Positions 1 to 64,000 of a stretch of 64,000 nucleotides of DNA are shown here, one piece after another. The notes below the pieces were generated by a model. That model saw only the letters and a program-made list of their open reading frames with translations. It was not told the origin of the DNA and made no database searches. The DNA comes from Polytrichum commune (taxonomy: Eukaryota > Streptophyta > Polytrichopsida > Polytrichales > Polytrichaceae). Within the stretch, counting starts at the first letter, position 1, and each line of letters starts with the position of its first letter. The DNA lies in assembly GCA_950295325.1 (NCBI GenBank), contig OX485806.1, positions 15,128,001 through 15,192,000 on the forward strand. Direction: 5' to 3'. The position numbers and the translations under genes are program-made.

Positions 1-3000
1 GTGTTAGTGGATGGTTGTTTATTTTTATTACTTGTAGGTACGGGGAGATGTTTGCTGGTGTGGGAATTTTGGTGACATTTCCCGGGAATGCATATTTGTG
101 ATGGATAAGTGTGAGTAGGCCGCCTCTTCCGGGGGTATAGGGCATTATTTGTTGGATGCACCTCGTGAATGCGTGTGTGTTGTTGAAAGTGAGTTTGAAT
201 TCCGGGAATAAGTTTTGTATATATTTAGTAGATTTGTTTGCAGTGAGTTTGGTTTCTTGGATATGAATGATTGCTGTGTTATTTAGAGAGTTGTTGATTA
301 AGTCTTGTAAGTTTGGTAGTGATGTGTTGAGCGATGACGCATTCCAAGTTATTATGTTTGTTTCGTGCTCGGTGTTAGAGTTTATTCTTGTGATTGGTGT
401 GGGAGCGGCCAGGAGTGGGGGTGGGTGTGAGTATTCGCTTATATTTTCTAAACATCTAAGTGTTTCGGTTATTAACTGGTTTGGAAGGAAGGGGAATTCT
501 TTCTTGAGGGTGATTGGTGTGGGTGTGGTGGCTTGGTTGTGGATGAAATCGTATATTTTGGTGTGTATTGAGTTTTGGGGGAGTATTATATGTTGATTGT
601 TTTCTATGAATATTGTGTAGGGGTGCGGTGTCAGTATGTGTCTTTCGGGGGGGTTGGTGAGGTTAGCTAGTCTAATAATTAGTGTGTTGGTCCATATGTC
701 GTTAAAGTGGTAGTTTTGGGGGTGGGCTAGTATGCTATTGCATGTGTCTATTGAGGGGTGGATGGTGATGACTATAGCATATAGCAAATGGGTTGGTGGT
801 GATTGCCTTTGTGTTTGGATGTATTGGTGTAGATGTGGGTGGGTAATTATTGCTTGATGGTGTAGAGGGTGTGTATTCCTTAGTATGTGAGCAAATGTAT
901 TTGCTATGTGTTGGTATTCATGTTGTAGTTTGATAGTGTTTGGAATGAAGTATATCTTGGCTCTCTTTTTGTGTGTAGCAGGATGCGTATGTAGGATGTT
1001 AGGCATTGGTCCGGGGTTGGATTCTATGTCTCCGCATTTTAGTAATTCTAGTTTGTTAGTGAAGTAGTATCCGTGGAAGTGGATTATGTTGGGGTTTTTC
1101 ATGTTTGTTTTTAGATATATTGTGATTGTACATTTGGTTGTGGAAAATAGGTTAGGTATAGCGGGTATGGTTTTTTCTATTTGTATGGGTGAGAAGTGTG
1201 GTTTCGTATTATTTGTAGATTTTTGGCTTGTTATTGAGTTAGGTTTCCAATTATTTATGAAGTGGTATTTGTTATTCTTTGTGTGGCGAGGCCGGTAGGC
1301 CGAGGCCATTGTGTTTTTTGGGTGGGGTTGGTATTTTATATGAGGGCTTAATAGGTGTTTGATTTTGTTATGGTGTTCGAAGCTAGGGTAGGGTTTATTT
1401 TTGGAGCATTTGTTTTGTAGGTGTGCTTTGGCATTTGTTGAGAGGTGAGGTTGGTATGTTGAGGTTGCTTTGTTTTTCGGGTTGGCTTTTTGTTTAATAT
1501 GTATATTTAGTTTTGGGTAGGGGTGGTTTTTGGGGAACGGTTTGTGGTTTTGGTGGGTGTTGTATTTAGTTGTTAGGTGTGTATGGGAGTTGTCTTGGAG
1601 TATGTGTTTTGTAGTTGTGCTTGGTTTCCATTTGGTTGTGATAGGGTTTGGTTTGTGGTGAAGATGGTAGGTCAAGGTCATTTCGTAGTTTTGACATAGT
1701 TTGTTTTTCAAGTGGAGGTTGGGTTTGGAGCTAGGGTATGGTGTGCTTTTTGAGCTTAGGTTGGGATGTATTTTAGATAGTGGATGGGGCTCTAGGTTAG
1801 GTTGGTTTTCTTGCTTTGGGTGGGTATTATGTTTTGGGCATTGTTGTGGATGCACTTTGTATTTTAAGTAGAGTTTAACTTTTGAGTGTATTCTATATTT
1901 CAGATGAAGTTTATTATTTGGATGGGAGATGTGTCTTAGATGGAGTCTATGTTTTGGATGAGGTATGTATTGTGAGCGAAGTTGGGGGTGTTTGTGGTTT
2001 GGGAATAATTTGGTTTTTGGATGAAGTTTATGTTTTAGGTGGACTTTATAATTTGGATGTAGCTTGTTTCTTGGATGGAGATTGTGCTTTAAGTGGGGAC
2101 TATATCTTATGTGAGGGTAGTATATTGGGTGGGGCTGTGGTGGTTTTTGTTTTGGGTGGGTATGTTGTTGTGGGGGGGATGTTATATTTCTTAGTTGATT
2201 GGGTGGAGGGTAATTGATTAGGTTAGGGTAGGTTCCTAGTTCATAATGTGGGTTATGTTTTGGATGAGATATGTATTTTGGGTGGTTTATGTATTTTGGA
2301 TGGGATCCGTGTCTTGGATGAAGGAGGTGCCTTGGATGTGGTATGAATTTTGAGTATTTGACGGAGTTCGGGTTGTGTATTATGTTATTTGATTGTTTAG
2401 GTGTGAGGGAGGGATTTAGTTTTGAGTACGTCCTTTGTTTAGGATGCAACTTATATTTTAGATGTGGTTTGGATGTAAGATGAAGTTTGTTTGTTGGTAT
2501 GGTGAAGGTATCTTTGATTTGGATGCATGATGAAGGTATCTTTGGGTTGTTCTTGTTTGATTTGTGGTATTTGTTTGGTGTGGATTTTGTTATAGGGGGG
2601 GTGATGGGTGGGGTGGGTATAATGTTTTTTAGTTGTTTAGGTATGGATTGTAATTTTGTATGTTTGCTTGTAGTTAGGTTAGTTCCCCAATATTGTGTAA
2701 AGCTATTTTTGTATTTAGTTTTATGGCGAGGCCGGTAGGCCGAGGCCATTTTATTTTTTGGGTATTTGTAATTTGAGTGGTAGTTTGGTGTTGAGAGCGG
2801 TAGTTTATTAGGTATGGGTTGTGTTTTGTATGTTGGGTGGGGTTTGTATTTTTGGTGGAGTTTATATGTTTGGTGGGGATTATATTTTGGGTGTAATATG
2901 TATTTTGTGTGGGGTTTGTATTTTGGGTGTGTATATTGTTTCGTTTGAGTTCTGTCTTTGTGCATGCGTAAAGTAAAGTGATTGTATTTATATTTCATAT

Positions 3001-3805
3001 GGTATTTTGGCCATCGTATGGTATCATGGCTAGTATGATGGTATCTTTTATTATAGAGTACGGACTTTGTTGTAGGTGTGTGTATGATGTTTGGGTGTGG
3101 TCGGTTTTTAGTCTCGTTTATTCTTTGGTTCTTTATGATTATGTTTTTGGTTATAGTGAAAGGGTTAGTTGTGGCGGGTGTTATGCTTTTTATTTGTATG
3201 AGTAGGAAGTATGTGTATTTTGGATTAATTGTATGGTATTTGTATTTTGTTTGAGTATAGTGTTTTGTTTGGGTATGGTATTTTGCTTGAGTATAGCCTT
3301 TTTCTTGAGCATGGCATTTTGCTTGAGAATGGTATTTTGTTTGAGTATGGTGTGTTGCTTGAGTATGGTATTTTGTTTGAGTATGGTATTTTGTTTGAGT
3401 ATGGTATTTTGTTTGAGTATGGTATTTTGTTTGAGTATGGTATTTTGTTTGAGTATGGTATTTTGCTTGGGTATGGTATTTTGCTTGAGTACAGTATTTT
3501 GCTCGAGAATAGTATTTTGTTTGAGTATGGCATTTTGCTTGGGTATGGAATTTTGCTTGAGTATGGAATTTGTGTTTGTATAAAGTAGATAACTTGTATT
3601 TCATATGGTATTTTGGACATTGTGGGATACTATGAGTAGTACGATGGTATCTAGTATTTATTCTAGGTGTAATAGTATATAGAATACTATGTGTAATACT
3701 ATGTTTAATACTATGTCTACATATGTGTATGTATCTAAGACAGTATTGAAGTAAATACTCTTGTTTTACCCGGCGATTTGTGGTCAATCCACATTTGGCA
3801 GGTCT
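1..3805 (-). CDS. LINE ORF2, partial: repeat-rich N-terminus, 2A-like peptide, APE-type endonuclease start
   Basis: I read this frame by hand on the minus strand. It opens after a TAA at 3808-3806 and has no stop down to base 1 (1,268 codons), continuing past the window. The first in-frame ATG is at 3604; later candidates are at 2998, 2749 and 1309. In order it encodes: about 18 TQTKYH-like hexapeptides (3570-3240), degenerate HPKHKL-like hexapeptides (about 2950-1860), MASAYRPRH twice (2749, 1309), LLKCGDIESNPGP (1045-1007), then an endonuclease-like stretch. In that stretch NIITWN (tryptophan-asparagine codons at 341-346) and IQETKL (glutamate codon 254-256), followed by GRGGLLTLIHHKY, match the N-terminal catalytic motifs of APE endonucleases in LINE ORF2 proteins. 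The sense strand is extremely A+C rich. The family role is nicking target DNA for target-primed reverse transcription. The product upstream of the endonuclease has no function I recognise. Confidence 0.82.
1007..1045 (-). other. 2A-like ribosome-skipping peptide within ORF2
   Basis: The minus-strand codons read LLKCGDIESNPGP, matching the D-[VI]-E-x-N-P-G-P consensus of 2A peptides, with the usual LLxCG-type residues just before it. Known 2A sequences make the ribosome skip the Gly-Pro bond, giving two proteins from one frame. Skipping here would release everything upstream and start the endonuclease-bearing product at proline (codon 1009-1007). If translation starts at the ATG at 1309, the released leader is 100 residues. 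2A-like peptides near the N-terminus of ORF2 are established for some animal and trypanosome non-LTR elements. Activity here is inferred from the motif. Confidence 0.8.
1284..1310 (-). repeat. 27-bp direct repeat, copy 2 (encodes MASAYRPRH)
   Basis: Identical to 2724-2750 and exactly 1,440 bp (480 codons) away, so both copies are in the same reading frame. Its ATG (A at 1309) is the last MASAYRPRH start before the 2A-like peptide and endonuclease, making it a candidate internal initiation site for ORF2. Confidence 0.9.
1860..2960 (-). repeat. Degenerate 18-bp repeats in ORF2 (HPKHKL-like hexapeptides)
   Basis: Clear 18-bp periodicity persists at about 2830-2935 (plus-strand units such as GGGTGTAATATGTATTTT) and about 1900-2345 (units such as TTTGGATGAAGTTTATGT). 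In the ORF2 frame this gives hexapeptides HPKYKP, HPRHLL, HPKHNP, HPRNKL, HLKHKL and HPKHRL. Units differ by several substitutions and occasional indels, but no stop occurs. The region looks like an older version of the array at 3240-3570. Confidence 0.75.
2724..2750 (-). repeat. 27-bp direct repeat, copy 1 (encodes MASAYRPRH)
   Basis: A GC-rich 27-bp block inside very AC-rich sequence is identical to the block at 1284-1310. On the minus strand it begins with ATG (A at 2749) and reads MASAYRPRH in the ORF2 frame. Weak similarity continues on both sides, for example NLTTSKHT here against NSITSQKST downstream of the second copy. Confidence 0.9.
2968..3690 (-). repeat. Pair of ~110-bp direct repeats flanking the 18-bp array
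   Basis: Segments at about 2968-3085 and 3577-3690 share long matches, including TATTTCATATGGTATTTTGG. In the ORF2 frame both encode RYHxTxH...PKYHMKYK, with ATG codons at 2998 and 3604. These are 606 bp, or 202 codons, apart, so this duplication also preserves the frame. Confidence 0.75.
3240..3570 (-). repeat. 18-bp coding minisatellite, about 18 units
   Basis: Tandem units of exactly 18 bp (plus-strand unit TTTGAGTATGGTATTTTG) run with near-identical copies in the middle (about 3360-3465) and more diverged ones at both edges. Because 18 is a multiple of three, the array stays open in several frames on both strands. In the ORF2 frame it encodes KYHTQT/KYHTQA hexapeptides. The homogeneous core with diverged flanks is typical of unequal crossover or replication slippage. 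Confidence 0.9.
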
Positions 3806-5541
3806 TTAATCATAAGATTTGGGTTTACCAACCCAGTAATTTGTTGCATCCCGGTAAGTGCCATGGTTAATGTGCTTTGGATGTCCAACATTTGCTTCTT
3901 CAATTTTTCGTTGATGTCGTCTACATAGTTGTGGGCCTCTTTGACTATGTCTTCCTTCAAGACCTTCATCTCTTCGTGTAGTTCAAGCTTGAGTTTCTTG
4001 TTGCCTTCTTCAATGGCCTCCTTCATGATGGTAAAAACTTCGCTTTTTGTGGCATTCTTCTCCCCTTGGTTTTGGTTTTGGATTGCTTCAATGGTGTTCA
4101 CCAAGCAAGTGTTAGTATCTTCAAATCCAAACTTGACCAACAAATCTTTGGAGGGTTTGTCAATACCATCAAGACTTCTACGGTGTGGAGTGATTTCCAC
4201 ATGATAAACACCAATTTTTTCCTCTTTTCCTACAAACTTTTTGTATACAAAGGGGTTGAGGCATTCAACATTTGCACTACCATTGTGTCTAATTCCATCT
4301 TGCTTATGGAACCAAATGGAGACAACATTCTTGGTTCCAATTATCTTGCAAATTTCAAGAGATGTGTCATCTATGCTCATCAAGATGGGAAGGTTGTAGA
4401 AGGTGAGGGTTAGAGCTTCTTTCCTTTGTTTTTGCTCCAAGGTGAGAGAAGGCCCTTTGTTCACTTGTCCTTCCAAAATTTCATGGTGTGTTGCAACTTG
4501 AAGTGTTTGGATTTTCTTGGCTTGTGAGGGGGTTGGTGCAACAATGTAAGCATGATTGTTGGGAGTGCTCTTTTGCACCTCTACAATCTCAAATTCATGA
4601 CCTCTCCTAAAACTATTCTCTAAGATATCTTTGAAGAGCATGTGTGAAGAGACATCAATCAAAGTTTCGCTAGTGATTTTGATTGAAAGGTTGTTGTTCC
4701 TAGCTATAGAGTGGTAAGTCTTACATACCTTTCCAAGAGTACCTTGGGTTGATTTGGGGTCCAATTGTAGAATGAATGGTCTAAGTCCTTTCAACAAAGC
4801 CACACCATCAATTTCGGGGTGGAGAAGGTGGAGTTTGGCAATTCCCGCCCAAACTCCTTTTTCCCCACCTCTCTTGACACTCATGCACATGATAGATATG
4901 GGCTCAATAAGGTTAGTGCCAAGAGGAATTTGCATAAACTCAAGTCTTTTCTTTACTAGTTCTTTCACATGGTTGTGTAGGAGAGGGGTGTTGGGTAATT
5001 GAAATTCAATAGCAACATGAAAGTCCAAAGCAAGACATGTATTGGGATCAATTGGGATATCATATGGGATTTGTGTTAGGTTGAGGTGTTGTCCAAGGAC
5101 ACCATCCTCTCTCTTACCTGGGTAGTAGATTTGGGGTATCCTTGGGAAGGAAATTGCGACCTCCTCCATTTCTTCCGCTTCCTTCCTTGGTACACCCCTA
5201 AGTACCCTATCTTCGATGGATTCACCATCGAAGAGCTCTTCCAACCCCTCATCCATAGCCAATTTCTCCATGTTAGTGAAACCATACCAAAATTTTTGAC
5301 GGAACCTTCGTTCCGGGAAGATAGAGTTTACCTGTGTGGCTTGTGGGCGTCGTTGTGGGGTTTGGTGTAGAGATTTGTTCGGTGTTGTCTTCTCCCGGGT
5401 CCTCTTGGTGCCTATTTCCTTCGCAGCTTGATTCTCCTTTGCCTTCTCCGCTAAGAGCCGCATGAGGTTTTGTGTGGGTGTGTCTACCTCCATGTTGTCA
5501 TCATCTCCCAAGATGGGTCGGAATGTGGAAGGCGATGCCAT
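3784..5541 (-). CDS. LINE ORF1 protein: RRM-like region and C-terminal coiled coil
   Basis: The frame encodes 585 residues from the first ATG at 5541 (MASPSTFRPILG) to a TGA at 3786-3784; it is open a little further upstream without an ATG. The N-terminus is charged and disordered, with an RRPQATQ-type basic patch. A central globular part follows. About residues 375-465 read LTLTFYNLPILM ... GSANVECLNPFVYKKFV, which resembles the beta1 and beta3 strands of an RNA-recognition fold. The last 100 residues are strongly heptad-like (EEGNKKLKLELHEEMKVLK), predicting a coiled coil. No CCHC zinc knuckle is visible. LINE ORF1 proteins bind element RNA and oligomerise; that role is inferred from the layout and position directly 5' of ORF2. 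The coding strand is less AC-skewed than ORF2. Its end overlaps the open ORF2 frame by 22 nt in the -1 frame. Confidence 0.75.
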   Translation of the reverse strand: MASPSTFRPILGDDDNMEVDTPTQNLMRLLAEKAKENQAAKEIGTKRTREKTTPNKSLHQTPQRRPQATQVNSIFPERRFRQKFWYGFTNMEKLAMDEGLEELFDGESIEDRVLRGVPRKEAEEMEEVAISFPRIPQIYYPGKREDGVLGQHLNLTQIPYDIPIDPNTCLALDFHVAIEFQLPNTPLLHNHVKELVKKRLEFMQIPLGTNLIEPISIMCMSVKRGGEKGVWAGIAKLHLLHPEIDGVALLKGLRPFILQLDPKSTQGTLGKVCKTYHSIARNNNLSIKITSETLIDVSSHMLFKDILENSFRRGHEFEIVEVQKSTPNNHAYIVAPTPSQAKKIQTLQVATHHEILEGQVNKGPSLTLEQKQRKEALTLTFYNLPILMSIDDTSLEICKIIGTKNVVSIWFHKQDGIRHNGSANVECLNPFVYKKFVGKEEKIGVYHVEITPHRRSLDGIDKPSKDLLVKFGFEDTNTCLVNTIEAIQNQNQGEKNATKSEVFTIMKEAIEEGNKKLKLELHEEMKVLKEDIVKEAHNYVDDINEKLKKQMLDIQSTLTMALTGMQQITGLVNPNLMIKDLPNVD

Positions 5542-7620
5542 GTTTTGGTTCTGCAGACTCTGCAGCTCTGGAGACTCTTCAGCTCTTCCCTCGCTCCGGA
5601 ATTGACTGATAGTGCCGTTACTCGACAAATTTTTGTGCTAGGGTGGTCGTCCACAATGCTGACCTCTATCTTGCAGCTCCAACGCAGCTCCACCGCAGCT
5701 CCAGTAGTAGCTCCTTTCGTCTGCTGTATCGGCATGTTTCTTTCTTGCTCCCTTCGGTACTTTTAAGCAGGACTTCCGGCACTTTCGGCGCTCCCTCTTA
5801 GTGTAGCTCGGCAGATGTTACTCTTGGAGCTCTTCAATCTTCGGCAACCAGGGTCAGGTCTTCTCGGCGCTCCTGGTGCTCCTAAGCTTCTCGGCGCTCC
5901 TGATTTTCTCAGTGCACCTTTCGTCTGCTCCCTTCGGTACTTCTAAACAGGGCTTCCAGCACTCTCGGTACTCCCTCTTAGTACAGCTCGGTAGATGTTA
6001 CTGTGTATCTCTTAGCTTCTTGTCACAGAAATTCTCTCGGGATCTCTAAATCTGCAGCTGGGTGTCTCTACAATCTTTCGGCAACCAGGGCAGATTTTCT
6101 CGGCGCTCCTGCTATATCGGCAGCTTTCTTTCCTGCTCCCTTTGGTGCTTTTAATCAGGACTTCCGGCACTTTCGTCGCTCCCCCTTAGTGCATCTCGGC
6201 AGATGTTACTGTGTTTCTCTTCTCCTCCTGTCGCAGCTACCTTCTGTAGCCCCCTTGTGTCTCCTCCCGCTCCCTTCCACGGCGTCGATCAGCAACTATC
6301 TTCTCCTCTCAGCTGCCTTCTGTAGCTTCCCTAGTGTTGCCTCCCGCTCTCTTGTGTCGTCTCCCGCTCCCTTCCTCAGCAATCGGCCAATTTTTATGTC
6401 TGTGTGGCAGCGCGGCTGCTGTTTGTCGATCTTACTTGCCCTTTAGAGAATTTGGAGTGTCTCTGGGTTACGGCTGGGATTTAAAGTTTTGGAGTTCACT
6501 CTTCTCGGATCGGCCTCTAGTTTTTGAAGACGGCTGCCCCTTAGCTTTCTGAAGCTCTACAGATCTCGCTTCTAGTTCACCGATTGGGACTCGCAAATCT
6601 GCCTATGCATTTTAATCACACAATAGATGTAATCGGTCTCTAACTTCTAACGTCAGTAGCCCCCTAGTTTTTTCGGACAGAGTAGCAGTTATGCTGCTGT
6701 TTGTGGGTTTGGATTGTCCTCACAGATTTTCTAGAATGTGAAGCTTCAGATCAGTTTACACTTATTCTTACCACACACTCTTAAAGTCGGTTACCTTACA
6801 GATCTCAGTTTTTTCAAACAAATAGTAGCTAGGCTGTTGTTGCAAACTAGTTATCTTCGCAGGTTCTCTGAATCTCTAAACTTTTGTTTCAGATCTGCTT
6901 TCCTCTACCCAGATCAGTGGCCTAATCACAGGTTATTTCGCTTTCACAGATCTCGCTTCTAGCTTTTGGACTTTCACAAATTGGGACTTTGCTAATCTGT
7001 CTATGCATTAATCACTCAATAATATAACCTAATCATCTACTTGGGAGAATGCTTTACAAATCTTTTTGGTGTGTCGTTGTTTGGTGTATCATCAGCACAG
7101 TTTTCACCGTCCCGCCTTCTTCCTTGTGATTCCTTCGGGGTAGTGCCGATGTTTAAGAGTTGCGCTTGTTGCGCCTCCTTGTCGGAGCAGTGTCGCTTGC
7201 TCCGAGGTTCGAGTTGATACTGATCGCCGGGAGCTATGCTTGTTGCGCCTCCTAGTCGAAGCAGTGTTGGGGCAGTGTCAAATGTGTTGTATCTTGTTGG
7301 TATGTTATGCAGTTTGGGTCATGTTGCGCTTGGGTATCTGGTAACCCTAGATCTCATATTTGTGTTGCTGCTTCACCATTAACCATTGGCACCAACACAT
7401 GCTCATACTCGTGGATTCCAGCCCGCTTCAGTACCAATCCACTTTGAGGCAGCTACATCACTCAATGAAATCTAGGTTTAGATCTAACAATCTTCACTTG
7501 TGAATCACGATCTGGGCATCACTCCTCCCGGAACTCACATATAGCTTTAGATCTGTGACCTAACACATACCTTCACGCAACAATCCCTCCCTGTTTCTGT
7601 TCCTCAGCTCCGCTCAACCA
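5542..7620 (-). promoter_or_regulatory. LINE 5' region with internal tandem repeats
   Basis: No coding sequence is recognised. The plus strand is rich in C and T (GCTCCCTTCGGTAC, TTCTCGGCGCTCCTG). Repeated blocks fill the region, so it probably acts as a 5' UTR/promoter as in LINEs with monomeric promoters. The block around 6559-6625 is repeated at about 6946-7015 (shared CACAGATCTCGCTTCTAG and a following ATTGGGACT...TATGCATT). A TTGTTGCGCCTCCT motif recurs at 7168 and 7240. Promoter activity is inference. Confidence 0.5.
5715..6230 (-). repeat. ~180-210 bp tandem monomers in the LINE 5' region
   Basis: Three copies share CTCCCTTCGGTAC-like starts at 5748, 5928 and 6136, followed by ...CTTCCGGCACTTTCG..., CTCCCTCTTAGT and TCGGCAGATGTTACT. 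Spacing is 180 and 208 bp. A CGGCAACCAGGG...TTCTCGGCGCTCCTG block recurs at about 5840 and 6078. Shorter ~93-bp repeats continue to 6400 (CAGCTRCCTTCTGTAGC at about 6236 and 6329). Confidence 0.75.
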
Positions 7621-8440
7621 TTTTTTTTCAACTAATAGTTTTAGGATTGGTATAACTAATTGAAACCAATTCAATGACAATATGGATGGTATGGAATGTT
7701 TGTTGCTCACATAGTCGATTTTGTAATGCTATAGTATTCCGTCCACTATATATTTGGTACTTGTATAATTTCAAAAAAATTTAAATGATGCCAAAATTTA
7801 GCCTCTCTAAATAATTACAAATAAATATGAGGTGCTAAAAATACATTAAAGTAGGTTCATATCTACAAATAGGGCGGGGAAAAATATTGAGAGGTGCATA
7901 AATATCCCCCCATTAAATACCCCATTATCGCATAGGGTTACAAAACATAAGGGGGTGTGATCACCCCGAGCTATAGGCGCCTCTACTCTAGACGATAAGA
8001 TTCTCAAGCCTTTGTACCCTAGTACATGGAATGTATGATATAAGATAGAGTTGATCCCACCTATTCCCGATCAGATTTCCATCAGGTATCTATAGGGTGC
8101 CATGATTTTGATCGGGTTGGGACCAATTTTGGTAATTTCTTTTTGTGGGTGGTTGAAATAAGGTTCCACATTTCATGGTTTGTAAGGGTTAGTTTCCATG
8201 TGTCATGGCACTATCAATTCCTTGGTGATACGAAAGCCGAAGTTGGAGACTTAAGGTTAGTTCCATGTAGGTTGCTTTGCCCACCAGATTCTAATGGAAA
8301 TGTAGATGCCACTTTGTGGAAATGTAATTGGGTCGCTAACAAGGGTTGATACACATTTATTCCATGTTACATATATATACCATATTAACATGTTATATAC
8401 ATGTATACCATGTTAATCGGGTTGCTAACAAGGGTTGTTT
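7621..8440. other. Intergenic, no gene recognised
   Basis: AT-rich sequence with no convincing reading frame. A short direct repeat (GCTAACAAGGGTTG) occurs at about 8334 and 8422, flanking AT-rich alternating sequence. Nothing else is supported. Confidence 0.5.
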
Positions 8441-8445
8441 TACAC

Positions 8446-8560
8446 ACATGACCAAGGGCCAGGAGGAAAATGATTTAGGATTTCTCATGGTCATGGTTGG
8501 CAGTCCAAAGACCATGATTAAGAGAAATCCATGTGGCTTTTAAGAGCCTTGGTCACGGAT
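8446..8560. repeat. Small hairpin element (~115 bp)
   Basis: The left half (CATGACCAAGG ... TTTCTCATGGTCATGG) is the imperfect inverse of the right half (CCAAAGACCATGATTAAGAGAAATCC ... CCTTGGTCACG). The whole unit can fold into one long hairpin, as expected for a very short MITE remnant. Confidence 0.5.
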
Positions 8561-8910
8561 TTAGACTGGGACATGATGTTTTTCATAGGAGCATATATAT
8601 AGATTTTTTTAAAATAAAATATGGCACATATAAAAAAAATTGAAACATAATTTATTGAAAATATGATTTGCCTTCTGACATGGTCACTTTAATTTTTGCT
8701 GAGACAACCTATTTGGGTTTTTTTGTCACAAGATCAAGGTGACAATCACCAAAGATTACCTCATCATGAGTAGGATTTCATGTCACTTTCTCTTTTCATT
8801 CTTTAACATGCTCATCCACAGTCACTTTTATTTTTGGATGACCTTGGGTACAACAAAGTAGGACCGCCACTCATTTCTCAACCAGTGAGAGATTTTAGTC
8901 ATGGTCATTG

Positions 8911-11900
8911 GACACTGCGCTAAATATGATATTAGTGTCAGATGGTTATTTTATGTCACTATGGTAACTTTTCATATGACATTTCTTATGAATAAGTGAA
9001 CAAATATTGTCATGGGTGGTGGATGGCCAAAACCCTACTTTCTTTTGGCAGCTACTATTCTCTTGACGGCTACTCTTCTCTTGACGGCTACTCTTCTCTT
9101 GGTTCTACCTCCACCCTAAGGACTCCTTGTATGCTTGAGAATTTGTTCCATGCAATGCGATGTGGCTAAGCTTAGGGTTGGTGTGATTGGAGATGCACGT
9201 TGCAAGTAGTGCATAAAAGAAAAATAGATGGATCTAAGTCTTTTAAGCTTCATTGATGGATTAATGCATTCACTTGAGTTGCATCATCCAAGTTCATCAT
9301 CTTCTTGGCACTTTGGCATCGACCTTGTTGCGGCACGTGCGGTTTGGTCAACCGGGTTAGCATTCTTAGGATATTGTACCATGCCTTGAATGTCTTGGGT
9401 AGTTGGTTTTTTCATCAATAAAATTGCAAATTTTGGGGTTGAGTAGTGAATGATAGCTTAGTGTGCTTGTGGATGCTTCAATTGTTGGTGAGTGGGATTA
9501 ACTAGTTGGAGGTCAATCCTTCGAAAGCATCTTGGGTTGCGCACTTCATCAAATTTGGAGTCTTTAGCCTTGAGCTAAATTTGTGTGTAAATCAATCCAA
9601 ACTTCTCCACAATTTCTCTCTCAAATCCTCTTAATCTTCTTCGTCAACCTCAAAAATTTACTGTGAGTTTTGTAAGCTTTCTTCATACCGAGGCGAGTCG
9701 CATCCTACAAACATTGCATGGGTTCACAACAAACATTGCATGGGTTCCTTCAAAGTTTTATCCTAAAAAATATGTGATGAAATACCGCCATGGATGATTG
9801 GAGTTTGGATGAAAATTTATTAGTAAGTGACAGTAATTGCAACATTATAAATCTATGATCACCAAAAAAACAAAAAATTACAAGGAATAACAAATAATGT
9901 TGGGTTAAGATTTAGTATCGGTGACACTACACCGCGGTTTACAGTTAGTATTGAGCGAGATAATTAGGATTGGTGACACTAAAGATCATCTTTAGTGTAG
10001 TGTAAACCGGCCTTAAGATCCTTGTCAAGTTGTCGCCTTTTTTGACATAGCTCATGTATGTTCCCGAGCCTCACGAGACATACATGTATGTTTGAATAGA
10101 ACTTTCAATGGAGCTCTGGTACATACTACAGGCTTTTTATGAAGACACGTGTTTCGCATGATGGCATGGACCCAACATGACGTCATGGACATCAAGTTCT
10201 TTTGGATAAATGGCTCGTGTGCCTATTACGTATAATTATTGGCCATAGTCTTTGTCTTTTCAATTGAAAGCCCTGGCCCTCACTAATTGAACATTGATAG
10301 ACTGTGAAAATGGTTATTGGATGAGAATATAAGACCACTATCAAGTAAAAATTGTTCTAAGTATTTCGGGTGTTAGCCACTGAGCAAGGTTACAAGAAGA
10401 CACAGCAATAGGCGAGACAACCTAGAAAGCTTAGAGAAGTACAAGATAGTATAAGAGAATGCAAGGGCAATAGGTTGGGATGTTGATGATGTTGAAGCAA
10501 CAAGGGAGGTTGTAGTCGTGAATAAGAGTGAATTGAGATAAATAATGCATGTGAGAGGATTGTTGAGTGGATTATAGCTAGGCATTACGATTCCTCTAAT
10601 ATGGAATGATTCTTATATTGTTCATATAATATGGTGAGTGTATCAATCATGCTAGAGTTGTGTGTTACTGTGTGCAATCAGTTGGCTTGAGAGTGACATC
10701 CACAAAGTTGTGAGCAATGACTCTAGTGTTAGCATGTCGGAAGAATGGCAATCAAAGTTTGTGTAGCCAAGAGGAAGCTAAGAGTGGAATTTGAGTTGAC
10801 ATAATGGGAGATAAAGATTGTAACCTATCTAAAGGAGCAGGTAGGATTGACAACGCTTAGAATAGAGCGGATAAATGTAAGAGTGACGAGGAATTGACAA
10901 CGAGGATGCATGCATAACGTTAACCAATATATCCAAGGTTGAGAAAAGAAAAGTCTAAGAGACAAGAGGACATTGTAGGAAAGGGAGGTAATATGGTACC
11001 GAGAGGTTCGGTGAATGAAACATTGAATGAGTTGGGTGAATTGCTTTAGAAATGGGATTAGAAGTGAAGAGGGAACACGTGGAATTCAGGCTATAGGCAT
11101 ATGAGCACAACTAAGAGAGTAGTGCAGTTGTTAGGCTAAATTAGGTTGTTGGAATCATGATTACTTCTTGTCACATGATGTGTACAACGTGACAATGTGT
11201 TTATCTTTATGGCTGATTGGATAGGGTAGCCATAGCCTACATATCGCATTTCAATTTATTATTGCCTTGTTGATGTACATGTATGGATGTACAATGACAA
11301 TTTTCTTACCTACAGGTGTTGGCCTTGGTCTTTTCATGGAAATTAGGTTGTAAGTGAATGTTTGATGTTTGATCAATGCAATGTTATGTTGAATTGCAAT
11401 TAAAAAAGAAGTAACTAAGGAATAGACTATTTCAAAAACTCATGACGAAAGTCTTGAGTAGACTATTGCCTCCTAATTAGAAAATAAAAATAAAAATCCA
11501 TTGTCAAGTTACAAGACTATTACCAAAAGCTATTGAGCTTCACAACTAATGTAGAAGCATGCAAATAAAATACATAGGAGTCCACATATAAGACAAAATC
11601 ACACACAACTATAAGAAGCATAAATGAACCTTCTTGAGAGAAAGGAATGCAAAATTAACAACATTAAAAGGGAATCAAGAGTGAAGAACTGTAAATAATT
11701 ATAGCTTTCATATCCCAAGGTGACAATCAATCCTCATAGACACTATACTAGTCTTCCCTAAACCTTACCCAAAATATGATTTTTAGTGTTACCAAATCTA
11801 ATTGTCTTGCTCAATGCTACTTGTAAACCACGATATAGTGTCATCAACACTAAATGTTAACCCAACATTATTTGTCATTCCTTGCTAGTTTTTTGGGGGA

Positions 11901-12140
11901 TAATAGATACAGTGGTACAATTATCCAAGTGATTTTTCATCCAAGTTTCAATCATCCATGAGAATATTTTATCACAAGTTGTTGACAACAGAAGGTAGGG
12001 TTTTGGCCAATGGATGAATTCGTCCATCATTCATGGCTATATTTGTTCACTTATTTATTAAAAAATGTCATCCGAAAAATTACCATAGTGCCTTTATTAC
12101 CATATGACACTAAATATCATATTTAGTGTATTATTTTTCT
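8911..12140. mobile_element. Composite unit: two inverted copies of one MITE around ~1.75 kb
   Basis: The left copy (8911-10003) and the right copy (11769-12140) are reverse complements over about 370 bp. Shared blocks include TAAATATGATATTTAGTGTC at the outer end, AATAAGTGAACAAATAT, GGCCAAAACCCTAC, ATGGATGATTG and ACAAATAATGTTGGGTTAA. The left copy carries a ~714-bp extra segment (about 9057-9770). The 10004-11768 interior has no recognised transposase. Either two MITEs landed in opposite orientation or this is a larger non-autonomous element with long terminal inverted repeats. A third copy lies at 44668-45425. Confidence 0.7.
9057..9770. repeat. Secondary insertion inside the left MITE copy
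   Basis: This segment is absent from the inverted sister copy at 11769-12140, so it marks a later insertion or a deletion in the sister. It begins with three short tandem units (GGCTACTCTTCTCTTGAC-type). No coding potential is recognised. Confidence 0.5.
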
Positions 12141-12382
12141 TTTTGTTTGAGTCAAGTGATCGCAAAAACCTAAACTACAATGTCCATGTGGCATTGAATT
12201 GGATCCACTCCACTAACCTTTTCAGACCTTCATATCGAGGGGGGGGGGGGAGAGGAGGGGGTTGAGGTTGTGAGCTTTGATTGAGCCTTATGAGGATTTT
12301 TTCACCCATGGAGTCAAAATAATATTTTAGAATTTAGGGATGATCATCAAACACCTTGCTTTGCACGGTGAGCACAACACCC

Positions 12383-12731
12383 TAACATTACCCAACCCAA
12401 AGGTCTTAACTCCGGCGCGGAGTTCGATGCGGCTCTGATGCGGCCCCGGGGAGGTTCGGATGCCAGCTCCGGTGGGTCCATTTTTCTGGCCCTCCCCGTT
12501 TTGGCCCCTTGATGACTTTTTTTGGTTTTTTTTCTTCTAAATTTGGGTTCTACGGCCCCAAATTACTCTAGGAGGCCCCTTATGAGAACAAGTAAGGCCC
12601 CACCCAATCAAAAAAATAAGAGGCAATTTTTGCCCCAACCCACCCGAACCCACCGGAGCTGGCATCCGAACCTCCCGGGAGCCGCATCGAACTCCGCGCC
12701 GGAGTTAAGACCTTTGGGTTGGGTAATGTTA
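12383..12731. mobile_element. Foldback/MITE element with ~85-95 bp inverted repeats
   Basis: The left arm 12383-12477 (starting TAACATTACCCAACCC, then GGTCTTAACTCCGGCGCGGA) is an almost perfect inverse of the right arm 12648-12731. The only sizeable difference is an ~11-bp internal duplication in the left arm around 12432-12443. The unit is GC-rich against AT-rich flanks. The ends are bordered by TA, compatible with a TA target duplication, but longer TIR choices are possible. Confidence 0.8.
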
Positions 12732-13005
12732 TCCAGCACAACATGCTTGGAATGGAATTTTAAAATATATATTTGGGTGACAAGTTGTGCAAAGGTCCCT
12801 CAAATAAATGACGTTGTCATGTTCATCATGAGAAATACAATATTGGGGGGATATCAACATCATTCAATTGCATTTGTTATGATGGCATTTCACTCAGTCA
12901 AAGTTGGTTGACCGGTTAGCACTCCAATGTATTGTAAAAAACACTTTTGCTTTGGTCACCTTGGAAATATTATCGGCTTGCCTGATTGGGGAGCATTTAT
13001 TTTGT

Positions 13006-13431
13006 AGCAGCTCCACGGGGGGGTCACTCCATTGTCAAGTTGAACACCACGTGCGACCAAAAAAAATCTTCTTTTGGTAAGTTGCACCACCAAAATGGGT
13101 CAAAATTTTATCAATTTTTTTTCATGAGTAGATATACACAATACCTATGACATAGTTAAAAGTGGTAACTAAATTTGATGATTTGTTTTTTTCATAAAAC
13201 ATACCGTTTCTAACTAGAATGACACATAATTGAACTAAAACAATTACTAAAAAATTAAAGATGACTAAAAAATTAAAAAAATATATACAAAAGATACTAT
13301 CAATGGTTATGTATATGTAGAAAAAATATCATAAAATTTAAAATTATATATGGCATGTAATACAGGGGTAGCAAACTTTGTCTGCACGTGCTGTCAACTT
13401 GACAATGAAGTGACCTCCCCGTGAGCAGCTC
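13006..13431. mobile_element. MITE with ~50-bp terminal inverted repeats
   Basis: The left end AGCAGCTCCACGGGGGGGTC...CATTGTCAAGTTGAACACCACGTGC is the inverse of the right end GCACGTGCTGTCAACTTGACAATGAAGTGACCTCCCCGTGAGCAGCT, with a few mismatches. The interior is A/T-rich and non-coding. No transposase is present, so it is non-autonomous. Confidence 0.7.
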
Positions 13432-14149
13432 TCCCTAACAACCTCCAACCGCCCTTCTAATTATTTACTTAATGACCATGAGTCTTCCCTTCATACAATG
13501 TGTTTTACTATGAAGTGTTGAGTCCCTTCATTTCATGCAAAATCACTAATAAAGTCATATCGCTTCGTATAGAATCCCACATGGTTCATTTATCTCAAAC
13601 AAATTCACCAAATTTTCTAAAAGTGAACTTGTACATCCAACACATATACCCTTATTGTGTGTGCCATGAAACAAAACATTGTCCTAAGCAAAATGCTTGA
13701 ACATCAAATGAAGGGCAATAACATGGAAGTAATATTGTTGTTGACTAATTGCATGTACTTTTGATCTATCTTATTTGTGTCTTTTCCGCTCTTTGCAATG
13801 ACCACTCATATCATGTACAATGAAGCATGTGAGCACTTCACTTCCTCATGCAAGTAGTTACTAGACGTTTTGCAAAACTACGTTAGTTTCCTTGCAATTA
13901 GTAATTGGAATCATAATGTGATAGATAGATATTTTCCATGTTAGTTCTATACATGACCCCAAAAAAGTTCAACAATGAGGTATCACAATGTGCACAAAGA
14001 GGCGATGTCACCATTTGTGGTCCATGTTTTGGAACCGTATGGGAGCTTCAAAGTTGGTAAGCCATAACAACGTCCCTCATGTGTGATTGGCAATGGACTA
14101 GAATAGGGAGCAAGAGATTTTAATTCTATGAATTATTGTGCAACATTTT

Positions 14150-14350
14150 AATTTTTAACATTTTTTAACTTTTTTTTGAGACAAAAGGTTGACAGGCCAA
14201 CGCCAAAGTGTAGGAGACAGGTGACCACCTGACAAGTGTTCCGTCAAGTAGAGAGGAGATTTCACAGCCGGGAATCGAACCGCCAACCTATTCCTTGAGA
14301 TCTGGGTATCTCTCCATCATCGTCCAGTAGTTTAGGGTCATCTTGGACCA
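14150..14350 (-). mobile_element. tRNA-derived SINE with perfect 15-bp target-site duplication
   Basis: The identical 15-mer ATTGTGCAACATTTT occurs at 14135-14149 and 14351-14365 and brackets the element. On the minus strand it starts TGGTCCAAGATG (resembling an A box), carries GGTTCGATTCCCGG (a good tRNA B box, about 14263-14276), and ends in an A-rich tail (complement of 14150-14177). These features are diagnostic of a polymerase III SINE inserted by LINE machinery. The length is about 200 bp. The A box is weak and unusually far (about 60 bp) from the B box. Confidence 0.8.
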
Positions 14351-14365
14351 ATTGTGCAACATTTT

Positions 14366-17300
14366 TACAAAACCACTTCATTGGCATCAACAAGTGAAAA
14401 TACCATTGACAACAAGCTAACTGGCTCGTTGTCAAACTAAGTGACAATGGTAAGTTTGTTAGAAGCATGCGTCCCCTAAAATATAATTTCCTTTTTTGGG
14501 GCCATCTTTGGCCATTGTCAAAGGTTGTGGCCAATGAATGGGTAGTGCCGGCAGTTAGTTACGAGCTAGCTGCAATTGGAAAGTTTAGGAAGGGGTTCCG
14601 AAAGAAAATGAAGGTTTACGGAAATGGGCCGATTAGAAAAAAAAAATGCCGGCATTTCGGCAAGTTGCCCTAGAGTATCCACGGCAAATTGCCGATTGAG
14701 AAATTATTTTCACGGCGGGCAGCTGACCAAATATATATTTTTTAGGTAAGGTTTTCAATACTATGCATAGTTGGAGACTATGCCTTGTTGGCTTGTGGTT
14801 TAGGCCCTTTAGGGTTAGAGTGGCTTGTGGTTTAGGGCTCCCCTTGCTTCCCTAAACCAACTTTGACTCCGTAGTAGTGGAGGTTCCATTTTCGTTGTCG
14901 ATTTCACAAACAAGCACCCTGGACCCTAAATTTGTTGTTACTACTGTGAGAGAGTTGTTGTGTTGTCGTAGTACCTGCAAGCCTGTGTGAGTTGTGAGGG
15001 AGCCGGCCTCTCTGAGTTGTGAAATCTGTGAGTTGTGAAACCTGTGAGCGGAGAAATCTGCGGGCGGAGAAATCCTGCTAAGGATACTATTTAGATGACA
15101 ATAAATGGAGAGTGAATGCCCACATTGAATTAATCCACATTAATTCAAAAAAAATTTGAATAAATGATCATGACACATCCACCACCAAAATATAAAACCG
15201 GCCACACTTTAGGCCTTCCGGAAATTGCATAAATGAAAAAAAAATTGCCGGCTAATTGCCTAAACACATTAGGAAATGGGGGCTATCAACCGATAAATTT
15301 TGCACTCTTTAGGCCACTTCCGGGTAAAATTTGTAAAATCCGAGCCACCTTCAGAAACCTCGGCAATTAGCCGGTTTCTCTACAGAACTCCCCGGACTAT
15401 GGTTGTGGCCAATCCCTACAGTTGGTTTTTGTAGTTCATGTTGCACCTATTCCTTTCAACATTATTTCTCAAAACAATTAAGGTGAAGTAAAAAGTTTGG
15501 AAACAAGTAATTATATGTCATTTATTTTCCAAACCTTTTAACAAATGCATAGTCACTTTGTGTCTGATTAATATGTCTAAATGTGCATTTGACGAGTCTT
15601 CATTTCCACAATAATAGAGTTATTTGCAAAGGGACAATATTATGGGTTCGATCTCTCTTTCCAAAAACTTTCTATGTAGATCTCGTTAGAGTTATCCATA
15701 AAGTAAAGCTTATGAAATCATGGGTTTAGTCCCAAAACCCTGAATTTATGACAATTAACACAAAGTCATACACAAAGAGTGGTGCCGCGTCATTAAATAC
15801 TGCCTGTCTAATTTGTCCTACTAGGATGGGTGGGCCAAGCTAGCCTTGCATAGGTTGATTTGGGATTTAGGACATTGGGTGCCATGTGCATACCTTATTT
15901 TAGATTGGAGCATCCTCAAAGTTTGAGAGGTGGAAAAAGGAGGTCCCAAAAGTTTCACCCAACTTTCAAAATGATAATTTAAGCATTAAGTAAACTTGGG
16001 TGATTTTATGCATAAGCTCTCAAACTCACGTTTAGCCAACTCGACAAGAGTTTGATGCCATCATGTATTTGGAGTATGTAAAACTATCCCATATTTCTAG
16101 CCACATGTATGCAAAGAACTCCCTAAAAATCATAGTGCATCCAAATTTTAGACTAAACGGATGATGTGAGCACAAAGGCCATTTTTGATGAACATCAAAA
16201 TCCCACTTTTATCGCAGTAAAACATCATTAATGTTCATGCAAAGTTTGTATTGGAGTGGCAACAATTGATTGAAGTCAACACTCTCACATGAGCTCCCAA
16301 CACAACAAAAACACGACCCTCTCCCACATCGACATTTTCTTTTCCCACATTCTAATCATCTTCAAATTGCACGGCTCACGTGTCTATGAGTAGATAATCA
16401 TGTTGGCTTGATGTTTATAATTATTTAGATTATGGATGAATGAGTTAGGTGGAGTTAATGTAGGAATCAATTATCCATCAACCAAAAATGTTTGCTTGGG
16501 AAGTTAGGGGTTATTTACGGTGTTGCTTTCAAGTTAGTCTAAGTTTATCAATAATCCCGAAATGGGCACTATGAGAATTAGAGGGACCCCAAAGTTTCCT
16601 ACCTCCTTTCGAAGGTGACCACTTTAAACGAGTGCAAACAAGTTGGCCAACTTAAAAAGGAGTTCACAGTGATTTCTTAAGGTTGAACCCTTCAATCATG
16701 CCTTATGATTCCCTCCAAAAATCAACCTTTTGCATTTAGCTTAGTGTGCATCTTTCCTTAAAGGATTTTATTTTTTATTTTTTATTTGGGGGGGGGGGCA
16801 TCGGCCAACTCCTTTGAAAGCCTAGCCTCAATGATGGCCCTTCATCCTTGAGTTTTTTTTTCTATTGTTTTGTGTTTGCTTCTTTTTGTTGTGTGTGTGT
16901 GTTTTTGTTTGTGTGTTGAATTGTGATGTTGTAGGTGGATATGTAAGTCATTTATGTTGGTTGCAACTTGTGTCCACATAAACAAGATTCAAGTATATCC
17001 GGACTATCGATTTGTCCAAAATAAATATGTGTAAATGATTATCTATTGCCCTGTCAACACATGCACATATTAAAACAAGTTGTGTAGGAGTCTTAGTAAA
17101 GTAGAAGCAGATGATGACAAACCCAACAATACAAAAGCAATGTGGTTGAAACATCAACGTGGATGTGTATATATGTGTACACATCCAATATAAACGTGTT
17201 CACTTAAAGAGATGAGGTCCATATGCAAGGCTATCATTTGCTATTTTTGTTAACAAACATATTTCCCAACACCTCCCACAGTGAAAAGGCTACTAAGTAC

Positions 17301-17735
17301 AACCCACTCGTACAAGCACTTAGAACAACATGACGGCAAGTAACCCCCCCCCCCCCTCCTCCCCCATCACTACCATAGCCGGTGTTAGAGAAGCCATTCA
17401 TGAACGATCAATTCAAGAATTAAAATGACTCAAAATACCCAAAGATGAAGTCAAAACACTCATGAAACAAATACACCAAGTTGTAATTAAATACCTCACA
17501 CACCTTACATTAGACAAAAGGAGACTAGACAACAAATAACCCCCCATTACCCCCCCCCCCCTTGGACAAAAGACCCCGCACATATTAAACTAAAGTAGCC
17601 CACCCTCTTAGAGGACAAAAGTACCTTCATCATAAAGCTTGGTCAAACATGACCACGGCCTGGAAGAACGGGCTCCCATTCCCAACGGCGTATAAACTAA
17701 ACCCTGACATTGCTCATATTTTCTTTATGCTACTT
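14366..17735. other. Intergenic, no gene recognised
   Basis: No supported gene. About 14540-15400 shares scattered GCCGGC/AATTGCCG motifs in both orientations and may hold degraded palindromic elements. At 14985-15080, short tandem units based on GTTGTGAAACCTGTGAG occur. Homopolymer runs of G or C occur at about 16790 and 17344. Confidence 0.4.
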
Positions 17736-17739
17736 TCAA

Positions 17740-17880
17740 TATGAATGGGGGGAATATCAGAGAATATTTCATGGTATATTGTCAAATCCCACATAACATT
17801 GTAATGGATTTGAATACTGTTTTGTTTGTTATAAGACCACCATGAACACGATATGTATGCAATCTCCGTATGTTATGCAA
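17740..17880 (+). repeat. LTR-like fragment, family member 1
   Basis: GGGGGAATATCAGAGAATATTTC...TCCCACATAACATTGTAATGGATTTGAATACTG aligns with 33625-33700. The form TG..GGGGAATATT...CCCACAT resembles the start of plant LTRs. No partner LTR or internal domain is seen here, so it may be a solo or truncated LTR. Confidence 0.35.
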
Positions 17881-19440
17881 AAGCCTATAATTAATTGTTA
17901 CCCAATTACTTTTAAGAAGAAAATGTGCATAACGTTGAAAGTGCATTACAATCTACTATTAATTTCAATGTTCATCTAGCATGAATTCCGTGAGTGTACG
18001 ACTGCTCACTTGACGTTTGTTTGTTGTGAGTTGGTTTTAACAATTGGCAACGAGCAATATAAGAAGTGACATTCTTCGGTGGGAATTGGAGTGAGTGAGT
18101 TTGGCATTGTGGTATATGTGGTATTTCGTAATGATTCCCACGTAATTATGTTATCATTGACATGTTGTTTTGAGCATGTGGAAATAATGGAAAGATGGAA
18201 ACAATGTGTACGGTTTATTGCATGCCCCCCCCCCCACACACACACACATGTTTTTTTAATATCTTCTAGAAGCTAAAGGAATCTCAAACTTCGAATCTAG
18301 TATGCATGTTTGAACCTTCATGTGTTAAATAGTAAGCAATGCTTTTTGTAGGTATTGAACCGTACATAAATAGTCTATCGCCTCCAAAAGCATGATCAAG
18401 AAATTTCACACATGTTTATCTTCTATACCTCGTGCACTTTACTAACACCGTTCTTATACAATAAGAACGAAAGCACCTATTATGATTCTTTTCCTATTAA
18501 AAAATCAACAACTTCCAAGTGTTTTCCAACTTCACTTTGTCACATGTTGCCATCCTCATGGTAATTTTTGACAAAATGGGTGCACTAATTATCCCAATTA
18601 GTGAGGTTGGGCTAAAAGCACACTAAAAGTGTGTGTGAGAAAGAAATTAGCGAGAATGATATTAAATTTCCTTATGCTATGATTAGTGCCACCATAAGAT
18701 CTAGGAAGCATTGTTCATCCGACATTATTCATTGTAAACACGAAGAATAGCAAGACTCTCACTAAAAGTACCAACAACATTCATATTGGCACTATTCATA
18801 GCATCACTATGCATTGAGAGTACTAACAATATTCATACTATTCATACATGTGTCAATTTCTTCTTATTAATTATATTTCTTCATAAATGTAAGACGATAT
18901 AGGGTTGAGTAATGTTATGTTGACAAGCATGTGTTTGCATGTAGTTTTTTATCACTCTACAACCACCTTAGAGCACGCACTAGTTTTCATGAAATGTATG
19001 GTAAATGAGCATGTATTCATGAATGAAATACTCTCAATAAAAATATTCAACCCTTGCTAATTTTTGAGATTTGGTAAAATAATGCATGTTCTGGAAAATA
19101 ACACCATACGCACTAAATGGGATAATCAATGTAGTAGTAGCCTTGCTCAAGGTAAAACGTTGATTATGTTAGTGACCTTCAACAATGTTTGTACTATTGT
19201 TCCTACCCTTTAATATGACATGCTCGGTTATGGAAGAAAGTGTTGTGTTGTCCAAATGTCGTATTCTACATAATATGACATTTTGCCTCAAATGTCGTAT
19301 TATCGAGGTTTTTCAAGCAATATGGCCTATTTCAATGTAAAATGCCTTTTTATGTACACAAGGAAGAAAGTACACATAAGTATGAAAAAATGTTTTTATT
19401 AAAGAAATATGCTTACCACATCACACAATAAAAAAAATTT
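17881..19440. other. Intergenic, no gene recognised
   Basis: AT-rich sequence with a C-run followed by a short CA microsatellite (about 18226-18247). No coding or RNA feature is supported. Confidence 0.4.
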
Positions 19441-19459
19441 AAAAATAGTCCCAAGATGA

Positions 19460-21500
19460 TGTCTTCACCATATATCTCCCTATGAAAGTAAGAATCTATT
19501 GTCTCTTATCATGCTTGTTGATGTTGGAAATTGACGTTTTGTTTAATTTATCCATAAAAGATTACATGTTTGTCACATCTACAACTGAAATCTCTGAAGG
19601 ACGCTCCACTACAAAGTTTGATAGTAATTGGGGATACTGATGGGCTTGAGGAAGCTTGACTATTGGTGTTGGTTAGTCATCCACATCGTTTCCCTCCATT
19701 GGCTCTTCATTCAAATCCAAACCCATATGAATTTCTCTACTACATCCTAGGTCCACCAACTCTATCATCATGTACTATGTATCAACAATTTCTTGTGGTG
19801 CCAATTGCACACATTCTTCAATAGGCATTTCTTCACTACCAAGTTTCAAAGAGGAAATGAAACCTGCAATTCCATTTGTTGCTTCTTTCATTCTCGATTT
19901 CTCACGTTCATCATCCATGGCAAAATTGGCACTAAAATTTGCAAGTAAAATCTTGGACATCCTCCACCTATTCCATATGAGTTTGGGGATTCATCTCTCT
20001 CCACACTTACAAGCACCACATAATAGCCTACCTTACAATAGGCACTATTGTCCTCACATCATGGTAAGTAGTATGGTTGATGAGGCTAATAAGGCTACTT
20101 TGGTTAGCTTCCTTATTTGGATACCTATTTTTTGCTCCTAATCGGCAATGAAATCGCTTTAATTCGATGAGTAATGTATTGTGATTTAGCAGCCACCTTG
20201 ATGATATTTGGGTTAGTCACCTTCACAGAAGTCAAACTGCACCCACCATCCCCCATAATGAGGAATGTTTTCACCAAGCTATGACAGACTTTATTTTTGT
20301 GCCCAAGGTGGACAACTTGGGAGGTGGCAAATTAGGAGGTGGCATGTGGTTGTGAGGTGCGGACCAACTTGTATTGTGGGTATTCTATAATGGAAGAAAC
20401 AATTTGACAACATTTTATCTTACATGTGACCACTTTAAAGACATGACACAACCAATATTGGCATTAAACTCGGTTTTCATTAGCAAATGATCCATGTAGA
20501 ATCTACTAATGATGTTGTCCACTTACGCAACATTGAACAATCAAAGAGTTCCCCCCTATAACACCACTTTGAGAAGTAGAGAATCTTTGATTTTGGAGCC
20601 TAAATGAACCCCTTCCTCAACTCATATTTTAGTGATTTCAAACTCTTTGGTCTTGATTCACAATTGCTAACATGCTCAAGCTTCTAATGCTCAAATCTAT
20701 CGGCTGGATGATTCCACACAGCTAAAGGGGTCCACATTAGCCTCATCCACCTTAGAAAAATCAAACTAAGAGTGAATGTGTTCCAAATGCTCCTTAATAT
20801 ATTGAACTAAATGAAGCAATAATTCCATGATCTAAGGGTCGTACCACACTTGTAACAATAGGTGGTGATAAAGTAACAATAATATTGCTCAACTGCAAGG
20901 TAGAAAAACCAAATGATTTACCCCCACCAACTTATTTAGAGAAATGAGCAGCATACTAGAAAGTACCTTTTTGAGATATGAAATGTACATTGAGGCTCAT
21001 CTTCCAACCCTTAAATACATTTGGTGTCATCCATGCCATTTGGTTTGCAAACCACCACACATAATATGTTGGAAACCACCTTCCAAAGCATATTGGGTGT
21101 AGAGATTTGTAAATAATCACATGTTTCAACTTGTCACCACATGTTGTGTTTACAACAAAAGCAAGTTTGAGACGGTCTTTCTGAATTTTGAGCCCACGAC
21201 CTTTTCCTTGCGCTAGTGTCTTGTTTGGTTGGACATGATAAAATGATCCAGTCTCAACCACATTGTAGACATCTTCCGGTGCCATAACCAATGCGGAGGA
21301 GGTCAGTGCTAACCAAGTTCTACGCAAGTTGTTTTGTGTGCAGACATGGTCATCAACACTAAAATTGTTGAAATTAAGACAGAATGAAAAGCATCCACCG
21401 CTCAAGGTTGTTGACACCTCCGTAGTCAAAAAAATTGAAGAGTGCCATGGGCAAATATAGGAGCATAAGTTGGCGTGGACTAAAATTTCCAATCTCAAGA
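19460..21500 (-). pseudogene. Decayed pogo/Tigger-type DDE transposase
   Basis: The best-preserved part (21498-20956) reads EDVYNVVETGSFYHVQPNKTLAQGKGRG ... DRLKLAFVVNTT ... KPxCFGRW-like ... MAWMTPNVF. This is the conserved first half of the DDE_1 domain of pogo-like (CENP-B-related) transposases. The family motif is NVDETG; here it reads NVVETG, so the first catalytic aspartate is lost. Further along the minus strand, frames separated by stops give PPIVTSVVRPLDHGIIASF (about 20880-20820), matching the family's PPNTTS..QPLDQG..A.F. Near 19960-19700 an acidic tail includes IELVDLG and MGLDLNEEPMEG. Multiple stops and frame changes make it non-functional. The N-terminal DNA-binding domain and the TIRs were not located. 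Confidence 0.75.
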
Positions 21501-24340
21501 GATGTGAGATACATGTGTGATGACAAAATTTGAATCAAGACGAGAAATCAACAACTTTAAAATTATATTTTGTAAATCCAACAATCCTTAAACCCTTCAA
21601 CCTCCACCCAAACCCAAAGACTTGAAATTGCAATGTATGTTTTGAAACTAAGATTTACAACAATGAACATGAGTTAAATCGACCCATTGATGAATTCACT
21701 CCCCAATCCCAATGCATGTCCCACCAATTGCACGCATTAATTACCTATATTATATGACAAACCATGCCTAAAAAAAGTTGGTGTTGTATTATCATGGTTA
21801 GACTTCACACTAAGTATTGTATTTAGTATCATTTATAATTTGGAATTACGCAATGCTATAATTGTTTACCGTACATCTCATTTTTTTAAACCCAAAAAAA
21901 TCAAATTGATTATTTGGACATTATAGAACATTGACATCTTTACTTGGTCAAAAATTACATTGATAGTAAAATGATATAGGAATGTATAACCGCCATGTTG
22001 AGGTGCATAGTTAGTAACCCGTAAATATCCATGGGCTCATTGCGGACATCAAGGTGTTATACAAAGTCCGACCAATAAGTTTACGAGGGGAGATATAGAG
22101 AGCTTTGAGCTTGTACAAAATGACCAAGACATGTATATCTAACTATGATTCACCATTGTCGCATATAACTGTATTTTCATATTCTCTTTGTAACTAGGTA
22201 TGTTCAATGTAGGGTCGAACTCATTCACCAAGTTTATAAATTTTTTAAAATAAATAAATAAAAATCCTTTGATACATGTTGAGGAAATGTACATATTTCT
22301 GCAATGGTAGCTTGAAAATTTTAACTTTGAAAAGTCCAAGTGACCCATTATGGGCTTCAAGATATTGAACACAGGTGTTTAAGGTTACATATGACTATTT
22401 CATTTGAAAATGTCAAGAGCGACCCCACTTAAAATTTACCCACATAAAAATGGTATCCTCTTAAGTAAAGCATACATATATGAAAAATGAAAAATGAAAA
22501 TATTTGAAATTGTCGAAATGACTTGGATTCAAATACAGACCATGTATATGTGCACACGTTTTTCTTTCATATATGTTTGCATTTTCATTACTTTTTTAAG
22601 CATGTTTTATGTAATGCAATTTTACTCTCATGGAGCCCACCTATTGAAAGGTAGATAGTACACGCCACAATGCTATGTCAAGGAGCACTATGGGGCACAT
22701 TATGAGGTTATTGGGCTCACTTTCACGTTGTGTGCACAAAATAACAACAATGTTGGTTTGAATCCTTTCTTTCAAATTTAGTCTTATAGGTAAAGTAAAT
22801 TTTGGCTTCAATGCTTGCTAAGGACTTGTACAAATGATTGTGCGTGCCATATAACATATGCCGGTTTCTTTACAAGTGTGAAGTCGTGATTGAGCAATGA
22901 GATGTTTTGTGTCAACAATTCCTTACAGCCACCCTGGGACATGTGGTTAACCAAAAGCAATGTCGCAAAGTTTGGCAACTATTCAAATACATTCCATGTG
23001 TATTTCATCATCATTGTTACATATACTTGTATTTTCATCTCCTCTTTATAATTGATTGTGTTAGATAAGGTTCCGATCTCATCAATTGAGTGGAAACTAC
23101 CTTCATTAATTGTTGGGGGTTTGTACACATTTGTCACAAAGACCATGCATGCTTGAAATCTGACAAGGTTTAAAGGTGGAACCTATTCACCAAGGCAACC
23201 AAATTGCACATATCATTGTAAGATAGAGGTGCTTAATTTGGTTCACTATTCTTAATGAGACACCTATATTACATGTGTGTGGTTATATGTGTGACACCAA
23301 TCATGGAAACCAAAAAGACTTATGTTTGAAAGAGATTGGATTACATGCTTCAATTTCTAAGTTCAATAATCAACATTATTTTTTTATTTTTTTTTGGGGG
23401 GGGAGAGCTGACTTTTCAAAGACCAAATTCTTCAACCTATTTGTACAATATAGACAAGTTGTGTCATAGATTAAGTTGCTTTGCAAGAATGTGTACCCTA
23501 CTTAGGGTTTCTACTATCAAATGATATCCAACAACAAAGGTATGATTTTGACTGTCCCATACCTTGGAAGTTCAATCAACTAGCTTCTTGCTTCACCTCA
23601 AAAGTACACACAATTAATCCACCACGTGTATGGAGTACTTACAAGGGAAATGTTCCTAGTAACTTGAACCAATAAAGATGCATAAAATCTCTATGCTTGT
23701 GAATGAAAAGAGGTATTTTTTTTGTTGAAAAAGTTGTTATTGAATAAACGCATCCAATGTGGAGTTAATGTTCTCTACCTACGTGCCGGGAGGGAAAATT
23801 TCAACGTGTTGTTTGAATTGCAATCTTCTTTCCAATTTTCTTTGGCGGTATAAGTAAAATAGGGTATTTTAAAACGATTCCCCAAAAATTTATAATTATT
23901 GATAGGGTGTATTAAAATAAAATCATTTACTTTTATTTTTAAAAAGTATCACACCTTATAATCTTTTCTGCAAGATAAATAACCCCCCGATAAATAAGTC
24001 TTGAGCGCATGTGTATGTATACATTAATCAAAGAGGGAGTGACCTCCCCGAGTGATAGTCTGGGTAAAATAATGCGTAACTCCAAATGGTAACCTGCACC
24101 AATTAGACAAAATAGTGTAGTTAGGGAAGATCGACCGTTCAAGGCCCCTAGCTATACCTTACATGGCTTGAAAGCTTTGAAGCAAGCATGATTGACCGAC
24201 TCAATGTTTCACGACAAGAATTCCCCACAGCCAACAGTCTCAAGGCGAGGATGGGAATCCAGGCAAAGATAGAATCACTTGAGAAGGTACTTAAAAAGTG
24301 AAAAAATGAAAGAAAATAAAAGGGGGACAAGATGTAAATG
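21501..24340. other. Intergenic, no gene recognised
   Basis: AT-rich with only short random frames. At about 21800-21832, CACACTAAGTATTGTATTTAGTATC resembles the palindromic end of the MITE family found at 8911, 12110, 44680 and 45400, so a degraded relative may lie here. G-run at about 23396. Confidence 0.4.
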
Positions 24341-24379
24341 TTCGGACTTTATTACATGTGGTCAATGTAAAATATCTCC

Positions 24380-27300
24380 TTTTTACTTGCCTCCGCCTCC
24401 GACTGCACGCCGCCCTCGTTTTGCACCGCAGCAACTCGAAACTTCATAAACTTGCAATTCTTGGAGCTAATAACTTCTTACAAGATTCGCACTGCACTTC
24501 CGTTCCCGGCATCCCACAGCCAACAGAACAAGAGGGAGATTCCCCAAGTATACACGTGTGCTCGCATCAGTGCTGCATGTGGTGGAGTTTACTGAGGCAA
24601 CAAATCTTTGGGTAAGTAGCTCGGAGCGAGATCGGAGGTGGAGTTGGTTTGGGGAATCCTTGATTTGTTGGATGATCTTTGGTGCAGCATTGTCGCGGGT
24701 CGATGAGAGGAGGAGGTTTGCGAAGTACCCATCAGCGGAGCGTTGGTGAATTCGTTGGGTTTCGGTGAGTTTCGAGGCTGGCTTTTGTAGCGGAGGAGGT
24801 GTTTCGTTTTTTCTCGAACGTATTTAATAGGATTTCAAAGATGGGTTTCCCCACCCCCCCCCGGGATTGAGAGATTTCTGCATGCAGTAGTCGCTGGAAG
24901 TGGTCGATGCGGTTTGAGACAATGGTCTTTTCTGTGAGTTTTGGGTGAGGTGATGTTGTAGTTTCGAAGGATTTTGGGTTGGTTTTAAGAAATCTAATGG
25001 GATTCATTCGAGGTTTGAAGCTGCGGAAGGTTTCATGGTAGGATTTAGTCTTAGGATAGAACACCAGAGGCTAAGAGAGCCCGAGTGCCTTCAACTCGGG
25101 GTGGGTTTAGCAATGAGAACCAATATATCCTCTTATCATGGGTTTAAGCACACTCTGTGCTCTATATATTCAAGGCGCCTCTCGATATGAGGAATGAACC
25201 ACTTGGACATGGACATGATTGTTTTTCGAGCGCAGACATGGTACTATTCCAACCAATGGATACATGCATGCCTCTCTGAATCTTGAAAACTCCGTTTTAT
25301 GGTACAAACAAAATGATGGCGCTCTTGTCCTGTCCGAAACCGTACCCGAGGTTTTAGCCCCTTTGTAAGTTATCCGTCTCCCTTCCTTCGTCAGTTATCA
25401 CCAAGGACTAAACCCACGGTAATAGAAAATCTTCAAATAATCTGCAAGTCACACCTTGAGTGGAGGAATCTCTGGATCTCGAAGCTTCTGTTCCGAAGCC
25501 CCTTATTTTCCAGAGGTTTTGCCTGAAGTTTGCTTGCATGTTTTGAGGGTGGTGGAGGTTAGAGCGAAGTAGTTGACGTTTCTACGAATTTCTGTACTTT
25601 GTAGATAACACCCGATTGAGGGCACATCTGACGAGATGGTGAGGGTAGAGTGCACATTGAGCTCAATTCTTGTAAACATATGACCTTGTCTCTGGCTTTC
25701 TACCAGATTAGGTTGCGTAATTTGTAGCACCGAAAAGTAGTGGCGTGCGCAGAATAAGAGTTGACCCCGGCCTTTGAGGTCTTCAGCGCCTTACTTGGTT
25801 TGTCATTTTTTAAAAAGGGGCAGTGATAGCAGTGTTTGTTCCTTCTTTGATGCATGTCCTGCGGATTTGCAACTAGACTGTGTGTCACCATATTTGTAGG
25901 TTATCTGTTGGCCTTCTTCAGTGGGATGTGAGAGTAGCAGGATTTTTATTTTCTTTTGGAACTTGTAAGAGTACAGTGTTATTCACAGATTAATTCTATA
26001 ACATTAGGTTGAATTACTTTGATTAACTCAGTTGACACCTTAATTAGGTCGAACATTTCTTGTATGTTGATATGGACACTGACATCTTGTGTCTGTGAAG
26101 CAGGCAGCTGTCATCTCAGAGAATTTTTTACTGCGCTTCCTTTGAATCAAAGCACTTTGCATAATTAGCAACAAATGATGGGACAGGGAGATGCTTGGCT
26201 GCAACTACAGATGCCGTCAGCCACCTCCTGTGGTTTTGACATTTCAAGGTAGGAGCAGAATATCAAGAAACTCTCAAACGCAAGGCACAGGTTGATTTGG
26301 AAACCTATCTTTCAAGGGCATCCGCACACGAATCACGTCCTAAAATCCTTTTTGTAGGGCTAAAGTGTGACTGGGTAATTTTTCCAGAGCACCGCGCACA
26401 CAATGGGTGTGCAAATGCAGGATGCAGATTATGAGGAGTTGGATGGCTCTGGAGAGAGGCAATTACGTTCTTCCCCGCGCGCTATCAATGCTCGAGAACC
26501 TCCCTCAGATGGGTGCGCTTCGTTGCACACTGCTTCACCACATTGGCCACAGAGCTTTGGCCGAACAATGGACATCTATACGCGGTCAACTTCGCGGCAG
26601 AACAGGAGTGACTTTGGGCACGAAGCCATAACATCAAGTGAACAGGAACAAAACTGCAGTGGGGATCTGGCCACAGCTTTGTCTGGAGAGGGAAAGGATG
26701 TCAATGAGCCTCTTCTCAAGGATTCAGGACCATATGACGTAGAAACCGGAGACGATTGTTTAGTTACTAAGGAAAATGGGAAGTCTGGTCGTAGAACTGG
26801 TGGCAGCCTATATAGCAGTGATGTTTTAGCTGCTAGAATAAATGGAGAAGAGCGCACTGAGGATGTCAATGAACATGGGAGTTCCTTCATTCAGGCTTTA
26901 TTCAATGGCATGAATGTTCTTGCAGGTAACTAACTCTTGCATCCTATCCATTTTCAAACGCTGCTTCGTCATCAAGTTCAATAATAGTTTAGCAGATCGA
27001 TCCTTTTCTGAATACAGGTGTCTGTCCTGCAAAAGATTGGAGTTATGCATGAAGAGCAGTTACAAACTAGGTAATGTATGTGAAGAGCCTTGCCAGGGAC
27101 TTTAGTAGGCACCCAACCCTACCATGGTAACCATGACGTAGGTGTCGGGTGTCTACTGTAATTAATGGTAGGATAATACATGTTGATTACCAGACGTAGT
27201 GGTCATGCCATGATAGGGTCATCAATTACAGGTGATAATGTGCCTCCTTGTATCCAATGAGAAAAAAGAATTGGGCATCAAACCTTCAAGTGTAGCTTAT

Positions 27301-29310
27301 TTGTCTTGCATTTGCTATAACTTGTATGAGAATGTGAACTTCGTTTTTAACTTCAGCAATGCAACAGGTGTGGGTATCCTGTCAACCCCTTATGCCACTG
27401 CGCAGGGTGGTTGGCTGGGCCTCGGCATCCTCGTCATGTTCGCAGTTGTCTGTTGCTACACAGCAATTCTTCTCCGACATTGCTTAGACTCGGACCCAAA
27501 CATCAAAACCTATCCTGATGTTGGAGAGGCATCGTTTGGGAAATGGGGACGGTGGATCATATCCATATTGTTATACTTGGAACTTTATGCTGTTTGCATC
27601 GAGTTTCTGATTCTTGAAGGCGACAACATGGCCCAGCTCTTCCCATATGCGAGTCTGAGAGTGGGGAGTCTTGTCCTTCAGCCTCAAACGCTCTTCATAA
27701 TCATGTCAGCAATGCTAATACTTCCAACAGTATGGCTACGAGACTTGAGCCTCTTGTCCTATGTATCGGCCGGAGGTGTCTTCGCATCGGTGCTGATAGT
27801 GCTGGCAGTGGGCTGGATTGGTCTATTGGATGGAGTTGGGTTTCACCACCAAGGTTCCCTGGTGCACTTCAGTGGCTTGCCTGTTGCAGTTGGCCTCTAC
27901 TCTTTCTGTTTCTGTGGCCATTCTGTCTTCCCAAGCATTTATGGCTCCATGCGTGACCGCAAACAGTTCTCACATGTAAGTAGTATGAATCTTATCCTGG
28001 TCTCTGTTTCCTTTCTATTTCTGCATGTACATTACTGCTTGACCATAGTATTTGTGTATAATCAGCTGTGTGTGATATTTTCTTATAAATAACCAATTTG
28101 AAATGTATGGTAAACATAGTTTCAATTAATAATCTTTTGTCTCATTCTGACTTTGCTTTTCTGTTCTGGTCAACAACAAAATCTATGCATCAGTAAGAGC
28201 TGGTTCCATCCAAAGCACTTTTGCGTTTTACTGGAACTTACAGAGAATGCAGTGTACCTTACACTAATTTTCCTAAAGATAACTATCCAATAAGGAAAAT
28301 TGTTATAATAGGTTGGCGAGTTTGTTATTTAGTACGGAGTACAAATTTGACATACCTCTCAGTCATAAGGCAGTCATCTGTGTTTAGTTCATATTCAAGT
28401 CTATGCAGTTCATGCATTAATTTGTCCTTTGTGTGCTTTTCATGTATCAGTGACCTAAGAAACTTCCAGACGTTAAGCTAACAGTTTTGCGCTCTCTATA
28501 TGGGATGCAGGTTTTGGTGATTTGTTTCATCCTCTGCTCTTTCATTTATGGAGGTATAGCTATCATGGGTTACTTGATGTTTGGTGACGACCTCCAATCG
28601 CAAGTCACTTTGAATTTACCTCGAGGAAGACCAGCTTCGCATCTTGCCATTTGCATCACGCTCATCAATCCCTTTGCGAAATATGCCCTCTCAATCATGC
28701 CAATTGCCGTGGCTCTCGAAGAGTTTCTTCCTCATTCCACAACTGGCTACATGAAGGACATAATCTTTTGGAGAACAATAATGAGAACTTTGCTAGTGAT
28801 GAGCACAGTGTTGGTTGCCATCTCATTACCCTTCTTTGGGCTCCTCATGGCATTTATCGGATCATTCCTTGGTGTGGCAGTCTCCATTCACCTGCCTTGC
28901 ATTTGCTACATGAAAATCTATGGGTGGCGAGTTACGAAAAAGGAGGTGGCACTGATTGTGTTTGTACTGATCATCGGCCTATTTGCTGGCGTCTTGGGTA
29001 CATACTTCTCTGTCAAAGCGATTGTGGGCAATTTGTAAGATACTTTTCAATGTACCCTACTAGACTTTCAGAAGAGTCCATGAATGAAATTGGACAGATT
29101 TAGAGACCCAGTTACAAAATTGTAGGTGTACCCGGAGTTGGTTTTGTACATTCTGCACATCGGTTGCTGTAGTTCTGTAAAATAGGTAGGTAGATGTGAA
29201 CCCAATTTTGGACGTGGAGCGAGTTCCCCTAATTTATTTTGGTAGTTTCAAAACCTCTCCCAATGCAATGTGTAACCTTTATTAAATCAAGATATTCTAT
29301 CCCATTTCAG
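24380..29310 (+). other. AVT1: AVT1 transcription unit including probable 5' UTR intron and 3' UTR
   Basis: Sequence from about 24380 to 24620 is locally GC-rich and ends in a good donor (TTTGG|GTAAGTAG, GT at 24612). This suggests a 5' UTR exon spliced to a UTR segment shortly before the ATG at 26403. The 3' UTR follows the stop at 29038 and probably ends near 29280, where TTTATTAAATC could serve as a poly(A) signal. UTR limits are inferred; only the coding exons are well supported. Confidence 0.45.
26403..29038 (+). CDS. AVT1: Vacuolar amino acid transporter, AVT1-type (AAAP family)
   Basis: Coding exons are 26403-26925, 27368-27975 and 28511-29038, all with GT-AG borders and consistent phase, giving 552 residues as usual for this family. 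The first ~165 residues are a hydrophilic, acidic cytosolic tail (GSGERQLRSSPRA ... NEPLLKD). Then comes the family signature SSFIQALFNGMNVLAG|VGILSTPYA across intron 1, GGWLGLGILVMF, TYPDVGEASFGKWGR, LYLELYAVCIEFLILEGDN, and GLYSFCFCGHSVFPSIYGSM. The terminal exon supplies GGIAIMGYLMFGDDLQSQVTLNLP and the last membrane spans. About 11 membrane helices are expected. AVT1 proteins export neutral amino acids across the vacuolar membrane using the proton gradient; transport specificity here is inferred from homology. The start ATG is the first in frame. The gene is intact. It converges on MBF1 1.7 kb downstream. Confidence 0.92.
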
Positions 29311-30700
29311 TCGGCTTTCCAAGCTTGGCTCAATTCAACTTGATTTGCAGCACCAAAACATGATAGAAAAAGGAAGTATAGTTGCAGCTCCAATCCTAAC
29401 TTGACATGAAGATGCCCAAGTCAGTGTGATTAGTCAGCACCTAGCATCCTTATCAAAAATATAGTACAGTTAACTGTTGGTTTAGTTAGGGTGAGAATCA
29501 ATGCGGACAGCTCTATAAGATTTCTCTTTCTTGTGTCATCAAGAGTAATCTCAAAGTTGTGTGGCATCATGCAACACAAGTGTTGATCATTTTTGAGAAC
29601 CAGTGTAGCAGTTACACCAACCTCCTTTGGAAGCATCATTGTCAAGTTTGATAAATTTGACATGAAACTGGAGCCTAATTCCTCAAACGGGTTAACAACT
29701 TTAATTTGAGCATCTATTATATAATTCAAGACAGAGTTGCCCAACATGGATCCACACATGCAACGGGCCAGGATGGCATAGACCCCACACTAGTTTAACA
29801 AACATATCTTCTGAAATTGCATAATGAAACACAAACAATGTTCTCAGGATTCTTCAGTTAATGTGGTATAGTTCTTCCCCTCCTACGATTCACAAAACTG
29901 CTCAAAAAAACCTTTGTATGAAAGAAGATTATCTTACAAAAGTATTGAGCTCTATCAAGTTCTGCATTTGGAATAATATCAGACATTAGTACACTTATTC
30001 AGAGGCAGTTGTAAAGACAAAATGGTTATTGATGGATTGTTTCTTCTATCTGTGATGTACAGAGTAGACATATTATTCTAACCTTGGGAAGAAAATTTTT
30101 AAGTTAAATTTCATGTTGCTGACGAAGGGAGGGATATTGATGATTTTATTGCACATATGTCAATATTGGCGGGGGTATCACTACATAATTGACACGGTCG
30201 AAGATTTAGAACCTCTTTCCGATTGAGCTACATGTGCACCTCGGCCCGTGAGATGAATGCATAGGTTGGCCACACTTTCTCCAATCCATCTATCATGTAG
30301 TTGTGAATCAATTTTATGGGTCAATCTAAATTGCATAAAATAGGTATTCAGTTCATAACAGTATCAAATTCAATCCAAATAAAATGAAAATTAGGTATAG
30401 TCAGAGCAAACATCACATAATTGCCAAAATTCCAACATCACAATTTACCAAAATTCCTGTAGTATTTACTCTGTATGCGAGGGCACACTTTCCAACATAT
30501 TCTTCCCCTAATATGGAATCCAGAAATCTGTCGGACCAATTCCTCACAGTTTTGATCCACTTCATGTACATTTGATGGCAATTTCTGTACTTAAATCGAT
30601 CCTGCTCAGAATTCACGTATTGCCAAAAGTATGTACAATTGCTCTATACTTCCATAAGCTTCTCCATTTTTGACTACACAAGGATGTACCGAGCTCCTTT
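29311..30700. other. Spacer between AVT1 and MBF1
   Basis: A 109-codon minus-strand frame (29759-29430) has no family resemblance I can name. At about 30225-30175 (minus strand) TAGCTCAATCGG looks like a tRNA A box followed by GGTTCTAAATC, a poor B box only 5 nt away, so at most a degraded tRNA-derived fragment. Otherwise nothing is supported. Confidence 0.4.
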
Positions 30701-30717
30701 TCATAAATTTAAACTAG

Positions 30718-31149
30718 TTACTTCTTTCCTCGAAGTTTCACACCTAGTGCTCGTTCTAATTTGGCAAGAACCTGTTGCGAAGGGATAGCCTTCCCAGACT
30801 CATACTCCTGAACGACTTGCGGGCGCTCATTAATTTTCTGTGCAAGTTCGGCTTGAGTCCATTTCTTTTCGAGACGTGCCTTCTGAATGCTATGCTTCAC
30901 CTCTGAAGACACTCGTTCGAAGGCTGCAGGCTCGTGTTCCTCATCGAGCTTCCGAGTGTTGACAACAGGCGCCGCAGACTTTTTGTTGGTCCCAGCATCA
31001 AACTTCCTGACGGTTTGAATTTCAGCGCCAGCTCTGATTGCCGCGGCTATGGCCTTAGGATCGCGAGCGTCAGCAGCTTTGGCAGCTCGTTTGTGCACGA
31101 CAACGGGTGCCCAGTCTTGGGAGAGAGGGCCGGCTGTTCTCGCAGGCAT
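30718..31149 (-). CDS. MBF1: Multiprotein bridging factor 1 (transcriptional coactivator)
   Basis: The single coding exon encodes 143 residues, the usual length of plant MBF1a/b-type proteins. The N-terminal MBF1 domain begins MPARTAGPLSQDWAPVVV and includes NTRKLDEEHEPAAFERVSSEV. Residues ~88-140 form the Cro/C1-type helix-turn-helix (KARLEKKWTQAELAQKINE, QVVQEYESGKAIP, LAKLERALGVKLRGKK). MBF1 bridges TATA-binding protein and basic leucine-zipper activators in the nucleus, and plant members are linked to stress responses. The sequence begins at the conserved MPAR start. A leader intron is probable: donor TCAG|GTGAGTTT at 31762 and acceptor TAATCAG|GG at 31152 just before the ATG. All conserved motifs are intact. 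It resembles MBF1a/b more than the heat-inducible MBF1c type, judging by its N-terminus. Confidence 0.95.
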   Translation of the reverse strand: MPARTAGPLSQDWAPVVVHKRAAKAADARDPKAIAAAIRAGAEIQTVRKFDAGTNKKSAAPVVNTRKLDEEHEPAAFERVSSEVKHSIQKARLEKKWTQAELAQKINERPQVVQEYESGKAIPSQQVLAKLERALGVKLRGKK

Positions 31150-31151
31150 CC

Positions 31152-31880
31152 CTGATTACTTACAGCCAAAACAATTGTGCGTCTATAGAGCGCAAACTCC
31201 CCTGCCAATAACAAGTTACATACACAGGCTTATTAGCTTCTCGAAACCAAACTTAGGAAGTACCTACAAGTCAATGAAAATAGCAGAACGAAAATAAAAA
31301 ATAAACCCTTCTCCCAGACGCGATTTGAGAGCGTGTTCAATAGTCATGCCACTGTGAGAGGGAATGCAGATTTGCAATACTCCTCAATCAACAAACTCTC
31401 TCCCATAAATAATCCGAGAAGAAGCCTTAACATCCGCATATTCAATAATTAAACTCACACACTCTCCACGAGCCCTCCGAAACAAGAAATTCAATCAAGA
31501 ATCACAAAACCATTCACCTGTGCATGGGGAATACCACAACTCGCTACCAGTAAAGAAACTACAAAGAACCGCACAAAGAACGAGCAATCAGCCTATTGCC
31601 AAAAACACAATCTCTCATCTAATATCAGCACTCAATCTTGACATCCGCGCACACCACAGCTGTGCACTCGGAAAACCTACACAGTTATTCTTGACTAAAA
31701 AAAAAGCACCAGGATACAAGACCTTTACTCGTCAGTGATCAAATCAAGAACAACAAACTCACCTGACTACAGAGAGCGAAGAGACGGCAATCCGGCACCA
31801 AAACGAATTGAACAAGAAATGCGAAGCGAAATGGAGGTGTAGCTGACTCTGTGTCCAATAACTCAAATTGTGACGAAATA
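31152..31880 (-). promoter_or_regulatory. MBF1 leader: probable 5' UTR exon and intron
   Basis: On the minus strand a ~611-bp intron (31762-31152) separates the ATG exon from an upstream non-coding exon beginning around 31860. Both splice sites fit plant consensus. An alternative internal exon (acceptor/donor near 31515-31530) is possible. No TATA box is obvious. Confidence 0.5.
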
Positions 31881-32061
31881 TGGTGAGCGAAGGTGCTATA
31901 TGAGTGCGGTTATGGCGACAAGAAGAAGCGTGGACACGAAGGCTGCAGTGAAGAGCCGCGAGGCAGTGGTGACGAAGGAACGAGAAGGAAGGCAGTGTCT
32001 AGAAGCTTCTTACCCTCGTTCCAACTTCCGTTCCTACAGCCTCCTAGGTTCGGTTACGGAT

Positions 32062-32116
32062 GGGTGGGTGGGTAGGTGGGTAGGTGGGTAGGTGGCGGTG
32101 TGGGTAGGTCGGTACG
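32062..32116. repeat. GGGTGGGTAGGT microsatellite
   Basis: G-rich tandem GGGT/GGTA units follow the MBF1 promoter region. G-runs at regular spacing could form a G-quadruplex on the plus strand. Confidence 0.7.
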
Positions 32117-32309
32117 TAAGAAGGTCGCTGAGTGGACACTTGGCCAGTTTCAAAAGATATTACGGATGGCATTATGTAGATATTTGCATGTCAAATTTTG
32201 CGACCCGTCCTCTTCATCATGGGTTCCGTCAATAATAGTGTGACACGTGGCATTTCTTTCGTTTGTTACAAAATTAATTATTTATTTGATCGAAGTTGTC
32301 TTGCTGCAA

Positions 32310-33182
32310 CCCTAAATAGTCCTATTTGTGGGGGTGCGAATTTAGCGTGGAAGTAATTAGCGTGGGCCACACTAATTATCTAGTGAAGGCGGAATTGGCA
32401 TGTGTCCCAAGACTCCATGTCTTCCCTGAAGTCTTCATGAAGACTTTTGACCAACACGTTGAATATTAGGGGCACTTTATATTAGGGCCCATTTGGCAGC
32501 CGGCCCATTTGGAGTTGAGTCCACTGCTACCTTAAGTGGGCCTTAACTTTAGCCCTACTTTACAAAGTGGGCCGTTGAGTGGGCCTTGCAATATAAAGTC
32601 CATAGGTCCACTTGTAGGGCCCAAATTGGAAATTCTACTATCAAGTGGGACTTCCAAATGGGCCTAGGGACTTTATATTGTAAGGCCCAATCCACAGCCC
32701 ACTTGGGCTTAAATGAATTATGCCCTTGCTTGAACTAAAGTCATAAAGTCATAAAGTCATAAATGACTATATGACGGAAGTTGGGTGAAGTGGGCCGTAG
32801 GTGCGAAGTGGGTCTCCATAAACCCTCGACCCATTTTTTTGCCTTCGGCCCGGTTTTTTCCCTCCAAAACGCCGCCATGTCACCCGCCGCGCAAGCTGTA
32901 GGAGAAGTGGGCCGACTCTCAATATAAAGCCCATTGGGCCCATATTAGGGCCCATTTGGGCAATCTAAGCACTCTGATCGGTTGATGCCTAGGGTTTGGA
33001 AATGGGCCCTAGAAATGGGCCCTAATATAAAAGTACCCCTTAGTTATAGGACATAAGTAGCACAAACTAAAATAATCGCCCACATTAATTTTCTAGAAGA
33101 ATTTAATGTGGTCCATGTTATTTTCATTATGAGAACTAGCGTGGGCTCTAAAACAATAGTGTGACCCACAATAATAGGATCA
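32310..33182. mobile_element. Nested palindromic element rich in GGGCCC/TGGGCC
   Basis: An inner inverted pair is clear: 32468 AGGGGCACTTTATATTAGGGCCCATTT against the inverse ending at 33040 (AAATGGGCCCTAATATAAAAGTACCCCT). A second inner pair (ATATAAAGTCCATAGG... / ...CCTAGGGACTTTATAT) lies at about 32592-32680. A weaker outer pair surrounds it (32310-32385 versus 33182-33080, sharing GTGGRCCACA and CCTATT). This is consistent with nested or rearranged MITEs. The interior is non-coding. Confidence 0.5.
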
Positions 33183-33624
33183 TTTATTGTAGTGACCAAA
33201 GTGATGATTAAGTATAAATGAAGTGAAAATTTGAGAAGTTGGTCGTGGCATATATACAAATTCCATGTAATTTGGCTTCGCCCTTGGAAACCTAGTTATT
33301 GTGACTCTATTGTATGTAAATAGATTGTTAACCCAATCTAGATATTTACAAATTATGATCAAGAATTATGAAATTATTTCAAATATAAGTTGCATTGTCT
33401 TTAATAAAATCATGGTTTGGTGCATGGGTGTTGACGTAAATTGTCGTCATTAGCCTCAACGGTAATGGTGGAGGGAGGAAGGGGAGGGGAGGGGAGGACA
33501 AGGGTAGATGTAAACACAATTCACCAAGGCAACATCTCGATAGACCGAGGAGGTGAAAGACAAAGGGATTTATGAATAAATGCCAACAGGAAGGAGGCAT
33601 GACAACATTCACATTCAGCCTGAA

Positions 33625-33870
33625 TGTGGGGGAATATTATGTGAAATATTTTCAGTCCCACATAGCATTGTTATGGATCTGAATATTGTTATGGGACCAG
33701 CCGCACGTATTTCACATTTTTTGTTTTGTTGTGTTGAATATTTTATAGTAAATACTCAAAGTTGTTATTATTTTATGTTATTTTTCATTTTGTTTTCACT
33801 TGTGTCTTATCAATTTGACCCGACACGTGATGAAATTCTACTCAATTTGTACTAAAAGTTGGAGAATATA
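33625..33870 (+). repeat. LTR-like fragment, family member 2
   Basis: TGTGGGGGAATATTATGTGAAATATT...TCCCACATAGCATTGTTATGGATCTGAATATTG matches 17740-17830. A T-rich stretch follows. Possibly a solo LTR, as no internal coding region or second copy is adjacent. Confidence 0.4.
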
Positions 33871-36800
33871 CGACAAAAATAATATGAACTACTTTTTTTT
33901 AAAATTAGCGGATCAAATTTTCAAACCAGGATTTGGTATTAGTTTCATCAATACTTTTACACCAAGTCTCATCTAGAAAAGAAAAGAACAATAAACCTCG
34001 ACCTTTTGTCCCATTCTAAAATAGATTTACCTAATTCGGTGTCTCTTCTTAAACAAACACCTATATTTGAGTGGTGAATGGGTAGATGTGGATCTAAAAA
34101 CGGTCACCAAAAAAAACATGTGTTGAACAAAATTCAAACTATGTGCTCATAATTCATTGACCATTCTAGACGCAATAGTAACTCACATAATGACAAGGGC
34201 TCATATGACCATTTAGTAATTTGAAGAGTCTTCACTTTGACATTGAATAGGATATTCATACAAAGCTCCGAAAATTATGAGGAAAGTGGTTATGGACACA
34301 ATTTGCATTTGCCACTTAAACATATCACACTAGGCAATTGTGTATTTCATCATATCATACAAAACATGGGTGAAGAGAGAGAAAAATGTCCATTTAAGAC
34401 CCGCTTACCTTTATACAAAGCAATCTAATGTACATACATACATACATACATACATAGCTAACCAGGGCCTTCTTTATGGGGACCCAACAGTTATTTTAAT
34501 CACAAAAGATGCTCCGGAGCTTCCCATGACCATGTATGTATAATATTATAAAAGGCCGCATTTTTTTCTTTTTCAAAAGACGGAAAATCTTCAGCAACAC
34601 TACACACATTTTAAGATTGTATATCAAAATATGGCCTACTATAATGACGACATGTTCTTCCATGTAAGTTAAGTACTTGTGTCATATGAACCAAGCCCAT
34701 CATGTATACATGTGGTAGCCATATCAACCGAATACTTGATTCCCATATTAAAATAAAAAATAACCACATGTATTGCAAGCTTTTTTCTTCCCATTTTTAA
34801 TTAAAAGTGAATACAACAAATTTTGTGAAAATTGTGTTGACACCCATAACCGTTAGGAGGGTCTGATGTTCACATGATCTCAAAATCAACATGTACCTAT
34901 TATGCGAGTTTTGGGAAGTTGGGCATTGTCTTGGCTAGGTTGCTCCTACTTATTGTAGCATAATTAAAGTGGAATCAAACTGATTTTTATAATGTGTTAT
35001 TTTTTCTAGTTGATCTGAATTGGTTGGCTAATTTCCCACTTTTTACTTTTGTTTTCAATCTTTGAAGATGAGTACAACATTTTTAAGAATATATCTCCCG
35101 ATGATTTATTTTAAGGTTTATTTTCCAAGTTTGGACTCTATAGTGCTTTCAACAATAGGCATCCTGCCTTGAGACCAGGTCATCAAATGTTATTCTACAT
35201 GCTTTTAGACGCGGTATATAAGTTATTTGAGTTGATGCACAAATAGATAGTTTTATTGATTTCTTAAATTTGTCTAGATGTATTGTGTGCATGACATTAT
35301 TCGATGTTGTGTGTTCATTATGTGGCCCTTGGAAATATAATTAAGGGATGTTGGCAGTTTAGTATGAACATGAGTCATCCCATGGTTATGTTACCATGGT
35401 CCACATAACAGAAGCATGATGCTAAAACAATATTACATAACTAGGGCTTAAGATGATATTAAAAAGTGGTGTGGATTTTATATTTTGTGAAAGTCAAACC
35501 CAAAGGAGTTTTGAATTTTGTATTGCATTGCACCTGTCATAAAAATGTAAAACTAAAGATCCGTACTTGTTATCTTGAGAATTGTGTAAAATCTATCATC
35601 TCTTTGCATCATTCAAAATTTGTATAAATATTCACACTTCAATGACAAACATCCCTTGGAACCCCCACAATACTATACATACACATAACCATCCCTCACA
35701 TCAATCATCTACATCCACACTAAACACTACGCCCCAATACAATCCTCTATACTAACATCATTCCAACTAACAATCAACAAAGCAAACATCATATGATGCA
35801 CCTCCAACCTACCTCACTTAACATAAAAACCAAGACCATCAAAACTTGGAAAGACGTCCTAAATCTCCCCTAGCTCACCAATTCCCCTGCTCATATCCCT
35901 TTGTCACATGAGAGTTAACTAACTTTGACCTAATAAGATTCCTACCATCGTAAAGGTTATACACAAATGGATCCTTTAACCCCCTCCAAACAAACCTTAA
36001 TAATAATAATAATGCATGCATGCATGCATGCAACACATGCAACACAACGGGTTCTTGGGTATACAACACCTGCAACTCAACTGCAATAGCAAGATGACTA
36101 CCAAGTTTGCCCAAACACACTCAAAACATGATTACATGTAATTCTACGATGCCTAGAATACACTGAAAACATCACAACAAAAAATACACATCTTTGCATA
36201 CAACCTTAATAACTTATACCTTATATGTAACGACATCAAAAAAACATCATTACAACACATCCACCCAAACAAACTACTAGTCACCACCATAGTATGACCC
36301 CACACAACTCATATGCAACAAATCAAAGCCCATGCGACCATAATTGGCAGTGAAAAAGCATACTATCTCGCCAAATTGGGGGCAACATGAACCCTAGGCA
36401 ATGAAATACCATTCACACATATTGAGCACACCTCTTCATATGGGTTAACAAGTCACCCTACTTCAAGAGTACATGATGGCTCGATCCAAAACCTAAAACG
36501 GACGATAAATAAAGAGGCAAACAAACAACTCATCAAAACTCAAGAAGTCGGTTCAACTAACAACTACAAAATTGACCTCAAACCCTCCAATTGCTTCTAA
36601 ACAACTGCACAAATATCGGACGCCCATATCACATGAATTCTAAAATTCAAATATGCCAATTCTTAGGCAACCTACGTAAATGCACCTTCTAGCCCCACCA
36701 CCCAACCAATAATTGCATATTGTTGGCTAATAGCAAGTTGGGCAATTTTTCCCCCAATAATCATTTTGTTTTAAAAAAAGGCTTATGTAGTTCGTAAAAA

Positions 36801-37940
36801 CATTCATGAAAACTTAGGCAAACTTGTATATGTATATTTCTTCATTTAGGCACATAGCATATCCTACATACAAATCTATGTATTGTAACTAATTTTTAAT
36901 TCATTTATGTGACTAGGTACACAATGTCATCCTTGAGGGTATAGGTAAAGCCGCCTTAGTGTGCTAATTACGTTTGTGAACAATGTTTCTTCTTGTTTTG
37001 TGCTCATGTTTAGTAGAAGGTTGTTTGAAAATTTACAAGCATGGCTAAGAGCTAGAGGCAAATCAATTATATGTTCCATGCCATTGACAAGGATGAGGGT
37101 TCCTTTCTTGCAATTGAATTTTCAATTTGTGGCATAATAAAAGGAAGAATAGAAAGACAAGGATGAGGGATTTTTGAGGTTGCAAGCAATATTGAAGTTT
37201 AAATGCTCAAGTTCAAATAGATCACCTTATGAAGATTGGAGAATTTCCTAAATTTTAGGCATTTTGATGATTTTCTTTCAAATAAGCCATCTAGTCCATT
37301 CATTTCCCAAAAATAGGATTAATTGTTTTAGATTATTTTCTACCCAACTTGCTATCATCCTACGGTACTATGCATGCAACATGACAAAGATACTTGGTCC
37401 CCACCTCCTACTCAGTTATACACATTGCGTCATAAAAAGGTCTCATAACATCACTTAAAATTGCACTCTCACCAAAGCATGCACAAACAAAAAAGCACCC
37501 CCCCCCCCAAACAACATAGTCTCCACTTGGCTATTGCCATGCAACAATTGTAGATGAGCATGTCTAGCATGCCTAAGACCGATATGCCTAAAGATGCATT
37601 GGCCTCATTCTCTCCAATGCCAACCACAAAGGTCCAATTTTTAAAATTCACTTATCCACATAATGATCCAAACAATAGATACAATCCACTTATAGAAGCC
37701 CTTAGACTCAAAGAGTAAAATATCAACCCCTAGTAGTACTCACTATTGGTGTAAGAGGGGCTATTCACATCCCAATATTCATGGACAATTTATAACAAAA
37801 TTCTATTATAAACTTAACTTACATTATCCTCAACAAACACAAATTAGAAAGGAACCAACACCCAATATATAATGTAAATAGAGATATCTGATGGATGAAT
37901 GAATTTTCTAACCACATGTGCCAGTGTGTAAGCAGAGGAT
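33871..37940. other. Intergenic, no gene recognised
   Basis: AT-rich sequence. Short microsatellites: (ACAT)n at about 34431-34458, and (TAA)n then (TGCA)n at about 35999-36031. A C-run lies near 37499. No coding or RNA gene is supported. Confidence 0.4.
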
Positions 37941-38469
37941 GATGGGAGCAAGACAACTCCCAGTTGAAGATGGATGGACCGAGTTAGACAACTCCACATT
38001 CATTGCATTGGAGTTAGACCACTCCAGATTGAGAACATGTGCACAAGAGTTAGACAACTCTAGATGAGGTGCATTGGAGTTAGACCACTACAAATTTAGA
38101 AGGTAAAAGACTTTAAAAATCTATGGACTAGATCTAGTCATGAACTAGAAAGTAAAAACTTAAAGATCTATGTACTAGATAATATCATGAAATAAAAAGT
38201 AAAAGACCATAGATAGACTACTAGTTCATATGGTGTGGGAACTTAGGAGAATAAGGCTCGGGGGAGAGAAGGTGGAAGCTCTTTTTTGGTCGAGATTTCT
38301 TCTCTATGGTTGGGTGGCTGAGCTTAGACCAAAATATAGTTGGTCTATGATTGTTCTTAAATGTTATTAAAAAAAATTGAGTTTCTTCATTTCACTATTG
38401 AATTGATACTTGATTATTGTGAAGTATTGTGAAAGTTGGTGGCAAACATGTGGGAGCTTTGTTTCAATT

Positions 38470-38479
38470 TGGTACAGAG
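38470..38479 (+). other. Degenerate primer-binding site, left arm
   Basis: TGGTACAGAG followed by TAGTTATGGG corresponds to TGGTATCAGAGC in the other arm, with a 2-bp deletion. It lies directly after the LTR-like part. Confidence 0.5.
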
Positions 38480-38579
38480 TAGTTATGGGTCTCATGGAGG
38501 GTTTAGAAGAGAGGACTGTGAGAGAAGTTTTGGTAGCATTGAGGATAGGCCAAGGTATTGCACAACTTGGAGTTCCACG

Positions 38580-38900
38580 TCATCCTAGGGAGATTCCTCC
38601 AAACACACCATAAAAATATTTATCATTGTAAAGTTTTTCATACATTGCTCCCTCTTTGCATGCAATCCATGCTTCCACTTGCTTTAGCCATGTTATATCC
38701 AATATCAATTCATAGCTTGCTTCATTCCAAACTTTAAATTCCACCTTAGTATCCATTCCTTGGATGTTCACATGAACCTTCAACAAAACTTGATTGATTG
38801 TTTGGTAATCATATTGGAACGAGGTTTGATAGGAATTAAATGAATTCCCATGTTGCAAGCAAATGAAGTTCACATCATATTATGAGTGCTATTAGAATCG
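38580..38900 (-). pseudogene. Gypsy protease fragment, left arm
   Basis: The minus-strand frame reads VHVNIQGMDTKVEFKVWNEASYELILDITWLKQVEAWIACKEG. This fits the C-terminal half of retropepsins, where family members have DVILGMDWL. The N-terminal catalytic DTG/DSG part is missing. It is duplicated at 40154-40357. Confidence 0.55.
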
Positions 38901-39161
38901 ATGAAAATCATTGAAGAAAAATAAAAGCTTAGAAATTCCTTGATTTGAAGCACCGTTGGCTCTTATTCTACTTCCATGTTCATGATTGTAGCTAAGATGC
39001 TAGGGACTTCTTCCTTGCTTGGCTTATCATCTAATCCACCATCATCTTCTTGTTCTACACGAGACCAAAACATATATTTTTCTTCAATGACAAGTACGCT
39101 CCACTGCGGCCTCCGCAAAGCCAAAATGTTCTAGGACAAATCCAAAGTCATCATCCTTGCC

Positions 39162-39795
39162 TTGATAGCCCATATGCATAAGTACTTAGCTACACGCAAG
39201 GCACCTAAAATGGAGTGGGTGGTCATTGCTTCCACTTATTTGGAAATCAATGTCGCTCAACATTGGGACGTGTTGGCAATGCAGCTTCGTACAAATGAGA
39301 AAGATCCGTTACTATGGGAAATTTTCCAGGAGGCGCTTATCAATGCTTATGGAAGTGTTAACCAGTAAATGGTTGCCCGAAACAAGCTCCGTAATCTAAA
39401 ACAAAAAGGCTTTGTGGAAGAGTATGCTAACGACTTTCAACATCTATGTTCTTATATTACGAAATCACATATTTCTAGGGGAGATAAGGTTGAATGATTT
39501 CTATTTGGACTCAAAGAGGATGTTCGGAATAAAGTCCTAGTGGATCCACAAGGTGGCGGCGCTCCATGGGAGGACATTAAGAGTTTGAACAATTATGTTG
39601 TAACAATCAACGCCACTTAAACCCAAGTTGCGAAGGGACGGGATGATATAAAATCTCATTTAGAGGTAGAAGTTGCTAAAGGTAATGGCAATTCAGGGTC
39701 GGTAAGGGACAAGGAGTCACGCCGCTCTAAGGCTTGTAATTCCTCTTTCTACAAAAATAATCATAAGCCTTCACGTGATAAAACTCAAAAATAAA
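39162..39795 (+). pseudogene. Gypsy gag fragment with stops
   Basis: Three frame-consistent pieces separated by stops (near 39367, 39496 and 39618) read VNQ*MVARNKLRNLKQKGFVEEYANDFQHLCSYI ... FLFGLKEDVRNKVL. This is typical of the retrotransposon gag domain (LxxLKQxGsVxeYxxeFxxL ... FixGLxxxir). It lies on the same strand as the right-arm protease, consistent with gag then protease. Broken and presumably inactive. Confidence 0.65.
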
Positions 39796-40029
39796 TCTTA
39801 AGCGCTTAACAAACGTGCGACGAGGTACAACTTGTTGAAAACGGATTTATGATCCCCCCTCCCCCCTCACACGATAAAAGCTTAAAGATAAATCTTCTTT
39901 CAGAAAACGGGATTACGTAGCGGAAAACATAACAACACCCAAAAAAAACAAGGTTCAAGAGCTTTTGCTCTAATACCAAACTCATCAAGGAATTACTAAA
40001 CTCTCTTTTCTTCAATGATTTTCATTGAT

Positions 40030-40357
40030 TCTAATAGCACTCATAATATGATGTGAACTTCATTTGCTTGCAATATAGGAATTCATTTAATTCCTATCAA
40101 ACCTTGTTCCAATATAACTACCAAACAATCAATCAAGTTCTATTATTCACCGCATGTTGAAGGTTCATGTGAACATCCAAGGAGTGGATACTAAGGCAAA
40201 CTTCGAAGTTTGGAATGAAGCAAGGTATGAAGTGATATTGGATATGACGTGGCTAAAGCAAGTGGAAGCATGGATTGCATGCAAAGAGGGAGTACGTAGT
40301 CCATGGAAAACTTATAATGGTAATATTTTTATGGTGTGTTTGGAGGAATCTCCCTAG
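40030..40357 (+). pseudogene. Gypsy protease fragment, right arm
   Basis: This frame reads LKVHVNIQGVDTKANFEVWNEARYEVILDMTWLKQVEAWIACKEGV, about 85% like the left-arm copy. It lies downstream of the gag fragment in the same orientation, so gag-protease order is preserved on the plus strand here. Confidence 0.55.
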
Positions 40358-40461
40358 GATGACGTGGAACTCCAAGTTGTGCAATACCTTGGCCTACCCT
40401 CAATGCTACCAAAACTTCTCTCACAATCCTCTCTTCTAAACCCTCCATGGGATCCATAACT

Positions 40462-40473
40462 GCTCTGATACCA
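40462..40473 (-). other. Primer-binding site (initiator tRNA-Met type), right arm
   Basis: On the minus strand the 12-mer TGGTATCAGAGC is the standard primer-binding site complementary to the 3' end of initiator methionine tRNA used by many plant LTR retrotransposons. It lies just inside the LTR-like sequence of the right arm. Confidence 0.75.
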
Positions 40474-40890
40474 AAATGTAACAAACCTCCCACATCTTTG
40501 CCACCAACTTTCACAATAATCAAGTATCAATTCGATAGTGAATTGGAGAAACTCATTTTATTTTCTTAGTAACATCTAAGTACAATCATAGACCAATTAT
40601 ATCTTGGTCTAAGCTCAGCCACCCAACCGTAGAGAAGAGATCTCGACCAAAAAAGAGCTTCCACCTTCTCTCCCCTAAGCCTTATTCTCCTAAGTTCCCA
40701 CACCATATGAACGAGTAGTCTTTCTCTAGTATTTTACTTTTAATTTCATGATTAGATCTAGTCCACGAATCTTTAAGGTTTTTTCCTTCTAAATTTGGAT
40801 CGGTCTAACTCCAATGTACTAAATATGGAGTTGTCTAACTCCAATGCACATGTTCACAATTTGGAGTTGTGTAACTCTAGTAAACATAAT

Positions 40891-43630
40891 GGTAAACATG
40901 TGGGAGGTTTGTTGGCTCTGTTTGTAGGACAAAGACTATGCATCAACTTCTTCGTTCAAGAGCAAATTTCCTAACCACTTTGTGTTCACACTTGGACGTT
41001 ACTTGTTCTTGTTATTTTTGGTCCACTTTATGTAATGTGGATGCTAACTAAGTGCTCCCTAAAATGCATTGAAAGAAATATGGTTAACTATAGTGATTTC
41101 AGCAGTTCTTGATTATTTATTTTAAAAAATTCGGGTGATAAATGAGTAGCTTCAATTCTTGACCCGTATTTGAGAAGAAGGTGCACAAAATCCAATAAAG
41201 GTTTGGTACAGTGAATAGCCATGGATTGGCATGAGCAAAGTAATCAGCTACAATTGTAGTCTTTCATAGCAAAGGACAAAGCTTCACGGTTCTACCGTTT
41301 TCTTGTTACACAATGCCCACCAATAATTAAAAAGAAATGCACCTATATGTTATGGCTTTGATAAGGCTCTACTCTAAAACTTACAAGTAGGCATTACACC
41401 GCCAAGGATACCACCCATATGTTGCATAAGTATTCCTTAGTAATGAATAGGTTCTTTATTCGTGCAAGTGCCAAGAAGCACCCACGTTTCTATTTATGCT
41501 TATTTCACACTTTCCAAGGGCTTTCCATATATTTACGGTGATTCTCAATTCTGCTCACCCTTAATTCTCAACCCAAATTTGCGAATCCGAAATGTTAGCC
41601 ATGCACCATTCACTCATTGCTCACACCTTAGTAGATTTCCTCCCTTAAGCCAACACAACCTCGAGAATATCCTTGGCATTATTGTTGTGCTCGCTCATAC
41701 CTTGCAACATAAATCACAAACATTATGAATGTTGAATCGGTTACCAATATTATGGAATGGCCCTCTCGTGTTAACACAACATCATTCTTAATTTTTTATT
41801 TTTTTTTAAAAGAAAAAAAGAAAGGAAAACAACTTCAATGCACAATCTGGGAGTTTTATACAAAAATATGTACATTTCTTACCTTTTATAAAATGGTTCA
41901 GATTTCTTTCTTTTCACTCGGAAGCTACCGGAAGCCAATGTTTTTTCTCGGTTAAATTCCGAGATTTACCTTTACCATTCAGCAATTTTCCTAGTTTCTA
42001 AAATTTACTTCGGTTTATTTCTGAAGTTAAGTATATTCAGTCGGATTTTTTTAATATAAAATAAGATTGGTGTTATGCTTTTAAGGGAGTGTGTTTGTGT
42101 TGAAAGAAATCCCAAGTATCCTTGGAAGGAGTTAAACCTTGCCAAGCCCCCACCATCTTGGGGCCAAGAATGCAGCTTTTGAAAAATGTATGGATCCAAA
42201 GAGGGTGCATGCATTTTTTAGAGGTTGGTTAGTGCAACAATACTAATCGACCTCGAAACTAATCGACATCCTTAGAATTGGGAACAAACTGAAGTTATTG
42301 AACAAAAAACGTCACTTACAGAAGACATATGACATGAATGGTTGGCATATAGGAACCGGTACTTAGTTCCATTTTTCCACAAAGGAATTGCCTTTTCAAT
42401 GATATTATCAAAGTTTTCATTTGGCCCCTCCCAAGCAATTCTAAGAATAGCTTCCAAATTTTTGCTTCCAACCCAGCAGGCCTTGAATCACTCACAACCG
42501 ACACCCGAATGTGATCCCCCAAACCACCATAAGCACCCACAACTTACAATCAACCCACCAACATGAAAATCCAACATAAATGTTCCTCGAACCTTCATGC
42601 ATCCACGAACATCATCACTCAACCTATAATCGATCTATTGTCAAAACATGCCACAATCACCATAACTATTGCTACCCACAATTGCAAAACCCAAAGAAAA
42701 GATGGAAAAAAAAACTAGCATTTTAGCACTTAATTCAATGTACCCTTAAACGAGATTGGCAAGTGGTGCAAGATCGGAAGCCACACACTAAGCTTGAAGC
42801 CAAACACAGAGCTTGAAAACATCAATTGAAAATACGAGAGCAAAAGCGGAAGCTTAAAGCAAGAATGGGGTAGAGAGAAAAACCCTAATGAAGGAGTGAG
42901 GTACTTTGTCCAAGGGGCTCAAACTCTTCTTATACTTGTGAGAGAGGGTCCCTGGTTGCTTAGAACCTCGAAATCCTAATCGGCCTACTGACAACGGAAC
43001 CAACCATAAATTAGCCTCCATGATTTTGACCTTATGAGTCACGACTCTAGTATTATCCTAGTAACATTTCGGCCCTATCCCTAGTCCCTTTGGCTATTTG
43101 CCTGAAATTAAAAAATTGACTCGGTAAATATCCCGAACTATGATGCCTCAACTGGCCATATTGCCAGCTATTCTCCCTTGAACCGGTTGATTTCCGACCT
43201 CGACAATTTTACATCGGTACCTCGTCTGAATCATTGTGGACTCATTCAGAAATCTCCAAAAAAAATCAGCTAGCTTGTAACTAAACGTCGATACTCCCCG
43301 TACATTGTTTCGATGTTGCCAACAACTTCAATTATGATGTTGCTTCATTAGCAATGTTGTCAACAACTTGAATTGCTTCATTTTCAACTTAGTCTAATTT
43401 TTTTTTAAATTCATGGGAAGGCTTGTGGTGGGTTGCCAAACCCATTGGTGACTTCAAAAAACTTTCCAAGATCATTTTGAAATAGAGTTGGAATAATCTA
43501 TTTTTTGAGGCTTCTTGCTCATATAAATTGGTGTTGAAGGCAAATCGTTCACACGGTTCAACAAGTTGTTTGCCTATAGCTACTTGTGATGGGGCATAAT
43601 GCTGTGACGCCTAGGTGGCACGATTGAGAA
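40891..43630. other. Intergenic, no gene recognised
   Basis: AT-rich, with only short frames. About 42720-43060 holds purine-rich stretches, and 41880-42040 contains repeated TCGGTTTA/CCGAGATTTA motifs of unknown meaning. Confidence 0.4.
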
Positions 43631-43638
43631 TTTTTTTT

Positions 43639-43972
43639 GGGGGGGGGGCTAGTCATTGGTTGGAGTAGCAATATATGTGCGAACAAATGATAGGGTATTT
43701 TAAAAACATGGGAGCAAAAAATTATAAATGGACTTGAGAGTAATATAGGGTATCAAAAATGACACTGGACATCTTTAAAGTACTATAGGGTATGGAATAA
43801 TAGGTAATTTGGAATTATAAGTAATGCAAGCCATTTTTTTATTAACCCAAAGTAGAAATCTACATAATGATAGCATGTGAAAAAAAAACTTGAAAGTAAT
43901 ACCCCCTATAAAATAGTGGTTGTTCGCACCTATATCCTTAACTTTTTAACACACTGCCCCCCCCCCCCCCCG
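43639..43972. mobile_element. MITE-like element capped by G/C homopolymers
   Basis: The left end is a G-run followed by ...AATATATGTGCGAACAAATGATAGGGTATT; the right end is ...AATACCCCCTATAAAATAGTGGTTGTTCGCACCTATAT... then a C-run. The two ends are imperfect inverted repeats sharing ATATRKGTGCGAACAA. The interior repeats ATAGGGTAT several times and is non-coding. Confidence 0.5.
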
Positions 43973-44667
43973 AGGGGGCAAGGTTAAACAAACCTATAAG
44001 AAACAAGGAAACTTTATTCATGATCCCCTTAGGGTAGTAGCACACAACCAAAGAGGCTTTTCATTAATACCTGCTCCCATAAGAGCCAATGTTTAACTTA
44101 TATCTACTTTTTTTAATCAACATATTCAAGAAGCGAAATGAAATGTATGTAAAGATAGGTTTATATTAGCGTTTGTGTCCATAAAATAAAAATAAAAATA
44201 CCCCTTCATGCACCTTACTTTCAAACCCAAGCTTGAAGTTTGGTTTCTCGAGCTGGGTGGAGTGTTTTTTTGGGTTGGGACGACCAAGATTTGGCAAGCA
44301 GCCACTTTCATTATCCTAAACCTTGGTCATGGTCTCAAGTTTAAACCCCTTGGGTTCACAATTTTGCTCAATTTTTGGAGTTTTTTTGGTCTTGGACACT
44401 TGTGTACACTCTAATGACAGTAGTTTACACTAGGGTCCAAGACCAAAGAAACTTAAAAAATTAAGCAATCCTATTGGTCAAGAGCAAAACTTTGGACCCG
44501 AGGAGCTATACACTTGGGTCCACAACCATGGTGTTAAAAATCGAAGTGGTGCAAATGTACCGTCGCTTTCTTGCCAAATCTCAATAGACCCCAAGTTTCT
44601 TGGACCAAATCCTATTGTAACCCACTCTTACATGGCTCCAAGTCATGATGCACACATGGCCATACTA

Positions 44668-45425
44668 ATAAGTACACACAATATTATATTTAGTGTCACC
44701 GTCTCTATTTGTCTTGCTTGATACTAATTGTAAAGTGGCCGTGGAGTGTCACCAACACTAAATGTGAACCTAACATCAATTGTCATTCTTTGTCAAAAAA
44801 ATTGGGCATTATAGATTTACCATATTGCAATCACTACTACTTATTAAGTGTTTTTTCATCCAACTCTCAAACATCCATGACAATAGTTCAATTCCAAATT
44901 GTTAGGATGCGGAATACATCGAACTTCGTTTCAAATTTTGGCATGGATTTCATCCAGATTTTAATCATCCAAGACAAAATACTCTAAACTCCACAATATC
45001 AACCTCCTTAATGCCACTCCTTCTCTTATATCCCGAAACCCTAGGGAATGCATGCTTTCAATTAGAATCTCACTCCATGTTGTCATGATTCCATCCCGTA
45101 TATCACAGGTGTTGACATTAAAATACACCACCCAAAGAATTGAAACCACACGCTCGCATGCATCACGTTGTCATCATTGTGATTATTGCCAACATTGCAC
45201 TAATGCCTATTGCGTTATTTCATAATGTCACATGCTACACTACTTCGCTTTCATTATGCATCCAGATTAACACTACACGACTCCTTAATATCACGTGCAC
45301 ATTGGTTGCCACAAGCGTGATAATACGGACTTTAAAGTGTAATTGTAAAATCATTCCTAAGGAGCATAAATATGACCACAACGACATAAAAATACCATAG
45401 GACACTAAATACAACATTTAGTGTG
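44668..45425. mobile_element. Third copy of the 8.9/11.8-kb MITE family
   Basis: It starts with AATATTATATTTAGTGTCACC, continues ATTTGTCTTGCTTGATACTAATTGTAAA and CCAACACTAAATGTGAACCTAACAT, parallel to 11769-11900. It ends with GGACACTAAATACAACATTTAGTG, parallel to 12106-12130. About 390 bp of additional sequence lies in the middle relative to the 11.8-kb copy. Confidence 0.65.
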
Positions 45426-45630
45426 GTGTGCCCCATGTAATATGTCTTGCCCTCCTAGATGGGAGGACAAGATGACAAGTGGCCACTAATAAACCGAAAG
45501 TGGCGATGATCGACCAAGTAATAAGGCTTAGACCAACAAGGCACAAACCAAGACTGCAAACTTTTCGCATGCAAACCAGGGCTCGTCTTTCCATACCTTA
45601 ACTAACCGTCTATCCTTTCCGTTCCATACC

Positions 45631-45665
45631 GTCCCGTCCCGTCCCGTCCCGTCCCGTCCCGTTCC
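45631..45665. repeat. (GTCCC)n microsatellite in the RSA1 promoter region
   Basis: Six consecutive GTCCC units and a variant GTTCC. A further GAAACGAA-type run (about 45869-45907) and (GCAA)n (about 45922-45938) lie between it and the start codon. Confidence 0.8.
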
Positions 45666-46073
45666 GGTTTGTTGGCCTTTACGGACCCGACCTTGGTTCG
45701 TCGCGGTCGGAGGGGAGAGTTTTTGCATCTCATCTGCCCTAAACCCCATCTTCACCCAGGACTCACCAGGGGTCACATTACGCCCGGCTCACGCACGCCA
45801 TAGCCGAGCGGTTACGCATGCCACGGATTCCGGCGGGCGCAAGGGCCAACCGAGTTCTCGCTACTGCCAAACGAAACGAAAACGAAACGAAACGAAGCGA
45901 AACGAAGTTCTCCCGGGCGCTCAAGCAAGCAAGCAAGCAGGCGCGCGCTAGGGTTTGAGGTGTCGACAGCAAAGCGCGATGAGTGAGGTTAGGGTTTGAG
46001 CCTGCGCTTGGGAGGGGATTTTGACAAGGGGGAGGGAGGGAGGGAGGAAGGGCGGGAAGGGGAGGGAGCAGAG

Positions 46074-49000
46074 ATGGATCAGTGGGGAATGGCGAGAGCC
46101 GCTGCGGCTGCGCAGCCGCAGCAACAGCAACAACAACAGCAGCAGCAGCAGCAGCAAGTGCCGCAGCAAACCGGGCTCTCTGCACAGCAGGTGAGTGAGA
46201 TTGGTCCTGCCCTGCATTATGGTTTAAATAATAATAATAATAATAATACTAATAATCTCCTCTGAATCTGGGTGAGAGAAGCTTTGGGGTCCTCGTTCGA
46301 ATTGAGCCGAATGTCGGGTTTGCTGGGATGGGTATGTATCTGTCGGGTGCATTGCGATGATTTTGGTGATCGGCTCTGAAGAGTGCAGTAAAGTGAGCAT
46401 GGGGGGGGGGGGGTTTAAACCACGCTTGCAGTTCGAGTCTTGGACAGAAGTCACTTCATATTCCACGTTCCTGTGATATTTGCCTCGGTAATAGCTACCA
46501 TGCATGCGTGGAGCAATTCGTTGGCACCTCATTATTCGATGTTCCATAATTATTTGTTTACATTGACAATCTTTGAGGAAATCGGGTGTTATATTGGAAA
46601 TTTGGTGGAGAGAAGGTTGAGGTCCTCCTCTGAATTAAGGTGGTCTGGGAAAGCTGTTGGTTTTGCATTCTTGTGCGACCTGGGGTATGTATTTGTGGGG
46701 TGCATTGGGATTTTTGGGTGATCCGGTTGACCTCCGGGTCTGAAGAGTGCACTGAGCATGGGGTTTTTAATCCGCTCTTGCAGTTTGAGTCTCGGATAGG
46801 AGTCACTTTATGTTCCACGTTCCTGTGGTAGGCGCATTGGCCATGATTGCCATGCATGCATGGAGCAATTCTTTGGCACTGAGTTATGTGATGTTCCATA
46901 AGTATTTAATAGGTTGACAATCTTTGAGGGTGTTATAATGTAACGAGAGCTGCATTTTGGCTACGCCAATTTTCTTGGAAACCTGGGGTTACGGTAGGTG
47001 GTTGTTAGGGTTTTAGTGTGTCTTCACCGGTATCATAAATACAATAATTTAGACCCGCTTTGATGGTGTAGGATCACAGATATGATGTGATTGTGTGATT
47101 GTGGCTCATCATTTTAGCCAACTGGATTGTGATGGCAAGTAGACAGATTTTTGCGGCTTGTGGAGTGCTTTCTGAGTGTTCCTATATGTTGATGCATGGA
47201 AATCTTAATGAGTATCCAATAGTCTCCAAGACTAGTCATGTTACTGCAATCAAAGATCCTTTGGACGTCCAAAGTGATCATTAGTATGTGTGCTAAGTAT
47301 TTTTTAAGGGATGTGCTAGGATAAATCTGGCAATGTGGGTTGTACACCATACTGGTTATAATTACTACTGGAGTGGTTGGTGGGATACAATTGACGATGG
47401 GCATGTTCCCCTGCATTAATAATGGAGACCCTTATTTGTCAAGATCTTTAGAAATATGCTACTGCACCTTGGCATGCTTAATAGCTCATGATTGAGCAAA
47501 GATTAGCTCTAAGTAGTGGGTTAGATATATCAAGAGATTATTGTACCCTGAATTAAGAAAATAAGTGATATGGTAATACAGCTGAAAAATTTATAAGGAG
47601 AACAAATGTCATAGAATCTTAAATTTAACTCCTAAGTGTGGATTGCATCTCTGTGCAAGAGATGTAGCCCTCATAGTTTTTGGGAAAGTGATAGCCAGGG
47701 AGTTGGACGGTTCTGTAGATATTCGATTTGATGGCCATGTGGTGGTTATGAGTGCAACCACAGAGAGTATTACATACTCTTGAAGAGTCAACCATGTGGA
47801 GAGGACATTTTTTGTTCACTTCACATCTGGAGAAGTGGGAGCATATCATATTCCTTAAGATATTTTTCTCAATCTGCTTGAATGTTTTGCAGCAAGGTGT
47901 GGCATCTCAGTATTCGTACTCAGCCAGCTCATATGCCGGACAGCAAGCAGCTGCGCCATCTTCTGCAGCAAGTGCAGCATATGGGCAACCACAGGCTTAT
48001 GCTCAGCCTGGCTATGCTCCACAAGCATATCAAGTAAGTCATCTACTTGACTTGAGTTTATATGTTTGAGGTCCTTTGCAGGAAATGACATTTGTGCTTC
48101 TACCTGCATGCCAACATTTGCTTAGACTGTCCCATATTCCAAAAGTGAAACAAGTCCACTGCAAGATTTTGGGGATAGTGACATAGTGTTTTATGCATAT
48201 CTGGGGTAGGTGCTAAGAGAGCACATGCTTTATGCAAAAAAGTGAAGTGGGGATAAAATTATTGGAGGCTGTAATAGCAAGGCATCAATGGACATATTTG
48301 CATGACTTGTGTAATCTGCCTTTGTGAGATCAGTTACAGAGTTTGATTTATATGTAATTGGGCCTTGGTAATTACAGCAACCTACATCAGGTTCTGCTCA
48401 GGCTGGGTATGCAAGTGCTGCCACATATGGTGCACCTTCTGCAGGGGCAGCACCAACTGCACAGCAGCAGCAACAGCAGCAGGTGGCTTGGTCTCAGCAA
48501 GCCTCAGTCCAGGGCGCCCAACAGGCGGATCAGTCACAAGGTGTGTATGGTCGATCCTCGACTGGGGTAGCTTCAGTCCCTGCTAGCGGTGGTTCAGCAA
48601 ACGCTGCTAGTCAATACGGGGGTCAGTATGGAGCTGTCTACGCTGCTCCAACGCATGGCACCAATCAGCAGGTGAGAGCAGATTATTGCCTCATTTTCCC
48701 TGGGAGTATGCAACTACACTTTAATGTTGTATATTTGGATTATTTTGTGTTTGGTTTGAGCATGTGATAATTGTACTGCAAATGACCAAGTATAAGATGG
48801 AATCATTTCTTTGCTAGTGTGTGTTTTATTAATTCTTTTGAGAGTTGTGCAGTTTGACATGGATGGCATTTTGCTTTCAGATCCTTGGAGGAAGTGGTCG
48901 TGGGGTTACATCTGCAGATGAATATCAAGCTCAAAGCGTGGTCACACGTGGTTCAACTGTCTATGGAGCTCCCCAGGATAGCAGGGCAACCATAGCCAGT

Positions 49001-51223
49001 GGTGCTTCTTATGTGGTTGGGGGTGCACCATCTGGAGGTGCATCTGGTGTTTATGGAGCTTCAGATGCCACGAAGTATACTGAAGTATCCAAATATGGTG
49101 AGGCTCCTAAGTATGGAGAGCCTGCAAAGTATGGTGATATGGCCAAGTATGGGGAACCTGCAAAGTATGGGGGCAGTGCCTCAACTGCTGGATATGCTGG
49201 GAAGCCTAGTGAATATGGGGGTGCCACTTCACCTACAGATTACAGCCAAAAAGCAGCAGCTGAACAGTATGGTACCAGTTATAATTTGAAGACATCTGAT
49301 TATGGTCTTTCAGACAGGGGCCACTTTGGACAAGCACAGAATGCATACGGTCAAGCTGCATCTCGGGGGGATGCTACTCGTGCATACCAAGATGCTCTTC
49401 CAGTGACTGCTGTTGCTCAACAGAGACAGGTTAGACTGGACTTTGGCATTAGAGGTTTATTGGGAATATTGATCTTATGACATTGAATACATGACATAGG
49501 CATGTTAAACAATGAAACCCATGGTAGTCCAAGGTTGGAATGGTGCAAGTTATCTGTTCTGATAGTAGCAAGGACTTTGATGTTGAAATATGTATGTACT
49601 GGGTTGTAGGTGTATTTAATTTCTGGAATAACCATCTTTATTTCACCTGGTGTTGAATATTATTGCTGAGTTTTCATGTGGTTATGTCCAGCAGCAGCAG
49701 GACCGGCAAGATCAGCAGGTTTTATTTGTAAACCCACTGCTCAGAGCTAGAGGATGTCTGTGTCAATTTTGTAAGATTGATTGTTTTTGAGAATTTTGAC
49801 AGATGAATATTATTCTGAGATATGTTGAGTGTAGGAATAAGGCTTCTCTTTCATTTTTTGCTGTGAGATACAATTTCTGTTGTTTAAAGGATCTTCCTCC
49901 ATCTACTGTACTACAATCTGTTGGACAAATATGTTCTAGGTCCACATGTACCTGAATTAAAGAACGTACTTTATATGACAGAGCCAACTCCTCCATCAGC
50001 AGCAAACTATCCAGGCTCAACATCTGCAAGCTTCCATGATAAACCGAGGAGCCGCCAATTCTCCCTTGGAGGGTGCCACTCGGTCAGTTGCCACTTTTTT
50101 CAAGGAGTGTCTGAATGGTGTTTGTCAACAGATTGGAATTGCCATGGTTTTCTTGCGGTAGAAAAATGGAAAGCCGATTTTGAAATTGTTACGGATTTGA
50201 TCAAGGCTACATTGTACGTACAAGATACATGTCCTTGTCACCATAGTTGGACTTTTGAAGACTCATGATTGAAGTTTGGTGGTCTCTTTGCAGGGTTCAA
50301 GGAGATTACCTTGGGAGAGGCGCAGCAGTAAGAACTGGTGGTGCTCAAGATTTTGGTGGAAATCCCAGGGGAATGCTTGGAGGAGCTTATGGTGCTAATC
50401 GAGCTGAAGCAGAACTAGTTGCTCAATATGGAGGTGGTGGAGGAAGGACTTCAGGGGCTGCAAGCACTGCTGGTTATGGAGGCAATCAACAAGCTTCAGT
50501 TTATGGAGTTATGACTGGTGGACGAGGTCCTGGAGGTAATTTAATTGCAAAAAGCTTGTATATTTTAATGTCGTTTGTGCTCATAGAAGTATACATTCAA
50601 AATGTATGAAGATTAGATAAAAAATTCTGTGTGTTTGTCTGTATTGGAGGTGAATCTGTTGTTGCTGTGTCTATGCTATTCACTTGTGTCTCCTGGGTTG
50701 TGACAGGACAACTGTTTGGTGGTCACAGTACACCTGCAATGGGGTATGGTGGTGTTCAATTGCCCCCAGGTCGTGATTATAGTGCTGGTCGTGGAACTGG
50801 TGGTGGAGGCTTCTCTGGGCAAAGAGAGGGCAGCTATGGTGGTGGTCGCTCTGATCGACCTAGCATTGGAAGCAGTCGTAATGACGATCGCCGTGATCAA
50901 CGACCCCCTTTCCGGTCTGGAGGTGGTGACAGGCGCCATGATGATGCTAATCGCAGGCGAGATAGTGGTAGGGATAGAGGACGCAGCAGCAACAGGATGG
51001 GAGCTGGTGCTGGGAGAGGCCCGGGTGGTGGCAGTGGCCCTGGTCCATATGAACGTGAGGATCGGGAGAGAGGAAGAGACAGAGACAGAGACAGAAGGGA
51101 TGATGACAGGAAGAGAGACCGAAGTCCTGGGTTGCGAGCTTCTCATGACCGAAAAACATCACCAGCTGGTGAGAGGGAAGATCGAATTCGGAAAGAGTCT
51201 CCTCGGCGAGAATCCTCATACAG
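46074..51223 (+). other. RSA1 N-terminal low-complexity half
   Basis: The first eight exons encode a glutamine tract (13 consecutive Q in exon 1), YGQPQAYAQPGYAPQAY, six near-tandem KYGEPA-type hexapeptides (49074-49170), and Gly/Arg-rich and RDRDRDRRDDDRKRD sequence. Prion-like and RS/RD-like composition of this kind commonly drives condensate formation in nuclear RNA-associated proteins. No folded domain is seen. Confidence 0.7.
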
Positions 51224-54200
51224 GTAATTAGCATGTATAAGTTTGCCTTGATATCTGGTTGTAAGGTACAGTGAAGCTGTTTTTGTCTTGTTTGTTATAT
51301 GTTTATATGTTCCATGGTTAGGGTGTTCTGGGGATGTTCTGGAAACTTACCCTGTACTGATTTGTTGATATCGGCAGGCATGTGTCCCCTTCAAAAGAGA
51401 AAAGGAGAGAGTATCTTTGCAAGGTGAGTGTGACAATCTTGGGATATCTTTTTTGGGGCAGTGTCCTTGATGGCAGGTTCTCTTTCTAATTTGAGTGTGG
51501 ATATGGAAGAAGGTTGAAACAATTTACTGCATCAGTATGACTTTTTTGTAGTCGTGTAGCTGCACACTTGTAATTAAGATTATAACGCATGATAATGTCT
51601 AAGTAGTGACGAGTATTTTTTTCAGTGTCTTCAATTTTTTTAAGAATGTAATACTCAAAAGGTAAGACATCCAGCACATGGGAGTACCATTGAGTTCATC
51701 ACCAGCTTGAAGAAGTTGTCTCTTATGTGGTGGGGCTTTTAATTGACTGCTTGGCTCTTCCCTTAGAAAATTGTGTCTGCTATCAATTGGTTGTGATACG
51801 AAACCTCAAACTAGTACTCTCTTGTGATGCTTAAGACAGTATATGGCCTACCTTTCTTGGGAAACTGGGGAAAGATATGGAGCTGGTAGTTAAACTCAAA
51901 TCTGTCTTTACATCAGTCTTATCACATTGCCAAGTATGTTAGAAAGATTGAGTTGGGATATTAAAGTTTGAAGTATTTGTGGGTTTCTCCTGCAGATTGA
52001 GCCTGGCAATCTGGTTGAGGTAGAGAGAGACTACCCATCTGTCTGCAAACGCTATTCCAAGCTTTACGTGGTGCCTGAGTTTTCTAAGGTTGGCAATCTT
52101 CCACAAATTGCAAAACACCTCATATCCTGATTAGTTTATGGAACTGCAAGTTCTTTGTCAAAGGAAGACCCAATCCCTTAGCTATAGAGGTCTATGATGT
52201 GAATTAGCATGGAATGTTACAATTTTTTTTATGTGTATCACAAAGGGCACATGCTAGGTGGTACAGATTGTTACAAGTTTTATAATGCACTTTATCAGGT
52301 AACATCTGTGTGCTATTCACTTTGGTTCCAAAGTTCCACTTTTGTCCTTTTTAGGGCTTGTAGTATACCTTATTGCCACATATTGCTCTTTACAATTTCA
52401 TTTCCATTCTCAGATATAGGTTAGTATTTGTCCTGTTGTCTGATGAGATGTTGTGTATTTGTTAGAGCTGTCTCGTTTTCCTTGGTTCCTGACGTATTTG
52501 TTACCCATTTGCAGCTAGTAGCATGCTGGATGGATAAAGATGTGGAGCTACCTCTCAACAAGCCAATCAGGTCTATTTTCTATACCCGCTCAATCTTGTA
52601 AATAGCATCAACTTTTGTCACTGAGTTACTTGAGAAGAGCTGAAAGGGTAAGCTTGATACTGCTTGCTCTGCAAGCATATCTCTACACCGATTATTAAGT
52701 TGGAATATCTTGAAGACTATCCTTTTGTGGGGTAGTTACATCTTGTGTATGGAAATATGTGCTGCTCCGTTTTACTGCAGGCGTCAGACATTCTACACGT
52801 TTGTTTGGTCACGAAAAGGTCATGGTAGAAAGTTACATGCTTGATTGTGGCGGGCGGTATTTTGAAGTACCAGTTTCCCAAAAGTAAACCACTACAATTA
52901 TGAAATGAAGGGTATACTACTTTTATCTTTGGCTTTACCATTCAGGCTTTCTTGCAGGGAGTTTAAGGAAAATCAAAGTGCACATTGAACTTCTTGCAGA
53001 GCTTTATAATGTTTAGTGCACCTTGGCAGTTTCCTCTGGGGTTCCGTGATGAAATTGATCAGGTGCAAGTTTTGGGTCGTCATGCAAACCTGTGAAGGTT
53101 TTTACAACTAAATTTATTGGCTTTGAATTGAATTGGGATGAAAAAGAAGCAATTCTACGCTCGTAACTGCAGCGAGTTAGAGTTGGGGATTCGCTGAAGC
53201 GTGTCACAGCATGATGCGCTTATATGTCAACCCCACCTTGGTCTTCTGTCATGACACATACCAACCGTGGTCCTGGAATGGGATTTGCCACAGCTTTGAG
53301 CATGATGCTGTAGACATAGAGGATGAGGGCGAGTCCACTAAGGAGGCCCCACCAAATATCTCCGACAAAGCGCTTCCTTCTTCGGCTTCAGCAATTACTC
53401 CCTCTACTTCTACTTCTTCTAAGCCGGCGCTGCAAACTACCGTATGGAACGCAAAGGTAAAACTGGTGACAGAGAAAGGAAAGTATGTATTGGCAGCTGC
53501 TGGACACTGGTTGGCAGATACACCAGCTTTCAGTAATCACAGACTAGGGCATTTGATGATCTCGTAATTCTGAGAAGAAATCAGAGACAAAGGCTTCTGA
53601 AGCACACATTACGCAGCTCTCGACTTTGCTGCTTCCCAGGAATTTTGGGCTGCACTCTCGCTTCACTTGACCTCATGTTTGCGTGTATGAATGTGTGCTT
53701 CCCTTTCAAGTCATGGTCATCATCAAAACTTGCCTGTAGTTGAGAACCTGACTTCCTACCCATTTTCGGGATAATGACTTTCTCGTACTCAGTTATGGAC
53801 TACAAAGTGAACCAGATTTTATAATGCATGGATCTGAAATATTCACTGGTCATGGCTTTTAGTAGGGATTCACTTCGGAGTGATTTGCTTCTAAACATCG
53901 TCTTACAAGAAACACCCTCTTGGCTTATGAACACAAAATGGTGGCCCATTAATGATCTCCCACATCGAGTACTACTGAGCATCATACCTCTTCACACTCG
54001 GCCTTTTCTGTGAGAACATGTGTTCATCAGTATTTGCTGATGGTCACTTTTGGTGCGGGTTGCTGCAGGTCATGCTGATGAGTGGGTTAAGTTCAGAAGC
54101 TTACGCTGAGTTTCTCTCAGATAAGAACACAGAAGACAAGCCATCTCATCTACATAACCTCCTGAAGTTTGTAGCTCTGCGCAAGGATCGTAGTGCTATT

Positions 54201-57200
54201 ATGGCTGCTGGAGGCAGGTGGGATAGGGAGCTCGATGGGGGTGATCCAACAAATGGTGATAGTGCCCTGATTAAGGCAGCGATCAGGTTGGTCTGATGAT
54301 CTAGTGTGAGCTGTGAGTTCACTATTTTGAATTGAAGAGCTCATGTCACTGTCTAGCTGACACGTCCTGGTGCCCACATCATTTGTTTGACAGGCATGTC
54401 TTTGTACTCATTTATGTGGTGTTTGCAGGTGTACAAAGGACTCTACTCAATTGGACCTAAGTGCTTGCAAGAACTGGAGTCGTTTGGTTGAGGTACTTTC
54501 TAGTGTCCAGTCTAACTATTATATGTAAGACTTGACGAAGATTCTACCCCCATCGGGAAGGGTGTACCTATCTGGGCCACATTCTATGGATTCATTGTTC
54601 TGCAATTGAATCCATTACATGGACTTTCATTGAGACCTCTTTGCAGGACTTAAGCATAGGAAGAGGTATGGGAGGAAGCATTGATTATATGGGTGCAATG
54701 GTGATAACAGGTCCATTATGAAAGAATAGGGGAAGATGGTTTGCCTAGCCACAAAGAGATCACTGTGATGTTTCTTCCATCGCTAAGTGACTGCATTCCT
54801 TCTCTGGAAGTATGGCAAGGGCAGTGGAAAGCAAAACAGCAAGCTCACAGAGAGTCTGAAGCTGCAGCGAAGCAGGTATAGGTTTTTCATATTTATATCT
54901 TTATACAGCATGGTTGGAGTCATTCCAAAGAGAAAATTGCCCCTTAATGTGCCTTATTTTCAAGCACTTCTTTTATGAGGCTGTGTGAGTGCTGTCTGTT
55001 GGACAACGTTGCTGTTTTTTAATATACTTAAAAAAATATTGCCTTGAAAGCTGGATGAGTTGAGAATGTTCATGAAGGAGAAGACTTTCGTTTCACTTAT
55101 CAATCTATATGGTTTCTGTACTTTCGTTTCACTTATCAATCTATATGGTTTCTGTAGGCTGCGTTGGACCAGAAAGAAGTCATCAAACAAGGTATTCTTT
55201 CATTTATACTTGGTTGATTTGTTGTTTTGGAGTAGTATTTGTAGTATGCAGAGTAATATATGACATTTTACTCCTTTCTCCTTGCATCATCTCTGCATTT
55301 TACAGGTTGAGAACTTTTTCATAGTGTAGACTTAAGCTTGGCTCTTAGTGAATTGATGGCATCCCCTTTTTGGGTATGTTAAATATTGGCAGCAGGCTCT
55401 AGATCCATATTTCTGCAAAGCTATTTTACTGCTTAGCATAAGAGGTAGGAGTGAAGATGGGCATGGCCCTTCAGGAGAAGAGGTCATGTTTTTAGGTGAG
55501 TTGTCAGCACAACAAAAGTACATCTGGAACTAAAGTTAGAGGCTTTCTGGACAATCTTTTGGCAAAGTTACGGTGATGAACCTTGTAACTTCGACAATAA
55601 CAACTTAGCCACTCTGAGTTTCTTCAGTTGCAAATGATAAAACTGCAGGGGTTTTGCCCCTGGTATTCTTCTGAGGCTAAGAGTTGGAAACTGATTCTGA
55701 ACTGATGTGTACACAGTCAGTGCGCAATGCAAAGAGATATCTCTGCATTGTATTACATCGTTTGGAAGAAGTAAATTTTTATTTCTGTGGCAACTATTGT
55801 TGAACAGGGGATATTAGTGAAAAGGATGCAGTGGTGGTAGGAGAGGAGCTGATTCTGGAGGAAAAGGCCTCTGATGGTGAGAAACCAGAAGGAATTGAAG
55901 AGAAAGTAGACAGTACCCCAGTGAAGAGCAAATCAGAAGATACAAAGGAGCAAGTAGTTGTTGCTGAGGAAATTCCTGCACCTGGCATTGTTCTTACCAC
56001 AAAAAGGACCAAATCATCCAAGGTATCTAACATGTAAAATTGTATCACCAGTTGTGATGATGTTATGGCCTTTTCAGGCAGTTCAGGTGCTGTAACTTAG
56101 AAAATAAACTTCATGATGTTTATCATGTTGTGGTAGTATACAGTCTAGTTGAAGTTCATAGCCCTGTGGAAGGTAAATTGTCTCTTTTTGTATCGTGTTT
56201 GTTTATTTCGAGTATGACTAGATATTTTGAGTTGCTTACTTTGCGTGTCTGATTATTTTGTTGGTCGTCCCTTACTTGCTATGAAGCAGATGCGTTCAAT
56301 GACCATCTCCCTGGATGGTCTGCTAGACTATGATGAGGAAGACAGGGAAGAATGCACATTTGAGGTGAGCTGATCTTGTTCAAAATTGATTCGGCAAGGA
56401 TGTGATTGTCCTAGTGAATTTTGTTCTTCTCTTGGTTTCTTCAAAATTTTCTGACTGCATGTGGAGTATTCTTGAAACATAACAATGTTATGTTTATATA
56501 ATCTGTTTTTATGTCTTACCTTTTGTTGGAGCATTGCCAATTGGCCCATACTTATGTGGAAACTCACTCAAGTTGGGACTTTTGAACAGCTTTCATTATT
56601 TGCCGAGGTGTTCCAAGAGTTACTGCAATACAAAATGGGAAGTCGCATTTTATCAAATCTAGAGGTATGTTTTGGTACTGCAAACCTGACTTCACTCGTC
56701 AGTTTGTATATGTTGCCCTCAACTGAAATAAAGTATGTGTGAATAGCTATGCTCACCATATGATTAGACAACTAAAGGTTTGGAAGGGTGGAGGGCAGAC
56801 CTTACGAGAGGAGAGCTATGCTCGCCGAAAAGAGGAGCGAAAAAGGAAACAGGAGAGTGAGAAAGAAATGGAAGCAGAGGGATCGTCTTCACAGCGTAAG
56901 CGGAGTAAGTTTTCTGACAAGCCAGATGCTGTTGAGGCGAAAGTGGAAGGGGAAGTTAAAACAAAAACAGAATTGCAGGCTGATGGAGACCTTGTCAAGG
57001 TGGAGGAAAATGGTTCAGAGGTTGAGAAAATGGAGGTAAATGACATGAAGAAAAATGACTCTGACTATGGTGACACCCTCGCTGCAGCTTCCACTGCAGG
57101 AGCCGAGACTGAGGTCAAGAGACCAGATACAAATGGTACAGAGGAATCCAAAGCAGAAATCAAAGATGCAGAAATGACAGAGGCTGCAATAACCACTGAA

Positions 57201-58608
57201 AGTGTTGTTGAGGTATGTGTATTCAGCTGATGTCAGCAATATTGGATATTGCCTTCCACTAATTTGCAGTAGCCATCTCTGAAGGGGTTCAAAATCTGAA
57301 CTTTTGTTAGCCTGACCTTTTAGAAAATCCTCAACACAAATTTACATGTCTATAGGGAGTGAAGTCATTGTCTAGAAATATAGGACTAAGGTCAATCACT
57401 TCCTGCAGCTTCATATCAAATACTACACTGTTCTTTGGATGCACTAATTTCTGTATGTGCAAATTGGTACAATCCACACAAATGAATATGCTAAAAGTAG
57501 AGACAAGGACTTTTAATTTATTGACATCTAACATTGGGTGCAACTATTATCAATATTAAATCACTATGTTCTCTTACAATTTTAATAATATGTGCAACCC
57601 ACATTAATTCTATTCAAAAGATCAGATTGTATCCAAAGAATGGTGCAGTAATATTCAAGTGTCATGTTTAATAACTGTGGCTGCTTTACTTATGATTCTA
57701 TCCAATCTTTTTTGTGTGCAGGAAGAGAATATTGAAGAGCGGAAGGTGGAGAAGAAGGTTGTAGTGGATCAGGAGCTTCTCCAGGTGACTACTAACAAAT
57801 GTTTGAATACCCTTTGTAAATGCAATTTTGTTTCTATTGCGTCTACTAAGAAATAATAGGGTATAAAAAAGAGACTCAGCATTGTGTTGGACAGCAGATA
57901 ATTGGCTGGAAACAATGTGTGTAATACAAGCACAACTTAGAGCTTCGAACTTGGCTAAGTGCAATTTCTGTTTGTGAACCAGGCATATCGGTACTTTGAT
58001 AAGAACAGAGTGGGCTATCTCAAGGTGGGAGCTCCTACTGGAACTTATTTCTGTTGTGAAATTTTCTATGCTCTCAATGCTCTGGTTGATTTGTGTATGT
58101 TTTAAGAAGTACAAACGCAGCTTTATGTCTGGAGTTATTCTTACTGGACTATTTGTGAGGGATGTTGCAATTGACTGATAATTTGTCTGCTGGGGTTTAT
58201 TTGACTCTTTTGTGATGTCATGCAGGCGGATGATTTGCGACGGCTGTTGCACTGCCTTGGAAAATATCTATCCCATCGGAATGTGAAGGTATCTGCCTGC
58301 AAAGTTTCCCGATACAAATGTTGAGATATTTTGAACTGCTTGTTCTCATACATTGTTTAGACAGATTTGTTTGAACTTTTGGCGGGTTCATTTATCGTCT
58401 GTAAGACCATTGGAAAGTGAAAATTGTTCAAAGTTGGAAACTTATCTTGTGATGTTGTTCCTGATATCTCATCATTCATTGTGTGAAATCGCAGGATCTT
58501 GTAGGTTGTGCTGTCGCCGAGAGCAGCAAGTCTACACGGGATGAGCGTATTATTTACCGGAGTTTCACAGAGAAGGAAGTAGAGGTTGATATGGAGGTGG
58601 CTGAGTAA
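46074..58608 (+). CDS. RSA1: SHORT ROOT IN SALT MEDIUM 1-like protein (plant CCAR1/DBC1 homologue)
   Basis: Exons: 46074-46190, 47893-48033, 48378-48671, 48881-49429, 49692-49718, ~49963-50072, 50294-50535, 50707-51223, 51378-51423, 51996-52088, 52515-52570, 53294-53456, 54069-54286, 54429-54492, 54711-54875, ~55051-55089, 55158-55191, 55808-56022, 56290-56364, 56590-56664, 56778-57212, 57722-57784, 57983-58024, 58226-58288, 58495-58608. This gives about 1,318 residues, close to Arabidopsis RSA1/EMB1579. Order: polyQ start, Tyr/Gly/Gln-rich low-complexity half, RD/RE-rich stretch (50850-51220), SPSKEKRREYLCK, KRYSKLYVVPEFSK, ISFEHD, DBC1 (inactive Nudix-like) domain, LLDYDEED...LSLFAEVF, acidic/basic linker, one EF-hand. 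The Arabidopsis protein is a nuclear calcium-binding factor tied to salt response and gene expression; function here is by homology. Two joins are uncertain: the start of the sixth exon, where open sequence LDKYVLGPHVPELK lies upstream but no acceptor fits the phase, and exon 16. Confidence 0.88.
46268..46945. repeat. Tandem ~350-365 bp duplication in RSA1 intron 1
   Basis: 46268-46590 and 46600-46945 align over their length. Shared blocks include TCTGAAGAGTGCA (46375, 46740), TTCCACGTTCCTGTG, CATGCATGC, TGGAGCAATTC and GACAATCTTTGAGG (46565, 46915). The copies differ by many substitutions, so the duplication is not recent. Confidence 0.85.
54069..54875 (+). other. RSA1 DBC1 domain exons 13-15
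   Basis: VMLMSGLSSEAYAEFLS, NLLKFVALRKDRSAIMAAGGRW, GDSALIKAAIR|CTKDSTQLDLSACKNWSRLVE|VHYERIGEDGLPSHKEITVMFLPSLSDCIPS follow the DBC1/CARP1 domain closely. This is a Nudix-like fold without the catalytic Nudix box. All three splice joins keep phase. Confidence 0.88.
55084..55155. repeat. Perfect 36-bp tandem duplication at an RSA1 splice region
   Basis: Two identical 36-bp copies (55084-55119, 55120-55155; each starts ACTTTCGTTTCACTT and ends GGTTTCTGT) lie immediately before the acceptor of the exon at 55158. They overlap the only intron that could separate the LDELRMFMKEK codons from AALDQKE. Confidence 0.95.
57983..58288 (+). other. RSA1 C-terminal EF-hand
   Basis: AYRYFDKNRVGYLK|ADDLRRLLHCLGKYLSHRNVK spans two exons. 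The loop has D at position 1, N at 3, G at 6, L at 8 and D at 12, but V at position 5 where an oxygen ligand is usual. Calcium binding may be weak. The exon split in the loop leaves the reading frame intact. Confidence 0.8.
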
Positions 58609-59940
58609 TATATATTTTCTTGCAGATTAAGCTTTTCTGGGTCCTCAACCTTTAGTTTATCGCATTTTGTTTTCTGGAAGCTCAAGGATTTGTCCTTGAG
58701 CAATGCTTCTTTAAAGTATTGCTTCCGTTCATGAACCTCGATGTATTATGCCACTAACATTTTGAGATTGCAATAGACCTGAATTCAAAACTTGTTCTTG
58801 GATTCTGAACACTCTGGTGTAAGTTACTTGCAGTATTACGCTTCCCACGGAACACTGGCAAGATGCAAAATCTTAAACTTCACCTCTTTACTTAAAGAGC
58901 AGGACTTTGGTCCTTCAAAGTGGAAAGAATTGATGAGTTTCATCTACCTATTGTTCTTAATATATATCCTCATGTAGATTTACCAGGGACACCTCCTACA
59001 GCTACACTTTCCCAGTACAACTCCTTTCCATGTTTCTTTTGTGAAATTTTTAACACACTTTCTTGCATGTTCACGTGGCTCACTCCCCCAATTCGTGCAC
59101 TGGCTTTCCCTCATTGCAAGCATATAGCCTGCATTCTTCTCAATTCTCAATCTCAACGGGTGAACTGTGCATGGGGTCATTCTTTGCACCCTCTTAAATA
59201 GAAAGAGTAGTCACAATGTGATGCAATTGGAAAGCAAAGCATGTCATGATGTTTCCAGGGTGGCATGTGCGTCGGGAATGTGTGTCGACTAATGTGTCTA
59301 CTAAAAGTGGGTACAAGAAAAGGAATCTAATATAGAATTCCGGTGACACTGTCTGCACATTTTTCACCTTTTATGCCCCCTAAAGTTAAACACACAAAAA
59401 TCTACAAGGGCTGTTATGCAGGCGGATGTTTGTGGGCTTTCCTTTGCAGGCCACCCAATATGTGGGAAATATATAATGTATGTACAAAAAGTGTGTATCG
59501 AACAACATTCACTTTGACAATTTGTGAGGGAGTTTGTAGTGGTGAGATTATTGTGGCATTAAGGAGTTGTCTCTGTAGTGCCTAGCCATGTGACACACAA
59601 GGTTCATGTTAGTGGCATCTTGTGATCTGATCAATTTGCCTTTGACCTGATGGATAAACGTTGTAGTCGCACACTCATCCTAACATAAGCGTAATGTTCC
59701 AAATGAGTACAAAGCAAGAGTAAGAGGCAATTCTCCTAGCTGTTTCCTTGTCTGGGTAGTTGTCGAGCTTTTATATAATGAAAAAGAAGTTGTTGTTAGA
59801 TTCTCCACATTACATGTTGCTTGATGGTAGAACTTAGGATTGTCTAAAGATTAACATTGCATATGCAGTGCAACCTCCCCCTTCCCTTTCGCTATTGATT
59901 TTCTCATCTATGATGCCAATTAGTCAACATTGAAAAGCTT
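58609..59940. other. RSA1 3' UTR and downstream spacer
   Basis: The transcript probably ends in the first few hundred bases after the stop at 58608. The rest has only short frames without recognisable products. Confidence 0.4.
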
Positions 59941-60780
59941 TCAATGGCAAAAGCTTGCTTCCCTTAAGAAAAATCCATGATAGTAAAAGTTTTGGCTTGA
60001 TTCTCTAGATTGTGCTAGAGTCCACAATTGATTTTGGCACCCATTGACATCCCTTCCTACAATGTTGAGGTTGCTAAGATCATCCTCTAGTGCATATTTC
60101 ACAAAATCAAAGGCATGCACTTGAAATTGATATTGTGCAACCCTTACTTTTGCAAGTGCTCCAGAGCACCTGCACTCCTGAAGATGTAGTTTGGTGACCA
60201 CATAAGGGCCCACATATTGAGCTCTAAACTTACCTTTCCTTTCCCCCATTTTCTGTTGGTAGCACACTCATCTAGTAGGCAAAGAAAATAACTTGTAGGA
60301 GTTCATTCCACCTTAATCATAGGCCCCATCCTTTTCCAAAAGGGCACACATTGACGTGTTAAAATGTTAGGTGTAGGTTGCAAATCTTGATACCACAATT
60401 TGTTAGAATCTCCTTTGGATAAGATTGTTTGCATCAATATGCAATTGAAGAATAACTGTGTGAGCATCTCACAATCATTCAACACCAATCATTCTAACTC
60501 GACCCACTTCGTAAAGTAGTTCGTCACGAATATTATGTTTCAATGTCCATGAATCGCCAGCTTGGGTGGCCCGTCCACATCATCTTGACACGGGCAAAAG
60601 AATATGAGACAAGGATGGCTTCATGAGCTGAGGCTTGTCTCATGTGGGTGACTTTTTTTCACCATGTAACCTCACACTCATTCCAAAACTTCATACATGT
60701 TGCCATCATACCCCAACCATTGGCATGTTTGGTGTGCTCTTTCTAGTTCTAGAGTCCTCTTCACTCTAATATGCCTTGAA
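59941..60780 (-). pseudogene. Decayed Ty3/gypsy integrase
   Basis: Minus-strand pieces in several frames: about 60540-60505 gives FVTNYFTKWVE, matching the integrase core VDYFTKWVEA with the catalytic D changed to N. 60267-60120 gives GERKGKFRAQYVGPYVVTKLHL, matching the C-terminal KGKFxPxWxGPYxV. Stops and frame changes separate them. Other gypsy domains are not recognised nearby. Confidence 0.5.
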
Positions 60781-61897
60781 CATCAACATTAGTGGAATAA
60801 GGTTAGGATGTCATAGGCTTCTTCGAGTTTTGAGACAAGTACCTAGTTGTGTTGTTGTTGATAAACTTGCAATAATAGTGCTTCCCATTGAGCACGAGGT
60901 TGTTAAGCCTAAGGTAGCGCAACTTCTTGGCAAGAGTACTGTAGAGGCTCACAATTTCCACAGTAAATAATTCAAATTACAAGGGAGTGAAAAAACAACT
61001 TTTAAGGAATGTGACACAAAAATTCTAGTAATTATAGAGATAATATGTTGAAATTTTAGAAAGTGATAATATTATGCAAGAAAATAAGAAATGAATACAC
61101 AACTCACTTGTGTTCATAAAAAGGTAAACTTGAGAGTGAATATAGCACGTCTTGTGGCATGTTAGTCTCAACTAAGCACATGCACCTATCTCGAATCTCG
61201 ATCCAAAACAAACAATCCAGGCCAAAAAGCATTGTAAGTTCCTAAAATAATAATGACCCAAACTCCATTTACAAGCATGTGAGCCAAACATGGATCCCAT
61301 GCACGCCTTGCCACTGTAGTGTGCCAGGCAATGAACATTGACTCATCACTCAAAGTACCTACAACACCATAAAATCACACTAAGACCTTGCATTAATCCT
61401 TTCTAATCAATGCCTAGCATTGAAGGTTCATGCTTGTCCACAAATCTTATTATTAGATCAAGGCTTGTTTATGTGCTAGTTGCTTCATCTTGATAGTCTT
61501 GAGTGTTTGAGCAATGCATGGCTTGCTAGATGCAGGAACACATTGGAGCATGATGCTCTCAATTGATTGACATGGCTCTGCTTCATTCTGGTGTGTAATG
61601 TTGTTGTCTTCTTCTTCCTTAGTGGAATTTGGTTCTTGAATAGATTTCAATAATGATAGAGTGATAGTTAGCTCCATAGTTGCAATTTGGAAGTTTGTGT
61701 TGAAGGCCCTATCTGAACATGTAATGCACCAACCTCTATGTATGATTGTGTTTATTTTGCTAATGTGACTCCATGCACTAAAAAACCACAAGGGCAAGTG
61801 TGGTTTCTTTATAGCAAGTCTCATATCTACTTTGAGTCATTCCTTCATGATTAAACTCATTTTTTATACATGTTAGAATGGTCTTTGAATGACCAGT
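60781..61897. other. Intergenic, no gene recognised
   Basis: AT-rich. A 123-codon minus-strand frame (61824-61453) has no family resemblance I can name. Confidence 0.35.
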
Positions 61898-61989
61898 CCC
61901 CGGGTACGCAACTCCCATATTATACGCAGGGGGCATCGTATTAAAAACGGCTTAGAGGACGGCTTTTGTAAAAATTATATCAAATTATA

Positions 61990-62439
61990 TCAAATTAAAA
62001 TGATCAAAAAGTTGGGTGAAGACCAAATTAAATAAAATGAGATGAAAAAAAAGTTGGGTTTCATATTTATTAAAAAAAAACTCCAACGTATATAAACAAT
62101 TGAAACACCTAGTTTTTTAAACCTTGTAGAGCGTCTAAGAGGTGTATTCAATGTAGATGTCGGATTAGTATTCACAAATGATAGAGGGTCCTTTCGAGGT
62201 CTCCCTCTTTTGGAAGGAGTTGTGGCAATTACAGGTGTAACATATTCCTTCTCCCTATCTCTACCTCCACCAGAGCCTCTACGCTTCATCTCACAATCCA
62301 TGTGTTTGTTTAAGCCAAGGATGACCCTCCCAAATGAGCACAAGCACATTCCAAAGCGACGACACAAAGGCTCCAAAGCAAAGCCGCACACTCCAAAGCA
62401 AAGACACAAAGGCTCCAAAACCGAACACAAAAGCTTCAA
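61990..62439 (-). CDS. AT-hook reading frame inside the TIR element
   Basis: The frame contains SKRGRPRKDP, a good AT-hook (GRP core in a basic context), followed by PLRRSTRFKK. The first ATG lies directly at the TATA box, so translation more likely starts at an internal ATG such as the one giving MDCEMKRRGSGGG. After FKKL a weak donor (AAG|GTTTAA) could begin an intron; beyond it the sequence turns hydrophobic and looks non-coding. DNA binding to AT-rich targets is the role of AT-hooks. Likely the first exon of a transposon gene, or a remnant. Confidence 0.4.
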   Translation of the reverse strand: MKLLCSVLEPLCLCFGVCGFALEPLCRRFGMCLCSFGRVILGLNKHMDCEMKRRGSGGGRDREKEYVTPVIATTPSKRGRPRKDPLSFVNTNPTSTLNTPLRRSTRFKKLGVSIVYIRWSFFLINMKPNFFFISFYLIWSSPNFLIILI

Positions 62440-62442
62440 AGC

Positions 62443-62484
62443 GTATATATAGAAGCCTCAAACCCTAAGCCCTAACCCTAAACC
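62443..62484 (-). promoter_or_regulatory. TATA box and telo-box promoter inside the TIR element
   Basis: On the minus strand GGTTTAGGGTTAGGGCTTAG is followed at once by TTTGAGGCTTC and CTATATATACG. Telo-boxes (AAACCCTA) next to TATA boxes occur in plant promoters active in dividing cells. Confidence 0.55.
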
Positions 62485-63000
62485 GGGAACCCATGATATT
62501 TTGAAATACCCCATGATACCCTTGAGTAGTCGGGGCACCATATGATGTATATGGTCTTAAAAATACATACCTCAACTGTATCCTAATATAAATCATTAGT
62601 TTTCTATCCCAACAGTTAGACCAGTAAGTTGCCTATACATAATTTAAAAAAATCCACACGAATATTTGCCTCCAATTATAATTATAAGCCACGAATAGTT
62701 GCCTCCCATTAAAATTATAAGTCATTCACAATGTTAATTTTTTATTAAAAAGTCCAAAAAGTTGGGTAGTTTGACCTATGGTACATGTATTAAAAAAATT
62801 CATATAATTAGGTTTTTAATGCAATTATATGCTTCAAAACATATTCATTTCCTATATATAATTACATTTTTGGATTCCTTGTTAGAAGGACTACAAGGGT
62901 TTCCTACATTAAAACAAATTGTATCACTCAATATTGGACTAAAACGCATTATAAGTGATTATAATCATGACCATATAATACGGGAGTTGCGTACCCGGGG

Positions 63001-64000
63001 GTTTCACCAATGCAAGTGAGTTTGATATAATTTTTTTATTTCACTTCATCACGTTTTATTAGTGTGATAATAATTGAAAAGTAAAAAAATAAAATAAAAA
63101 TTGACAATCAGTGCAACCTATAAATAATCTTTGACGTAGAATAAGTTTCTTTAAATACTCTTAAATGCTCTAATAATGATTATATCCGTGCAAGAGAATG
63201 CTTTAGCCTAACACTCTTCCAAATAGTCAGGTGCATCAAACATTAAGTGCTAAGAAGGTCAAGTGCTAGCACTACTCCCACCTTACCTAGCTTGAGCATA
63301 GGGCTACATCACACATGACTCAAGCGTTTGTGACCGTGTAATTGTGTCCTCGACTCTCACTCAAAGGTCATATTAGTTGTTAACTGACATGATCTGCCAT
63401 GTAGGAATTCATGTGAACTTTTCATCCATACTAATTTTTTTTGGTACCCTTAGGGTTTCACCTCCTAGTGTGAAGTGAATTTGCACGGTCTTGGCCTTTC
63501 TGACCAATAAGAGACCTTGAAAAGCAATAGTCATGGGCCTTCAGTCACACTTGTGATGTGGCCCTTAGAGTTTCCATGGGATCCATGTTTAGGCCTTGGA
63601 TTTAAGTCACCCTTCTCATAATTGACTGCAATGTGATCCATTGATACCCCCACCCCCTAGCTCCCCAATCCCGCACGACATATAAATATAAGAAGTATCT
63701 AAAAAAACAAAAGAAGCCAAACATGAAGCTTGTAAAACAAATAAAAAAAACACATAAATCAGAATATCAACAAGTTAGATGATAAGAGCCTCAAGAATGA
63801 CAAACAATGACATCCCACCACTAGATTGTCTTATAGATAGACACAACAACATCCTCACCAACCCAAAAGATATCCCGCAAAATATTATACCCAACAATCA
63901 ATCAACAACAACCCAACAATACCAACATGCCACTACTAGCTAGACCACCTAGTGCAATGCACATGTGAGGTTAGACAATACCCATGGCATGATCTAGATG
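63001..64000. other. Intergenic, no gene recognised
   Basis: AT-rich sequence to the window edge, turning A/C-rich after about 63690. No feature supported. Confidence 0.4.

Follow-up and report, generated by a model that had tools for sequence, protein, structure and literature searches.

A 2A-type motif in the ORF2 frame of a moss LINE

The moss Polytrichum commune has a Dualen-type LINE whose ORF2 probably encodes a functional 2A (StopGo) peptide, where it would part a long leader from the enzyme polyprotein during translation; judged from sequence comparison, this reading has a probability of about three in four. The window analysed, a stretch of 64,000 nucleotides, encodes the core LLKCGDIESNPGP at positions 1007 to 1045 of the minus strand, as found by translation of both strands, and the bond predicted to be skipped is that between G and the last P. 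The plus-strand reading of the same positions (WSGVGFYVSAF followed by two stops) lacks the motif and was rejected. Both the full D-I-E-x-N-P-G-P consensus and the LLxCG context described in the original prediction are present. The core DIESNPGP fits the (D/G/C/N)(V/I)ExNPGP definition of 2A/StopGo, and the L-rich upstream context with (A/S/C)G before D12 is found in the window as LLKCG. An L-rich class of upstream motifs with (A/S/C)G before D12 is given in the available part of PMC12846837, and the context LL(K/Q/L)(C/S/G)G-D fits this class. The 32-residue 2A context MKNPNIIHFHGYYFTNKLELLKCGDIESNPGP (1007 to 1102, minus strand) was read from the ORF2 translation and compared among loci; upstream of position −16 it varies freely between the families to which the copies belong.

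The motif lies in frame within one long ORF, as had been predicted. In the window the open frame spans 1268 codons from position 3805 down to 2 and is still open at the window edge, and in the sister copy L129 the frame is uninterrupted for 2619 codons to the edge of the retrieved stretch and runs on into the endonuclease and reverse transcriptase (EN-RT). The start of the APE-type endonuclease (NIITWNASSLN...) was placed at 2 to 352 on the minus strand, with a border that is approximate and drawn by analogy with L129, and it runs past the window edge; a Pfam search of this portion alone gave no match. The endonuclease had been expected about 200 codons after the motif, and in L129 the distance is about 218, the 2A ending at residue 285 and PF03372 beginning at 504. 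Comparison of copies and homologues showed a conserved module of about 195 residues directly after NPGP (425 to 1006, minus strand; MPNIL..THP..HKKR.K.YFIPNTIKLQPEYQHIA...NPPERHI.T.HPYT), and a structural model of 194 residues of it was all-helical at low confidence (pLDDT 63).

Domain order and class of the element

ORF2 of L129 consists, in order, of leader and 2A (285 residues), the module of about 218 residues, APE, RT, a PCIF1-like domain, RNase H and a C-terminal block. The APE matched PF03372 at E 8.8e-4, short of the cut-off for that family, and in two relatives the cut-offs were passed (P0007, PF14529, 1.9e-7; P0009, PF03372, 1.3e-5). RNase H matched PF00075 at E 4.9e-13. The closest solved structure for the RT was R2 (E 2.7e-30), and the 8 RT matches at E≤0.01 among solved structures comprised R2 proteins, two 'reverse transcriptase-like protein' sequences and RNase H1. 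No chain named L1 was among them, and plant L1 was rejected as the class of the element. An alignment of L129 with the 14 top-ranking of 30 relatives showed, in the C-terminal block, RH[ND], PD and E..Y in 15 of 15 sequences and CPxC in 12 of 15; the block looks similar to the RLE of R2. A search of the C-terminal 240 residues against the sequences of solved structures gave no match.

The domain order and the R2-like RT, rather than an RT tree, identify the element as a Dualen-type dual-endonuclease LINE. The predicted plant LINE is thereby upheld as a LINE of a moss and narrowed to this type, the RT matching R2 and not plant L1. Like plant L1 LINEs it is a non-LTR element of a plant with APE, RT and RNase H, but it differs from them in the R2-matching RT, the RLE-like C-terminal block and the 2A. 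Kojima and Fujiwara are said to have dealt with Dualen/RandI LINEs of green algae in 2005. APE, RT closest to R2, RNase H and a putative RLE-like C-terminus are shared with those elements. Among the literature matches listed no report of a 2A in the Dualen/RandI group was found, and three Haematococcus proteins carry one too (see below). In the available part of PMC4640811 Dualen is the group in which APE and RLE occur together, and RNase H is mentioned for Dualen/RandI; that of PMC8226300 places Dualen LINEs in Chlamydomonas and relatives.

A PCIF1_WW domain (PF12237) was observed between RT and RNase H, at residues 1871-1964 of L129 ORF2 and at L011:8281-9900, and is present also in many related algal-type proteins. 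NPPF is the catalytic motif of PCIF1, and it was not evident by eye in the PCIF1_WW domain of this LINE.

Upstream of ORF2 lies ORF1 (617 codons; 3784 to 5637, minus strand), which is under purifying selection with a nonsynonymous to synonymous (N/S) ratio of 0.13 relative to expectation for shared changes, both masked and unmasked (see below). Neither ORF1 nor the ORF2 fragment of the window had any Pfam match. The ORF1 stop lies inside the ORF2 frame (3784-3805, minus strand) in a −1 relation with an overlap of 19 nt; the −1 overlap is likewise 19 nt in L009, L011 and L016, 22 nt in L129, where its sequence differs from that of the window, 37 nt in L014 and 67 nt in L022. The relation is different in L020/L021 (23 nt, +1). 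In L009 67 codons of the ORF2 frame precede its first ATG, in L129 49, and entry into ORF2 would be by frameshift or by reinitiation. L020 and L021 are identical 9901-base stretches (G000:C1:70160187-70170087 and C1:70178714-70188614) in opposite orientation about 18 kb apart, which points to an inverted duplication of recent date or to an artefact of the assembly.

The window also holds an AVT1-like transporter gene, with closest named matches in Ceratodon purpureus (71%) and Physcomitrium patens (65%) and further named plants at 60% identity or less among the best 120 of 651 matches. A 240-residue protein, P0128, matches it at 96% over half of the query.

Retention of the motif among genomic copies

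The genome (407.8 Mb in 64 contigs) was searched with GAYRTNGARNNNAAYCCNGGNCC, a degenerate codon pattern for D[IV]ExNPGP, which gave 273 matches (143+130) against 0 for the reversed control. With one mismatch tolerated the counts were 471 and 9, and for these pattern counts the places are those of the first 100 matches. Twenty short loci (21 sites), picked for differing codon versions, belonged to very different families and encoded DIETNPGP, DIELNPGP, DIEPNPGP, DIEQNPGP, DVEPNPGP and others. The upstream region of the ORF is low-complexity and repeat-rich, as a motif arisen by chance in such a frame might have it, but the composition of the window ORF predicts only 1.2e-7 occurrences of D[VI]ExNPGP per ORF, and the 273 to 0 count, together with third positions that vary while the residues are fixed, makes chance a negligible explanation.

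A 501-bp stretch around the motif had 275 candidates in the genome, the best 40 of which were scored at 89-100% identity. GDIESNPGP was kept in 20 of the 20 close copies retrieved from these 40; of the other 20, 10 have the exact pattern, L112 reads DIEPNPGP and L088 GNIEPNPGP, the motif reading covering all of the 40 except the remaining 8. The close family alone is uninformative on the core, whose 10 codons show neither synonymous nor nonsynonymous changes there. For the 30-codon 2A context the N/S ratio was 0.70, but the 3 shared changes behind it are too few for interpretation.

A sample independent of the motif was obtained by searching the genome with the 195 residues that follow NPGP in the homologue P0009. 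Of 711 candidates the best 150 were scored (53-87% identical), and 65 rows from contigs C3-C7 were read at the place preceding the start of the match. Outside the 65 stand 10 C3-C7 rows starting at query residue 1 and rows starting later in the query, L016, L022 and L025 (all DIESNPGP, read earlier), one C24 row scoring identically to a C3 row, and 15 C1/C2 rows that had been retrieved for absence of the exact pattern. A recognisable motif was found at the expected place in all 65 copies, with exact NPGP in 52, D[VI][EH]xNPGP in 45 and D[VI]ExNPGP in 27. The L-rich upstream context was retained as foreseen, with L at −15 to −12 and C/S/G-G at −10/−9. At G, D, I, N, P, G and P the amino-acid entropy was 0-0.56 bit and that of the third codon positions 0.66-1.72 bit, and among states found in at least two copies these seven fixed codons showed 15 synonymous against 1 nonsynonymous. 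The variable core sites were x and E14, the latter being E in 35, H in 22 and K in 6 of the 65. These codon comparisons indicate that the motif is kept across families by selection on the peptide, E14 excepted.

Among the best 150, 16 copies combine an open frame of 1300 codons or more with a match free of stops, and NPGP was present in all 16 (9 DIE, 3 DIH and 4 DIK; some near-identical to one another). Two further scored rows had such long frames plus a stop, one of them being L052 with DIHPNPGP; the reading of motif places leaves aside the other, C2:51465225. The original prediction would have been in difficulty if most intact copies had lost NPGP; in the event it was conserved in the long stop-free frames and in four fifths of the sample drawn without use of the motif. 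Local stops and NPGP retention showed no clear contrast, NPGP being kept in 41 of the 51 copies whose 195-residue match is free of stops and in 11 of the 14 whose match contains one. It was missing in 13 of the 65, of which 3 have a stop within the match and 10 have none.

The losses in those 10 copies speak against the functional reading, as does a subfamily with GGDIKPNPGP, that is E14K (L087, L102, L107, L108, L114), with open frames of 1249 to 2924 codons. The longest stop-free frames of all, 2924 and 2663 codons, belong to this DIKPNPGP group, which weighs against a strict need for the 2A. With the 13 copies without NPGP, it could be taken to mean that the 2A is ancestral and now dispensable, functional in a founder and decaying here while sustained by recent copying. 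That history is improbable, given that the 15 to 1 excess at the seven fixed codons concerns shared and largely pre-insertion states, that NPGP is found in 16 of 16 long frames, albeit some of near-identical copies, and that E14H, common here, is more than 95% active in viral contexts in the available part of PMC12846837. The same part of that source gives the StopGo variants H14, H16 and N12 as more than 95% active, and the matching variants E14→H, N16→H and D12→N all occur in this genome; E14K is not among the active variants given there.

Some copies have a pair of 2A-type motifs in the same frame, separated by 44 to 267 residues (L047, L053, L058, L062 and L063, and the proteins P0007 and P0009). 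The upstream motif of the pair in L053 is DIQTNPGP, and the check for intervening stops covered the pairs other than those of L058, L062 and L063.

The leader upstream of the motif

The ORF2 leader (1046 to 3805, minus strand) is G-poor (5.8%), repeat-rich and stop-free in the 2A frame only. It contains an 18-bp tandem array of 18.3 copies (3242 to 3571, minus strand), read as KYHTQT-like repeats. Over 929 codons of the window copy the 2A frame contains 0 stops and the other two frames 46 and 57, and the longest ORF in 200 order-1 simulations of this leader was 188. L129 has 0 stops in 285 codons against 22 and 20, which was matched by 0 of 500 simulations. Leader length ranges from about 280 to 930 codons, a threefold difference between sister families.

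N/S ratios were taken from changes present in at least 2 of 15 copies, after 5 of 20 had been dropped (L021 as an identical duplicate and four truncated or divergent copies). Relative to expectation, the unmasked ratios for leader, ORF1, EN and RT were 0.98, 0.13, 0.40 and 0.30. Parts of ORF1 and of the leader align badly in some copies, and in a masked set, from which stretches below 85% local identity are dropped, the ratios were 0.55 (leader), 0.13, 0.40 and 0.30. A leader is expected to lean synonymous if it is translated, and this was observed where the copies align well (45 N : 28 S). The masked leader ratio differed from neutrality with a binomial p of 0.015 (0.88 unmasked), clearly from ORF1 (p 9e-6), barely from RT (p 0.04) and not from EN (p 0.43). 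Masking favours conserved parts, and the true leader ratio lies between 0.55 and 0.98. Leader singletons had ratios of 1.00-1.15. The 217-codon module after the 2A gave 1.29, but its 14 shared changes are too small a number for interpretation. Of the changes that copies share in the unmasked leader, 1 of 213 was nonsense, against 10 of 219 among singletons (p 0.011); in the masked leader it was 0 of 73 with 3.9% expected (p 0.055). The leader is thus kept open while changing fast, with constraint that is at most weak. Its open frame and this weak constraint point to translation, and the leader may have a use of its own. The repeat-rich upstream product of the original prediction stands as to its repeats; that it is stop-free, changes fast and is at most weakly constrained is a refinement.

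Ribosomes would come into the ORF2 frame where ORF1 ends, or close by, and would first translate a fast-changing leader several hundred codons long. In moss cells the nascent chain at ...GDIExNPG would stall the ribosome, with release at glycine and restart of translation at proline. The EN-RT-RNase H-RLE product would then begin at one place (P-M-P-N-I-L...), whatever the length or oddity of the leader; with the 2A at the end of the leader, the enzyme could therefore still start at one fixed place.

Internal initiation, an unlikely alternative

Met directly follows NPGP in 63 of the 65 sampled copies, and this could mark an internal start instead. The enzyme would then be initiated at this Met, or at a MASAYRPRH string about 90 codons upstream, and GDIExNPGP would serve as a structural motif at the N-terminus or be what is left of a former 2A. 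The string lies, in the window family, 271 nt before the core and in an ATGGCC context. Where NPGP is intact, however, the Met that follows it always has C at −3, from the CCN of proline, and C at −3 is a poor start context. The string itself was rejected as an internal start, its DNA being read in three frames.

It is the reading of a GC-rich element, GGCCTCGGCCTACCGGCCTCGCC, for which an exact-pattern search of the window gave copy 1, here read MASAYRPRH, at 1285 to 1307 and copy 2 at 2725 to 2747, both on the minus strand. The genome has 179 exact copies of the element against 0 for the reversed control. In the retrieved loci 45 occurrences of its 12-base core precede a 2A, in frames divided 33/7/5, which speaks against a general start at this place. 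The frame shifts are due partly to indels in decayed close copies (L015, L017, L018, L026, L028) and partly lie between families (L029, L030, L085, L086; L038). Since the core is read in all three frames, conservation of the element seems to act on its DNA or RNA; a hairpin fold was predicted for one copy (z −2.7). Under internal initiation, moreover, the leader would have no reason to remain open, and fixed D-I-[EH]-x-N-P-G-P residues around an x that varies freely are the signature of StopGo. Internal initiation is on this evidence unlikely, and ribosome skipping is preferred.

Relatives in other genomes

With ORF2 residues 900-1776 as query, 11 proteins were found, of which 7 extend upstream of the endonuclease. 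All 7 have NPGP directly before the same module, five as DIExNPGP and two as DIHPNPGP; the DIHPNPGP proteins each have another motif 140-159 residues farther upstream. In a wider set of 84 related proteins, 38 extend at least 1070 residues upstream of the RT, and a 2A-type octapeptide was found in 6 of these and in a seventh protein, P0095, with 0.012 expected by composition. The motifs of the 7 homologues and those of green-algal Dualen-type proteins favour the functional reading; that only 6 of 38 long Dualen-type proteins carry a 2A counts against it. In the green alga Haematococcus lacustris the 2A is present in 3 of 7 proteins (P0051, P0057, P0080), the only 3 of its proteins within the 38; in these it lies upstream of a Josephin domain, and in P0022, likewise an algal-type Dualen protein, an OTU domain lies downstream of the 2A. 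Pleodorina P0067 and Cymbomonas P0078 extend far enough upstream and yet lack a 2A.

Comparison with known 2A systems

2A peptides serve in plant biotechnology, and those of sea urchin and trypanosome LINEs have an L-rich context and an N-terminal place. Ingi is presumably among the non-LTR elements with a 2A. In the parts of the sources available, natural 2As are reported in trypanosome and sea urchin LINEs (PMC5972666) and 2As in non-LTR retrotransposons (PMC11512398), constructs with 2A work in plant cells (PMC4981915), and for natural StopGo in plant viruses no evidence was found (PMC12846837). In the titles and abstract openings among the literature matches listed, a scope outside of which the surveys Odon 2013 and Rao 2025 fall, no natural 2A in a plant or algal LINE was found; within the same scope this agrees with the earlier statement that there is no well-described land-plant case.

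The moss motif resembles the trypanosome and sea urchin 2As in being D[VI]ExNPGP in frame with APE-RT proteins. It is unlike them in its moss host, in the Dualen-type dual-endonuclease element and the long fast-changing leader, and in the many E14H copies, the E14K subfamily and the serial motif pairs of some copies. With viral StopGo, that is FMDV 2A and its relatives as given in the available part of PMC12846837, it shares the octapeptide, the L-rich class and the rare H14, H16 and N12 variants, but it sits in a chromosomal LINE of a plant.

Implications

Tentatively, and with somewhat less than even confidence, StopGo may be an old and widespread reset of the N-terminus in Dualen LINEs of the green lineage, from chlorophytes to mosses, which would let the element carry an ever-changing, repeat-grown and translated leader without harm to the enzyme; some families would have second upstream 2As, and E14H, perhaps also E14K, would be working versions. 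The E14K subfamily is a natural test of E14. The 2A is here tied to the dual-endonuclease LINE group Dualen, and the parting of a fast-changing translated leader from the enzyme is proposed as the reason. A land-plant genome itself holds hundreds of 2As, including natural E14H, E14K, N16H and D12N versions, and if functional they would be a natural use of ribosome skipping in a land plant.
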